64,000 bases of DNA from Ianthella basta (taxonomy: Eukaryota > Porifera > Demospongiae > Verongiida > Ianthellidae). A program made the position numbers and the translations under genes. The notes below the pieces were generated by a model. It did no database searches, was not told the DNA's origin, and worked only from the letters and a program-made list of their open reading frames with translations. Location of the stretch: positions 6,272,882 through 6,336,881 of the forward strand of contig OZ025869.1 in assembly GCA_964019415.1 (NCBI GenBank), given 5' to 3'. Shown here one piece after another: positions 1 through 64,000 of this stretch (position 1 is its first letter; each line of letters opens with the position of its first letter).

Positions 1-585
1 GTGCAAATCTATTCACCTTAATCTTGGCAATGTTGTGTGGAGTGTGGGAATCGGCCTAAGTGTGAGCCAGTATGAAAAGGATTTGATAAAGCTATTGACA
101 CTTCCTGCATCCTACGTTGTGACCAGCCATGTCATAATTCCACAGATTCCTCCCAGCACTTTTGGAGTGCTTGCCATATGTCCATATTATACCCCTTGAA
201 TACTTACTTGATAAATGCCTGTGCATATGAACATTGTCTACTGTTATTACTTACACAGTACTCCTGTGGACACTAGCAATGCACTGCTGCCAGTTGTGTT
301 CAAACTGGAAAGGGGCAGCTATTATTTCAGGTAAAGTTGCATCCTGGAACACATTGGTGGATGGACTGGTCTGTACTCCTGCACGTAGGACAGAAATTGG
401 ATCTGGTATTTCACCTATCAATGCAAGGATGCATGGTAAATCTTATCACAACTGGTGGCATGTACTGGGATTAGCAAGTGCTTGACACACAGCACTCCCT
501 TAGGTGACCTCTACATGAAGTAGAAGGCCTTTACAGCATAGCCATGGGGGGAGACCTGTCTGTACCTCAACAATCATGCAAACCC
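1..585. repeat. Long dispersed repeat, copy 1
   Basis: This stretch aligns with 731-1175 in the same orientation. Shared landmarks include the GTATGAAAAGGATTTG block (about 70 and 805), the GGAAAGGGGCAGC block (about 308 and 908) and the GAGACCTGTCT block (about 551 and 1145). No coding potential is convincing: the short open frames in the two copies do not conserve a protein. It looks like a partial tandem duplication of non-coding or repeat sequence, cut by the window edge. Confidence 0.7.
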
Positions 586-730
586 AAGCGTTTTAATGTG
601 TTATTGCAATATTAGAAAGTATAAGAACTGTTAACAATAAAGAATAGAACATTGACTAAGTTGCTTCTTGAGTCTCTTCACTTCATTTGCTCTTTAGCAT
701 GCCACCTTTCCTTCTGCCATGTGAGAAGAT

Positions 731-1175
731 GGTCCAAATCTATGCATCTTAAGCTCTGCAATGGTGTGTGGTGCGTGGGAATCACCCTAAGTGTGAGCTA
801 GTATGAAAAGGATTTGCTGTAACTGTTGATGCTTCCTGCACCCTGCACTTACGTACATGCTACTCCTGTGAACACTTGCAATGCACTGCTGCCAATTGTG
901 TCCAAAATGGAAAGGGGCAGCCATTATCTGAGGCGATGTGCATCGTGGAACACATTAGTGGATGGACTGCTCTGTGCTCCTGCATGTAGGGCAGGAGTTT
1001 GCTCTGGTATTTCACCTATCAATGCAAATGTGCTTAGTAAATCTTCCCACAAGGAGTTGTCAAGTGCTTGACACACTGCAATGACTAAGGAGACTTCTAC
1101 ATGAAGTGGAAGGCCTTAACAGCATAGTCCTGGGGGGAGGGGGGGAGACCTGTCTATACCTCAGCAATCATGCAG
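731..1175. repeat. Long dispersed repeat, copy 2
   Basis: Second copy of the repeat at 1-585, shorter because about 100 bases present in copy 1 are missing here. The copies are separated by roughly 145 bases of unrelated A/T-rich sequence. Divergence by many scattered substitutions and small indels suggests an old duplication. Confidence 0.7.
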
Positions 1176-1179
1176 TTGC

Positions 1180-2140
1180 TTGCAACTTTGCCACATGAGG
1201 GCACAGTAATGCAAAAAGCCATCTATGTTGATGAGAGATGGTAATCACTCTGGAGTGTCATACTGTAGCCCTTTTGGAGTTGCCTGGAGCTTGTCTGCAG
1301 CATCGTGCATCAGACGGTGAAAGTGATGGAGTCTGTAATGCTGAATAGTTGCGTCACATTATGGGTAATTAAGTAATTAGCTTTACAATTTCCTTATCAG
1401 CATGCTTGAGGGTGGTGAATAATGTTCCCCATTACTGTGGGGAACATTAATAGTGAACACAGCACAAGAGAACGCATGATTCCCTCGTGGTGCAGCATTA
1501 TGGAGACTGAGTGCATATATACTGTGATGTGCCTGCTTCCAGGTTCTATTCCTTATACTCAAGTGAGGACCAACTGAACAACATTTATGTACATGGAAGA
1601 GAGTAATAATACAAAGAGAGTAAAAACGAGAGTACCTTCAAAACGTGTGCATGTGTCTTCTTGTACCTGTTGAGCTGACGACAGCTACCTTCTATTGCTA
1701 TTTTGTATTCTTTTCATACAATTTCCTCTTGCTCCATTTGTCAAATTGGGTATATGGCATAAAGGGCTTCCTTTACAGCCTCATTCTGGTTGGAGACAGT
1801 TTCTTCTTGCCATAACGATGATCTCCTGCACAATTTGAAGTTCACTCTCTTACTTTGAATACACTTTCTTTGCTAGCTGCACAGCAAGATTTCACCTGGA
1901 GTTCGCCATCTTGTAGCACTAATTGATGACCTCTCTGCGTATCCTCAGCGGTGGTCCGTGCGCATATTCTATAAACACCTCTTTGAAGTCCACCCAGTCG
2001 TTGTCTTCTTCGGACTCTATCTTCACTGAGCCGATGTCTCTTGGGTGTACAGGGCTGATGTTGTGGGGTGCAGTGCTGTTATGTGTTAACATGCAAGTGA
2101 ATACCACACTCGCACGAGTAGATTACCCACTTGTAAGAGT
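1180..2140. other. Stretch without recognisable genes
   Basis: I see no conserved protein motif, RNA gene or repeat structure here. The overlapping short open frames on both strands around 1919-2168 look like chance. Confidence 0.5.
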
Positions 2141-2144
2141 GAAT

Positions 2145-3345
2145 TCAGTACTCACACAGTATCTGTGAGCTAAACGTGACTTTATGGCTAGCTATATTTA
2201 ATTGATACAGTAGGTAGTAGGCAGTAGGGTACTTGCAGCTGGTGAAGCTGCTGACACACTTGGTGCAAGAGCATAGTTGACTGTTAATGAATTGCACTGC
2301 AGACTGGCTGGATGCTGGTGTCACACTGTCTGCACTCGGCAAGTTGTAGAAGGGCATTGTCCTTTCATCTGCTGGCATGACTTGGAGCGGAACCCTTGTC
2401 TGGTACCATGGCTGTGCCGCTCCTTCCTGGCATCTAGCTTCTGCACTAAGTTCTGAAGTTCTGAAAGATGAGATCATACAATGGTATGGCAACTGTGTTT
2501 GAATCTTAAAGGGAAATTAATCAGTTGCACATTTGTTTGAGCTTATGTGTTGATCTCCAAGATGGTGAATACACAATGAATTCATATCCCGTCTGTTTCC
2601 CTTTCAGACATGTAATGAGGATTGATGGATTGCCATGCCTGCTTCTCTGCTTCACACTTCAAGGATCATGCTCTTCGGTCATAAAGCCGTGTAAAGGAAC
2701 CAAATGGAGAAGTAAAACAGTAAAGTGACTAAGTACTTGTCCATGCTTACTCTCTTGTTGCGACAGTATGCTATGGTGTTCTTTGTATTCCTTCACCTGT
2801 TCCTTGCGCCTGCTCTGCTTGTCATGATGAAGGCATCTCCTAGTCTCACAGTATCTGTAGGTAGTAGCTGCAAATGCATGCACACAAGTATAAAGACCAA
2901 GTATTTACAAGTGAATGTGCATGGCTAGAAGCAACATTACGCTATACCTTTGATGACAGATGTGCTGTGGCCGTCACGACCTGATGACAACAGCTGCTCT
3001 AACATGGTCGTACAAACAGCTTGGTTGTGCTCAGATCTGTACCTGCAAGCAAATTGCAGGCTGTAACTACTTTGTCAAGCATTCACTCTTCACACTAACT
3101 TCCTTACAATTGCTGTGGATCAAAATGCACATCCAGCACACAGTGGAGCTCCTTCACTTGTTTCTGTCGCATGGAAAAGGTCCATTAACATCACAGTTAA
3201 AGCAACATTAGTATGGTAATTGAACAGTGATACTGATAGGACAGATGGGATGCGGCATTATTGTGTAGTGACCACTTCAAGTTCACCTGGCTGATTGATT
3301 GAGGCTGTCAGTGTTCTCAGGTGAGTCTCCATTGCTTCCAAGCAC
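2145..3345 (-). pseudogene. Unrecognised multi-exon gene remnant, relative of 13.6-14.46 kb
   Basis: I do not recognise this family. Two short exon-like pieces recur in the same order on the minus strand at 13.6-14.46 kb. One contains AMETHLRTLTASINQ (about 3300-3345; compare AMETHFKDITNSMAQ near 14150-14240). The other contains YRSEHNQAV (about 2950-3050; compare YKSEHNQTV near 13810-13905), each followed by a splice-like boundary. Further open pieces at 2145-2492 and 2659-2883 look glutamine- and charge-rich and may be other exons. The upstream end is cut by the Gypsy fossil beginning near 3345. Likely a repeat-associated gene; function unknown. Confidence 0.35.
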
Positions 3346-5165
3346 TGGTATGGTTTGAAGTGATCAGCAACATACCACCAGGCCCCACCAGACAGTAACA
3401 TCTCTGAGACCTTTGACGGCACAGGGTCATGAACTGTCCAGTTCCTAATCTAAGCTGGGGAGATGGGTGACACTGGAAAGTTGTCCAACAACTGGGTAGT
3501 CTCACCTGGTAATGGCACTTCTTTGGGAGTTCTCCGTAGGGGCAATCTACTCAGGGTTAGAGTGTCATCAATGTACTTGGTGACGTGCTCGATCCCTTGA
3601 AGGATGCTCTCCATCGCCCATTGATAGATGGCTGGCACTGATGCCACTCCAAATGGCAACCAGTTGTACTGGAATAGCCCTTTGTGAGTGTTGATCATGA
3701 CAAATGGCTTGGAGGCATCATCCAGAGGGATCTGTTGATATGCGAGAGCCAAGTCCAACTTTAAGAACAGTTTCCTTCTGGACAGGGATGCGAAGAAGTC
3801 CTCAATGCAAGGAATGGGGTTTGGGTCCAGCTTTGCCACTCGGTTCACTGTGGTCTTCACAGATCCTGATGGAACTAGCTGACTTTAACGATGGGCACAC
3901 TTGGGGCAGCCCTGCCAGAGAACTCCACTTGCTTGATGACCCCTTGCAAGACTACTGCTGAAGCTCTTGTTCCACTCGACTGCACAGGGCATAAGGCACA
4001 TTATGGGCCTTGCAAAAACATGATGCTGTTTCGGTGTGAACCTGCAACTTTGGTGCGGTGCCCTGGATGCAGCCCAGCTCGGGACTAAACACTGCTTCCT
4101 GCCTCTCCAGGACCTCTTGTAGTGTCTCCTGGACTTGAGTGCTGAAAATGGATTGTCAGTTGAGCTTGATCTTTGACAACCAGTCCCTGCCCAGCAAGCT
4201 AGGGCCCTCTCCAGCAACCATCACATGGGATAGCAGCTCCTCCTGGCCTAGGTGCCGCACCTTGCCCACCACAGGAATCTCTTCCCCTGTATAGATGCAT
4301 AGCAGGCGTGTAGCTTCTCATCAGAGGGGTGTAGCTGCAGTGTTGATGTGTTCTCTCGGAGTTTGTCCATGTTTGTCTGACTGATGAGTGTGATTGAGGC
4401 TCCTATGTCCACCTCCATTGGTACTTCCACCTGCTCCAATAGCATATTCATGTGTACAGATGCAACATGAGATTGGGACAACTTGAAAATGTCATATGAC
4501 GAGTCATCCTCTGGCCATCTGGTGAGGATACTGTGACTGGGATTTCTTCTTCCCCTTGTGCTCCTGGTCCCAAGCCTTGTCCTTACTGTGGCATGCCTTC
4601 TGAATGTGGCTTACTTTGCCACAGTGGTTGTATTTGGCAGACCTAAACTTGCAGTCCTTCGCAAGATGACTGGTTCTGTTGCAGTGATAACAAACGGTAG
4701 GTGCCCTTCCATGAACGACAAACACTCTGGGGCTGGCAAGCTTGGGGCTCTGCCTCTGGCCTGCTTGTCTGTCCCTGATTCCGCACACCAGGCAATCATG
4801 TAGCATGTCGTCAAGTGATGCTGCAAACTTACAATGTTCTGACAAGCAGCTGAGCTCAGCCACAAATTCGGCTAAGGTCTCGCCTTCTGTCTGCGTCAGG
4901 CTGTTGAAGGTGAAGAGCTGTAACTGATGGTGGAGGGCAGAAGTGAGCTGTTACCATGTCGACCAGATCCTTGAAATTGTGGTATGTGGGGTTCCTGGGA
5001 GTAACTAATAGATTGTGGATAAGCCGATACGTCTGGGCCCTGCAGGTGCTGAGAGGAACTGTGCATTGCTTGTCACCATCCTTGATATCATTAGAGAGTT
5101 TAAAATCAGTGTTAATGCTGAACGTTGAATGGTCATGTTTGAAGAAGCTTGTCCCACGATATGAC
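3346..5165 (-). mobile_element. Gypsy/Ty3 LTR retrotransposon fossil (gag, protease, reverse transcriptase parts)
   Basis: Read on the minus strand this holds, in order, a gag piece (about 5110-4860), two CCHC zinc knuckles (about 4760-4580, CYHCNRTSHLAKDC then a second), an aspartic-protease region (about 4440-4250, DIGAS in place of the usual DTGAS) and a reverse transcriptase core (3860-3450) with LPFG and YIDD. The order and motifs are those of Ty3/Gypsy pol. It is fragmentary, with several breaks, and no LTR could be placed. A relative of the same family lies at 26171-27660. It abuts another Gypsy fossil near 5165. Judged old from its decay. Confidence 0.88.
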
Positions 5166-6183
5166 GTCAATGTTGCGATAGGCTCACTGGAATGTGAACA
5201 CAAACCGACAACTCCATAGACCTGTCTGTCCATGTCTTCTTGAATATGGCCTCTGATACCAAGGACAATACTACCCCAGTGTCAATCTCCATTTCTATTG
5301 GGCAGTTGTCTACACTAAGCTTCACCTTGTATGGCGCAGACTTCTTGTTGCTCAGATTAAACAAATGGTACTCATCTCCTTCAACTTCTTCAGGCTCTTG
5401 CACCTGTCGCACCGAGTGGGGAGGACCAGAGGGCTTAGTTTTGCTGTAGCAAACTGACTAGATGTGACTTTTCTTGCCACATTTGTAACACACTGCACTT
5501 TTGAACTTGCACTGATAAGCCTCATGGCCTGATTTGCCACAACGATAGCAGGCTGAGGTCAACCTGCCTTTGAACCCATCTGACCTTCCTCTGTTCTGAA
5601 AGGCTGGCTGAGAGGTCACCTTGTGCACCTCCCTCTGAGAAGTAGCCACGGGTTCACCCTGCAGCTCTTTTAACATTCTGCACTGCAGTCTCCAATTCCT
5701 GAGCCAAGGACAAGGTTTTCTTGAAGATAAGTGGCGATTCCGACAATAAACGTTGCTGAACTGCTTTGTCATTAATCCCGCAGACTGGCTGATCCCAAAG
5801 CATCGCCTGCAGCGATGCGCCAAAGTTACATTGTTCGGCAATAGAGCGTAGCTCTGCCATGTACGCCGCCACCAATTCATCCAGCTGACGTATCCTGCTG
5901 TGGAACTTGAAATGCTGCATGGTCTCAGACGGGATCAGCTTGAAATACTTCGTTAGTACTGTTACCAAGTCTTTGTAAGACTTCTCTTCCAGCTTAGCTG
6001 GATTAAACTCCAAAGCACCTTAAATGTTGTGGGACCCATTGCGACCAGAAACACCACTTGCTTCTTCGCTCCTACAATGGCGTTTGCTATAAAGAACTGC
6101 CCAAGCCACTCCACGTATTGTGGCCAATCTTTCTTCGCTGAGTTGAACTCCTGTACTTGTCCGATCACCGTCGCCATCCTGTG
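5166..6183 (-). mobile_element. Gypsy/Ty3 fossil, gag to protease, interrupted by a P-like transposon
   Basis: The minus strand carries a gag start (MATVIGQVQEFNSAKKDW, near 6177), a gag body, CCHC knuckles (CYRCGKSGHEAYQC and a second, about 5560-5460) and an aspartic-protease region containing EIDTG (about 5290). It differs from the neighbouring fossil at 3346-5165, so these are two elements of one superfamily. The P-like transposon at 6191-9754 was inserted just upstream of the gag start, so the 5' part of this element, possibly including an LTR, should continue at 9762 and above. The element is broken in several places. Confidence 0.85.
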
Positions 6184-6190
6184 TGACAAA

Positions 6191-6234
6191 CCATAGATAG
6201 AGGAAAGAACGGGATTGGCAACGCGAACCGGAAG
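6191..6234 (+). repeat. Left terminal inverted repeat, P-like element copy 1
   Basis: 44 bp, beginning CATAGATAGAGG and ending GCGAACCGGAAGT. It pairs with 9711-9754 with two mismatches and matches the repeat of copy 2 at 37 of 44 positions. The inner edge is an ETS-type ACCGGAAGT. Confidence 0.93.
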
Positions 6235-6277
6235 TGTAGGATCTCCCGAGCGGATCACGTGCGTGCTTAGTAACAGA
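6235..6277 (+). promoter_or_regulatory. Conserved short leader of the plus-strand gene
   Basis: The 43 bases between the terminal repeat and the ATG contain CACGTG followed by TTAGTAAC. The same pair (CACGTG, TTAGCAAC) occurs at the equivalent place in copy 2 (about 57113-57130), though the rest has diverged. With the ETS-type motif in the repeat this probably forms the promoter. The conservation is seen; the role is inferred. Confidence 0.5.
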
Positions 6278-7312
6278 ATGGCTGCGACTTTACACGTACG
6301 CAATTATTGCAAGATGGCCATAGCAAATGCCGAGTCGGCGAGTAAGCGAGTCAGAAATGTTTTGGAACTTTTAGAGACCCCCGAACATTGCAGCTCCTTT
6401 TCGGAACGAGGGAAAAGGCAGATGCAAGGGGTGCAGCGTTTTAAAGAAGCAATTGGATTGCAGGAGAACAAGGAAAGATTTTGTCTTTTCTGAGAAGAGC
6501 TTTTGGGCGATGTATGCAGCTGTATAGCCAAGAAAGCGTCTTCCGTTGATGCGAAGAGGGAGAAATCTTATAAGATGTTCTACGAGAAGAGGATTTCAGC
6601 CATCCCCAAGCGATGGGATGATTTTCATGTTGTCCTTGGCTTGCAGCAACCTGATCCTGTGTGGACTCAGACTGCCAACAGGTTTCTGTTCAACCAGGAA
6701 CTAATTGCTTCTATTAAGAGTGATGGGGTGCCCGAATACAGACCTGTTGTGGCTTCTGAAGTGGATAAAGTGGACTTGGGAGCTGATGAAGAGAATATTG
6801 TAAGATATATGGCAGGCTACATACCATTCAAGCTACTTCAAGTTTACAAGAAGAAAGACTCCGCAGAGGCAGCCGATGTAGTTGATTTCTTGACTTCAAT
6901 GTCTCGGCCAGGCCCAGAAGAGGATTTTTATGCATATACGCAGGAGTGGACCAAATCCATTAGCGGGGGAGGTGTTTTTGAAGTTAGCAATGTTGTCTTC
7001 ACATTTTACCGACAGCAGGATGTAGTAATGTGAGAGCTGCTATCAAAGCATTTGATAAGTGGAACGATTAACAAGGATGAGGTGATGGAAGCCGTAATTA
7101 AAGATGAAGATCTGATGTTTCAATGGGCCATTTTATTCAGTCAGCTGACAAATGAAGGAAGCCAGTCAGTGCTGAAGCAAGTTCTTGATATATGGATGAC
7201 AATTCGTGGTCATGCCTTCGCAAAACAATTAATTGAAAAATACCAACATGACACTAAGAAAGGAACACGCAAAAAGCAGTCACTAAGAAAAGAACTTAGC
7301 AGAGGACAGTAG
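6278..7312 (+). pseudogene. Plus-strand accessory protein of P-like transposon, copy 1 (two in-frame stops)
   Basis: A single unspliced frame of about 344 codons, collinear with the intact 326-residue protein at 57213-58193. Shared landmarks are RGKRQ near the N-terminus, EKSYKMFYEKRI, EENIVRYMAGYIPFKLLQVY and DDxYAYTQEWTKS-type segments, and a C-terminal RGHAF. TGA stops at 6491-6493 and 7031-7033 interrupt the frame; there is no frameshift. The AGYIPFKL and GGG/GGVFEV segments resemble the helical C-terminal module found in several DDE transposases, but no catalytic acid triad is visible. Start chosen by alignment with copy 2 (MAAT at both). Function unknown. Confidence 0.8.
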
Positions 7313-7394
7313 TTATTTTATATACAATGCCATGCATAATTCATTAATTATAATACAGTTGCAATAAAATCATTATGTGTACAAATCTGCATGA

Positions 7395-9308
7395 CTACTT
7401 GTTAGTATTTCGCTTCCACTTTGGGAGGGGAGTGTCGTCTACTTGTGGTGGTGCATTTGCAAAAATCCATCGCTTTGCTTTGAATGAACTGCGCACCTCA
7501 TCTAGCACTGAAGATGTCTGCAGCCTGATGACATCTGTAGCCTCCTGGACAGTCTTAGAACTGGGGTTGCTGCTCCATCCTCCACTTTGTCGAACCTTGC
7601 CAAAAGATAAAGACACGACCATGAAGTCACACCGTTCCAGCTTCTCCACAGCCTCCCACAGGGTGTCATGAAGTTCGACGCCAGTGACGCCTGCTGTTGG
7701 AAAGTTAGCAAGAGGGAGCCGCAAACTGGAAAATATCCCTCTCACCATCAGTGTGAGAATGCGTGTGGATATCTCTGGAATATGTCCCGATGTGGCCATC
7801 TCCAGGGCTGTCAAGCCCAACAAACCTGTATGTGCATGTGCACAGTGGAACAGTTCACATGCTTACATGCACATCACTAACATGTGCATGCATGTATACT
7901 ATGCATGGAGATGTGTTTATATGCGCATACCGGTTGTGGTAAGCAACACTGTCTTGTCCCTTTCTTGCCTCATCAAATAGCTGCTTCATCACTTCAGGAT
8001 TGAATCCTTCCATGGCTTTGATGATGTTAGAGTAGTCCCGCAGCGTACGCTCTGATGGCAGAACCAGCATGCCTGATGTCCGCAGGTTGTGGTATGCGGC
8101 ACCAGACATCATGTGCAAATTTAGGCACCACTTGATGATAAGTGGATGCCATCTACGTTGCCGTGGATCTTTGCAGGACAAGGCTTTCAACTGTTGCTCC
8201 CAGAAAAGCTTCTTGAAGCTGTCGTTCGACAAGGCCTTCTGAAGTGCCTCTGATTCTGCTTCCATAATTTTGGCGAGGTCAGCATCAGCACTTCCATCAA
8301 CTGTGGAACTGTACTTTGTGTGCAATGCCTCAACGCGTGAAGCTAAGGCAGCGATCTTCCTTTTTGACGCTTCCTTCTCGTAGGCCAATTCAGACAATTT
8401 TGACAGCTTAAGAGGTGTTGACAAATGCACATTATGAGTAAATTTGCTGGTTGTGCCCTACTTTACCTTCCCCCTTTCAACCTTGTTCTGAAGCATTTTC
8501 CCTCAATTGCATGCAGTGCTGGCACCGGATCAGCTGACCAGAAATGAGCAGCTCACAGCTTTCATCTCTGCATGTTCACATCTGCACCACTCCATCCCTG
8601 TTCACAGTTGGAACTTTGTCCATAATGGCATTGTACGTATGTAGCTTCATGTCCACAACATCCAAGAGGGATGAATCAGCCACTCCTTCACACAAGTGAT
8701 GTGCCTCTATGTGTTCCAGAAGCTGGGCTAGAGATGAACTATCACACGATGATGGAAAGGATGGTGTCAGTGGCAGCAATTTCCCATGAACCCACAATTG
8801 CCATCTATCAGTGAAAGACACAATGTGTGTGAAGAACATGGGTGGGCAATCATCTGGGATTCCATCAGTTTAAAGCCTGTACACTGATGTTTTCTGTCCT
8901 GTACTGTGCAGCTTCCAGTTATTGAACGATGCAGGAATTGTCACACGTTCAGCACTACTGCTGCTCGGAGACACGGAAGCAAGGTACTGTGACACTTTTG
9001 CAGTCACAGAACGGGGGCTGATGCACTTGAGTGGTGTAACAGGGTCTGAAATGAGATGCAAGGAGTACACACATGCAGTAGCATACAGCAGAAATAGTAG
9101 CTACTTGCCAAATAGAACAAGCATATACATGACAGTGTGTGGTTGGCAATAATTTCTTACCTGTAACTGTAGCTTGTTGATCATCTGCTGTGGTAGACTG
9201 AACTGCTGCACTGTCTGGAGTCTCAGCTTGGTCCTGTCGCTTCAGATCAGCCTTCCTCCTCTCACCCTTCCTCTGTGTAAGTCTGGTGCGCTTACTTTTT
9301 GGAGGCAT
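7395..9308 (-). pseudogene. THAP9/P-element-type transposase, copy 1, spliced and decayed
   Basis: Exon 1 (9308-9161) encodes a lysine/arginine-rich start (MPPKSKRTRLTQRKGERR) and ends at a GTAAG donor. The next exon (about 9049-8580) begins DPVTPLKCISP. A zinc-pair exon follows (RCQHC, about 8530), then a coiled coil and the P-type helix-turn-helix segment RRWHPLIIKWCLNLH (about 8150), then RGIFSSLRLPLANFPTAG and the C-terminal GKVRQSGGWSSNP. A TAA interrupts the second exon after VYRL. The stretch that should hold the first catalytic aspartate, and the later SDVPH region, are absent, so this copy cannot encode an active enzyme. No THAP zinc finger is seen. Confidence 0.82.
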
Positions 9309-9710
9309 GGCAAAGATCGATTGCCTAGCAGAGGAGATGCAAATGATCAGTAAAAATCGGCCGTCACGCACTTCACACAAGATGACAAGACACAGCAATA
9401 ACAGCCAACTCACCGAAAACTTCACACAGCGCACAGGCATGAATGCAAAAGTTGATCGTCTGTACTACGTCTTCTTGTGCAGCCCAAATCTCAATGCTGG
9501 AATGACTGGTGGAGGTGCAAATGCTTATGGTGCCTAGGAGACTGGTTGATGCGTGGTTTCCACTGGGTTTCCGGGGACTAGGTAGCATACGGCCCTCTGA
9601 ACGGGCCGATCAATGCACAGAAACTGGTGCAAAACCGTCCTTAACAACCGTTGCTTGGATACGGGGCTGCTCGGAACCTCCGAAGTATTGGAGGTACGGA
9701 ATTTATACAG

Positions 9711-9754
9711 ACTTTCGGTTCGCGTTGCCAATCTCGTTCTTTCCTCTATCTATG
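9711..9754 (-). repeat. Right terminal inverted repeat, P-like element copy 1
   Basis: Reverse complement of 6191-6234 with two C-to-T type differences, one of which spoils the ETS-type motif. The neighbouring subterminal sequence (GGAATTTATACAGAC) is shared with the right end of copy 2 (GGAATTTATACGGAC, about 61451-61465). Confidence 0.93.
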
Positions 9755-9761
9755 GACAAAC

Positions 9762-10420
9762 TGACACTTGAGCTGCAGCAAAACTCCAGCAACCTTCATC
9801 GCCAAACTGTCGTATACTATGGTATACTGGTATACTTGGATGATGGTATACTGCAGGTTCGAACAATTGACTCCACTGGAGCAACTCAATAAATAATAAG
9901 ACAAAACACTGCAGCCAGAATCGAGTCAGACAAGAACCAACACTAGAACAACTGATCACTTACTGACTGAAACTAGAGAAAGCCAGTTCTTAAGACAGTA
10001 CACAAAAGCAACCATGCATGTGTAAACCCATTCATTAAGTACAATGAGATAAGTATACATGCATGCAATACACTACCTTTCTGAAGTTCAAGAGTGCTCT
10101 AGAAGGAAGTGAATGAAGTTGTATTCTACATGGTAGGCTAGCTATGGCACTGTTAGTAACTTGCTATGGGTACTTAAGCAATTGCATGGTTTGTTCAGAG
10201 AATAGGTAGCTAGCATGCATTTTTTTCTGTGCCCAGCAAAAAGTGGTAGGGTCAAAGCCCTACTGGTCCTACTGGTCATACGGCCTTGCTCCTTCTGCCA
10301 GCTATATACCTTCAGCCAGCAGGATCTTTGCTAATCTTTTATGTTGTCATTTTATCTGGTCCTTCACTCACTGCTGCTACAGTAGCTATATACTAGTACA
10401 GTAGCAGAAGACCACGCTTT
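9762..10420. other. Sequence right of the P-like element, possibly the 5' part of the interrupted Gypsy fossil
   Basis: Because the P-like element interrupted a minus-strand Gypsy fossil, this stretch should contain that element's 5' leader and LTR. I see repeated GTATAC motifs at 9810-9860 and no coding motif. No LTR boundary could be confirmed without its partner. Confidence 0.35.
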
Positions 10421-10591
10421 ATTAACTAGCACATGTATATATCATTTGACAGTGAGTTGTACGTAGAAGCGGTATGCCATAACTACTAAGTAAATGTGTT
10501 CTGTATGAGAACAGCCAGAAATACACAAAGCAAATCAATACTATAAGTACCACTAAAATTTCAATTAAAGGCTTTCTATGTTGAAGCTTTA

Positions 10592-10910
10592 TGCTGCGGA
10601 AGGAATCCCACCAACCCTTTGTGACTTGAATTTTTGGATCTTGAACATTGGCAATTTGTTGGGCAATTGCCAGGACATTCCTGCGCGACTTCGCGTATCT
10701 AATAGATGCGCAGCCAACAAGGTAGTCAACTAGGCTTGATGCTTCTTCATCAGTAAGGTGCTTTCTTGCACCACTGCTTGCCTTGCCTAACACTTTGTCA
10801 TGCAAAGTAGACTTTGGCACACCATGCTCCTCAGCAGCCTTCTGTAGACTCAGTCTCCCTGATGTCACTGCCTCAAATGCCTTCTCCATGTTCACTTTAC
10901 TGTACCCTCC
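10592..10910 (-). pseudogene. pogo/Tigger-like transposase N-terminus (psq-type HTH)
   Basis: The minus strand encodes MEKAFEAVTSGRLSLQKAA then EHGVPKSTLHDKVLGK, a typical pipsqueak/CENP-B-like helix-turn-helix, followed by HLTDEEASSLVDYLVGCA and VTKGWWDSF. This is the start of a pogo-type (Tc1/mariner superfamily) transposase or one of its host-derived relatives. Homology stops soon after GWWDSF; no DDE domain follows at the expected place. A frame upstream of the ATG stays open for a few codons. It may be a first exon or a truncated copy. Confidence 0.75.
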
Positions 10911-11504
10911 ATAAGTGGGAGGTCACTGTGAGAGGAAGGGCACCTGCACAGCTACCTTATACTTGCTGTGCGACTTGGCAACGCGAGACTGCAATGGCAG
11001 TGTCTTACCAGCAGCCAGAAAGAGACACATCCAGCCATGACTATAAACAGAAAACAGTATTTAATTCATGTGTATGTACCACTGCATATTTACATTTTAC
11101 ATTGCATGATTATTGTATTTGGTGCTTATTACTTTTATGCTGTCTGTAACATGTGTTGTGAAGGGATCTCTGTTTATATAGGAAACCAAAGATAGGAGCA
11201 TTTGTGGTGCCTGTGGAATGTGACCAGCACGTGACAGTTACCTACCTGGACACTGGAACGTCCCTGGATGATTGCTAAAAGCACAGAGAAGCCGATCACA
11301 AGGACAGAGAAGCCGATCGCAAGCACACCAAGCCAAATAGTACTGGACAGGTGCCAAACAAGTCGGAGATTTGAATTTTAATTGTTGGATAGCTCTAAAA
11401 GGGTGTCCGAATATTGATGACCTCACCTCTTCCAGTTTCGTAGAAAGTGGCTCACTCGTTGCGAAGCAAATTAATTCACAACTGCCACTATAATCAGGGT
11501 GTGA

Positions 11505-11700
11505 GTGCGCCCCATTGTCTATCCTATTCTTTGGAGCAACCACTTTGCCCAGATCTTAGTCAGGTTGATGTTCCCCCCATTGTCAGCAAGTAGATTGGCA
11601 TCCTTGGCTAAAACAATCCCTTTGACAGCTGCAACCATAATGGCTGTGTTGACAACCCCCCACCCCCCCCAGAACTCCTCAAATCTTGCAAAACGTCTTC
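11505..11700 (-). pseudogene. pogo-like DNA-binding fragment
   Basis: GVVNTAIMVAAVKGIVLAK then NLLADNGGNINLTKIWAKWL, on the minus strand, match the segment just before the catalytic domain of pogo/jerky-like transposases, which usually reads on into MGxVKR. Here the similarity ends at LLQRIG. It is separate from the HTH piece at 10592-10910, in the same orientation and about 0.6 kb upstream, so the two are probably not one gene in correct order. A G/C-rich homopolymer tract sits near 11655-11670. Confidence 0.65.
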
Positions 11701-12048
11701 CTATCAAGCTAACAGGGATAGGTCCCTCGAAGATAGACCACCAATAATAAGAAAGGGTTGGTTCTTCTGATGCCTGAGCCAGCTGAGAAGCCCTCACTTC
11801 ACCAATAATAAGCTGCTGTCAAGAAGTGGGCAAGGTGAACAATTTCTCGACAGTGGAGGGCGAACTGTTGCCTGAGCTGGGCATTCTCCTGTGCTGGAGA
11901 TTTGATAATCTGATTTTCAATGGCCCTATATCATGTGGGAAATCACGAATGCACAATCATAATTAAAATTGTCCTCGTGAAAGTGTGTGCATGGGGGCAT
12001 AGTGTTCGTGGCTAATCGTAAGCCACAAATTTGGGCATGGATGCAACA

Positions 12049-12440
12049 CTCTAAACATAACGAAACAACGAACATTACTGGGTGACCATCGTTCGTTAAT
12101 GCTCATTTGACCTAAGATTGTAACGAGCCAGAGCCACAGGAACTCTCCCTGATCCCAGATGTGTTGGATGATTGTCCGACAAACTCCCCAAAGGAAGTAC
12201 TCTAAGCACAATGAAAAAAAGAGCATTACTAGGTGACCAATCATCCATTATTACTCATTTGACCTCAGATTATGACGTACCAGTGTCTGATAAAGTCCCA
12301 GAAAGACGAACTCTAAGCATAATGAAACAAAGAGCATTATTGGGCAACCAATCATCCGTTGATACTCGTTGGACCTAAGATTGTCTCATACATTCCCAGG
12401 ATGTACTCTAAGCATAATGAAACACAGAGCTTCTCTGGGT
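12049..12440 (+). repeat. Degenerate tandem repeat, four units
   Basis: Units starting near 12049, 12200, 12311 and 12406 each contain CTCTAAGCATAATGAAACA followed by an AGAGCATTA block, then GGTGACCAATCATC and ACTCATTTGACCTAAGATT. Unit length shrinks from about 150 to 95 bases because the spacer varies. No coding meaning is apparent. Confidence 0.8.
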
Positions 12441-12529
12441 GACTAATCATCTGTTATTAGCAAGTTATGTCTATGCTTTGCAGTGGTGCTGAAACATATT
12501 TAGAAGTTGGGAAGATTTTGAAGCCACTG

Positions 12530-12900
12530 AAGATGGCATTACAGCTGATGGGGTGCGTTCAGAACACTGGCATTTTTGTCTCAGAAGGGAGTCAGCACCT
12601 TCACCAGTAATCTCCACAGGGAATATACACCTGTTCGTACATTTTGTGCTGCGAGTCCAATCTCGTAGGTCTGGTGCTATGTGTGGGTGTTTAGTTTCAT
12701 ACTCCTTGCACTCTTCTGCTGTTAGTTTGTATTTTTACCTGTCATTTGATGGCACATAGTCAATCAAATATGCTTCGACTTCTCCTGATCGTGTCTTTTT
12801 GAGTATTACATTGTATCCTTTTATGTCTCTGTGTAAATTGCCTATTTGGTATACGTAGGATAAAGCTGTGGACACTTGTTTTAAGATGTTTCAACCTTTT
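12530..12900 (-). pseudogene. Protein kinase pseudogene (catalytic loop to C-lobe)
   Basis: On the minus strand, QVSTALSYVYQIGNLHRDIK continues to GYNVIL (HRD at about 12830), giving a clear HRD catalytic loop with Lys and Asn. The DFG position reads as DYV within LIDYV (about 12760), the APE region as HPHIAPDLRD (12669-12680) and helix F as YSLWRLL in another frame (about 12604-12626). So the order of kinase C-lobe motifs is kept, but a TAA follows shortly after DYV and a frameshift separates APD from helix F. Loss of DFG and APE argues against activity. The subfamily is uncertain; kinases with a PHIAPE-type motif are frequent in sponges and cnidarians. Confidence 0.7.
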
Positions 12901-13049
12901 GTACTTTCCCACTTCTTCACTAGTGCACCCCAATGCATCAACTAATGACAAAGGTCTACTGTCCACCATTTGCAGTGACATCGCTAACAGCAACTTGGAG
13001 CAGCATATGCCAAAGCTATTTGAGATATGCCTGCCTGTGGCCACTCAAC

Positions 13050-13600
13050 TTGGCGAGTACACATGCCTATTGTAGAAGGCGTGAGCCATCCACAAAGACT
13101 GAGTTCATGCTCTTCACACATACTCTGTTGCACTGCTTATATACTGCTTGGGTGCATTTTCCAGAAACCCTCTCCTAGAAAACATGTTATGATCTGCAGC
13201 TGATCTGCTGGTATTTCGGGAACTTCTACTTCTGTCAGTGCAACAGTTCACTGCTTCACTTTAATCGCAGTTGATGCCTTTCTAGCGTAAGGAGTATGAG
13301 GATACCCCCACTTCCCTTTGTTTGCTGTGGAAGCCCTGCGTGCTATGCCTGAGGCCACTTCTCTGCTTTTCCATCCTAGCATCCAATTTTTTATTAGGTT
13401 ACTCAACTCTGTATAATAGAGGACATATTATGTTATTACAGCTAAACATCGGTGTAGATTTCCAAGCTTTCTAATTGGCCTCATGCATCAGGAACTTCCC
13501 CCTTCTGTCACAGAGCTGTACAAAATGCAAAAATTGAGTAAAATCATTAAAGGCTGTAAATTGTAATTTGATATTGTCATCTCTAACATGCATGCATAGC
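13050..13600. other. Stretch without recognisable genes
   Basis: No domain, RNA gene or repeat recognised. Short open frames on both strands lack conserved motifs. Confidence 0.4.
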
Positions 13601-13619
13601 TGCTTACTTTTTTGTGGCA

Positions 13620-14454
13620 ATACAACATTGTGTTAGCAATATTCTTTGCCACTTGTTCCCTGCAAGCTGGCTGAAGTATGCCTGGCAGCGGGACTCAAAA
13701 TATCTGTAGATTGCCACTGCATAAGAGAAGTAGTCAAAACCAAGTGTAAATTGCATGCCTTCAGTCTGATTAGCCATCTCATTAGCGTGAACTTCTTAAA
13801 GTACCTTTGATGTTAGCTGCACCCTGATCAGCTGGTCTGAAAGCGTGCGGCTGCTTGACAAGTGAGGCCACCACCGTCTGGTTGTGCTCTGATTTATACC
13901 TTCAAAATGTTGGCAATGCACAGTTTATGAGAATGTGTATGAATGTCATTGAGGTGAATTAGAGTAATAGTACATACCCTTGTTCGGGGTGGAACTGAAC
14001 TTCAAGAGTGGAATGCACTTCCTTCACCTTTCTCTGCGTATGCATAGACATAAGTGGGGATATTATAGTGCCATTGATACATGCAGTGTTGACACGCATG
14101 TGCAAACAGCAAACTTACATATACACTAGCAGATACTCTTTGCCGTGATCTTGAAGCAGGCCGAGAGTTATCTTGATTTGCTTGAGCCATGGAGTTGGTA
14201 ATATCCTTGAAGTGAGTCTCCATTGCATCCAGACGACTGACAACGGCTTGCACCTGGGAGTTACTCTGCTACTGCTGGGAACTGAGCAACTGGAACGTAT
14301 TCTTCTGCTGCTCCACAACAACAGACTGTGAAGAAAAACACGTCCTTGGAGTTCTGTCAAGCCCTGGGAATCGCGGTGTATACAACAAAGGGACAGGGTG
14401 TAGCTTGATGTTGGCCATAAAAGCCATTGGAACAATATCCTGTGCGCTCATCAT
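13620..14454 (-). pseudogene. Unrecognised gene remnant, relative of 2.1-3.3 kb
   Basis: A possible start at 14454 (MMSAQDIVPMAFMANIK) leads, with one TAA in the Q-rich stretch near 14270, into SQVQAVVSRLDAMETHFKD and a splice-like boundary after RSRQRV. The next exon, about 13905-13810, encodes YKSEHNQTVVASLVKQPHAF. Both pieces have counterparts at 2950-3345. The N-terminal part is glutamine-rich and likely coiled coil. I cannot name the family. The repeat block starting at 14548 lies directly upstream of this gene's start, as it does for the unrelated gene starting at 47437. Confidence 0.4.
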
Positions 14455-14547
14455 TCATCTTCCTCTCGATCAGATAGCAACTTTTAAAAATGGCGGGTTG
14501 ACCATGTAAGGTACAGTCACGCTCTACGTATTACAAAATCTAAAGAA

Positions 14548-14997
14548 GCACAAATCCAAGGGCTAGATATGGACGTCACATGAGGTCCATAACCAGAAGA
14601 ATACTGAATGTGGCGGCTATTTACTATCAAAGCGCTGAATCCACAGGTGAATTCGTCAAAGCTCCTTGTTCTGTAATAGCTAGTGGGCTGGTAAAGGTTT
14701 CATGTCACTTTGTACAATTTTGTGTGGTGTTTTTTGAGTGTATGTATGTATGTATCAGCATGTGTGTGTGTGCGTGCGTGCGTGTGTGCATGCGTGCATG
14801 TGTGCATGCGTGCTTGTGAAACTGATGATCAATGCAGATGCTCCTGTTTAAGAAGCAGAGACCAGTGAAAATCCATTGCAAATAAGATGATGAGATATCA
14901 ATTCCTCATTTAATGGGAACAGGCATCTAAGATAAGTACCACTAGTCTAGATTGATAAATAGTGTGCAGGCAATAGTCTGCGATTGAGCTGTCCACA
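14548..14997. repeat. Interspersed repeat, copy 1 (second copy at 47499-47885)
   Basis: About 450 bases alignable with 47499-47885 in the same orientation, from ACAAATCCAAGGGCTAGATA to GATTGAGCTGTCCAC. The middle is a (GT/GC/ATGT)-rich simple tract (14737-14817) that differs in length. No inverted ends or clear target duplication found. In both places it sits immediately upstream of a minus-strand gene. Confidence 0.8.
14737..14817. repeat. GTAT / GTGC microsatellite tract
   Basis: Runs of GTAT, GT and GCGT/GCAT dinucleotide-like units inside the interspersed repeat. Alternating purine-pyrimidine sequence of this kind can adopt Z-DNA. Confidence 0.85.
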
Positions 14998-15299
14998 GTT
15001 GCTCATATGTTTGCAAAATATGAGTAAATATATCCTGAATTATATGTGATAAGCTTTTACATTGTAAGCTGCACCAGGTGTATATACGTGCTAAGATTTT
15101 ACGTTGCGAGCACCAGATGTATGTATGTGCTAATATTCTATCTTGCGAGCCTCACGTCTTACCAGATCAGTGCTATAGCTAGCGCCATCGTCTGCCCGCC
15201 TATTTGACCTATATTGCAACTTTCAAAATGGCGACCAGAAACAACCCTATGCATATATATGCATGACCTGAGTATGTTATGCAATAGCGGAATCAGCTG

Positions 15300-16670
15300 T
15301 TATAGCAGATATTGTTCCTATCACACAGGCGCTGGATAAAGTGGCCATTACATCTGCTCACTATCATGGAGAATTGAATCCTAAATCCAAACTGGCATCA
15401 TACAGGCAATGGGCAAGTGGCGAAGTGCAGGTGATGGTGGCGACTAAAGCATTTGGAATGGGCATCAATAGTGGAAATGTGAGGCATGTGATCAGGAATG
15501 GTATACCCCCTAACATCAATACCTGGGTACAGGAGGGTGGAGTGGGCAGGCAGCTACAACAACAATACTTTACGGTGAGTCTGATGTTCAAAATGTGCTT
15601 GGCTGGCTATGTGATCATCTACAGAACAGACTCCTCAGGGAAACTGTACTGGCAGCGTATGACATGAGCTGGAAGCTAGTGTATTGCAAGCTTGCAGGAA
15701 GATGTTTACGTAAAGCCTTACTTGAATATTACGAGGAACTAACAGATGCAGCAAAATTCTGTTGTGGAGTTTGTGATAGTGAGAATGACATGGGCTATAT
15801 ATCATGCACCGGAGAAACCAAACTTTTAGTACAAGCCATACAAGCCTTGGGTCCGAAGTGGGAGTGCAAGCTGTCTGAATTCCTAAGAGGCTCCAACAGT
15901 TCACGGTTGACTGAAGAGAACAAAATAGAGCCTAGCTTTGGGCTGGTTGGGATCATTCTTTGGAATGGTGGTGATCATTCATTAGACAGTGTCATGGCCT
16001 TGGGTTCATCGACAGGAAAGGGGCAGTCCAGGCTGTTTGTAAACAGCAGCATGCAGTTTGTGCTACAATGTAATACAACCCTTCTGGACATTCACAACTA
16101 ACTGATAGTCAGGCTGAAGATGTCCTCTTGCCACAGAACAATCTCAGTAAACCTATAGCAGTAGTCAAAAGAAAGAGCCTGTCTTCAATACACTCATCAG
16201 AGACTCAGGGTTCAAAGGTAGTGATAGGTAAGGAGCGTGTGGGTAAAGGCTCGCACACACTACACACAGTATGGCAACTTATGAGCGATGTTGAAAACTA
16301 GGTGCCAATAACAGAAAAAGAATAGTACCACTATCCAGGGTTGCAACAGGCTATAATGTATTACAATGACATTACCAAACTGCCTCAATTTTCTCCCAGC
16401 CATCCTCACTTCTTGTGGGATGATGTTCAACTAGGAAAAGGCAGTTATAGTAAAGACCACATGGTAAAATTTTCCATTGGTGGCAAGGAAGAGGCGTTAT
16501 TCTACAGAACATGCCCATGTAAAGGGGTTAAAAGGTGTTCTGTAGATTACACAGTTACATTGAAGGCAAGGAAACCATGCCCTAAGCACCCAAAGCAAGA
16601 TCTCCTGTCCATCAGCGACTGTACCGTAGAACTAACGTATCTATATTTGGCAGTACTAACTTCCTAGAGC
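15300..16670 (+). pseudogene. RecQ-like helicase, C-terminal half with a following zinc-binding region (5' truncated)
   Basis: 15350-15550 encodes the RecQ second lobe: HYHGELNPKSKLASYRQW, then VMVATKAFGMGINSGNVRHV and IRNGIPPNINTW. The motif VI equivalent reads EGGVGRQ rather than GRAGRDG. After an intron-like gap the frame 15640-16100 gives the zinc-binding part (YEELTDAAKFCCGVCDSEN) and a winged-helix-like tail. A further open block (16341-16667) has the spacing CPCKGVKRC then CPKH and ends near CTVEL, a module that I associate with multi-copy cnidarian and sponge RecQ-like proteins. The helicase N-lobe is missing. N-terminal pieces of related genes lie at 23520 and 54238. Confidence 0.8.
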
Positions 16671-16679
16671 ATATCATAG

Positions 16680-17190
16680 CATGTGATTCCACAAGCTATT
16701 CATCCAAACTTGCTGTGTAGGTACTTTCATGCCTTGGTACCACTAAGCTACCGCCCACGCATTATAGCCACACCCTCTTATTAATTATTCATGATTTAAC
16801 ACCTATGACCACAAGGATACCCAATATAACATGGACCACTGCTACTGCTGTATGGCTACAGATATTCATGATGTGACAGCATGAAAGGGAAGTAGGATGG
16901 TCAAAGCCAAAACTGTTTGTGACATTTTTGAATTGGACTTGTCTCCTAGGAGATAATGAAGTCACTCCTACATGCCTGTGGTTTGACACTTCAAGAAGCC
17001 ATATCATCCCTATGCAAGACTTTATGAAACCGTTTTTACTTTAACAAAACAGCAGCAACCACAGAAAATTTCAGGTGAATAGCTTATACTACACATGAGT
17101 TATGGCGGTCCAAATCTTGATAATTATTATTGTTATAATTATGGTTGTTAGAGAATTGAGTTCAAAGTTCACGGAATAATAAATGAAGCA
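16680..17190. other. Stretch without recognisable genes
   Basis: No domain or repeat recognised; A/T-rich with short chance frames. Confidence 0.4.
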
Positions 17191-17347
17191 CTGTACTTGT
17201 AATAATGGTGAAAGGGTACCGTAATAAGGGTATGGAGTCTTTAGTCTCTACTAGGGCAGGGTTGACCCCTTTTGTGGCCTTTCATGGGTCCTTTGCACTT
17301 CTTACACATGTGACTTTTTCCTTTGCTAGGACCAGGTGCACTGGCAG

Positions 17348-19055
17348 TCAGAATCGTATCAGAAAGGAATTGACCTGCTTCATACTGTACACATTCTCTA
17401 GCTTCTTGAGCATCTTGGAGACCTTTTTGTCTGCTCTCCTCCTCTTTGTTTTAGTGCTTTCCATGGACTTGATGTTCCCCTTGTTGAACTGGAGAACAGC
17501 CAAGCCAGCAGCTATGGCAACAGTGGTGGAGCTGGTAAAGACTGTTTTAGGACAAAGGTCCCTAAGCAGGTGATGGAAGCTCTCGTTCACATTCTGGGTG
17601 AAGCCATCTATTGCACTCTCCAGCAACTCTGGCTCACTAAGGCAATCAAAAAGTGGCCGTAGAGCATCAGCCACTGCTTCAGGCAAGGGAGCTTTGTGGT
17701 GATACTGCTGTGTTCCTTTCGCTTCCTCTCTTTGCCAGCCACACCAAGATGATTCTCCCTCCGGGCAATACTCATGGCATGGCTTTCATTGGTGGACACA
17801 GAGTGCTGCAAAATGGCCTTCACTGCTTTCTGTGCTTCTTTCGCATTTCCCTTGTTCTCCTTGATGGCTTTACCATAGTAGACTTGGAAGCTGTCCATCT
17901 TCTTCTTGGTGAGGCGTCCCATTCCTCCTATCCCCTTCCCATCGGACAGCTTCTGACCTTTGTAAGATGCCACAAGGTTCCTCAAGCTCGTTCCCATCCA
18001 CTTCTGGACATGGACGACGCAATCCTTCTTGATAATTTGAACATCAGGGCCATAAGGCTGCTCGTTCAACACAGTTTTGTAGGCTGTACTGTCTCCATCT
18101 CCCACAAATGCAGTGTACCTCAGCTGATTTCTGGACACTGACCGGGTCCACAGCATTAGACAGCCAGCGGATTCCATGGATTTTGACGAGCTTGTGTAGT
18201 TGGTTTGGCATTCCTCCTCATGCTGATCTTTTCACCTAGCCAATTCTTCATCATCCAAAATCCGCCTGTGGTAATTACACATAGGGCAATGCCGGCTCAA
18301 GAGGGTGAAATCAAGGATTTCACCCGTGTCTTGGGAAATCACAAAGACAAGGCCATGCAATGATGTGTAGCCACGTGTAGCCACGTGTAGCCCAAGTCCC
18401 ATCAGCGCTGACTGTAATGTCCAATGGTCCATCCCCCAGGTCATCATCTGGGGATCTAAGATGCTCCTGCAATCTTGTTGCTGCCTGCTTCATTTCTCTG
18501 TCAACCACTGTTGCCACAACTCTAGATACTTCAGCAACATGCCTGTCATAGCTGCGATGAGATAAAGGAGGGGGCATGTTCATCATAGTGCAAAACTTCT
18601 CCATCTTCTTCTGTCCAGCTCCAATCACTTGGAATGCAAGAACTGCTCTCCTGTTAACTTCAGGGACTTTCTTCTCTGGTAGTGTAGGGGTAGGCACTGT
18701 TGTGCTTTCTTTGTACGAGGAGCAAACAAAGTTTCATGGGAACATGGAATCCTTGTCTGCTTTTGAGCGATTCTTCCAGTATCAGCTTGCCCTTCTTACA
18801 CAGACGACAGACATCAGCTTCTGTGATTGATTTGGCAATGGACTGATAGTGCACAAGACGAAAGCCACTTGAATCCTGAACTGCTGTAGTGTGGTCTGAA
18901 GCATCTTGGAACAAGCCTGCAAACAGTTTGCACTCACTTGCAGAAAAAACACCATCTGCAGTTTCTTCCTCACTTGAGTCAGTGTCAGAGGCGTTCTGCA
19001 CCAGTCTGTGTTTGTCTCCCTCAGACATAGTTCTCTTTTGCTGCTTTTGAGGCAT
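17348..19055 (-). pseudogene. Mutator-like transposase, nearly full length but broken
   Basis: The minus strand starts at 19055 (MPQKQQKRTMSEGDKHRL) and contains, in order, the catalytic-domain opening DITVSADGTWATRGYT (about 18400), SLHGLVFVISQDTGEILDF, a CPMC pair, MLWTRSVSRNQLRYTAFVGD with DGDSTAY (about 18100), CVVHVQKWMGTSLRNL, and ESAIDGFTQNVNESFHHLL (about 17600). This matches the Mutator-like transposase family found in many invertebrates. Three lesions are visible: a 10-bp tandem duplication near 18362-18385, a TGA at 18232-18234 where tryptophan is expected, and a one-base frameshift near 17763. Probably a recently disabled copy. No terminal repeats were found. Confidence 0.88.
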
Positions 19056-19094
19056 TTTCGTCTCCTTTGGACAACTTCCTGTTTACTCGCAAAT

Positions 19095-19240
19095 TTTGCA
19101 ACTCCATTGCCATGGCAACGGATCAAATGAGCCAATCAGTTGCTGTTGCGATGATGTCACTTCCTATGGTTAGTGAACAAACGGCCGTTTTGCCTTGGTT
19201 TAGAGCTAGTTTTGCGCAATAGGAAGTGCGCAACCGGAAA
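19095..19240 (-). promoter_or_regulatory. Promoter-like cluster upstream of the Mutator-like transposase
   Basis: Directly upstream of the ATG at 19055 lie an RFX-type X-box palindrome ATTGCCATGGCAAC (19107-19120), a CCAAT box (19133-19137), a CRE-like TGATGTCA (19153-19160) and ETS-type CACTTCCT (19159-19166). Such a cluster is typical of a compact metazoan promoter. Presence of the motifs is seen; use is inferred. Confidence 0.5.
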
Positions 19241-19305
19241 GTCGCCAACGCCATGTTATAGAGGAAGGTTGAAGCGATTCGAAGGCCTAGAATGCGAGGA
19301 GTTTC

Positions 19306-20140
19306 TCAACGATTTTTCACAATATTGGGACTGACTTTAATGTTTGCAGGCTTGAAGTTCTTGATAAACAAGCCCTGAAGAGTTTTCACGCAACTGAAGG
19401 CTACATATGCCTGTCCTGCATCAAATGCAACATTCTTCATGTCAACAACAATCTGTTCCATTGTTAGTCCTTGCACTTTATGGATAGTGATGGCCCATGC
19501 CAGTACAAGAGGGAACTGCCTCCTGCTTGCTTCAGCAGCTTTGTTTCTTCCAACGAGGAACACCACTTCATGCCTGCAAATTGGTACAGCTTCAGGATAC
19601 TGGCTGCGGTAATTACTTCGTGCAATTGCCTGCACGGGAGTGATCAAACTTGACAAGCACTTCATTGCCAGTTTTGATGATGGCTTGAATTGTTCCTCTT
19701 GCACCATTTACAAGTCCATCAGAGACGTCAACATTGACAGTTAACATTACTATGGCACCAAGAGCAAGATGGATTCAGTAACAAGCCCCCGGTGTCAGCC
19801 TTGTTCTCTGATGGTCTCAAGTGTATAGCAGTTGTGTGTGCTTGTCCTTGGTATTGTCAATGGCTTTGATGACTACATGTTGCTCTTCTGGAGCAAGCTC
19901 ATGCAGCTTTAATTCATTGTGATCATCCACATGATGATTTCTAGGGTATACATGTAAGGAATCGTTAGGGTAGTCTGGAACACTATCCTTGATGGTTCTT
20001 GATTCAAGCACTTTGATGTCCTCTTCAGTACAGGTAGCAGTGGGTACCTGACACAAAAGTGGGCAGTTTGGCTGTCATCTCTTTGTTGCATGATTTCATC
20101 CAGTTCAATCATCTTAAACTTATCTATCATTGGGGGGGGG
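19306..20140 (-). pseudogene. PIF1-like helicase C-terminal remnant
   Basis: Minus-strand segments in order: KMIELDEIMQQRDDSQ (about 20110), TATCTEEDIKVLESRTI (about 20020), NHHVDDHNELKL (about 19930), GAIVMLTVNVDVSDGLVNGA (about 19740), then FPLVLAWAITIHKVQGLT and QAYVAFSCVKTLQGL (about 19500-19350). These are the motifs of PIF1/RRM3-type 5'-3' helicases, including the QGLT and AFS(R) motifs; the usual arginine of the latter is Cys here. Frameshifts separate the blocks. It could come from a Helitron or from the multi-copy PIF1-like genes of sponges; no Rep domain is seen. The N-terminal helicase half is absent. Confidence 0.8.
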
Positions 20141-20203
20141 GGCATCGCTTCTCTTGCCCCCCTGTGGCGCCACCCCTGTAATCGATGCTCATCACTTTGA
20201 TAC

Positions 20204-20450
20204 TAAGCTTACTTTTTCAGTGACCTCTTGTTGTCTTCTTGGTATTTCTTCAGCAGCAATTCTAATCTTTCTCTACAGCCCCTGCCTTCTAGCGCCACTG
20301 ACTTATAATCTGAGGAAAATTGCTCGCTGAGCTTGGCTGCAATTGCATCCTACTCTGGAGGCTTGCTGGGCCTAGCTGCAGCTGCTTCAGCGGCTAAGGC
20401 CAAATCATGTTTCATCTCATAAAGAAAACCAGGCATATCACGAACTGTAA
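20204..20450 (-). pseudogene. Myb/SANT-like DNA-binding domain exon with a stop in place of Trp
   Basis: After a CTTACAG acceptor at about 20450 the frame reads VRDMPGFLYEMKHDLALAAE, then PPE-stop-DAIAAKLSEQF, then GRGCRERLELLLKKYQ and DNKRSLKK. The GRGCRE(R/H) segment is characteristic of a Myb/SANT-like family that recurs in cnidarians and sponges, where the residue before DAIA is tryptophan, so the TAG is probably a TGG mutation. A poly-G tract (about 20131-20142) lies just downstream. Possible transposon-associated DNA-binding protein. Confidence 0.6.
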
Positions 20451-20459
20451 GAGAAAAGG

Positions 20460-21440
20460 CATCAGTTTAGTTAAGTAAAAGTATGGATTACATCTTAAAC
20501 AAAATGCAAAAACTCACCAAATCGTGGGAATCCCAAGAACTTTAGAGAACAAGACAACAGAATCCTTGTACACTGGGAAGCCCTTTTCAGCATTGCTTAC
20601 GCTGACTTTAGCACCTTAAATCTAGTGGTTTAAACACGATCTGCTATAAAACGTTTAGATATTTTTTATTGGATTTATTGCTATATTTACATTATTCTGT
20701 GCACTTCCTTTGAGACAAATCTCCTGCTATATGCTGCTCATCTATGTATGTTTCTTACAAGAGTACATGACGACTTCAACATTTCCAGTTCAGTCTTTGT
20801 GAATGCATTATGAGTATATAAGAACATGGTATAAAGGAAGCATATTTGGTTAAAGAGTCAAGAAAGGCTAGATTATTCTACACTATTCACTATGCTGCTC
20901 TTATTTTTCCACTTCTTTTGCAATTTCTCCCTCTTCCTCATCTAACTCTTCTACATGTAGATATTCTGCCAGGCTGCCTGTGGCCATTGCACCTATTTCA
21001 GGGTCTGTGTAGAACACAATCCCATTTCTTCCCCCTTCAAGACAGGCAGCAGCAAATGACCTGAAGCAGGAAGAGTGACATTGTTGCTGCAAGTACACAT
21101 GGGGGGCACCATGTGTACAAGAAGTGCAAATTTGCACTATCAGTACCTATCTGTACCTATACAAGAAGTACAATTTGCACATGCAATGTATACAAGAAGG
21201 TGCAAAATTATAATGCAGTACACCTGAGATGCACTATCTGCTTGTGGAAATGATAGCAAACAACTGTCTTTGCTGAATGTTGTTAGTGTCTGTGGGTGCA
21301 GACTCTGTCCACACCATGCGGCAGTAGTCCTTAAAAACTGAAGGCAGCCTGTTAACTAGAGATACAGCAAGTTTTCCTGAAAACAACGGGGTGTAAGGAT
21401 GGTGCACTGTCTCTACTCTGTATACTGGCAGAAAAGTTAA
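20460..21440. other. Stretch without recognisable genes
   Basis: One open minus-strand piece (about 21070-20900) encodes NGIVFYTDPEIGAMATGS and an acidic tail, which could be an exon, but I do not recognise it. Nothing else stands out. Confidence 0.35.
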
Positions 21441-21447
21441 AAAACAT

Positions 21448-21613
21448 GGAGGATGGAGCATTTACTCATTGCATGTCTTTTAGCATTATGTGGGAACAAC
21501 ACCTTCATCTGTCGACATCTCAGCGTGCTTAATGCGTCATCCTCAGATGCCACCAAATGTAGGTGTTGTTCCCACATAATACTAAGGGACACTGAGTAAA
21601 TGCTCCATCCTCC
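21448..21613. repeat. Inverted repeat / hairpin
   Basis: Arms 21448-21504 and 21561-21613 pair from GGAGGATGGAGCATTTACTC inward to GTGGGAACAACACCT, with a short mismatched patch, around a 56-base loop that has its own small CATCTG/CAGATG stem. No target duplication seen. Confidence 0.85.
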
Positions 21614-22039
21614 TTGTTTCTGAATGTTTTCAACAAGTATACTGGGTGGAGACACTGCACCATCCCTACATCCCTGTTGTTTTCTGGAGAATCTAGTTTC
21701 ATTACTTTTTGTAGGATGCAAGCTGCACATGCTAGGTTATAAGCCGCAATGACTGGACAGTAATGCAGGTATTGGACCTTTATATTCAAACAAGCATAGC
21801 ATAGAAATCACCAAACATTGTGCAATATCCCTGTGCACAGACATATCTACCATCAGTATCAGGGTACATTGAATTGAGTAACATCTCAGAGCCAACTACT
21901 GAGGATGAAGATTCTGACAAATTGGTCGACATTCACTAAGCTAAGAAAATCCTGCTGAAAGCAATACTCTGGATGAAAATTCATGCACAGCTTGACAGTA
22001 CCAGACAGCACAAACAAACATCAGGATATCCCCCTTCCT

Positions 22040-23500
22040 GCAAGCCAGCACAGACACCATCTTCATGCTTATGGGGACTCCATCAATGCCCATTGAGTTG
22101 GTGGAACATTGCAAAAGGTTAGTCAACAACCTAGCTTATTGGCTCTTGAAAAGAGAGCCAATGGATGGAGACGGCGATTGCCTTTTCTCATCTATTACCT
22201 TTGGGCTACTTCAGTTGGCAAGGAATGCCAATGCTCATGCTCTGGACATCTTGCAGCCTTTCACAGACAGCCCAGACATTAGCATTGATCACATTGTGCC
22301 AAATCTATGCCATGCTTAGTTGCTGAGTGGATGGGCCCCTACGCAGTCGTGTACCAGAGCTTCCTTGTGTTAACTCAGCTATTGGCTGAAGCACCTTACT
22401 TCTTGCAGTAAGGAGTTTTCTGCTGTGAGTTAGGAGACCAAACTTCCCCATGACCACCATTGTCCCAACTTACAGTGTGGCAGGGACATCAGAGCCCATT
22501 TGTATTGCTCTGACACAAGGCGAGAGTGGACACTGTGATGCAGTTATCCCAGAGATGAACAACCCGGTGGTACCAGAGCCAGAATAACCCTTCTGCACTT
22601 GTGGATGTAAGGAGGCTACTAAAAGCTGGGCATGCACTGCTACAGAACAGATGTACCCAACTAGGTGTCCGTGCCACAAGGCATCTCAACTGTGCACCTA
22701 TCTGTGCACCTATCTGTGCAAGTGCAAAGACTGCCAGAACGAACATGGAAAAAAAGTACAGCGTAGAAGTGGGCGGTATACCGGTATGTAGTTATACCGC
22801 GGTATTGTTTCAATACCATAAAGGTATATATTTGCATCTTATAAAAACTGGATACCAAAATACCGATTAGTTACTCAGTATTTCCTTGTAAACGTCACAG
22901 ATCAGGTATATTATTGATTCTTCTACGATTCGTTCGCCTTTCAAACGTTCCTAATGCTTCTATGTATGATTCTAAGAGACTTAATTGTTACCTTTGCGCA
23001 CGGCAGCCATTTTTGTGACGTCACGCTAATACAAATGTTGCGCGAACCTTGTCAACTGCATACACAAATGAAGGTACGAAATATAGATCACCATCTGTCC
23101 TAGCCTTAGAAGTTGTCATCTACCATATACATGCAAGTAACAGCGATTTGCATGTCAGGAATTTATTTTGCTCAAAATAGTAGGTATGTAGTTATACCGC
23201 AATATTTTTATCAAGAATACCGAGGTACTATATTTGCCAATACTGCCCACCCCTAGTACAGCGTGTACTACAGATGTAGTGCCCAAGGCCAAAAGGACGA
23301 GGGCCCACCTTCATTACCAGAACTGAAGGGCAGAAAGGGGCAGCAATTCATGCTTGGTGCCGGTGAAATACCAAGAACTGGTCCATGGACCAATTTGGAA
23401 TTCTTTGTAGCAACGGCCATACTCAGGAAAGCATCATGTCATGACATACAGATAAGTAAGCACTGCAGAGGCTGTCAAGGCAGTGGCAATGGCGCTTAAC
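22040..23500 (+). pseudogene. OTU-CXC protein pseudogene, split by a hAT-type MITE
   Basis: The plus strand has an OTU cysteine-protease opening MDGDGDCLFSSITFGLLQ (22161 onward, Asp and Cys of the catalytic site present), an ELGDQT stretch, and the OTU histidine region GESGHCDAVI (about 22520). A CXC/CRC-type cysteine domain follows: CTCGCKEATKS (22594), RCPCHKASQLC, CKCKDCQNEHGKK (ending 22755), with a 12-bp tandem duplication inside. The MITE at 22764-23255 interrupts just after GKK. Beyond it GEIPRTGPWTNLEFF continues the same family. Several frameshifts and stops are present. OTU plus CXC is an architecture I know from multi-copy cnidarian and sponge proteins. The RecQ-like piece at 23520 lies immediately downstream. 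Confidence 0.68.
22764..23255. mobile_element. hAT-type non-autonomous element (MITE), 492 bp
   Basis: Perfect 8-bp target duplication GTACAGCG at 22756-22763 and 23256-23263. Ends are inverted: left TAGAAGTGGGCGGTAT, right (reverse complement) TAGGGGTGGGCAGTAT. Eight-bp duplications and TAG-starting ends are typical of hAT elements. The interior is rich in GGTATAC/ATACCG motifs and has no coding potential. Confidence 0.9.
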
Positions 23501-23730
23501 CTTAGCGGTTCGTTGCAAGGAGGTCTTGTCCCAGGTACTGGATTTGCTGGAAATTGACCAGCTGAGAAGCAAGCAAGAAGAGGCAATGCTTACCTTCCTT
23601 AGTGGGAAAGATACTTTTGTTTCTTTGCCAACCGGCTATGGCAAATCGATCATCTTTGGAATCTTGCCTCTGGTACATCTACTGTTAGGTCACTGTCAGT
23701 ATAACTGTAGTATATCACATACCGGGCCTT
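23500..23730 (+). pseudogene. RecQ-like helicase N-terminal fragment
   Basis: LRSKQEEAMLTFLSGKDTF then VSLPTGYGKSIIFGILPLV give the RecQ motif 0 and Walker A (GYGKS). It is close to the element-borne copy at 54238 ([17 protein letters not shown]). Nothing downstream continues the helicase; the sequence runs into a non-coding region and a minisatellite. Only motifs 0 and I are present. Confidence 0.78.
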
Positions 23731-23926
23731 GAAATGGTATGCATGTCATTCCATCACCTACCTATTACAATTTTGTTAACTCTAACTAAAGTAGCTAGCT
23801 ATAGCTAGCAGGCAACACTGTTGGGACTAACATATACATTCATTTCATTGCCACGCCTGCAGGTACAAGTGGCAGTATTGTCGTCTGTATAAGCCCATTG
23901 ACATCACTGATGATATACCGTATATA

Positions 23927-24160
23927 GTAGTGGTGTAGTAGAGACACAGTCGGTAGTAGTGTAGTAGAGACACAGTCGGTAGTAGTGTAGTAGAGGCACA
24001 GTCAGTAGTGGTGTAGTAGAGACACAGTCAGTAGTGGTGTAGTAGAGGCACAGTCAGTAGTGGTGTAGTAGAGGCACAGTCAGTAGTAGTGTAGTAGAGA
24101 CACAGTCAGTAGTGGTGTAGTAGAGGCACAATCAGTAGTGGTGTAGTAGAGGCACAGTCA
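23927..24160 (+). repeat. 26-bp minisatellite, nine units
   Basis: Nine head-to-tail units of GTAGTGGTGTAGTAGAG(A/G)CACAGTC(A/G), differing at a few positions. Not a CRISPR array: the units are contiguous with no spacers. Confidence 0.92.
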
Positions 24161-24299
24161 GTGTGGTGCAGACAATTCTAGGCTGTCAGCTCGCTCACCA
24201 ATGACCTCCTCCAGCTTCTCGAGGGTACTTTGCAGCCTTTCTAGCTTCCATAGGTTGGCAAGACACTGGGAACAGAGTACAGCCTCTCTGCACTGCACA

Positions 24300-24605
24300 T
24301 CCCTGAAGTCATCAACGCTTTTGCCTCCTCATCAATCTGTACTATTTGCCCTTGTCCACCCAGTTCAATAGTCATCCCAAGCAATTGAGTGCTACAGACT
24401 TCCCTCAGCCACTGGTACACTGCGCAGGCTGTGTTCTCATCTACTTCCATCACCTTTGAGCAGTCTGTCACGGGAAATTCCCATGCCCACCAGTGGATGA
24501 GAAGAAGCCACTTCTGCAGTGACAGTCGAGACTTTGAAAAGAAGCTGCCATTGCGAATGGACACACACTTCTTGCATTGAGGACACCGCCACCTATTTAT
24601 TTAAT
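24300..24605 (-). pseudogene. Merlin / ISXO2-like transposase N-terminal fragment
   Basis: The minus strand reads WRCPQCKKCVSIRNGSFFSK, then LSLQKWLLLIHWWAWEFPVT, then TACAVYQWLREVCSTQLL and GGQGQIVQIDE. This is the zinc pair, helical region and first catalytic aspartate (QIDE) of the ISXO2/Merlin-type DDE family. Homology ends after QIDE; what follows to about 24240 is unrelated. The rest of the catalytic domain is missing here. Confidence 0.8.
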
Positions 24606-24779
24606 TGAACACAATGTATTTATTGTACAACTTTATGCATGTTTTTAAATTAGTATAATTATTGCATGATTGCAGCGTACCTGTGACCATCACTTGTATC
24701 ACTGCGAATTTAGTGAACTGAAAGCTGAAAATGGATTGACCGCATGGTACACTGACCCTGATCCTTTGGGCTCCAATGC

Positions 24780-24995
24780 ATGCATGAAAAAAAGACGTGA
24801 TCTCTTCAAACCCTTTCAACTTGAACATGCCAGCAAGCTCTTCTCTACAGAGTGGGCAATTTCTGCTGTTGTTAGCCCAGCATTCAAAGCATGACTTACA
24901 TCCAATGATTGTTCCACAGCAAGGCGATACCATTGGCTTCTTACAGGTGACCTTGCAGATGCAACATTTCAATCTCTTCTGGCAGTTAATCAGTA
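24780..24995 (-). CDS. RING-finger exon (partial gene)
   Basis: Minus strand: CCICKVTCKKPMVSPCCG, IGCKSCFECWANNSRNCP, LCREE. The Cys spacing fits a RING-type zinc finger with CC and GC replacing some usual positions, as in C-terminal RINGs of several cnidarian and fish multi-copy proteins; partner would be a ubiquitin-conjugating enzyme. KLKGFEEITSFF follows. Upstream exons were not identified. Gene boundaries are unknown, and the Merlin-like piece directly downstream on the same strand may or may not belong to the same transcript. Confidence 0.5.
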
Positions 24996-25256
24996 AATAT
25001 TTAGATTCTCGTACATACAAACATGTTCAGCAAAGGGAGCAATGAAACGAATAGGAAATGATTAATACAATTACATAGCATAACACTACACTTAAATAAA
25101 GTAAAGCATAACACAAGTTGTGCTTCACTGTTATCTAGTCAGCCAGTCTCTTCTTGATTTGGTGTATGAAAATGATGTGTGCACTCCTCTGTAATCTCTA
25201 TAATATGTATGCTAGACTGTCCTTTTTACTTTCAGCTTCCATGCCTTGGGTACTTA

Positions 25257-25280
25257 GGGACGGTCTAGCTAGCCTAACTA
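25257..25280 (-). repeat. Degenerate end of a RecQ/DUF6589-type element
   Basis: GGGACGGTCTAGCTAGCC then TAACTA resembles the right terminal repeat of the element ending at 61592 (GGGACGGTCTAGCGAGCC then AGACTA). It lies downstream of the RecQ piece at 23500, as expected for that family's right end, but only a single 24-base match supports it. Confidence 0.4.
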
Positions 25281-25719
25281 TAAATAGCAATCGTGCAAAG
25301 ATGGGATCAATGGTAATGATACCAATTTAATTGCGCAGTACTTGCCCAGGTGTCAATGCACCTAAAATACCACTCATTTTTGAAGAAACCTGTTCCATGG
25401 TTGCTTTCATCCCCTTTGATGTTGATTCCGCCTTTACACATTTAAGTGTGCTCGGTCATGTTGGGTGAAAAGGGCTGTATTCCTTTGCATTACCGTGGCT
25501 AGATAGTACAGGGGTAAAGCCTGCACTAAGTCGATAGGAGACAAAGCAGAGGTGGTGCGGGCTATTAAAGGAATCTCCAAAAATGGACGATATAGCCAAA
25601 TGCTAAGAACATTGATGGCTACAAATGAAGGAAGACTGCAGGAGTACTATAAATTCACATGCTACACAAAGGACTGCATATAGTCAAGGTGACTCCTGGC
25701 ATATAGTACTATTACCCTT

Positions 25720-26170
25720 GGGCCTCTTTCAAAGAATGACTTCTTCAAATCAAGACTTCTATTTGAGCACCGCAGCCTATATGCCATAGTACTGCATGTG
25801 CATGAGTTGTGGCCATAATGGATGACAAGACAAATGTCACTGATGACCACCCCCCTTGTTGTGAAGCATCATGCAGATCTGGTACCAAGTGATCATGCCC
25901 CAAAACAGCTCTTGCGTAGTTGAAGTCACTATCCTCTGTGCTAGGTAAAATTTCCATTTCTTGTCTTAAAGATGTTACTTTCCACATTGCGGAGTACGAA
26001 TTTGTCAACGAAGGAGCCCACAGTGTCGTGAAGGTACTGCTTCCTGTTGAATGCTGACAATGCGATGTGTTTGGGAGGGAAGACATGATTGGTTGGCAAG
26101 TTGTCCACCAAAGACATTCTGATAAATTCCAGTGCGGCAGCAGTGACATGAGCCTTCAGGACCAAGTCAA
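25720..26170 (-). pseudogene. DUF6589-like fragment
   Basis: Minus strand pieces DFFDLVLKAHVTAAALEFIR, NRKQYLHDTVGSFVDKFVL and, in another frame, SDFNYARAVLGHDHLVPDL then HDASQQGG resemble the C-terminal half of proteins I associate with DUF6589 (the NYAxxVL...L.DA..EGD region). At least one frameshift is present. It abuts the Gypsy fossil at about 26170. N-terminal parts of a related gene lie at 54600-57040. The family name is from memory of the motif pattern and should be checked. Confidence 0.5.
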
Positions 26171-27660
26171 AGAAATCTCCTTGTCCAGCTGGGAGTACTT
26201 CTCCGCCAGGGTGAGTGTGACCTGCTGGCAAAAGTGATAGGCTGCATCTGTCCATCCTCAAACTGGTGTGACAGTACTGCTCCTATGCCATACGGGGAAG
26301 CATCACAGTTCAACACTACCGGTCTGGATTGTAGTGGACCAACACTCTGGATAATGTAAGTTCCTCTTTGGTCTTCTGAAAAGCTGTGGCCTGAGCTGGC
26401 CCCCTTGTCCACTTCTGTGTTTTCTGCAGCAATTTATACAGGGGAGCCAGCATATGTGAGAGGTTAGGTAGGAACTTACTGTAATAGTCAATGAGTCCCA
26501 GGAAGGAATTCAACTGTGTCACGCCCTGCGGGGTTGGTGCGGCAGTGATGGCACAAATCTTCTCTGTTGTGGGGTGCAGTCCCTCTGCCGAGGTAATGTG
26601 GCCCAGGTATTCCACCGACATGAAGGCACACTTGTCCTTCTCCAAACAAATCCCTGCCTCTCAGAGATTACCTGCAAGGACGTGGTGCTGCTTCTGGGTC
26701 AACCTGTAACTTTGGTGTGGTGCCATGAATGCAGCCCAGCTTGGGACCAAACACTGCTCCATGCCTCTCCAGAACCTCATAGTGTCTCCTGGACTTGAGT
26801 GTTCAAGAAGGATTTTCAGTTGAGCTTGATCTTTGACTGCCAGTCCCTGCCCTGCAAGCTAGGGCCCTCTCCAGCAACCACCACAAGGGATAACTGCTCT
26901 TCCTGTCCTAGGTGCTACACCTTGATAGTCACCCTGCCCCTTACAAGAATATCTTCCCCTGTATAGGTGCATAGCTTTTCTTCAGAGGGGTCCAGCTGCA
27001 GTGTTGGTGTGTGCTCTCAAAGATTGTCCAAGGTTGTCTGACTGATGAGTGTAACAGAGGATCCTATGTCCACCTCCATTGGTATGTTCACCTGCTCCAA
27101 TAGCATATTCACGCGTACAGGTACAACCTGAGGTTGTGACAACTTGAAATTGTCATATGATGAGTCCTCCTTGGAGTTGACATCATCCTCAGTGACAATC
27201 TGGTGAGTACATAGTGACTGGCATTTCTTCTTTCCCTTGTGCTCCTGGTCCCGAGTCCCTTACTGCAGCATGCCTTCTGAATGTGTCCTACTTTGCCACA
27301 GTGGCAGCATTTGGCAGCCTTGATCTTGCAGTCCTGTGCAAGATGACTGGTGCTGTTGCAACAATAACAGATGGTGGGTGCCCCTCCATGAACGACCATC
27401 ACACTTGAACTGGCCAGCTTGGGGCCCTGCCTCTGGCCTGCTTGTAGCTCTTTCACATTCTTCTCTGCCACTTCAGGTACAGGTCGAAAGCCTTTTGAAA
27501 TGCGAGGTCTGGTTCTGTGAGTAGGCGTTTCTGGAGGCGGCTGTCCCTGACTCGACACACCAGGTGATAACGTAGCATGTCATCAAGTGATGCTGCGAAC
27601 TCGCAATGTTCCGTCAAACGGAGCAGCTCAGCCACAAATTTGGTGAATGACCTTCATTAG
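26171..27660 (-). mobile_element. Gypsy/Ty3 LTR retrotransposon fossil, third copy
   Basis: Minus strand order: gag (about 27635-27450), CCHC knuckles (CYCCNSTSHLAQDC and CCHCGKVGHIQKAC, about 27370-27270), protease-proximal region, then the reverse transcriptase thumb (FMSVEYLGHITSAEG, LNSFLGLIDYYSKFLPNLSH, about 26620-26460) and the RNase H opening (VVLNCDASPYGIGAVLSHQF, about 26300). It shares family-level nucleotide similarity with 3346-5165, e.g. around 26710-26770 and 4045-4110. It is fragmentary, with several breaks; no LTRs found. Confidence 0.87.
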
Positions 27661-27689
27661 CAATGGTAACCGGCCCTTACTTTAATGAA

Positions 27690-28145
27690 CTTACTGGACC
27701 ATTGGTAGCAATCCCTCTTCCCTGTGGGCCAGATTGGGGGGGAGTTGACTGAATCAGCTTTTCACCCACTTTTATTAAATTGATGCGATGGGTTGGTGGA
27801 ATGCAAAGGTATGCGTTATGGTTACACCTCGAGCTAACAACACCAAACCACTAAGGCTGATGTCCACAACCTTCCTGAGTACACCGGAAGTTCAAATCAA
27901 TGGGGCAGCTTTGAAATCCCCTTTACGATTTGTCTTTACCCAGTTGAGAAATCAATGGCCGACTGTGGCCAGCCAATAACCAACTCTCTATTGAGCAATG
28001 AACGGCCTTGAGGAACTACGTTGCAGGCAAACTGCAAAACCCCAATCAGATGCTCGAGTTCCTTTCTAGTTCAGAATTTCTATAACTGCCACTCTGATAG
28101 CTCGGACTGAAGCCTTGCCAGCTTATTATCTGGCTTGCATAGTGA
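27690..28145. other. Stretch without recognisable genes
   Basis: Sits between the Gypsy and DIRS-like fossils. No motif recognised on either strand. Confidence 0.4.
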
Positions 28146-28149
28146 CGGT

Positions 28150-29120
28150 ATCTAACCAGATACCACGAAAGATAGCTCCGTAGCTGGCCCAACTATCTTG
28201 TCCTCAGCTAATGGAATGCCCAGGATTTCACAAATATTAAGCATGCTAGACAGATGTGACTCACACTTGTGAGACCCTGAACCCAGCACCAAATGATCAT
28301 CCAGATAGTGGATGACCCTAGCAATACCCCTGTCCCAAAGGATCCACTCGAGAGCATCAGCGTAGGCATTGAAAAGCATCAGGGCTGATCTGATGCCAAA
28401 TGGTAATTGCATAATCAATGAAGGCAGTGCCCTGCCACTGCATGCCCAACAGGTGTCAGTCATCAGGGTGTACTGGGATAATACGGAAGGCACTGGCAAC
28501 ATTAATCTTGGCCAAAAACGCCAGTGTATAGAATTAGATGAGCGACATCATCGATCCTTGAGTACTGCATACTGGCATTGGATTCTGAAATGCCATCATT
28601 GACGCTGTTCTCGGAAGGATGGGATAGATCAACAAATTGGCCTCCATTCTCCCAGCTTATTAGCTTTGGGGATAACACCAAACCGATTGAAAATGACTCC
28701 GGGAAGCTCAGCTGTGCTGAAAGGACCTGCCAAGTTTCCTGCAGCTTGTTCAGCATCCAAGTAAGCTTGGACTACTGGGCGAGCCAATGCCAATGGCATG
28801 TTAGCCACAGCTGACCGGCATGAGGAGGATGGTTTGAACCCAATCCATACACCTGACCGCAAACCATCGAGTAGCAACTGGACCCACACCTGGTTAGGGT
28901 AACCCGAGAGTAGATTCGCCCATGCCTCCACATGTAGAGGTGTGTTAACTATACAAGCCTCAGGGGGCAGCGCAGGGATAGGCCTGACCACATGCAGACA
29001 TGAAGCCCTATTCAGAGAACAGAAGTGACTGGCATGTGAGAGGGCAGCCCTCCAACACTTTGGTTGCCAAGTCACAGCACCTAAGAGAGTGCACATTGAA
29101 TATAACATGCAAGCCACAAT
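28150..29120 (-). mobile_element. DIRS-like retroelement fossil, reverse transcriptase region
   Basis: Minus strand: LSGYPNQVWVQLLLDGLRSG, WIGFKPSSSC, GPFSTAELPGVIFNRFGVIP (about 28700), HPSENSVNDGISESNA, LPFGIRSALMLFNAYADALE (about 28390) and VIHYLDDHLVLGSGSHKCE (about 28300). The LDD catalytic box followed by a C...L...C...G.PLA..K pattern is typical of DIRS/tyrosine-recombinase retroelements rather than Gypsy. RNase H and recombinase parts were not seen. The element is incomplete and broken in several places. Confidence 0.78.
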
Positions 29121-29330
29121 GAAGCGAGAACTAATAAATAACCACCAAAAACATTGAGAATTACCAAGTATCGCAGACTGATAGACAATGTTGAATAACC
29201 AGATATAGACAACACGTAAATGTGCAGAGCATAGATGAAGACATAGTCAGAGGAGAGGCTACACACAAATAGTGAACTAATCGAAACCACAGTATGCAAC
29301 AGAAATACAGACATGGTAAATAAGTGACAG

Positions 29331-31015
29331 CTATGGGTTAAACTGGATTAGGCTGCTGTCTTCTTGTTTGTGGGAGCTCCAGAATGACAAACTCCAGCTT
29401 TGTCCTTTGGACTGAAGCAGACTGGACTTGCATGGTCGGAATGAGCAAGTTCCCTCATTCCATTTAAAGCAGGCGTTAATGGACTTGGGGTGTTTCCCCT
29501 TGTTAGCTGCTGCCGAAGAACTTGCAGCTCCGCTCTGAACAGCCGGGAAGGCCCACAACTCCTGGTCAAGCTTTTCCCAGGGAAAACCTGGGTTGGCGAC
29601 TGCTATGCTTGGGCTGCTCTCTTGTATGCCGCCAAGCATCCCCAGGGAGCTTGGGCTGATAGATGTCTTCTTCTCATTCATTGCAAGATCATCCAACTTC
29701 TTGAAGAAGACATCCGTCTTTTCGCTACGGAATGGCAGGGGGCGCTTAGTAAGGAATTTAGTCTGTCCATGGCCTTTAGTCTCTTCCTCACCACTCTCTT
29801 CACTGAACATGAGCTGGTGATCAATAAGTTTCCTCCACTGAACTTCAGAGGACTCTGCAAGGTTGCATTTTTCGAGTGACACTGCTCGTTTCTTGCGTTT
29901 CTGCCAGAATGAAGGTAATAGTGATATATGAAATTAGCACAGCCATATATACAATCTATATAATGTCTTACCCTTGCAATACGTCCCTCCTTCCTTCTCT
30001 CTTTCTTCCTCTTTACAGAAACCTCCCTCCTTCGTCTGGATTCTTCTTCTCTACAGGTTCTGTAATATCTCTTGGCTGCATCTAGGACACACAAAATTAG
30101 GTCAAATTACCAATACAACTTATAACTATAGCTATCATACCAATAATTATTCAGGTTCAATTCACAGTTACCTGTCACGGCAAACGAACTGAAATCGGAA
30201 TGGGTTGATCTCACTTCTTGCACCAGAGTATCCAGTGTTACCTGGTTTTGGGGGCTTTTCAGAGTAGACCTGAGGTGTATGGAACACAAACTGAAAGGAT
30301 CAGCAACCTCACACTCATGCATTGAACCAAATGAGCACATATATGCACATGGCACAACTTACAGTGGGTCCAGAGATCAGCCAAGAAAGGGATCCCTGTG
30401 ATCATCTTCTGTCAGTAGTTTCTTGTAAACTTGCCTTGTCTCCCTCTGGATGAAGAGAAGAAACGAAACAAGGCACAAACAAGGTAACACACGGAATCAC
30501 AGTTTTCATGCTACTAGCTAGTTGGCTAGCTATAGCTAGCTAATGGTATAAGCCATGGTTATGATCACTATAAATAGTCACTCAACCTTGCCTGAGGTGT
30601 AAGTGCCTCACCCTGAGTTCATCAGTAACTGTAGCTTTCCCCTTTTCCTGTGCACGACTTGTACTGCCCTCTCCTTTCGTCCCAACTCTTCAACTTGGGC
30701 TTCTAGTGCTCCCAGTCTCACATTGAATCTCTTTACAATGGCATTTGTCTCTCTTAGCAGAGACATGAAGGATGTTTTGTTCCCGGAAATGCTATCAATG
30801 CTCTGGTGTGGTGTAAACATTGTACTGTCAAGTGACAACACTGAAGCATTTGGAGTGCTAGTTGTCCTCACTGAGCTGCTCCCTAGCTCAACGTCTTCCA
30901 AGTCTACCTGTTCATCTAGAACTGATTCCTCCGAAGGCAGGTCTTCAAGCTCTGAATCTGTTAGAAGAATGTCTTCAGGGTCAGGAGTTGCTGTGCGTTG
31001 GGCTGATGTAGCCAT
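29331..31015 (-). CDS. Intron-bearing ORF1-like gene next to the DIRS-like fossil
   Basis: Start at 31015 (MATSAQRTATPDPEDILLTD); exon 1 (to about 30610) is acidic, then a coiled coil (LGALEAQVEELGRKE). Exon-like blocks with GT/AG borders follow: RETRQVYKKLL (about 30450), a block near 30270-30180, the basic AKRYYRTCREEESRRRRE exon (30072-29970) and a long last exon (about 29905-29331) with QLMFSEESGEEE, KRPLPFRSEKTDVFFKKLDD and a Cys-containing tail (ACFKWNEGTC). The plus-strand gene at 48384-49560 has the same exon order. The tail and position beside a DIRS-like RT suggest an ORF1/gag-like role; a host gene family is the alternative. Whether it is whole is not clear. Confidence 0.5.
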
Positions 31016-31019
31016 AGCT

Positions 31020-32500
31020 GAAGTTCACCAAAAGTAGGCCTAGGAGGATCAACCAGTATAAGCATTTCTTGAAATTGGTGCCATTGCCATATATGGATAT
31101 GCACTCTGCTTATGCGCATGCTCAGTGTAGCGCAGGTGCACGTGGGAGGTGGGCCCATAGAACCCCAGATTCATGTGGGCAAAGGGGTATCAGAGGTAGA
31201 ACTTTACGCCTGTCTGTTGCACGCATCGTCGAATGGCTTCACGCCATGCTGATATAGGAGACGCTATTGCTAGATCTGCATCTGAAGGGTCCAAGGTATG
31301 TGCCGCAGAAACTATAGTTCTGTAACGATAGGGATGCTAGCTAGATAACCATGAGCTAGCTATGTAGCTACTGGCTGTAGCTAGATGTGAAACATTTTTA
31401 CTGCAATTAGTTTGCCTTGTCAATACGAAACAATGGATAACAGCTAGCAAATTTTGCGGGACGTTATTTTCACGAATTCTGTGAATCCGTGGAGGTTCGC
31501 GAAATTAAAATTGTGAAGATTCTTACAATTTCCCAGGGCAATATGCATGTAGGGAAGGCCTTAAACGGGTAAGTGCCCATACTAAAATTACAAGCTTTCA
31601 GCATGGTTGTTACTAGGTTGTACAAGCTTGATCGTAGCAACCTTGTTACCACCTTGTTACCACCTTGTTTCCACCTTGTTTCAACTGTGCTTTTGACACG
31701 TTTCCAGGGAGTCTACAACCTTGTATACAACTTGTAAACAAGGTTGTGAAACAAGGTTGTGGCAACCTGGCGCAAAACAAGCTTGTGACATCCTGGTGTC
31801 ACAGACATTGAATACAACCTTGTTTAGCACCAGGTTGTCAACATTAATTAATCAATCATTGATTAGTCATTACTTAATTGGTGGACACAATTATTATAGT
31901 CAGCAAGATAAAGCAAGCAGAGTTAAATACAAAGAACTCAACAGAAAAATACACTAAACTAGCTGTATGTCATATGTTAACACGTTAACATGTTCATGGG
32001 CATGTTCACACGTTGCATCTTCGCATGTTCACACGTTTGCATCTGTCACATCGGTCCCCTTTGGCTTGCATTTGTACTCCCTGCAACACTGTGCACATTT
32101 ATCACTTGCTGCATCTATTAAAACAGAACGAGCAGTTGCATGTCTGCTCTGGACAAACTCTGCAGAAAAGCAAGATGAACAAAAATATGTAAATGTGTTA
32201 TATTCACAAGATATGATAGTCTAGCAAACATTCATCAATATTGCTGTGGTGAATGCATTGCATGCAGTAAAAGAAATGGTGTATGGTATGAGAATGGGGA
32301 TAATATACATACAACTGATGCAAATAAAAATATATAATATACACTTACTGATGCATGCAGACAAAATGTCTTTATACAAGCTTCTGTTGGAGCAGGAGCC
32401 CAGAGCACTACTACTCTGTACCAGCACTTCTGGCTCGAAAAATACAGACAGCAGACAATGCATCAGTTTGGTTGGTTTTCCAAGGTTGTAACAACCATGT
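31020..32500. other. Intergenic stretch with CAACCTTGT-type short repeats
   Basis: No gene recognised. Between about 31630 and 31840 the motif CCTTGTT(A/T)CCA and its reverse complement ACAAGGTTG recur many times in both orientations. A related AACAAGGTTG/GTTAACA-rich tract occurs at 44935-45015 and 49775-49950. Confidence 0.5.
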
Positions 32501-32507
32501 AACTAGT

Positions 32508-32590
32508 TGAGAAGGAAAGGATCATAAGCGTTCACAGCAAGGCCCGATGAAAGAAGCTACGTCCGAAGACAAGCCAATGGAAAGAGCTAC
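32508..32590. repeat. Left direct repeat flanking a tRNA-like unit
   Basis: GAGAAGGAAAGGATCATAAG and following sequence to about 32586 recur at 32848-32930 with only a few differences. The pair encloses about 260 bases containing the tRNA-like sequence. Confidence 0.88.
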
Positions 32591-32684
32591 GATCCGAAGA
32601 CCTTAAGGCAACCTGTCGAAACAAGTCACGATCGGCGTCATTACTGTCCGTAGACCTTTGAAATGACTTTGGGCTGCAAAGAAA

Positions 32685-32762
32685 GTGGCGCCGCCGGGAA
32701 TCGAACCCAGGACATCTCTGGCTTTAGCTGCCAGTGCTTTAGCCACTGAGCTACGACGCCCC
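32685..32762 (-). tRNA. tRNA-like sequence (tRNA-derived repeat or tRNA pseudogene)
   Basis: The minus strand folds as a tRNA: acceptor GGGGCGT with GCGCCAC (one mismatch, one wobble), a D-arm starting AGCTCAGTGG (box A-like), an anticodon stem CTGGC/GCCAG and a T-arm with GGTTCGATTCC (box B). The anticodon loop AGCTAAA lacks U33, and the anticodon would read CTA, so a working tRNA is unlikely. A 12-bp stem TGGGCTGCAAAG / CTTTGCAGCCCA (32670-32681, 32778-32789) brackets it. Most likely a tRNA-derived SINE-like unit. Confidence 0.6.
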
Positions 32763-32847
32763 GCTGGCAACTACTCGCTTTGCAGCCCATATAAACCATG
32801 CTTGAGGTGATTGTTGCTGGATTAAAGGATAATTGCTGCCTAGAAAT

Positions 32848-32930
32848 AGCTGAGAAGGAAAGGATCATAAGCGTTCACAGCAAGGCCCGATGGAAGAAGC
32901 TACGTCCGAAGACAAGCCAATGGAAGGAGA
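32848..32930. repeat. Right direct repeat flanking the tRNA-like unit
   Basis: Second copy of 32508-32590 in the same orientation. Confidence 0.88.
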
Positions 32931-33337
32931 ACGTAATAGTCATCAATTCCCATATAATCTGAAGTACAGTCAGTGAAAGACAAGCTTAGCTTGGGTATAG
33001 CAGAATCGACCAAATCAGGTAATTCTAGCTCACTAGGATCATTAGCAACTGGAGTTGAGTGAACTGCATGTGCCACGTTGGCTTTCATCACTCCAGGTGT
33101 AAAAGCATCATTATTCGTAGCACATGGAGTCTCACCCTCTGACTGCCCAACCTGTTGTTTGAAGTTTGAAGACTTGCACTGTGCTCTTTCAAACTCAGGC
33201 AAAAGCTGATGACTGGCCCTTTTCCTGGCACATTGTATTTCACATTGATTCTTCAGTCCTAACTCTTCCTTCTTGGCAAGTTTAGATGATAATGGTTGGT
33301 AATTCAATGGCTGTGGAGGGACTGTATAGTATTTCAT
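32900..33337 (-). CDS. Hypothetical single-exon ORF, 145 residues
   Basis: An uninterrupted minus-strand frame starting MKYYTVPPQPLNYQPLSSKL. It is hydrophilic, contains KNQCEIQCARKRA and an acidic patch (DPSELELPDLVD), and has no recognised domain or membrane segment. The last codons overlap the repeat at 32848-32930. It may be an exon of a larger gene or chance; length alone gives modest support. Confidence 0.3.
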   Translation of the reverse strand: MKYYTVPPQPLNYQPLSSKLAKKEELGLKNQCEIQCARKRASHQLLPEFERAQCKSSNFKQQVGQSEGETPCATNNDAFTPGVMKANVAHAVHSTPVANDPSELELPDLVDSAIPKLSLSFTDCTSDYMGIDDYYVLLPLACLRT

Positions 33338-34224
33338 AATGGATGATGGAGAATCGTCTAACTTTGAAGGTGATGGCCATTAATTGTGGTCCAGCAAGCC
33401 TCATTCTTGTGTTAGCAGTTTGAAACACTGCAATCAAGCAATGACATAGATGAATGGAATGAACAAGTATCAGGCCACAAGCTCGCTTGACACAGGGTCG
33501 TTATACCTGGAAACCGCTAACATGGCCGCTAAATTTGCACCTTTTTGAAACATTATATTTTCGCTCTCTGAATGATTCTACGAAAAACGAATGGCAGGAG
33601 AAAGAAGTATGATCTTAGCTTTATCAGAAAAGTCAGTCGGCGCAACGGAGAAAGCTTGGATAAAGATGTTTGAAGGTGTCGAAAATGGCACACTCGCTGA
33701 CATTCAGAGCAAAACCGGCATATCTAGACGACGCCTGAAACACACGTAGCTGCGCTGGTTAGGTGTAGGGAAATGTAAAGTTTCAGAATCGACTGAGAAC
33801 TGGGCATATATGCATCTGTTCGCAGAGAAAATAAAGAAAAACACCTTTTTGGTAGTAATTTTGCCACAATTCGCACGTTCAAATGTTATTTTCTCGAAAA
33901 GAGACTACAGCACACTTCTGTTCTCAGTCGAATATGAAGGTATATTTACTACTAAACACGATGATGTGCAGCACACTCACCAAGATGGGGCTCTAAGTAT
34001 GCCGTTTTTTTATACAAAGTTTCCTGAACAACAAACCGGCCATTGTGATGACGTCAACAAACGTCCCTTACGTTATCGACTAGCAATGTGTTAAAGGGAA
34101 GTTAGGACGCCGCTCGTCAACCGAAGTGCAGCAGATCGAGGACAGTATCTGCTATTGTTGTCAGGCCTACAGAACTGGAAGAGTATGATTTAGTAAAGGT
34201 ACGTTGGGGTGCATCCATGCGTGC

Positions 34225-34530
34225 CACATTACACGCTGCCTAAGTCACCGCACAGCTTCAATTCACGCGTTGTCTCCTTCCACGCGCTGTCTCCTTCCAC
34301 GCGCTGCCTAACTCCACACGCAGCCTCAGTCCACGCGCTGTTTTAGTCCATGCGCTGTCTCACTCCACACACTGCCTCATTCTGTACGCGACCTTACTCA
34401 ACACACTGCCTCTCTCCACGCGCTGTCTCACTCTACGTGCTACGTACGTAGCTAATTTAACACAGTCTCATTCGACGCGCTGCTTCACTCCACAAACATT
34501 TTCTCATTCCACACGCTGTCTCGCTCTACA
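34225..34530. repeat. About 20-bp degenerate minisatellite
   Basis: Roughly a dozen imperfect units of the type CTCCACGCGCTGTCT. It lies inside the TIR element at 33491-34919 and is followed (34640-34770) by another short tandem array with AAGCACTCTAGC units. Confidence 0.75.
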
Positions 34531-34782
34531 CATACTCAGTACCAACTTGATTTATGCTGTAGACAAATAGTGGAATACAGAGAATAACTTCATTGGGCAA
34601 AGACTCTTGTGTGAGAACTGTAGCAAGTGCTTATCTGCTATGTAAGCACTCTAGCATAGAGCTAGTCTGTTGTGTGAGTACTTTGAAGTGCTGGTGTGTT
34701 GTATAAGCACTCTAGCTGAGTTTTGGTCTATTGTATGAGCACTCTAGCTGAGTGCTGGTCTATTGCGTAGGCTCTAGCTTAG

Positions 34783-34829
34783 TGATGTCACTTGTGACAT
34801 CAGTGATGTCATTCGTGACATCACTAAGT
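34783..34829. repeat. Short nested palindromes
   Basis: AGTGATGTCACTTGTGACAT and its partner form overlapping GTGATGTCA / TGACATCAC inverted repeats capable of a perfect small hairpin. Confidence 0.75.
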
Positions 34830-34929
34830 TTCTCCCTCCGAAACTGTTAATGCAAGGAATTTAGCGGTTATCCATACCTTTCACCTAAAGTACAGGTTTC
34901 CTGGTATAACTACCCTGTGGAGTTCGGTG

Positions 34930-35870
34930 TGGTTTGATCCTTCCAATCCTGCTTCAGAGCATATAATCATAGCTAGCACTAGCAGAGTTGCCCACCTTTG
35001 GTGAGCTATGGCACACAGCGCCTATGCTTCCAACACTGACACTTCTGCTGATGCTGGTAAAGAACATGCACACAACAGGGGGTTCACGGCCGAGCGCAAG
35101 CCGCTTCTTCCATGGCATTCTTTTAAGTTAGCAACGCTTATGGCGGATTATCAATTTGAAGCTTTCCTTCACCGGAGGAACGATTTGTGGGTGTTGTCTG
35201 CAATCCTTGGATGTTGCCTGATGTTGTACACCGACCTGGCTAAACTTATTCTCCGAGTTCATGCAGAGTGTGGACAGTGTATGGTTTGTACATAGAGAAG
35301 CCAAACTAGCTGAAAGGTCAGAACACAACAAATATATACCAAAATTTTAATGATTAATAATAATGAGACTTTATATAAAAATTCCATACATGGTTATAAA
35401 ACTCAACTTCATCATAGTGTAAACTGTCACAAGCATGTTCGCGCAACATCAATTCATGTCTTGTCTTACACAGTTTGCCACATTCCAGGCTGTGAATCCC
35501 CCGCAATAATTTTGTATCCGTATTTGTGGTGTTCTATGCTGTCGTATCCAATAATTTGGGGTTAACACAAATGGCCACTTCGCCATCAGCAACAGGATGA
35601 CCATGAACCTGTGGGTTGACAACAATAGTGCTCTTTGCTAATTCTTCTGAATCTTGTGGGTCAACAAGTATGACTAAAAGGAATAAGAAATCGGATGCTT
35701 ATTGGCAATGAAAGTCTGCAAAAAGGCAAAGATATTTTTTAATGTTTTCCATACCATTATCACCTTCCTTCCAGCTGCGACTTAGGTCACTAAAGAAATG
35801 AAGATCAATACTGACACTACAGACCATTCAGTTGAAAATAATTAAGACAAAGTTCATGACCACAGTCAAT
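34930..35870. other. Stretch with unassigned open frames
   Basis: A 95-residue plus frame (35008-35295) and a minus open piece (about 35690-35530, reading VILVDPQDSEELAKSTIVVN) are the only notable frames. The latter could be an exon of a minus-strand gene. Neither matches a family I know. Confidence 0.3.
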
Positions 35871-35879
35871 CCTGGAAAA

Positions 35880-36910
35880 TAAGCGAAAAAGACTGCTTAC
35901 TTGGCAATATCTGGTGGGTTGGCAATGATTAGATACTGCACCTTGTTGGTTTAAAGATTAGCTTGTGAATTTTTAGGCCAGTAATTAGTTGAATGATACT
36001 TTTTGTGTGTGGTAAATAAATATTATAGCTAACGCAAGGTCTTCCTTCAAAAAGTGCACCAAAGCAGAGGTAGTTATACAATGCCTCAGACAAACAAGCA
36101 AGCCCTGGTCCACCGTTGGCTAGTGAAACTGCCACTAGCATGCCTGCAAGGAAAAACTTCCTGGCCGCCAATGCTTGCACATTGTGAAGCAAGAAGCGAC
36201 TGTGTGGCAGTCCTTGAAAGATGTTGCCGTCTGCAGCCATCTCTTGTAGCACAAGAGTGAGGAACTCGCGCCGAGGTCCCCCATCGTCTACAGCTTCCTC
36301 GCCCACAAATGTTATGCGGATATTAGTGTGGGGGTCAAATGTTGGTCTGGACATGGCTCGTACTGCATCCCTCCAGATGTGGTTACGGCGGATGGTCATC
36401 CTGTTTGCATCATCAGGGTAGTAATTGATGGGATGACACTGGAGACTGACTCACTAGGGCTCATCTTCTCTGTAGGTACAAAATTGTACAATCATAGGTG
36501 TTTCATGGCAAGTAGGAACAGAGTAGAAGAGGAAATCACAGTTATTGCTGCATACACGTGCACTCTAACCTGTTCCCATCTGGTACACTTTCTGCAATTG
36601 CAGCCTGTAATCCCACTTCATGGTCGCTTTCTGAGCTTATGTCATCTAGCAAGCTGATGAATACCCTGTGAAGTGATACCACATATACACTGATGCTGTA
36701 GCTATTCTAATGGGGTATGTATGTATAACGTGAAAAAGTGTAATACTTACTGATGCATGGTTGCAGCACTACCATATGATGTAGTGACTTCCCTGCCACT
36801 ACTAAATGATGTAGTGGCTTCTCTACCAGTATCATTCAGATTAGTGACACTTTGATCTTCAATGTCGCTCATCTTATCATCATCACCATTGCCCTCAGAC
36901 CAAAACGTAG
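35880..36910 (-). pseudogene. HECT-domain (E3 ligase-like) gene, N-lobe part
   Basis: Three exon-like blocks on the minus strand. About 36910-36755 is serine/threonine-rich and ends at a GTAAGT donor. About 36660-36575 has DDISSESDHEVGLQAAIAES, a ubiquitin-interacting-motif-like helix. About 36430-36000 gives the HECT N-lobe: IRITFVGEEAVDDGGPRREF, LHNVQALAARKFFLAG and ANGGPGLACLSEALYN. HECT proteins transfer ubiquitin through a C-lobe cysteine; that lobe was not seen here, so this is partial. Mid-HECT fragments of the same kind occur at 42720-42935 and 50100-50300. Family members of this type are often multi-copy and element-associated. Confidence 0.7.
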
Positions 36911-37089
36911 CCTGCATGGTATACAAGAAAAATTTGAGAATTTGATCAAATTCAAATTAGCATTTGATGCAGCTTATGCTGTACTATATGTATGTGTAGT
37001 TCTTTACCTCATTCTACGGTTCTTTGCCTGCCAAGATGTATATAGTGCTGTCAGCTCTGCCAGCAACTTTCTTTGAAGTCCATTTGAAA

Positions 37090-37610
37090 CTGGCAGAAAC
37101 AGCTGGTTTCGATAACGTATAGTGATGTTTGTTGACATCACAATGGCCGGCTTCTTGTTCAGATGTATCTTCATATTCAACTGAGAACAGACATGTATCA
37201 TAGTCTGTTTCCGAGAATATTGCATTCAAATGTGTGAATTGTGGCAAAATTACTGCTGAAAGGGTGTTTTTCTGTATTTTCTCTGCAAACAGACGCATAT
37301 ATCCCCAGTTCTCAGTCGATTCTGAAACTTTACATTTCTCTACACCTAACCAGCACAACTACATGTATCCCAGGCGTCATCTAGATATGCCGGTTTTGCT
37401 CTGAATGTCGACAAGTATGCCATTTTAACACTATCAAACATCTTTATCCAAGCTTTCACCATTGCGCTGATTGACTTTTCTGATAAACCTAAGATCACAC
37501 TTCCTTATCCTGCCACTCTTTTTCATAGAGCCATACAGAGTGATAGTCTAATGTTTCAAAAAGGTGCAAATTTAGCGGCCATATTTAGTGGTTTCCAGGT
37601 ACAACTACCC
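37090..37610 (-). repeat. Inverted partial copy of the 33.5-kb TIR element
   Basis: On the minus strand it matches 33496-34085: GGGTAGTTGTACCTGGAAAC at the outer end (37590-37610), then a frame with YMRLFAEKIQKNTLSAVILP and LFSVEYEDTSEQE. Only the left half of the element is represented, and the similarity stops near the GTCAAC/GATAACG block at about 37110. Confidence 0.8.
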
Positions 37611-37977
37611 TAAGTAGTTGTATTTGGTATCCGGAACAGGATTAACAATGTCCAGTTTATGACTTCATGTAAGCTGCTGCAGACATCCCCTTTGTACAGA
37701 AGGCCAATATTCAGAGTGCAAATGCCCATAGATGATCAACTACTAGCTTGTGCATGGTCCATGGTCCATTGCGCTGCTTGGAGAACTCACATCATTTCAG
37801 TCACTTTCAGCATCTGGATGAGTGAAATTATATGCATTAATTGGTAAGATTCCTTTTTTCTGGATGTATTCCAGAGCTACTATAATTTGTGGAACGTGTT
37901 TTTGATCCCAGATCTGGAGCAGCACCTTTCCAATGTTGTAAGAAACAATAGAATAGAGATTCATTACCACGTCTGGA

Positions 37978-38199
37978 CATTGATAAAGGGGGGATTACTT
38001 GAGCGTTAAACACGTGGTACACTTTTTTACCAAAAGGCAAAACGTTTCGGCCCCAAAAGGGCCTTCTTCAGTTGAACATGTTCTGTTTTTGTACTCTTGT
38101 GCAACTGAAGAAGGCCCTTTTGGGGCCGAAACGTTTTGCCTTTTGGTAAAAAAAGTGTACCACATGTTTAACGCTCAAGTAATCCCCCCTTTATCAATG
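37978..38199. repeat. Long near-perfect inverted repeat (hairpin)
   Basis: Arms of about 97 bases (37978-38074 and 38102-38199) pair almost perfectly around a 27-base loop. The 16-bp direct repeat CAATGTTGTAAGAAAC flanks it (37931-37946 and 38195-38210). The inner part CTGAAGAAGGCCC...GGGGCCGAAACG resembles the conserved core arrangement of hammerhead-like repeats (CTGANGA, stem, GAAA) but lacks the rest of the fold. Likely a foldback insertion. Confidence 0.9.
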
Positions 38200-38439
38200 T
38201 TGTAAGAAACGTGTACAGAGATGGCCCACCACGTGGTTTTTCATTTTGAAATTTGGATGTAGAATGGAGACACGTTTTACTAGAGCTTGACTGTAACCAG
38301 ACTGCATTTGCTTCGTTGTTTTATCTGTCATATGTATTTATCTATTCTGATTGCTGTAGGAGGCTCAGAAGGCACTAACAAAATGGCGGCGGCTAACTGC
38401 CCTAGGTAAAAATCGTCTGAAGACAGCCTGCCAGTAGAG

Positions 38440-39520
38440 ATGCTGACCGGCCAAGACAATGAGTGCCTCAGAATTGGATCTTGGAATGTGCGATCAATGA
38501 ATGGGAAAGATCAGGAGTTGATTGAAGAGATGAGGAAGTACGATCTCTGTATCCTCGGCATTAGCGAGACAAAGTGGAAAGGTAGCGGTGCCAGAGACAT
38601 TGAAGACTACTACGCGATCTACTCGGGAGTGAGCAAGGGCAGGGCGAGAGCGGGTGTAGCTGTGGCCCTTTCAGAGGGAATGAGAAGGTACGTAAAGAGT
38701 TGGAAGTGCGTAAGCGAGAGAATTGTGGTGAAGTTGAAGGTGGCAAAAGAGTGCTACACGTTGGTGCAAGCGTATGCTCCAATGGACGACAGCAAGAGTG
38801 AGGCCAAAGACCAGTTTTATGCTGAGATGCAGAAAGTTGTGGAGAATGTAGGAAGAAGGGATACTTTGATTGTTATGGTGACCTAAATGCAAGAGTGGGT
38901 AGAAATACGGAAGTTTGGGGTAGTGTTCTGGGGTGTCATGGGGAGGATGCTAGAAATGGGAATGGGGAAAGGCTGTTGAGGTTTTGTTCAGTGAATGAGT
39001 TGATGATCACCAACACATGGTATCCACATAAGGACATACATAAGTACACGTGGATTTGCCCAGGGAGGCAACTTAGGAGCCTGATTGATTACTTTCTGGT
39101 GAGAAGGGAAACCAAGACTAGAGTACATGATGTGAAGGCAGTGAGAGGTGCAGAGATAGGGAGTGATCATCATCTGGTCTTGATGAAGTTGAGCATGAGG
39201 AGCAAGGGAAAAAGAAAGGATAGGGTGAAGAATAGAGCAAGGGTAAAGATAGAGAGACTAAAGGAGAGAGGTGAACAGTTGACATATCACTATAGAATTA
39301 GGCAGAAAATGAATAGTGGTAGGAGACATGAAGGTTAGGCAGAGGGGGCAACTGTTGAAGAGGCATGGGTTGAGTTTAAAGAGGCTATACTGAGCACGGC
39401 TGTGGAAGTGTGTGGGATGAAACGGTCAATGGGCCAGCAAAAGAGGACAAAATGGAATAATAAGGTGAAGGAAGCAGTGAGGAAGAAGAAGAAGGATTGC
39501 TGTATTAGAGTATTCATGTC
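38440..39520 (+). mobile_element. LINE fragment, N-terminal endonuclease domain (RTE-like)
   Basis: MLTGQDNECLRIGSWNVRSM, then ILGISETKWKGSG, GVAVALSEGMRR, LVQAYAPMDDSK and, in a shifted frame, GRNTEVWGSVLGCHGEDARN, ITNTWYPHKDIHKYTW and GSDHHLVLMKL. These are the apurinic-like endonuclease motifs (NVR, ETKW, APxD, SDHH) seen in RTE-type and craniofacial-development-protein-2-like sequences. One base is missing near 38876 and a TAG lies at 39336-39338; the linker continues in frame to about 39510 (EEAWVEFKEAILSTAVEVCG), then similarity stops. The reverse transcriptase is absent. Confidence 0.85.
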
Positions 39521-39994
39521 AGAGCTTAGTATGCCTGCGTGTAGTATAGTATGTATACACTCATAAACAGTGATTTGACATAGTAAGCACTTATATCAAT
39601 GCGTTGTATATTTGACTAGCTTGTTACAGTAACTTAGCTGCTATGGTAGAAGTAGTGCTACCATCTCCTTCAGTCTTGGCTTTGCCTGTAGATGTAATGC
39701 ACATGCACTCACAAAGCAGTAATCTGCATATCTGACTGCTTTAATGGGTTGTTAAGATAGCCATACAACATTTATAGGTATTAGCACTTAAAATATGTAG
39801 GCTAGCTCACTAGCTACAAAAGCTTAGCTATACAGCTGGCTAGCTACAGCATAGACACGCACAATGCTTACTATCTGCTCCAGTGTCATCTTCTTCATTA
39901 CACTCTTCTTCTGAGTCAGGCTTAGTCTTCTTTCATAGCCATCTGTCCAAAACACCCTGTTCTTGTGGACGCTTATGCTGATATCCAGTAGCCG

Positions 39995-40235
39995 TCTTGC
40001 CATTTTGAGGAGCACATGACCACTACAGGCATGTGATGTTCTCTTGACTTCCTTATATAATGTCACCCAGACCTATCCACTATTTTAGATTATTAAAAAT
40101 GGCAGCTGTGACCATCTAGACTACTTGATGGTGAATGCAGGATTTTGCTGTGTAAGTGTAGTATGGTGGAGCTTCACACAGCTTTAGGCTTCAGGGTGTG
40201 ATACAACATTCCTTGCTATGTCCACAGAGATGTCA
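39995..40235. repeat. Repeat block A, copy 1
   Basis: Matches 44336-44549 in the same orientation, from TTGAGGAGCACATG to ACATTCCTTGCTATGTCC. Not coding in either place as far as I can see. Confidence 0.85.
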
Positions 40236-40442
40236 ACCTGAGCTGCACAAAATCTTGAGATCAAAAAATATTCACATTCGCATCAGCTAGACCATGCATG
40301 CACTTCACTCGGCACTGCCAGAGGCCTATAGCAGTCATGCACATATAGAGGTACCTAGCTACATTGCATGCATGGCCAGATGCCATTTTGGAGTCTGGAA
40401 ATATTGCTTATAATTATCACTCCAGTGCAGATCAGTGTGTGT

Positions 40443-40462
40443 GTGGGGGTGGGTGGGTGGGT
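40443..40462 (+). other. G-quadruplex-capable tract
   Basis: GGGGGTGGGTGGGTGGGTG has four G-runs with one-base loops, a classical strong quadruplex motif, just after a GT repeat. Confidence 0.7.
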
Positions 40463-40624
40463 GTATCAGTTACGTTGTTCATGCTTTAATTGAGTTGCAT
40501 GGGCAAAAGATGTTGCAAGTAGTTATTATACAAAAAAATAATATAAAAATAGCTAGCTAACTGAACATGTTGTGAGTGCAAGTTTGGTGCATAGAAGTAA
40601 ATTTAATGAGATTTATGAGCAGTA

Positions 40625-41890
40625 TTATAGTTTGGTGGCCTTTTTGGATGCCACAAGAACATCCTTGGGAGGCTCAAATTTGAATACAGGGATGTCCTTC
40701 GGCAGTGCCATCTTCGTTGTTATAATGCTCCCCAAAGTTTCATCCGGATCCAAGTTTGGGCAAAAGGGAGTTTTATTTTTCCTCACCAATGAAAACACGC
40801 GTTCCTCTGCTGCATTTGAATGAGGAATAGTTAGAACAAGTTGGGCTACCTCGGCCAAAACTGTAAATTTGGGGCTGCTATCCACATTGGTCCTTGCTGA
40901 CAGATAAGCCCATAGAATATCCATCGAGTAAAATCCAGCCTTCTTGGATGCTGATGCCGATGGTGTTTCTTCGACATAGATCGCAGCTTTCCTCAACACA
41001 TGGTCTGGCACATCACTATTGTCCAGCAACTGGTAAGTTATAAATTCGTCTTTAAGCTGTTCCATGCTCTGCGGACTGGCATGAAAATCAATTGCTGATG
41101 CAAACCTATTGGCAAAATATTCTACTTGGGAGAGCTCAGCAGCATCACGCTCGATGAAGTTAAGAAATCTTGCATTTTTCAGCACTGGATCTTCCAGCGG
41201 CAGCCTGCTTCGGGCATACAATAAACCTTGCTTGTAAAATGCACAAACAGCAGCATAGAACTTGGAGACCTCACGCATGTCACACCCGCCATCAACCAAA
41301 TTCTTCACTAGTGCTTTGGTTGTGAAACCAATATCGAGCTTGTCATTTGACATTTTGACCGCATCATCTTCAGGATCTATATGCACAGGCCCAGCTTCTT
41401 TTACCTTGCTAACGTTGAGGAAGCGACAACAAAACTTTGCAAGAAAGTCATGCAGCAAGCCATCCAAAAATGGGATCAAAGGGCTTTCAAGTTGCATTAC
41501 CTTATTGACACGGACAAACAGCTGCAATACTGACAGGTGAAATAAAAGATGAACCTCAGTGAATGGGTCCTCAAATTGTTTGGCGAGTCGTACAAATCTG
41601 GGACTCCTGTCTTCGTTGCTCAGAAAGTAGCTTATGGGCTTCGAACGTTTAGGTGAAGGCGCTTCATCCTGTTCTTCGTCCTCCTGTTCTTCGCCCTCCT
41701 GTTCTTCATCCTCCTGTTCTTTAAGCTCCTGTTCATCGTCCTCCTGCTCTTCAACCTCCTTCTCTTCCATCTCTTTCAATTCATCCTCTTCTATTGCTTC
41801 ACTTGGTTCAAAAAGGTGTTCAGAATCACTGTTGGTGTCCGAGTCTCCCTCAAAATACTTCAGCAAACCACGTGGCTTCGAATTGGCCAT
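40625..41890 (-). CDS. hAT-transposase-derived protein, uninterrupted 421-residue ORF
   Basis: A complete minus-strand frame. Residues 1-30 (MANSKPRGLLKYFEGDSDTN) lead to an acidic Glu/Asp/Gln repeat (about 35-75), then a nuclear-signal-like SPKRSKP. From about residue 95 to 395 it follows the insertion and C-terminal region of hAT transposases (FEDPFTEVHLLFHLSVLQLF ... VLTIPHSNAAEERVFSLVRK), including the hATC dimerisation segment. The BED finger and the first part of the RNase H-like domain with its aspartates are absent. So it cannot be a complete transposase, yet it has no lesion over 1.26 kb amid ruins. It may be a co-opted or internally deleted copy. Confidence 0.78.
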   Translation of the reverse strand: MANSKPRGLLKYFEGDSDTNSDSEHLFEPSEAIEEDELKEMEEKEVEEQEDDEQELKEQEDEEQEGEEQEDEEQDEAPSPKRSKPISYFLSNEDRSPRFVRLAKQFEDPFTEVHLLFHLSVLQLFVRVNKVMQLESPLIPFLDGLLHDFLAKFCCRFLNVSKVKEAGPVHIDPEDDAVKMSNDKLDIGFTTKALVKNLVDGGCDMREVSKFYAAVCAFYKQGLLYARSRLPLEDPVLKNARFLNFIERDAAELSQVEYFANRFASAIDFHASPQSMEQLKDEFITYQLLDNSDVPDHVLRKAAIYVEETPSASASKKAGFYSMDILWAYLSARTNVDSSPKFTVLAEVAQLVLTIPHSNAAEERVFSLVRKNKTPFCPNLDPDETLGSIITTKMALPKDIPVFKFEPPKDVLVASKKATKL

Positions 41891-42230
41891 TTTGAATAAA
41901 TTATCCAGTCAACAATGGCTGCCAATAACTCGACGCTCTGAAACTGATATGGTCATACCATTATAGCCATTATGTCCATATCATATGGTAAGCGCAAAAT
42001 GCCTTATTAGAACAGTGAGTCATAGTCCAGTTGCTAAAGTGCATCATCAAGTGTGTATTACTTTGAAAGGGAACAAAGAACAGCATTTTAAAATACACCA
42101 GTGACTTGTGGAACTAATTCTTGAGACTTTTACTACTTTTCTTGAGTTCTTGAGATCAAGGCCAAATCCGTGAGACTCACGGATAATCCGTGAGAGTTGA
42201 CATGTCTGTGTCCAGCCTTCATTTAGCTTG

Positions 42231-42480
42231 CTAGTAAGTTAGCAATATTTTTCCAGTTGTACCTGGAAGAGGGGTCGCATGAACCCAGCAAACCACCCCT
42301 AAATTTGCCACTGCATTCAAATCTGCTTTCAGAAGATCCTCAATGCAGTGTTTGAATGCCTCCTTCTGCATTGTCACTGAGTTGGTGGTATCAGTCACTT
42401 GCACAACTTTAAAATCAGTAATTTCTCCTAAGTCTTGTGACATAATGGTTTAGGTGCAATACGTAGCATTGAAGTAGATC
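42231..42480 (-). pseudogene. DDE-transposase-like fragment, copy 1
   Basis: Minus strand MSQDLGEITDFKVVQVTDTT, EAFKHCIEDLLKADLNAVAN. The pattern (sxDsGEIxDFkvVQv...NsxxMEkEafkrcl) is that of an RNase H-like transposase core widely repeated in fish and invertebrates. The second copy is at 44552-44760. The piece ends at about 42235; neighbouring catalytic parts are missing. Confidence 0.6.
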
Positions 42481-42589
42481 TCTGAAGTGCATATAAGTGT
42501 TCTCAACTCTGGCAGAATACTCTCTGCATGGGAGGGAAGAGGTCAAGAATTGATTCAGTCAGAGAATGAAAGAAGCAAGTGCCGGTATA

Positions 42590-42935
42590 TTATACACAGG
42601 CCCATAGGAAGCTTATGTATTCAGTGTATATATTTACCTGCAGTAAGCTTACAAGCGTCTTTACAAGTAAAGACTGACTTAAAGGCTTTAGAGAACTTGT
42701 GTGTGGATATACTGAAGCCGCCCTGTATACTTCAAGTCGTCCCTTATTTAATCCTGTTCAGCCTTTATGGACAAAACACAATGGTGCAGTGCTATGGCTG
42801 CAACAATGCCTGATTTGTCATCCAGTGTGGCTTTATGAATAGGGTGTGAGCAGCCAGCCTCTCGTAAAAAGTCAGCTTCCTCCAAAAGTGTGCCCCTCAT
42901 TTCATCTTTATCTTCAGCAGCAATGACCTACATTC
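42590..42935 (-). pseudogene. HECT-family mid-region fragment, copy 1
   Basis: On the minus strand the frame EDKDEMRGTLLEEADFLREA, GCSHPIHKATLDDKSGIVAA, IALHHCVLSIKAEQD is followed by a TAA where the sister copy at 50100-50300 has Gln (AEQDQIKEGLEYTGLL). The pattern is that of the segment between the HECT N-lobe and C-lobe in multi-copy HECT proteins. Nucleotide similarity to 49975-50300 is high over about 310 bases and includes flanking non-coding sequence (GCCCATAGGAAGCTTAT). Confidence 0.6.
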
Positions 42936-42959
42936 ATGTTGCAAGCAGAATCAACCATA

Positions 42960-43560
42960 TGGGAGAAAAATAGAATTTCCTACTACAGGAAATGTACCCG
43001 AAATGTGGAGTTTCCTGAATCTTTCAGGGTGTAGGAAATGTCAATGTTTTGGGAACCTTTCATGGGGCAGTTTAGGGAAAACTATTGAATACATTTCCTG
43101 ATTCCCAAAACCTGGCTTATCAGGAGCCTTTCCTGTACTCTTTTAACTTCAACATTTCAAGACATTTTCTGGACATTTAAGTTTTAGATTAATGCTGTGG
43201 CATTTCGTGATCAATACCAATTCTAGTGCAGGCATGAAACATGGGGTAGTCACAGATAATATTATCGGTCAATAAAAACGTTCACACTAAACACAAAGAC
43301 ACAGAACTCAAAACAAATACAAAGTACTATGCAAATTAAATGTATATGCATCATAACCAAAACAGAATACACCCAATTAAGAAAACAGTAACATAACACA
43401 ATACATGTTACTGTGTACTAGTTAAATGCCCATGGAGAACTGACTGTGGTGGGCTTTGGCCGACTGGAGGGTTCATCTGTGGAAACCCTCTTCTTCCTGT
43501 GATGGCGAGAAAATTCAGACTGGTTGTTAGCAACCCTGCTGTCAGGTATGTCAGCATCTG
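42960..43560. other. Stretch without recognisable genes
   Basis: Contains several short AGGAAATGT / ACATTTCCT motifs in both orientations (42975-43140), an internal dyad-rich patch. No gene recognised. Confidence 0.4.
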
Positions 43561-43919
43561 TGTTACTCTAGCTGATCTCCATGGCAGAGGCCTGTGGAGA
43601 TAAATCTGTTCATCTCCTTGGGCACTTTCTTCACTGGACTTAATGTCCGCAGTGAGAATACCTTCCCATGCTGTTTTTTATGATTCAGAAGTAAAGGACA
43701 GATGGGCGACAGCGCACAGTGATGGCTCAAAGGAAGAACAAAATCCTGGTGGAGTGGTTGGAAAGCTCTTGCAAGGGGGAGAGGAACAGAGTGAATGTAA
43801 AGCATCTCCTCCTCGATCGCGCAGACATCACAGTAGGTGCACTTGTTATGGCCTGATTTGGATCGCGGAAGTACAAGGGGAAGATTGAAGATCTCCTGAA
43901 ATGGTCGGCGCCGAATCAT

Positions 43920-44300
43920 AGGGCCAGTCCTTGCTCTGACAACGACCCACTGTAATTTCTGCCTGAGAAATAGTCGAATAGTAGAAGCAGGAATCCGTGC
44001 GCCGAATTTCCTCACAATTATGCGGTGAAAATTGAAGGATGTAAGCTCGTCGTCCTCCTCCAGCATCCTTTCCATAAAGTCAGCGATCTCCTTCGTGATG
44101 GATGACAGCTGTCCCGATCTCTGATGGTCTTGCAGTGATTCTCCTTTCCTCCAGGCAAAGATACGGTGCCTTACTGTCAGTGACATTGTGAAAACACTGT
44201 CCTGGGACAGCTCTCGCACGATAGATGCAGACGTCTTCCCATGTTGCCACAAACTAACTATTTGTTCTTGGGCATAGGCGCTCAACTGGCGAGGCATCAT
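43920..44300 (-). pseudogene. Tc1/mariner-like transposase N-terminal part
   Basis: Minus strand from 44297: MPRQLSAYAQEQIVSLWQHG (first HTH), HRIFAWRKGESLQDHQRSGQ, then LSSITKEIADFMERMLEEDD, ASTIRLFLRQKLQWVVVRAR, TGPMIR. This is the paired HTH DNA-binding region of Tc1-type transposases. The frame stays open to 43563 but the sequence after RTGPMIR has no DDE motif and no similarity I recognise, so the catalytic domain is gone. Its upstream end joins repeat block A at about 44336. Confidence 0.75.
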
Positions 44301-44335
44301 CAACAGCAGAAGGAGAAACAGTTGCGTGTTGTCTT

Positions 44336-44549
44336 GCCGTTTTGAGGAGCACATGCCTACTACAGGCATGTGATGTTCTCTCGACTTCCTGATAAAATGT
44401 CACCCAGACCCATCCGCTATTTTGTATTATTAAAAATGGCTAGACTACTTGATGGTGAATGCAGGATTTTGCTGTGTAAGTGTAGTATGGTGGAGCTTCA
44501 CACAGCTTTAGGCTTCAGGGTGTGGTACAACATTCCTTGCTATGTCCAG
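44336..44549. repeat. Repeat block A, copy 2
   Basis: Second copy of 39995-40235, here directly continued by the transposase-like block at 44552. Confidence 0.85.
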
Positions 44550-44551
44550 CC

Positions 44552-44824
44552 TTAGCAATATTTCTTTCCAGTTAAACCTGGAAGAGGGTTTGCACGAACC
44601 CAGCAAATCACCCCTAAATTTGCCACTGCATTCAAATCTGCTTTCAGAAGATCCTCAATGCAATATTTGAATGCCTCTTTCTCCATCGCCACTGAGTTGG
44701 TGGTATCAGTGACTTGCACAACTTTAAAATCAATGATTTCTCCTGAGTCTTGTGACATAATGGTGTAGGTGCAATACTTAGCATTGAAGTAGATCTCTGA
44801 AGTGCATATAAGTGTTCTCCTCAA
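44552..44824 (-). pseudogene. DDE-transposase-like fragment, copy 2
   Basis: Minus strand YCTYTIMSQDSGEIIDFKVV, QVTDTTNSVAMEKEAFKYCI, EDLLKADLNAVANLGVICWV. Closely related to 42231-42480 at protein and DNA level, including the downstream GGGAGGGAAGAGGTCAAGAA block. It extends slightly further upstream than copy 1. Lacks the remaining catalytic region. Confidence 0.62.
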
Positions 44825-45179
44825 TTCTGGCAGAATACCCTCCGCATGGGAGGGAAGAGGTCAAGAATTGATTCAATCAGAGAATGAAAGAAGCAAATAC
44901 TGGTATAACACTGCACTAATGGCCTTAGTTATCAGTGTTGAACAAGATCTTGTTAACTTGCAAAAACAACCTAGTTAACAAGGTTGAACAGAGTTGTTAG
45001 TTAACAGAGTTGGTAAACCCTGTTAAATCATTTCTGAATATATAATCATATTCATAACACAGTTAAGTGTATTCATGGAAGCCATAATGATGACATTATA
45101 TGTACATAGTAACCTGTATTAAAGTGTATGGCCCCAGGCCTATCCTCTAGCTAGTCTGCATGCCTCTTATATAGTTAGC

Positions 45180-45465
45180 CCTTGTGTGTGCCTTAAGCTG
45201 CCCCTGTGAGCGTCTTTGCTTGCCTCAACTTGGGCCCTAACTAATCTGCCTGTATACATGTTTGTCCTGTGCGCATGCCCTAGTCTGCCCTGTGAGTGTC
45301 TTTGCTTGCCTCAGCTTGGGCCCGAGTTAGTCTGCCTCTGTGTTTGCCCTTGTGCGTGCCCTAGTCTGCAGCTGCCCATAAGTATATCTTTGTGCCTGTG
45401 TGAGTGTCCTAGTCTAGCCTCTGTCAATGTCTTTGCCCACCTCAGCTCAGTAGTACTGACAGTGA
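45180..45465. repeat. Degenerate 80-90-bp tandem repeat before the ribozyme
   Basis: Units beginning near 45180, 45268, 45348 and 45397 share GTGCGTGCCCTAGTCTGC and TGTCTTTGCTTGCCTCA-like blocks. It ends a few bases before the hammerhead motif, so the two may be parts of one repeat. Confidence 0.65.
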
Positions 45466-45468
45466 CTC

Positions 45469-45540
45469 CCAGCAAACCTGATGAGGCCTGATGAGGCCTG
45501 ACATTGGCCGAAACACACTTAGGTGTGTCGTTTGCACTGG
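45469..45540 (+). ncRNA. Hammerhead ribozyme motif (type I), complete core
   Basis: All conserved parts are in order. Stem I: 45472-45477 (GCAAAC) pairs with 45530-45535 (GTTTGC), extended by CCA/TGG across a two-base bulge. Core box CTGATGA is at 45478-45484. Stem II pairs GGCC 45485-45488 with GGCC 45506-45509. GAAA is at 45510-45513. Stem III ACACAC/GTGTGT (45513-45518 with 45523-45528) has loop TTAG. The cleavage site follows C45529 in GTC. A 10-bp duplication (CTGATGAGGC twice) enlarges the stem II loop. Hammerheads of this open-stem-I type are known from Penelope-like and other retroelements. No Penelope protein is visible nearby. Confidence 0.85.
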
Positions 45541-45970
45541 AGTGTATGTATCCCTTCCTGGCCACATGTCTTCAGGAGCTTGACCTATACTATTAACGCA
45601 AATGCTATGAGCATATGCATGCTGCAGGCAGATGCTATGAACATGCGTGCATTCGCAATTGGCTGCAGTCATAATCACAGAGCTGCAGCTGACAAGGCAT
45701 GAGGTCCATAATAGTAAAGTCATTCTCAGCTATGCCATCTCAGCTGGCATGCTAAAATGTAAGCTGCACATAATAATACCCACCTGTGTTAATTTACTCC
45801 CAATCAGTCGACAATTTAAGCCCACCAACCAAGAAGGGACCTGCTGGCCTCCTGCCAAGACACCCCCTGAACTGGCAGTATACACATACCCTTACACAGT
45901 AAGTGCACCAGCATATAAGTGGGAAGCAATCATCCTTAAAATAAAATTAATATGTAGCAAAAGAACATGG

Positions 45971-46520
45971 TCAGCAGTAGCATCCAAGTGATGCAAGAAG
46001 TTGTCGAGAGCCAAAGGACTCTCCTGAGAACATGTGTGCGTGTAAGGATTGCCTTGCCAGTTCAGCTTTTACTTGTCTTTGCTGCATGTGTAGAGCACAT
46101 TCCAGATAAATCTGCCTGGGCTTCCGTTGCTCCTCGTAAAGCATCTCACGTATTCGATCACATTCAGCTTGAAGAGCATCAAATTCTGCATTTTGCTTGA
46201 CTTCTTGGGTGTCCTCAAGCTTGCCACGTACATCAGAGGCAGAAGGCGAGTCCTCCTGGGTGTAGGTCACCACGCTCAAGTCAGGCTTTGCTTGGTCTGG
46301 TGCTACTGCTTCTGATAAGCTTAAGGTTGCCTTCTTTCTTGAACGCTGTTTCGTTCCACGGCGTTTGTCCTTCCTTCGCGCTTCGTAAATACTCGATTTC
46401 TTCTTTGCGCAAATCTTTTCTGCACTCTCCTCCTCCTTTGCCTTCGTTTAAATCCCCTAGATGCAGCTCTTCGTGGTGTAGGCATTGTAGTATGTAACTT
46501 CATTCGGCTAAATCTGAGAT
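45971..46520 (-). CDS. Unrecognised small gene, paralogue of 46976-47437
   Basis: The minus strand gives a very basic segment (PTPRRAASRGFKRRQRRRRV, about 46480) and, after an apparent small frame change near 46320, EFDALQAECDRIREMLYEEQ, then SLHAHMFSGESFGSRQLLAS. The second part matches the gene at 46976-47437 (MMFSGKSFGSRYLLAAL). Basic N-terminus, coiled coil, then a conserved FSG(K/E)SFGSR motif suggest a nucleic-acid-binding or oligomerising protein. The family is unknown to me. It may be a first exon, since the paralogue also ends soon after the motif. Confidence 0.4.
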
Positions 46521-46975
46521 CACTTTCAGCTAATACCATGAATAGATATATATGAGGCTATTGTCACCTCATTTTGCTCTAGTTAACACATTAACATGTA
46601 AATTGTATGACATTGTGACAATGGAATGGCTATGTGTAGCTAGCTATAGATCCACAAAGCTATAGGCCTGATGCATAATATTATGTGTAAATTTGTAGCA
46701 GTGTATGCATGCATGCTATATCTAGCTATAGGCGTTACAGGATAGCTATAGCTACATCCAATTATGTTGAACTGATGAAATGTCGATCTTTTCTGTATAT
46801 TACAATCAGTTATGTACCCATCATTAAACATATAGACGTTTATGAAGTGTGACATGTGCAACAACAGAAGAAAGAAACAAATGCAATAATTATATCATGC
46901 ATTAGCTAGCTATAGTATAAATTATTCAGAAAGTCTGATAGCCAGCTACACCAGCTAGCTATGAATTCCTTGTGT

Positions 46976-47437
46976 TTCTGTCCCTCTTCAATGCAGCAAG
47001 TAGGTAGCGTGATCCAAAGCTTTTGCCTGAAAACATCATGGTATGCAGAGTGTTCATGGCTGCAGCAAGCTTAGCACTTCTCCTGAGACACTGTGTGCAA
47101 TCCTTCTCAAATATACGGGGCCTCCTTTGCTCCATGTAAAGGAGTTTCCTCAGTCTTTCATAGTCAGACTTCATCTGCTCAGAGGCTTGCTGAATTGCTC
47201 GTAGCTTTCTATCTTCGCTTCTGTCTGCCACAGCTTCATCTTGAACTTTGTTCAGCGGCGGCGTGTCTTCTTGGGCGCTTCCTTCCTGCTCCTCCGTCAG
47301 TGATTGCTGCGTAGTATCTTGCTGCGGGTCAGTAGCCTTCTGCCCTTCTCTCCGTTCTCTGCGCTTAGTTAAGCGCCGACGTCTCTTCTTTACAGCATAG
47401 CTTTTCAATTGCAACTTTATTCCTCGACGACCCATTG
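46976..47437 (-). CDS. Unrecognised small gene, paralogue of 45971-46520
   Basis: An uninterrupted minus-strand frame. I take the ATG at about 47437 (MGRRGIKLQLKSYAVKKRRR) as the start because it opens the strongly basic region; an in-frame upstream ATG at 47534 lies in repeat sequence. It continues with Q/E-rich linker, a coiled coil (ASEQMKSDYERLRKLLYMEQ) and MNTLHTMMFSGKSFGSRYLL. About 150 residues. The interspersed repeat at 47499-47885 sits directly upstream. No known domain; conservation with the neighbour supports a real gene family. Confidence 0.5.
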
Positions 47438-47498
47438 TGTAGCTAACCGTTTCACAATCGCGAGGATAACCCGACAGTAGGCGTGACCACAACTCAAA

Positions 47499-47885
47499 TC
47501 CAAAGGCTAGATACGGACGTCGTGTGAGGCCCATAACCAGAAGAATACGGAATGTGGCAGGTATTCACTATTGAAGCACCGAATCCAGAGGTGAATTTGT
47601 CAAGGCTTCTTGTTCTGTAATAGCTAGTGGGCTGGTAAAGGTGTTTTGAGTGTATGTATGTATCAGCATGTGTGTGTGTGTGCGCGCGCGCGCACGCACA
47701 GCATGCTTGTGAAACTGATGATCAATGCAGATGCTCCTGTTTAAGAAGCAGAGACCGGTGAAAATCTATTGCGAAGATTATGAGATGTCAATTTCTCATT
47801 TAATGGGAACAGGCGTCCAAGATAAGTACTACTAGTCTAGAATTGATTAATAATGTGCAGGCAATAGTCTGCAATTGAGCTGTCC
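47499..47885. repeat. Interspersed repeat, copy 2 (first at 14548-14997)
   Basis: See the copy at 14548. This one is shorter in the simple-sequence middle, which here is a GTGTGT...GCGCGCGCGC tract (47668-47698) with Z-DNA potential. Confidence 0.8.
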
Positions 47886-47904
47886 ACTTTATTTGATAGA
47901 GTAC

Positions 47905-48131
47905 AAGCTTTGGTTTGGGTTCTGGACTGCCTGGGATGGTGACTTGTTGTGTGTGTGTTTGTGTGTGAAGTTGTGGATGTCATGAACCATGTGGTCGGGG
48001 TCTGGTGCGGCACAAGTGAGTGCATTGCGCTTGGACAAACCTGCATCGGTGAATGACAAAGTCACTCCTGCGAGGCTCTGTGTCAATCAGCCCCCTGCAT
48101 TGGTGTGGCGAGGTTGGCCTCCTCTTTGCAG
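47905..48131. repeat. Tandem duplication, unit 1
   Basis: Nearly identical to 48148-48383, from TTTGGGTT(C/T) to GGCCTCCTCTTTGCAG. High identity indicates a recent duplication. The unit has a CTTTGCAG acceptor-like end. Confidence 0.9.
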
Positions 48132-48147
48132 GTTACAGGCCATCACT

Positions 48148-48383
48148 TTTTAAGTTTGGGTTTCACGCTGCCTGGGATGTAGGACCTGAGGGATGGTGAC
48201 TTGTGTGTGTTTGTGTGTGAAGTTGTGGATGTCATGAACCATGTGGTCAGGGTCTGGTGCGGCACAAGTGAGTGCATTGCGCTTGGACGAACCTGCATCG
48301 GTGAATGACAAAGTCACTCCTGCGAGGCTCTGTGTCGATCAGCCCCCTGCATTGGTGTGGCGAGGTTGGCCTCCTCTTTGCAG
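48148..48383. repeat. Tandem duplication, unit 2
   Basis: Second unit of the 47905-48131 duplication; its last bases form the acceptor in front of the first exon of the plus-strand gene at 48384. Confidence 0.9.
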
Positions 48384-49560
48384 ACCTCCAGCAACTAACG
48401 GTTTCCCTGCAACAAGAGACAGCTGCTATGAAATCAGTTGTGGCTGAGCAGCAAGAACAAATTGATGTGCTAACACAACAGGTTTGCACTCTGAGCCAAT
48501 ACTATAGCTACACAATGTAAAGCATGTTTACCACCATCTCTTGTTCCTTTTGCTAGTTGCAGAACACCAGTCACCAGCACCCAGTAAGCAAGGAGAGAAT
48601 TCCACGGAGATTGTCGGTCAGCTTAATACATTACAATTGATATGTCTCAATTCCTAAAACATGCCTTACCTGCTATATTCCTCTCAGAACTTGGTGCGAA
48701 GACTTTACTCATCTTTGGACGTATCCTACAATGTGCAAGAGAGGTGTGTGCTGTGCTTGATGTAGATGCATAGGTCCCTGCAAGGAATTAACTATCTGTA
48801 TTTGACTTTTGCAGGTTTGATTCCACGCAAAACAAGCACGTGAGGTGCGAATTGCTAAAAGAATTGCAATCACAGGAGGAAGAACACGGAGATAGGCAGA
48901 TTCCATACCTCACTACAGAATGAAGTACCACTTGTCACAACATGTCTACTACTAGTAACAGCATTATTGAATGAGTGTAATGTTGCAAATCTGTCAGACT
49001 AGCACTACACCATATTTTTACAGGAGCTACATCTTGACTCTTCGAAAGGTTAAGAAGGACCTGGAAAGAGGGACAAGCTGGAATGGAGGAAAGAGTAGAG
49101 AGGGATGGTAGGAAGAGAAGATTGGTAGCACGAAGACGAAGGGTACGTACCACATTTGAGTGATGCATATGCAAAGTTCTTCTCAAGTGTGAATGATTTT
49201 TTCATTGCAGCTGTACATACGTTGCAGCAAATACATTGTATTCACAGCAGAGAGGGAGAGATGGCAGCAGGTGAACAGTCAATACATGACTGATGAATCA
49301 TCAGATTTGGATGATGAAAGCCTGCACGTGCATCATCATGCATGGTGGTCCATTGGTACGTTAGAAAAATTTAAAGCTGTAATTGCAACCTGCAAATCAG
49401 GCATCATTTTTCGACAAGGACCTTGGATGGGCACTATGCAAGGCACTCATCTTCCTCCCAGCAGTACCATCCACCACCAAGGCCAAGGCAGACTTCAACA
49501 CCAAGTCGAAGGTCGCCTCCAGTTGGTGCCCCTGACTGGGCTATAGTGCAGAACTGCAGA
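48384..49560 (+). CDS. ORF1-like multi-exon gene, relative of 29331-31015
   Basis: Small plus-strand exons with AG/GT borders: DLQQLTVSLQQETAAMKSVV and EQQEQIDVLTQQ (48384-48480, coiled coil), LQNTSHQHPVSKERIPRRLS (about 48556), NLVRRLYSSLDVSYNVQE (48689-48749), NKHVRCELLKELQSQEEEHG (48815-48925), SYILTLRKVKKDLERG (49021-49140) and a last exon from 49211 (YIRCSKYIVFTAERERWQQV, MTDESSDLDDESLHVHHHAW) ending near RSPPVGAPDWAI. Order and motifs parallel the minus-strand gene at 29331-31015 (VRxxLxxEL, basic KRYY-type exon, M(S/T)xES acidic box). It is likely a repeat-associated ORF1-like family; it looks incomplete. Confidence 0.45.
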
Positions 49561-49974
49561 ACTGAACAACTGCATGATAGCTACAACTGTGACTTTTCTT
49601 CTTTACTTTTCTTATATGGAGGTATTGTAACATTAATACATTATACTATTTCAGTATATGAATATAATGGTATTATATGAATTACAATCCGATGACATCA
49701 TTGCTAGTATATTGATATTCATTAGACACTGCCCATGACATTAACCATATTCATAGTTTGTTTAACACCTAAACCCTGGGGTAACCTGGTGTTTAACAAA
49801 GTTGTTATTGTAGGTTAACAAAGATTGTTAAGTCACTGTTTGCTTTGCTGTAAGTATCTCCTGTTTAACAAGGTTTGTGTCTTGGTTTAACAAAATCTGT
49901 TAACTAACTGTTGTCCTACAATAACAAGCCAGTTAACAATGTTGTTAACTAGTATCTTTGTTGCAGTGTAATAT

Positions 49975-50300
49975 ACACAGGCCCATAGGAAGCTTATATA
50001 TACAGCATATATATTTACCTGCAATAAGCTTACAAGTGTCTTTACAAGTAAAGACTTACTCAAAGGCTTTAGGGAACCTGTGTGTGGATATAGTGAAGCA
50101 GCCCTGTATACTCCAAACCTTCCTTTATTTGATCCTGTTCAGCCTTAATGGACAAAAAATGGTGCAGTGCTATGGCCCCAACAATGCCTGATTTGTCCTC
50201 CAGTGTGGCTTTATGAATAGGGTTTGAGCAGCCAGCCTCTCATAAAAATTCAGCTTCCTCCAAAAGTGTGTCCCTCATTTCCTCTTCATCTTCAGCAGCA
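49975..50300 (-). pseudogene. HECT-family mid-region fragment, copy 2
   Basis: Minus strand EEMRDTLLEEAEFL, a TGA... boundary, EAGCSNPIHKATLEDKSGIV, GAIALHH and KAEQDQIKEGLEYTGLL. It corresponds to 42590-42935 and to the part that would follow the N-lobe found at 35880-36430. The copies share long flanking sequence, so this is segmental dispersal of a repeat rather than three independent genes. Confidence 0.58.
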
Positions 50301-50629
50301 ATACTCTACATTCACATGCAAGTTCATTTGTCTTTGAAAGCAGAATCAACCATATGCATGCCATCAAAAAGTTTGCAGTTGCTTGGAACAACAACAAATT
50401 GTCTACAGAGGGAAACAGATCCCCCAATCAACTTTTTATGATGTGAATGCTGTCATCTGCTGTTGTTGGAAGCACCCCTACATTGCCTAGTATACCAGTA
50501 GTTGCACGGCAAGCTGTAGTCAACAGTTCTGCTGGACTTTCAATCATCTCTTTACCAGGTGCATTGAGCCATGTCTGCGTACCACGGAGTCGGTTCAAGC
50601 CGTGCACGATTTTCCAGTCCCGTCTTCAC

Positions 50630-51928
50630 ATGTTTTTTCAGTTCAACAGGAAAACCCTTTCTGTTGACCTTAGAGTCCCGCAGCTGTACAAGCCATTGCG
50701 CAGCAAATCCAATGCCAGATCCACGCAGGAGTGGAAGTTATCGTAATAAACATGCCTGTTTGTGTAGTTTAGTGTCGTACACAGGCTCTTCACAACCTTA
50801 CTCCCAAGACCTTTTTCTGCTTTGTCTCCTGTTTTGCCAGTGTAAACTTCAAAGGCAGACACATACCCTGTTCTTGCGTCTGCCCGCATCCAGCACTTTA
50901 TCCCTCTCTTGATGTTTTTTTTTTAGGCATATACTGTTTCAGGACAGATCTGCCTTTGAAAGGGATAATGGCTTCGTCAGTGCTGACTGTGGTGCCTGGT
51001 AGGCATACTGCAGCAAAGCGCTCACCAATCATCTTTATGATTGGTGCAACTTTGCCGAGTTTGTCATATCCAGGACTTCCTGGAGGTGTAAGAGTCCTGT
51101 TGTCTGCAAAGTGCAGGTATCGGTGAAGGTCATAAAATTGTTTGTGTGATATTTAATTGTTGGCAGCTTCACCATTGCCATTAGGATCATAAAAACCATG
51201 TATGCGCACAGCTCATCCACTGTGTATAGCTGCCACCTTTCGAATGCTTCCCCCATCATCTCTGCTGCATATGCATGGCTTTCCTTCACGATGTGCTCGA
51301 GGATGGAGAAAGTGAAAAAGAGGAAGAACACATCTTTAACGATGTTGGGGATGCTGACTTGTGCACCCATGGGGTGGTGGAAAGGCTGTACCCGGATGGA
51401 GGTAAGTGTCGAACGCCAACTGATGTTCTGTGAACTGTAAGTGGAAAGAAATGTGCAGTGTTGTGTTTTCTGAGGTGTGTCTCTTCCCTTCTTGACATAC
51501 TCTCACCTCAGGCTTGCCAAATCACTAGGTGTCTCATCCACTGCCTCACATTCAGCTTCAACAGGTCCTATCTCACTGCGAAAGATAAGTTGTGCACATT
51601 TACACCCATGCTGCAGTGAATTTGCCATAATTTGTTACCTTTCTTCTTGTGTATCATCATCTTCATTGTCACTATCCACACTGACTGCATCATCTGCATA
51701 CTGATGGTCCACAGCATCTGCATCATCTGCATTGTCACTGTCCAAGCCAAAAGCCTCATCCCCTTCATTGTCACTGTTCACACCAAGGTCCTCATCACTA
51801 CCTGGGGCATAGATGTCTTCCATTCCACCCTCTTCTTCAATTTCTTCATACCCATCCTCTTCTTCTTCCTCCAGGAAGGCCAGGACCTCTTGTCCGGTGA
51901 AACGGAGCCTTGAAGACTCTTTGGACAT
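50630..51928 (-). pseudogene. piggyBac-type transposase, 3' truncated
   Basis: Start at 51928: MSKESSRLRFTGQEVLAFLE followed by an acidic stretch (exon 1 to about 51640, GT donor), exon 2 near 51581-51507, then VFFLFFTFSILEHIVKESHA (about 51310), AEMMGEAFERWQLYTVDELC, the first catalytic region STDEAIIPFKGR (about 50970), then TGYVSAFEVYTGKTGDKAEK, LGSKVV and HVYYDNFHSCVDLALDLL with the second aspartate (about 50730). A 10-base T run at 50915-50924 shifts the frame just before the RADARTG segment. The third aspartate and Cys-rich C-terminus are missing beyond about 50635. Confidence 0.85.
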
Positions 51929-52049
51929 CCTAGTTTAGGATGTTTTCATTAATTTTCATTGTATAGTCGGCTACATTGCTACTTTATGGCTGCATTTGCC
52001 ACAACAGCTTACCTTCGATTGAGGAATACAGCGTAAGGGCAAACACTCG

Positions 52050-52921
52050 ATAGTGTGCCATGCGGGAGCGTCTAGAAGACTAAGTCGGTTCGCCAGAAAA
52101 GAGCTTCGCTACTGCTGCGTCTACTCTGAAAGGGGTGCAAACCATCTCAGCCAGCTCACTGTCCAGAATGGTCTTTTGAACATTCTCCCTCTTAGTGCGG
52201 AGACCACCTCTGGCAGCACTTCCTCACTGGAATACCAGTGGGTCAGCTGTCCTTTGTACTGAAGCAAGCTGCGACTGTCTACCATGCCCAAGCTCCCTGG
52301 TCCAATGGGGCTACTCACTTAACCAGAAGTGCTCTCTGTGCAATGGCCCCCACTGCAACGTGCAGCACGTGTTGAACTGCTGCCCAACAGCCCTGACAGA
52401 TGGCAGGTACACATGGCGCCATGACATGGTGCTCACTGCCCTACTCCCATTCTTCCAGAAGTTTAATCCAGAAGCCTCCGTCTATGCAGACCTGCCAGAT
52501 CACAGGGGACGTGAATCTCCCTCCTCCAGCAACCATTCCCCCCACCTTCATCGGGACCACCACTTGGCCGGATCTCTTTGTTGTGGATGGTAAGCGTGCT
52601 ACCATGTTGGAACTCACTGTGCCCTGGAACAACCTCGCTAGCATCAAGAATGTTAGAGCCCGGAAGCAGGGGAAGACCAACTACCAGCTTTTGGCTTCGG
52701 ACCTATCTGCCCACGGTTATCAAGTTCAACTGCTAACAATTGAGATCGGCTGCCTAGGCCACTACACACATGAGGCCTATACGGCTCTAAGACTTGCCAC
52801 CCCCCAGAGCAAAGCCTCTGACAGACCTAAAGCTTTGACCAACGCGGCAAAAGCAGCCATCTCTGGGAGCTACACTATCTTTTCAGCCCACAAATCACCC
52901 TGGAACCTGGGTGCCAGTTGA
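52050..52921 (+). mobile_element. LINE 3' portion with CCHC finger and restriction-like endonuclease
   Basis: Plus-strand pieces: NQKCSLCNGPHCNVQHVLNC, RYTWRHDMVLTALLPFFQKF (frame 52195-52593), then in a shifted frame WPDLFVVDGKRATMLELTVP and YQLLASDLSAHGYQVQLLTI with EIGCLGHY (52400-52921). A C-C-H-C finger followed by RYTWRH, and then a PD...ELT(V/C)P(W) endonuclease-like motif, is the C-terminal layout of R2/NeSL-type LINEs with a restriction-like endonuclease. The frameshift lies between about 52497 and 52540. Sequence to about 53330, ending near a 12-base C run, may be the 3' UTR. The reverse transcriptase core is missing. Confidence 0.78.
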
Positions 52922-53452
52922 CCAAATGGAGACTGAGCCCCAATTGACCACCAAATATGCACATCAATCACTGGTTTTTTTTTCATGTAAATATGCCCAT
53001 CAATCACTGTTTTTTATGTAATGTTTAGTGTATTGTTCACATGTAGCACCACCATCCCCTTACATATCCATCCATGTATTACTTGCCTATATATCCCCAA
53101 ATTGTATCCCCATACAGTCCTTTTGCTCCCCAAAATTATGTTTTCCCCCACTTTGTCCCTTCCAGAGTTTTCTCACCCTTACCTTGCTAGGGCATTCCCT
53201 AGCAATGCAGTTTCTACTGCTTAGCAACCTGTAACCCTGTGTCTGAGGTTGTAACCCTTTTCTATCACAGCATTATCATTGATTGTATACCCCTGTTTTA
53301 ATAATGATGTGGTCCCCCCCCCCCCGGCTGGTGAAGTAGAATTGAGTAGGATGTAAATAGGTTTAGGCCCCTAACTGTGATCACAGACTACTTCCAGATT
53401 TAAACATAGTAACAGCAACAAGAATTACTGTCACTCTTGCTATACTCCAACA

Positions 53453-53939
53453 GGTCAACTACTGTCTGACGAAGAGGTTAAGGATATGATTACAGCTGCC
53501 CAAGAAGTACCCTTTCCCTGGGAAGATACAGTTCCACCTGTTGTAGCAAAGTGGATCGAATGCCTTGCCAAATCCAGGAACAGTGCCCCAGAGTTTGTTC
53601 TGATTGGGGCATTGGTCTCCGCAGCTGCTGTGATGGGTCCCAACACACAAGTGCAAGTGAGAGAGACCCACACTGAACCCACCAACCTGTTTGCAATTGG
53701 GATTGCCTTTCCAGGATTAGGCGAGAGTGCAGCCTTCAAGTTATCTCTGTCATCTCCACTCTCAAAAACGGATCACCCCTATAGGTAAGAGACAGTGATG
53801 CAAACAAACAAACTGGTGATGAACCTAGTACCTTAGTATAACCACATTAATGTACTTTCAGTGCATCATTTCGTTGTAATAGGGACATGCTAGTGGATGA
53901 CTTCACGAAGAAGGGCTTTTTCAAGCACCTCTGAAACAA
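53453..53939 (+). pseudogene. DUF3987-like protein fragment, two exons
   Basis: Exon 1 (53453-53784) follows a CAACAG acceptor and encodes QLLSDEEVKDMITAAQEVPF, PPVVAKWIECLAKSRNSAPE, then GALVSAAAVMGPNTQVQVRE and the phosphate-binding region AFPGLGESAAFKLSLS, ending at a GTAAGA donor. Exon 2 (53862 on) reads RCNRDMLVDDFTKKGFFKHL then TGA. The family is a primase/helicase-associated ATPase-like group in which the loop is normally G(V/L)GKS; here Lys is Glu. The TGA is followed by AACAAT, which would continue the family's HLxNN segment, and the RecQ/DUF6589 element is inserted exactly there (53940). Confidence 0.55.
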
Positions 53940-53963
53940 TAGTCTGGCTCGCTAGACCGTCCC
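53940..53963 (+). repeat. Left terminal inverted repeat of the RecQ/DUF6589 element
   Basis: Exact inverse of 61569-61592 over 24 bases; see the element entry. A degraded single end occurs at 25257-25280. Confidence 0.88.
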
Positions 53964-54237
53964 GTAACCGCCGGTAGGCGTGGAAGGGAAGGGGCGGTCT
54001 AGCGGCAATAGCGATTGGTTCACACCTTCTCGACCAATCAGATGCCTTAGCACCGAATCGGTGCAACTGTATTCATGAAGTATTGAAACAGGCTACCGGC
54101 AAAAAGGAGCGGAAGGTGTGACAACCGAAGGCCATCGTTTCCAGGATCAGTTGAATTTGTGCAAGCAGCAAGACAAGGGACCACTGTGAAACCAGACGAG
54201 AGCCACCGTCCAGTGATTTCGCGCAAGGACCCAGCCA

Positions 54238-54523
54238 ATGGACGTTAATCGCTATCGCTTCGAGGACGCTGTGAAGTTCGCGCTTGGAAGCTTACAGAAA
54301 ATATACTTGCAGCTGTCTGCGCACCAAAAGGAAGCCCTGAAGAGCATCCTCAGTGGAAAAGACACTTTTGTTTGTCTTCCCACGGGTCATGGTAAATCTA
54401 TCATTTTTGAGTGCTTGCCGTACTGCTGGGATTTCTGGCGCACTGACAGTGCTCCATTGTCAGAACAAGTAGTGAAGCCATCGTCGGTATTGGTTGTGTC
54501 ACCACTGATTTCACTGATTATAA
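54238..54523 (+). pseudogene. RecQ-like helicase, first exon
   Basis: [20 protein letters not shown], then [39 protein letters not shown] and [15 protein letters not shown]. Motif 0 (QK/Q), Walker A (GHGKS) and motif Ia (VVSPLISL) are intact and in frame, ending at a GTAAAT donor. ATG chosen as the first in frame after the element's left end, about 275 bases inside it. No further helicase exon follows: the next 70 bases reach the minus-strand gene. It would act as a 3'-5' DNA helicase in a full-length element. Confidence 0.78.
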
Positions 54524-54599
54524 GGTAAATATATACAACTGACCATGAATAATTACACTTTTTATATATTAAACTTAGACTCTGTAGCTATTATACTAT

Positions 54600-57040
54600 A
54601 TTAAATAATACAATGTTATTGCAATACCATTGTTATTATTGCATACTAGTGTATAGGACATAAAACTCACAATCTCACTGGCTTTGGTCATTTCATGTGA
54701 AAACATATGGAGAATCTGTTGTGGTACAAAATCTTGGAATATTTGCAGGCAGGGGACATACTGCATCAAAACTCTGGCAACGAGAACAAGGAATTCCTTG
54801 TGCAACAAGCTGCAGTCATTCTCAGTTGGCACAAAGAGGGAATGGTCTGCTTGCAGAAAGCTGCCGACAGGCTTTTCATCTGGTAGATCTGCATATAAAG
54901 TCAGATGGTATGAAATTTGAACAGCTACACATCATGAGGACAAGAGCATATAATATGGGCTTACCTGCATGGACTCTGTTCTTAGCATATACTTGAAACC
55001 AATGGAAGGTTTTGGATTTCCGGTCTGCCGTCATGTACCTAGGTTTCTGGTACACATCCACATTGTCGCCAATGAGTTGAAATGTCACCGCACCTATTTG
55101 TGAGTGGATTTGAGAAAAGGGACCATTTCACACTAAAAATCGATTTTGAGTTAGTGGTACTGAGTCACAGCACAGTTGATGGGCTCTCTGTTGCACTTTG
55201 TTGCGCTTCAATAGCTGCTCCCGTTCCCGAGTTATGCTCGCTCAAAGTACGAAAATACGCTCGGTGCAATTACGAGAAAACGGCCCGTAACCCTTCCGTT
55301 TTTATATCCATAAATATGGCGACGGCATAACTAGTCTTCCTGGTTTGAAGCGCTGGAAAGGACTAGGCGTTTCAAACTTGGCCAGGATGTTGGGACTATA
55401 CCACAGGTGCATATGATGCAGTAATCCGACTTTGCTGGAAACATGACTCGTTTGCGTGTTTTCGCCCGTAGTGACACTTTATACATAGCACAAAATGGTC
55501 CCTTTTCTCAAATCCACTCACATTTACACAAAAGGATATATAGGAAGCTGAATGTATTCCTGTATGAGTATATACAATTAAGTTGCAATCACTTACATAT
55601 ATTGCACAATGTCATGTAAAGAGATTTTTCTATACACACTAGCTTGACAATTTAATCGGTAAATGATTGTCCATGGCCATGGATTGAAAACAACACTTAA
55701 CACCACTACCTGTTAATGGTCATGGCATGAGTCAATGAGCAGTGCACTACTCAATAGTGCATGAATTATAGTGACCAGACATCATGTGTGTAGTCATGGT
55801 ACATACAGTGCAGACATGTATGCATAGTTTATACTAACCATTGCCATCCATTCAATGACTTTATGGTCGAATCCTGATCCCAGGTCATCCAGCTTTCGAT
55901 AGAGTGAACGGGGTGAAATCGCCAGATTGAGATGGTTCAAGCGTTCTATTGTCTATCATAGCAAAAGGAACACCACCATGTGATCAGTACAGTTGCAAGC
56001 AAATGTGTTGAGAAGCACACAGTGCACTCACCATGGTTGATGAATTGCCATGCCAGAGTATCAAGGACAGCAGGTGTTGGATTGCAGCCTTGTGCATATT
56101 CCTTTCCTTCAAAAGAGCTGATGCAGCTAGCACGCATGTAGAAGCAGTGCTTGAAGGTGTCTTCCTCTTGTACTTGGTACTTAGTGATGTGGCAGCTGAT
56201 TTGAGCACTGCCCAGAGAGTAGGAGAGTTTTCCTTCAGTTCCCTTTCATAACTGTCCCAGTTGAACTCTGCGAAATCTGTAATTGACATTGTCCTAAACA
56301 CAGTGTGATTCTTTGAGCACAACTCACTGCACTCATCATCAATGATGGATTCAAGGTCTCCCAGTTTAACTTTTGGCCTCAAGTGTGGTAGTGCTCTGGT
56401 GCCAGAGCGGGGTATTGGGATTTTGGATGGTCTTTCCACCGACTCTGTGTTATTCACAGGGCTTCTGGTACAAGGCTGCAGCTGCTGTGTGTGATGTACT
56501 ATCTGCTCACTTTCTGTGCTCACTGACAAGAGGGTGCTCACACCTGGCATTGGAGATGGGAAGAGTGCTCGGGCAAACCTTGTGTCTACTTTTTCACTGC
56601 TCTCCTTTGAGCGCTTAGCTTAGGAGATCGAGCAACCGACGATGGAGAGTGTTGCACTGGACTAGAAAGCATACTTACGCGTTTTGATAGTGAAAAGAAA
56701 GTCTTCGCAGTTGCAAGTTTGTTGCGCAGTGCACGTTTCCTCGCTTACACATCCTCTTCCATCTTCTTCAGCGCGAGTACCCATCTATAGCAGCTACCAC
56801 ACACGTAAGAAGGACCTCCTTCCGCGCGGATGTCCAGCTCGTGGGCAAGTGCAAGTCCAACAGTACTGAGCTGGCTGGTGCTCAACACTAACAAATACTT
56901 TCTGTCCAACGGTCCGCAAAAAACACGACAGAAACGCTTGTACTTCTCCATGCGGATTCGCATGCACACACACTGCTCTAGCAAAACGTTCTGCTGCTTT
57001 GTAGCAAACCACAGGAATGTCTGGCGCAAGGTGTGAATCT
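54600..57040 (-). pseudogene. DUF6589-like gene, 5' exons
   Basis: Exon near 57040-56690: FCRVFCGPLDRKYLLVL, VGLALAHELDIRAEGGPSYV, CGSCYRWVLALKKMEEDV, a TAA, then ARKRALRNKLATAKTF and a GTAAGT donor; a Cys-pair zinc module. Exon about 56620-56036: serine/proline-rich linker then FAEFNWDSYERELKENSPTL, LKERNMHKAAIQHLLSLILW, HGNSSTM. Exon 55080-54970: LIGDNVDVYQKPRYMTADRK, HWFQVYAKNRVHA. Exon about 54830-54660: LLHKEFLVLVARVLMQYVPC, HMFSHEMTKASEIV. These match, in order, a multi-copy cnidarian/sponge family that I associate with DUF6589, probably an RNase H-like transposase. The C-terminal part is absent. First exon begins next to the P-like insertion. Confidence 0.65.
55100..55521. mobile_element. 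422-bp MITE with 29-30-bp inverted ends
   Basis: GTGAGTGGATTTGAGAAAAG and following bases at 55100-55128 are the exact inverse of 55493-55521. ATTT flanks both sides (55096-55099 and 55522-55525), a likely 4-bp target duplication (one more base is ambiguous). No coding capacity. It interrupts an intron of the DUF6589-like gene. Confidence 0.88.
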
Positions 57041-57047
57041 GATAATT

Positions 57048-57091
57048 CATAGACAAACGAGGGAACGGGACTGGCAACGCGGACCGGAAGT
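57048..57091 (+). repeat. Left terminal inverted repeat, P-like element copy 2
   Basis: 44 bp from CATAGACAAACGAGG to GCGGACCGGAAGT; perfect inverse of 61465-61508. Ends in the ETS-type ACCGGAAGT. A CACGTG and TTAGCAAC follow at 57113-57130, as in copy 1. Confidence 0.95.
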
Positions 57092-57212
57092 TGTACTAGG
57101 TGCGTACAGGTCACGTGTTTCGTTAGCAACGAGCTATGATGAAATTGAGGAAAATGGCGGCAAGTACAACACAGTTGCCGAGACGACGACGAAGTGTCAA
57201 GACGATTACGAG

Positions 57213-58193
57213 ATGGCGGCTACAAGTCAAGACGATTGCAGAAGGCTGATGGACGCGTTGGATGTTCTAGGAACGGGATTGTACTCCAACTCGTTTTCAT
57301 CGAGGGGGAAGAGGCAAATTGATGAGGTTGACCGGTTCAAGCGCGCGATTGGCGCAGAGGAGCAGCAGGAACTTTTCGAACGCTTTGCAAAGCACCTTAT
57401 GCATCTGATAAGAAGTTGTATTGCCGAACCCGCTGCGTCCAAAGACAGAAGGCGGGAGAAATCCTATAGCTTGTTTTACAGTAAGCGAATAGGTGAATTG
57501 AAGAAACTGTGGAATGATATCCACAGCCAACTTCGATTACCTCAGCATGATCCCATATGGACCCAGAGTTTGAACCGGATTTTGTTCAACCAATCTTTGG
57601 TGTCATGCATTGGAGTAGCAAGGCAGGAGCAGCAGCCAACAGGATGCACTGTAAGTGAAGAACCGGCCATGGGGACTGATGAAGAAAACATCATTCGATA
57701 CATGGCAGGCTACATCCCATTTAAGTTAATGAAAGTTTACGAGAAGAGAGACACACAGGAGGATGCTAATGTGCTTGACTGCTTGAGTGACATGGCTATT
57801 GCAGGCCCAGTGGATGACTTTTATGCCTACACACAAGAATGGACCAAATCTGTCAACAGAGGAGGCCTGTTTGAGGTCAAAGATGTTGTCTTCACTTTTT
57901 TCAGAAAGTTGGAGATTCTTACAAGGAGCCTGCTGCCACAACACTTGCTGGCAGGAACTGTGAGTAAGGAGGATGTGCATGCTCACATCTTACAAGATGA
58001 AGATCTCCTTTTCAATTGGGACATTATATCATGCCAATTGTCCCATGAGACATCAAGACAACTTTTAAAAGATGTGGCAGATTTGTGGCTGACCATACGT
58101 GGACATGCATTTGTAAAACAGATAATGGAAGAACATAAGGCTGAAAAAGGAAAGTTGACAAAGAAAAGCAAAGCTCTCAGAAAACAGATATAG
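57213..58193 (+). CDS. Plus-strand accessory protein of the P-like transposon (intact, 326 residues)
   Basis: An unspliced frame, open even through the terminal repeat; start set at MAATSQDDCRRLMDALDVLG because copy 1 begins MAAT at the same point. Segments: RGKRQIDEVDRFKRAIGAEE (about 30-50), REKSYSLFYSKRIGELKKLW (85-105), a central EENIIRYMAGYIPFKLMKVY (about 155-175), DDFYAYTQEWTKSVNRGGLF (200-220), VVFTFFRKLEILTRSLLPQH (225-245), LWLTIRGHAFVKQIMEE and a lysine-rich tail. The Y-AGY-...-KL and NRGGL...V..FF...E pattern is like the C-terminal helical module of hAT/P-type transposases, here as a separate protein. No catalytic triad or zinc finger. Role could be transposase partner, but this is inference. 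Confidence 0.85.
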   Translation: MAATSQDDCRRLMDALDVLGTGLYSNSFSSRGKRQIDEVDRFKRAIGAEEQQELFERFAKHLMHLIRSCIAEPAASKDRRREKSYSLFYSKRIGELKKLWNDIHSQLRLPQHDPIWTQSLNRILFNQSLVSCIGVARQEQQPTGCTVSEEPAMGTDEENIIRYMAGYIPFKLMKVYEKRDTQEDANVLDCLSDMAIAGPVDDFYAYTQEWTKSVNRGGLFEVKDVVFTFFRKLEILTRSLLPQHLLAGTVSKEDVHAHILQDEDLLFNWDIISCQLSHETSRQLLKDVADLWLTIRGHAFVKQIMEEHKAEKGKLTKKSKALRKQI

Positions 58194-58282
58194 AGTAACA
58201 TATACTACACTAACAAGCTAATCATGCATGTATATGTCAGTATTTCATGTTGAATGATATAAAAATAAGAGTTAAATAAGAG

Positions 58283-60761
58283 TTACGAATGACTGCTTCT
58301 TGGGTTTCTGCTACGCTTGGGCAGTGGCGTGTCATCAATTTTTTCAGCAGTATTCAAAATTCGCCTTTTCACAGCAGGGGCTCCTCTAACTTCGCTCATC
58401 ACAGATGAAGTCTGTAGACGAATTGTGTCAGTTGCCTGCTCCACAGTCTGGGCACTGGGATTTCCACTCCAGCCTCCACTTTGTCTAATTCTTCCAAACA
58501 AGTTTTCCAGGGGATCTTGGTTGAACTTGCCGCTCAGTATGTAGCACTGCTGACGCTGAAGGGCAGGATCACTCAGTAGCTCCTTCACAATAGCTACAAA
58601 TGATTGAACTGCATGTATGGGATGAACATGAAGAGCACTTTCAATTAACTACATTAATTGTAAGTATGAATGCAGTACATAATTATACATACCTGTCATC
58701 CGAAGGCCTTCTCTGGTTTCTCTTGACAAGAGCATGAGCGCCTTCTGAGCTGCACTGAAGCCTGGTCTGCTCTGCACTCCTGCCTCCCAGTCACTGAAAT
58801 AACTGAGGAATGCATCCTCTAGCCACTGCAAGTTAATTACATGAGAGAGGCACATGTATACACATTGTGATTGCATACATTATATGCATGCACTATCAAC
58901 TTTAAGTAGTATCATACCAGTAGTCTTTCATCATCAGCACTTGTGTATGGCTTCAAATCTGCCTTCCTGGTGTGAACAGTCTCCCCTTTACTTCGTACAT
59001 TAAGCATGTCAAAAAATCGGTCCATGAATAACATAAAAGTCTGTGTGGCTGAGGACCCGGAGATGCCATACAGCTTCATGGCTTCACATGCGCTTCTGCT
59101 CAACACCTACGGTGCAGTTTTAACAAGATATAAGGACATGTCACACATTATTCCTGTCTATAGATATATCAGTACAATAATTATGCACAGCACACCTGAG
59201 CTGCCAAGTCCACTCTCATCCGAGACCGCGAAGTAAGGAAGATGTGTTCCCGTGTCAGTTTATGAGCAAGCTTTAGACCACCACTTCTAGCAGCACAAGA
59301 CAGGGTGGCCTCGTATAAGTTCTCCACATGCTTCCACTCCAGAGTGAACCCCTTGTTCTGTGCAGTATAGGCATTACCATTTACATAATACAGCTACTAT
59401 TATATGTATGTATACATGTAATATTATGCAATGCACACGTACTTACCCAAAGCAGTCGTGTACGGCCATAGCCTGAGTGAGACAAATTGTTCCTTGCTGT
59501 CTTCACTAGGTGAGGGACATCCGAAAAGAAGTACAGCCATCTCTCGTCCAGACTGTAGGGATTGGTTGCCTTGTGAAAATGACCATGAAGTTTGTAGAAC
59601 CTGCATGTGATATAGTGAGCCGGACTACATGTATACTTGCAGTGCTGCATATTGTATATACAAGGTATGTTAACAATCCTTCATTGAGGTTAACTGCCCA
59701 ATACTAACCTTTGGTGGGGACTGCCTCCATCTCCAGTCTGGAAACAAACAATGAAATCACTGCGTTCCAAGTGCTCTGTTGCTTCCCACATGATGTCGTG
59801 CAGAATGCATGCCCTGATCCCCGCCGTTGGAAAGTTGGCAAGTGGAAAGTGAAGTTCTGAGAAAATGCCCCTAACCATCAAGGTTAGCATTCGTGTGGCA
59901 ATGGTAGGAGGAGACAGTGAGCTGTCCACTTCAAGGGCAGAAAGCTGTTGGTCCACATCTCCCAGGTTGACGAAGCCAATAACCTTGGATGAATACTTAT
60001 CATACACAAGGTCCTCCCTGATGTAGATCTCATCGAAGACAATGCCAATGAACCTAACACGTATGCACAAAGTTGAGACGACATGGGTAATATAGATGGT
60101 AGGGTATCCCTCTGGGATACCTTTGGTCAGAATCCGGTAAATCGTGACACTCGAGTTGTCAGTGTGCATCTTCCAAGCAGGAAGTGTGGAAGGGAGCTCT
60201 AGATGGTCATCTGAAGAAGTGGCAATTGGCGACAAAGATAAATTTGCACCAACAGCAAATGAGGCTGGATTAAGATGCTTCATTGGTGTCACTGGGCCAG
60301 AACAACCTATACAAAATGAGTACAAGCAAGCACGTCATGTTTGAGTGATCTATGTATTAAACATAAAACACCAGCGTATACAATGGGAGTAAATTGCAAC
60401 ACACATCCAAGTTCTTTTAACTATTATGGAAGTACTTACCTGCAGGATAAACATCCTTTGACAATGAGGTACTAGATGGTGTAACTGGATCAGCAACTTC
60501 CTCAGCCGTAGATAGCTGGCACCCCAAGTTCACTACATCTGTAGTGGACTGGCACCCCAAATCCTCTTCTGCAGACCGGCTCTCCAAATCCTCTTCTGCA
60601 GACCGGCAACCCACATCCTCTTCTGTGGCTAGAGACTGACACACCATATCCTCTGCTACTTCTGCACTAACTTTGGCTCCTGTTTGGACATTCTGCACCT
60701 TGGCAGCACTCCTGTGCCTACCTTTTTTTCTTCTGCTCCATTTGGGCTTATATTGAGGCAT
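58283..60761 (-). pseudogene. THAP9/P-element-type transposase, copy 2, spliced, lacking the HTH part
   Basis: Exon 1 (60761-60439): MPQYKPKWSRRKKGRHRSAA and a tandem acidic repeat (CRSAEEDLESRSAEEDLGCQ). Exon 2 (60306-59716): CSGPVTPMKHLNPASFAV, GIVFDEIYIREDLVYDKYSS with the first catalytic aspartate, VIGFVNLGD, FPLANFPTAGI and TGDGGSPHQR with the second. Then FYKLHGHFHKATNPY, WLYFFSDVPHLVKTARNNLS (about 59610-59460), exons at 59360-59210, 59106-58912, 58830-58690 and 58600-58283 (DPLENLFGRIRQSGGWSGNP). Compared with copy 1, the zinc-pair, coiled coil and RRWHP helix region between THVVS and IGIVFDE is missing. No THAP finger. Splice sites are mostly GT/AG. Confidence 0.82.
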
Positions 60762-61464
60762 TTCTGTCTGCATGCAGGGACAGACATACAGTATTGAAAG
60801 CTCAAAATAAGCTACAAACTAATATAACCATAGACATTGGTGTGTCTATGATATAACAAACAATGCTAAAGTTAAATGACAGCTAACTGCTATTTATCTG
60901 TATATAACTAATCCTATAGCTCAAATCTGCATGCCAGTGGTCTGTTTTGCACTCAATCACATCATAGACAAAGAAAGGAAGAGATTGCTATTGCAACACA
61001 TAGTCTGTAGCCTTTCTGGGCCCTTCTCTTGCAGTATGGAAGAAGATTTGTGAAGGGGCAGGACAAATATCAAAGTTTATGTGGCAAAACTGCAAGAATG
61101 GACTTAAATCGCAGCCTAAGCAATGCACCATAGATAGAACTTCACAACTATACCATTGGACTCACCTAAGACCTTGTGCAGGCAGAAATCCTTCGCTCCC
61201 AATTTCAATCGTCTGCTACGCTCCCGCTTGGGAGCGAACGATCTCGACGTACGAATGTCACACGAAGGTGCGAGTTTCACGTTGCCATAGAGCATTCGTA
61301 GTCGCATGGTATACGCTAGGTATGCAGCACGTGCGACGGAAGAGGCCGACAATATACGGCAATTTGTAGGCATAACCGTAGAGAAATTCCTCCATTAACA
61401 CCTTTGCTTGGAAACGGAAGCTGTACGAACCTACTACAATATTGGAGATAGGGAATTTATACGG

Positions 61465-61508
61465 ACTTCCGGTCCGCGTTGCCAGTCCCGTTCCCTCGTT
61501 TGTCTATG
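61465..61508 (-). repeat. Right terminal inverted repeat, P-like element copy 2
   Basis: Perfect inverse of 57048-57091. Further inward, GTACGAACCTACTACAA (about 61424-61440) is an imperfect inverse of TTGTACTAGGTGCGTAC near 57091-57107, so the inverted homology continues past a 28-base insertion. Confidence 0.95.
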
Positions 61509-61568
61509 GATAATTCAAAGGTGTTAACTAATCGTTATTGCCCCAAGGCGCTTATTGGGGCGCTTATT

Positions 61569-61592
61569 GGGACGGTCTAGCGAGCCAGACTA
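61569..61592 (-). repeat. Right terminal inverted repeat of the RecQ/DUF6589 element
   Basis: GGGACGGTCTAGCGAGCC then AGACTA; exact inverse of 53940-53963. Confidence 0.88.
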
Positions 61593-61599
61593 CATATTA

Positions 61600-62340
61600 G
61601 TTGATTTACCCTTCCTGGAGAAAGCTCTCCTTAGCCGACGAATCGCTCTTTCCATGAGCTATACTGACAGGTGCAATTGCAATCACACTAAACAGCTGTA
61701 GCTTGAGGAAGTGGCTGTTATATAGAAAACACCAGTCAGCTGTTTCTTTGTTGCCTATCAATGATAAACCATACAAGATCCTATTGTGTACAAGGTGACA
61801 ATTCATTGTCTGTGTACAATGGGTTCTTATTATGGGCAATGGTATTAATGTTATAGTCTTGCACTTCAACCTGATAATTACACAGTAGCCAATTATGTAT
61901 AGTAATATTGTGCCTCTGGCCTCTATAGCAACATCATGGTAACACCAAAAGGCGAGGCAAGTATACTTGTATCTGGTATTTCGGGGACATATCCCTCCAG
62001 AGCCTGTGGAATTCCCTCCAGAGGCTGCTAAATGTCCCCACGTATCCCCCATGATTGCCAATACTTTCATTCTTTGTCCTTCAGAGTGCTGTTTTGTCCT
62101 CCAGAGGCTACTCCCACCCTGAGGGACATATTGTCCTTATGTCCCCTGTCCCTCAGGGTCGAAACACATGATACCGGAATTGCCCCTCAAAGTTGAGTTC
62201 CATCTTGTGGACGTGTAGTGAGGATAAATTGCAATATGTCATTTGATATACCTTCAAATAGAGAGGTGTGCACAACAATATATAAATTATAAAGGGACTG
62301 GATTATGAATCCTGAGACTATGCCTAGAAACAAGTTGTAC
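61600..62340. other. Stretch without recognisable genes
   Basis: Contains a patch (61970-62165) with several CCTCCAGAGG and GTCCCTCAGG copies, a small degenerate repeat. The 154-residue minus frame at 61606-62070 runs through this repeat and looks accidental. Confidence 0.4.
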
Positions 62341-62345
62341 CACTT

Positions 62346-62460
62346 ACCTTTCCAGTTCCTATAGCTCTGTCCTCCTCTCCTGGATACAGTAACTCTAAGA
62401 CATACATCATTTCCTTTATCTGACTGCAGTTGTTTTGCAACAGTGGCCACATCTCCTGTT
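62346..62460 (-). CDS. Possible isolated exon, unrecognised
   Basis: Minus strand EMWPLLQNNCSQIKEMMYVL then ELLYPGEEDRAIGTGK ends at a GTAAGT donor. An exon-like piece without other parts found nearby. No domain recognised. Confidence 0.25.
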
Positions 62461-63400
62461 TAGGAATCTCCTGTTTAGGAATTGCAAAAGGTATATACAG
62501 TATGGGGCAAAAAGGTATATACAGTATGTGACAACATGATGTTAACGATTCGAGGACGTGCAGAGTGATTATATAGAAGCAGTCGAAATAGTTTAGTGCG
62601 AATTCGTAGTATTAGACAAGTGACCGAAGTATGCAGCAGTTATAAGAGGCAGCGGATTCTGCACTATGAACAACGTATGAACTGTCTCGCTATCGTTTTT
62701 GCCGCGAAATCATCTCTCAATTGTTTTATTCACGTGCCGAATCGTTCCGGAGAAGTTGCGCAATGATAATGCTACCGTCCCGTATCGTTTTATTCATCGT
62801 TCTCTTCCATTCTGCAAGACAGGATGTGCCGTTTTTCCAGCGTTTTTTAAAAATGAAACTCAAATTGTTCCCTGTTGGAAGGGCTCTTTTCATCCCTTTG
62901 AATTATTAGGATCAGCCACTTAGGGCACTGGTGTCTACTTTGTAGAAAGGCCCGCCTTAGGCGCCTTACTGGTTCTAATGTGTGGTGTCACTTCTGGTTG
63001 CTTGGTATCAGTAAACCATACATGTGCATCACATTTACACATTGACTTGATGGTATGGTAATGCTATGGGGGACACCAAACATGCCATGTCCCTTATAGG
63101 TAAGTTTAAAGATAGGGTTACTATCAACGATCAGGTCACGGACCTAAAGCGTGTCTTACAAGGCGAACCTCACCCTCTGACGGAAGCTACCACTTAAGAG
63201 TTAGGTAGGGTTAGGGTTAGGTACTCTCCTAGTAGACATAGTATGTGACGCACTAAAATCCTGATTTACATACAATGCTATTCCACTGGGACATCATTCA
63301 TAACATACAGTTGAACCAATGGCCAATGGTAATTGGCTAACACTGCAAAGAAAACTTGTAATCAACGTTTTATGATTAGGATTAGTATCTCATTTGATCA
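62460..63400. other. Stretch without recognisable genes
   Basis: Short GTATATACAGTATG repeats at about 62490-62530 and an interstitial GGGTTAGGGTTAGG at 63206-63220. Short plus frames near 62700-62920 lack motifs. Confidence 0.4.
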
Positions 63401-63452
63401 ATAGCATGCTGTACTGCTCCAATTATGTACAAAGGCAACTTTTTGACTATAC

Positions 63453-63760
63453 TGCAGGGCAGCACAGACATTGCAGCAGCTGCGGCTGCATCCAGCAACA
63501 GCCAGCCATCACTGCTGGCTTGTGGCAGCTTTGCAGATGGCATCTCTTCTGTCCATCTTGTGATGGAGAAGAAGCTCTTCCTAACACTAAGGAAATGGAC
63601 AAACACCATCCCCCTATTGTTTGCCACGTACTTTGTTTTCAATCTGTCCTATGCGCCCGGGACTCAATCACTTTATCAGTTTTTTGAGCATGTTTTTTTT
63701 AAAACAAAGTTGGAGTGGAAACAGGGCCCCCAAAAACTTATTGCCTTATTGCAAATGTAA
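63453..63760 (+). CDS. C-terminal exon of an uncharacterised multi-copy protein family
   Basis: After a CTGCAG acceptor-like site the frame reads GSTDIAAAAAASSNSQPSLL, then VMEKKLFLTLRKWTNTIPLL, FATYFVFNLSYAPGTQSLYQ and FFEHVFFKTKL to a TAA at 63758. The segment PLLFATYFVFNLSYxxxTxxLxxFFE resembles the C-terminus of an uncharacterised protein group common in fish, cnidarians and sponges, often repeat-associated. An alanine run (GCAGCTGCGGCTGC) precedes it. I cannot assign a function. Upstream exons were not found. Confidence 0.4.
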
Positions 63761-64000
63761 CTTCTTTCCCTGACTCACTTCTGCATATGCATGTTCACAT
63801 AATTTGCCAACATTTATCTGTATAAGTTTTTTGTTAATACTATGTTGAAGTTTTGATCATTGAAACATTAATTTTGTGCAGTACTTATGCAATATGCTAT
63901 GCATGTGACCATTGCATGAAATGGCATGTATACGTAAATCAGAAAGTTATAATAAGCATATGAGTAGATTTGAATGACATCATGTTTAGCAGGCCTACAT

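Follow-up and report, generated by a model that had tools for sequence, protein, structure and literature searches.

The genome of the sponge Ianthella basta carries a family of P-superfamily transposons in which the transposase gene is accompanied by a second, convergent gene, and the evidence supports that this second gene, on the plus strand, belongs to the family. As far as our searches reach, such a gene is new to P-type elements. The observed anatomy of the elements, their recurrence in the genome, the co-divergence of the two genes and the constraint on both proteins between lineages underlie an account that we regard as fairly probable as a whole, namely that of a cut-and-paste family of the P superfamily with two genes, in which the protein of the plus-strand gene would be a transposase partner that is encoded by the element itself.

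Two elements with convergent genes

Two such elements lie in the window, which is the whole analysed stretch of 64,000 nucleotides, and an earlier note, made from the sequence alone, had already claimed their presence and the convergent arrangement of their genes. Both run from CATAG to CTATG and are delimited by inverted ends and target-site duplications, copy 1 at 6192-9754 and copy 2 at 57048-61508; the earlier note had the limits of copy 2 right but let copy 1 begin at 6191, one base early. The terminal inverted repeats were located at 6192..6236 and 9710..9754 in copy 1 and at 57048..57092 and 61464..61508 in copy 2 by inverted-repeat detection. Their arms measure 45 and 50 nt, respectively, with 96% complementarity in each copy, and a direct count over the ends, which are about 45 bp long, gave the 37 of 44 positions alike between the copies that had been noted before. 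The flanking duplications, read from the sequence, are exact and 7 bp long, as claimed: GACAAAC at 6185..6191 and 9755..9761 for copy 1, and GATAATT at 57041..57047 and 61509..61515 for copy 2.

The plus-strand gene of copy 1 (6278..7312, delimited by protein and reading-frame matches, with a putative start codon) is broken by in-frame TGA codons at 6491-6493 and 7031-7033 and otherwise open to the TAG at 7310-7312. In copy 2 the frame is open from 56982 to the stop codon at 58191-58193, which makes 403 codons from stop to stop, and the gene (57213..58193) is unbroken from its first in-frame ATG, the putative start codon, with 326 aa, so that the description of the frame as open in copy 2 and nearly open in copy 1 was accurate. 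The likely start codons lie 86 (copy 1) and 165 (copy 2) bases inside the left end. On the minus strand, Pfam matches and comparison with the relative P0112 place the transposase gene at 7395..9308 in copy 1, where it is in pieces and internally deleted and its outer limits are approximate, and at 58283..60818 in copy 2, with a putative 5' exon and approximate limits. The stop codons of the two convergent genes are separated by 82 bases in copy 1 and 89 in copy 2, within the 80-90 bases noted earlier.

Reading frames on the minus strand at 5461-6303 adjoin the left end of copy 1 and give a weak match to a CCHC zinc knuckle (E 0.009, below the Pfam cut-off). As these frames abut the element, the insertion of copy 1 may have hit a retroelement's gag-like gene or its immediate vicinity.

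The transposase

Judged from its domains, the minus-strand gene is a P-superfamily transposase. The TNP-like RNase H N and C domains are present in copy 2 (PF21787, E 5e-15; PF21789, E 9e-10), and copy 1 matches PF21787 with E 2e-7. The relative P0112, a protein of 835 aa that aligns with 42% of the joined transposase query at 54% identity, carries PF21787, PF21788 and PF21789 and matches the solved structure of the Drosophila P transposase (6p5a) with E 3.6e-13, a match that is strong over a middle stretch only and weak at the motifs FDE and QD..E.

Comparison with P0112 reveals what the copies have lost. Copy 1 matches it at about 9037-8501, 8454-7918, 7814-7503 and 7604-7413, with residues about 372-403, which include the first catalytic D, left unmatched and no true match over about 470-737, the part that holds the second D, DxxH, the GTP-binding insertion and the third acidic residue. 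Copy 2 matches at about 60055-59447, 59354-59193, 59106-58921 and 58831-58313, with nothing matched before residue 367, and retains on the minus strand the motifs FDEIYI (60020-60037), GDGGSP (59717-59734), DVPH (59510-59521) and QDPLEN (58502-58519). The GTP-binding insertion (PF21788) of P0112 is matched by copy 2 at 50-65% identity and is missing in copy 1. The element L039 (5498 bp) elsewhere in the genome still has the region that copy 2 lacks, although its frame is broken. Both window copies are thus non-autonomous relics with internally deleted transposase genes: the spliced minus-strand transposase of the earlier note stands as far as its superfamily is concerned, but neither copy holds a complete gene. 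Internal deletion is well known among P elements.

No THAP domain was found. The C2CH pattern is absent from copy 1, copy 2, L041 and L042, in a search that could miss a THAP domain split by an intron, and where the pattern does match, in L039, L040 and L043, the match is on the opposite strand, lies downstream, or overlaps the RNase H region. Pfam scans detected no THAP domain in the first exon of copy 2, the only stretch of the window so scanned, nor in eight transposase relatives (P0112-P0119), two of which, P0112 and P0118, have their full length. Because no THAP domain was found, and with a transposase that is not the only gene, classification as a classical P/THAP9 element was rejected. 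The transposase of the family would rather represent a branch with an RNase H core and a GTP-binding insertion in which no THAP domain is found. Like Drosophila P and THAP9, this branch has an RNase H core interrupted by a GTP-binding insertion, inverted ends and internally deleted copies, but it differs from them in the THAP domain, in duplications of 7 instead of 8 bp, in the second convergent gene, and in the early end of its relatives, P0112 and P0118 stopping 76 and 34 aa past the last RNase H match. In P0118, a P-type transposase relative from a sea cucumber, the N-terminal region shows zf-AD-like and RAG1-importin-binding-like matches in place of a THAP domain.

The plus-strand protein family

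The plus-strand protein has 111 relatives at E 1e-3, 89 of which were already found from a single sequence, and 61 of the 111 are at least 280 aa long; the named ones include uncharacterised proteins of the sea stars Patiria miniata and Acanthaster planci, and LOC119729269 and LOC110990655 are sea star genes of the family. The alignment is marked by the motifs Y.[ASC]G[YF] (78 of 82 rows) and RGG[LIV] (74 of 82), by a single conserved cysteine column (kept in 70 of 81 rows) and by a basic tail, K..LRK..L, a loose pattern seen in 40 of 82 rows, many of which end early. The predicted structures are all-helical and yielded no fold match, and there was no convincing match in Pfam or the PDB. One relative, P0001, is recorded under the name of an alphaproteobacterial MAG and matches 91% of the copy 2 query with 100% identity; it is likely that this is DNA of the animal host that was binned with a bacterium.

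Two of the 111 relatives, P0089 and P0109, are annotated in the database with PF22824, which is named THAP9_C. This family was not among the best 25 of 50 families in an hmmscan of 82 plus-family members, and with the model version used it was not found for the family consensus, P0089 or P0109, so that the label serves as a lead only. It fits the early end of P0112 and P0118, and it fits the C-terminal domain of zebrafish THAP9 and Drosophila P that is described in the accessible text of PMC10983969 and PMC7776569. From this a tentative reading can be drawn, which we hold to be possible though not the likelier outcome: the transposase might be split, with a THAP9-type C-terminal domain that has become a separate gene on the opposite strand, has gained an N-terminal helical half and would act in trans. 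The C-termini of THAP9 presumably bear a GY...GGL pattern similar to that of the plus family. No fusion of the plus-strand protein with the transposase occurred among the eight hits examined.

Recurrence of the two-gene plan in the genome

In a search of 209 Mb of the genome, the left 510 bases of copy 1 gave at least 34 matches and the plus-strand protein at least 53, which were grouped into 35 loci, and PF21787 was found at eight loci. A convergent plus-type gene lies beside six of these eight (copy 1, copy 2, L039, L040, L041 and L042), in L040 as a fragment of about 80 codons only; of the other two, L043 stops mid-gene and L048 belongs to a distant lineage. The plus-type gene thus accompanies all six transposase loci of the branch in which the 3' part is seen, in agreement with the earlier note, which took it for a part of the element. 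Five of them, three outside the window, are complete two-gene elements (copy 1, copy 2, L039, L041 and L042), and in each of the five the transposase has coding matches over the core and a convergent plus gene. They represent four lineages (copy 2 with L039, copy 1, L041, L042) with plus-strand proteins 27-49% identical, and their duplications read ATGTTAT in L039 and GTGTAAC in L041, while those of L042 agree in six of seven bases.

The comparison of the ends covered 15 elements, selected for having both ends identified. CATAG/CTATG ends are present in every one of them, and the 7-bp duplications are exact in 14, a length that fits the 7-8 bp of the P superfamily; the inexact one is that of L042, and the duplication of L031 lies within a CA repeat. 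Ten of the 15 are derivative elements (L024-L029, L031, L032, L049 and L050), and all of these except L026 have kept pieces of the plus gene. No transposase was found in L024, L025, L027, L028, L029, L031 and L034 (one end seen) despite their plus-gene pieces, and L032 has, next to its piece, a weak transposase trace (E 0.009). The earlier note had raised the case that most copies lack the plus gene; most indeed lack an intact one, as they lack an intact transposase, but a piece is present in 14 of the 15 elements that are complete in their ends. No copy that was read has both genes clearly intact.

Seen from the 35 plus-gene loci, a transposase trace follows convergently behind the gene at 14 (copy 1, copy 2, L030, L039-L042, L046 and L049-L054), a recognisable end is present at 21, and one or the other at 25. 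The remaining ten (L055-L061 and L063-L065) show neither a clear end nor a transposase in flanks of 1.6-2.5 kb, with weak end matches at three of them, and this is what could be expected if the plus gene were a host gene that came to lie within some copies by chance. We regard this as very improbable, as the ten loci are represented by short stretches in which the match is diverged or incomplete, and the three unbroken full-length plus frames among the matches listed all lie in or against elements: those of copy 2 (403 codons) and L042 (343) within complete elements, and that of L046 (379) next to the one end that can be recognised there, followed beyond the plus gene by the last transposase exon, with no second end within the 9.5 kb read.

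Some copies have a composite structure. L026 (G000:C23:5354997-5358916) has CATAG ends and an exact 7-bp duplication, and its interior is a nested retroelement with a reverse-transcriptase reading frame of 1051 aa and a poly(A) tail, flanked by 156 and 129 bases that are common to other P-like copies. This retroelement has 45 related matches in the genome and looks recently active, since five of them are unbroken and full-length at 99-100% identity. A relative of it, 67% identical, lies about 450 bases inside the lone P-like end of L033 (C7), and another 97 bases outside the element end of L025 (C1). L032 (C1:3699300-3703900) has two tandem CATAG ends (585-623 and 629-672) with the common flank GGTCAAC, as if one end had been shortened by, or abutted, another insertion.

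Selection and co-divergence

Close copies of the plus gene (copy 2, L046, L066 and L039) gave NG86 ratios of dN to dS of 0.26-1.02 with few differences, and the groups of middle distance 0.40-0.62 (L042/L053/L059) and 0.63 (L049-L050). The YN00 ratios, available for six pairs only, all close or of middle distance, are 0.69-1.09, with 0.69-0.94 for the middle groups. Between lineages, dN is 0.28-0.78 and dS is saturated or 2.9-3.4, with finite ratios of 0.08 and 0.10. The transposase behaves similarly, with NG86 ratios of 0.29-1.22 in close pairs and, between lineages, dN of 0.23-0.59, mostly saturated dS and finite ratios of 0.11, 0.18 and 0.47, the last from the exceptional pair copy 2-L051 (dS 0.68). 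Since dN stays at 0.23-0.78 between lineages while dS is mostly saturated, both proteins are constrained, and so they were apparently maintained during the spread of the lineages, with decay in place afterwards. The earlier note had taken the open frames as a sign of selection. Drift among close copies is nearly neutral, however, so that the open frame of copy 2 is in itself no evidence for it, and present activity is not demonstrated by these near-neutral ratios; the constraint is seen between the lineages.

The two genes also diverged in parallel. In 48 of the 55 pairs of 11 loci, the identities of the plus-strand proteins and of the transposases are correlated with r 0.81, which none of 5000 label shuffles reached, a count that is a guide and not a probability because the pairs are related and not independent. 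Both proteins form the same groups (copy 2/L039/L046/L051, L042/L053 and L040/L054, and copy 1 and L041 outside them). The two genes share a joint evolutionary history, and a partner protein that is absent from classical P elements may be required in this lineage.

These data bear on the explanation that the plus gene is a passenger, taken up a single time by an ancestor of these elements and transmitted with them although it has no part in transposition. The near-neutral drift among close copies would agree with this, as would the decayed plus-gene pieces that non-autonomous copies retain, but the constraint between lineages at saturated dS and the parallel divergence with the transposase across five groups of loci speak against it, and we consider it improbable.

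A possible partner of the transposase

The complete element would thus consist of two genes arranged tail to tail between the ends CATAG...CTATG, flanked by 7-bp target duplications. The helical plus-strand protein would enter the nucleus, perhaps by means of its basic tail, and join the transposase at the element ends as a partner that is needed for transposition. There it might take over DNA binding or assembly, functions that in classical P elements belong to the THAP and C-terminal domains.

Alternatively, the protein could be a regulator outside the cutting complex that counters silencing by the host or tunes the expression of the transposase, a function that has been reported for accessory proteins in certain Mutator-like elements of plants. 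A separate gene that is read from the opposite end of the element and is constrained like the transposase is compatible with such a function, and the basic tail would fit a nuclear protein. Anti-silencing factors, however, usually evolve rapidly and are specific to a lineage, whereas the constraint on the plus-strand protein resembles that on the transposase and its relatives occur in sea stars, and a regulator is therefore rather unlikely in our view; we prefer a partner of the transposase.

Relation to other transposons

Two-gene plans are known from MuDR, with mudrA and mudrB in convergent orientation, and from PIF/Harbinger, where the transposase is accompanied by a Myb-like protein; these are other superfamilies, and the partner proteins were compared by Pfam scans only. 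P elements serve as a standard model for transposition in animals, and a single transposase is described as running them. The earlier note had placed the second, opposite gene outside the known plan of P and THAP9 elements, and no description of a second gene in P-type elements was noticed in full-text searches of open-access literature; the accessible text of PMC6004289 and PMC13228809 mentions none. Within the P superfamily, Galileo typically has 7-bp duplications as well (PMC4168063), but for Galileo and 1360 no second gene is mentioned in the accessible parts of the sources; according to the part available of PMC3688188, the inverted repeats of Galileo are unusually long, unlike those of the family here.

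The convergent two-gene plan itself is already published for other transposons. RAG-like transposons, relatives of Transib, have a transposase and an accessory gene in convergent orientation between inverted ends (accessible text of PMC7204232), but they differ in their core, their RAG2-like partner and their 5-bp duplications, and assignment to them was rejected in view of the 7 bp found here. Kolobok is a DDE superfamily that shares the C/DxxH motif with P; Kol0 encodes KolX, and KolobokP an accessory His-Me nuclease downstream on the complementary strand, as stated in the accessible part of PMC9587614. Kolobok duplicates TTAA and KolobokP 3-5 bp, as against 7 bp in the family here, for which Kolobok was rejected on the missing TTAA duplication, and KolX has seven conserved cysteines compared with one in the plus family.

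Significance

An unannotated protein family that occurs in sea stars and in many public assemblies is now linked to a transposon. If the second protein has been kept over deep divergence, the P superfamily can carry a second component, as RAG-like and Kolobok transposons do. If the transposase were split, the superfamily would hold a heteromeric machine of two subunits, parallel to RAG1/RAG2. A branch with two genes would offer a natural means to dissect the roles of the THAP domain and the C-terminal domain.
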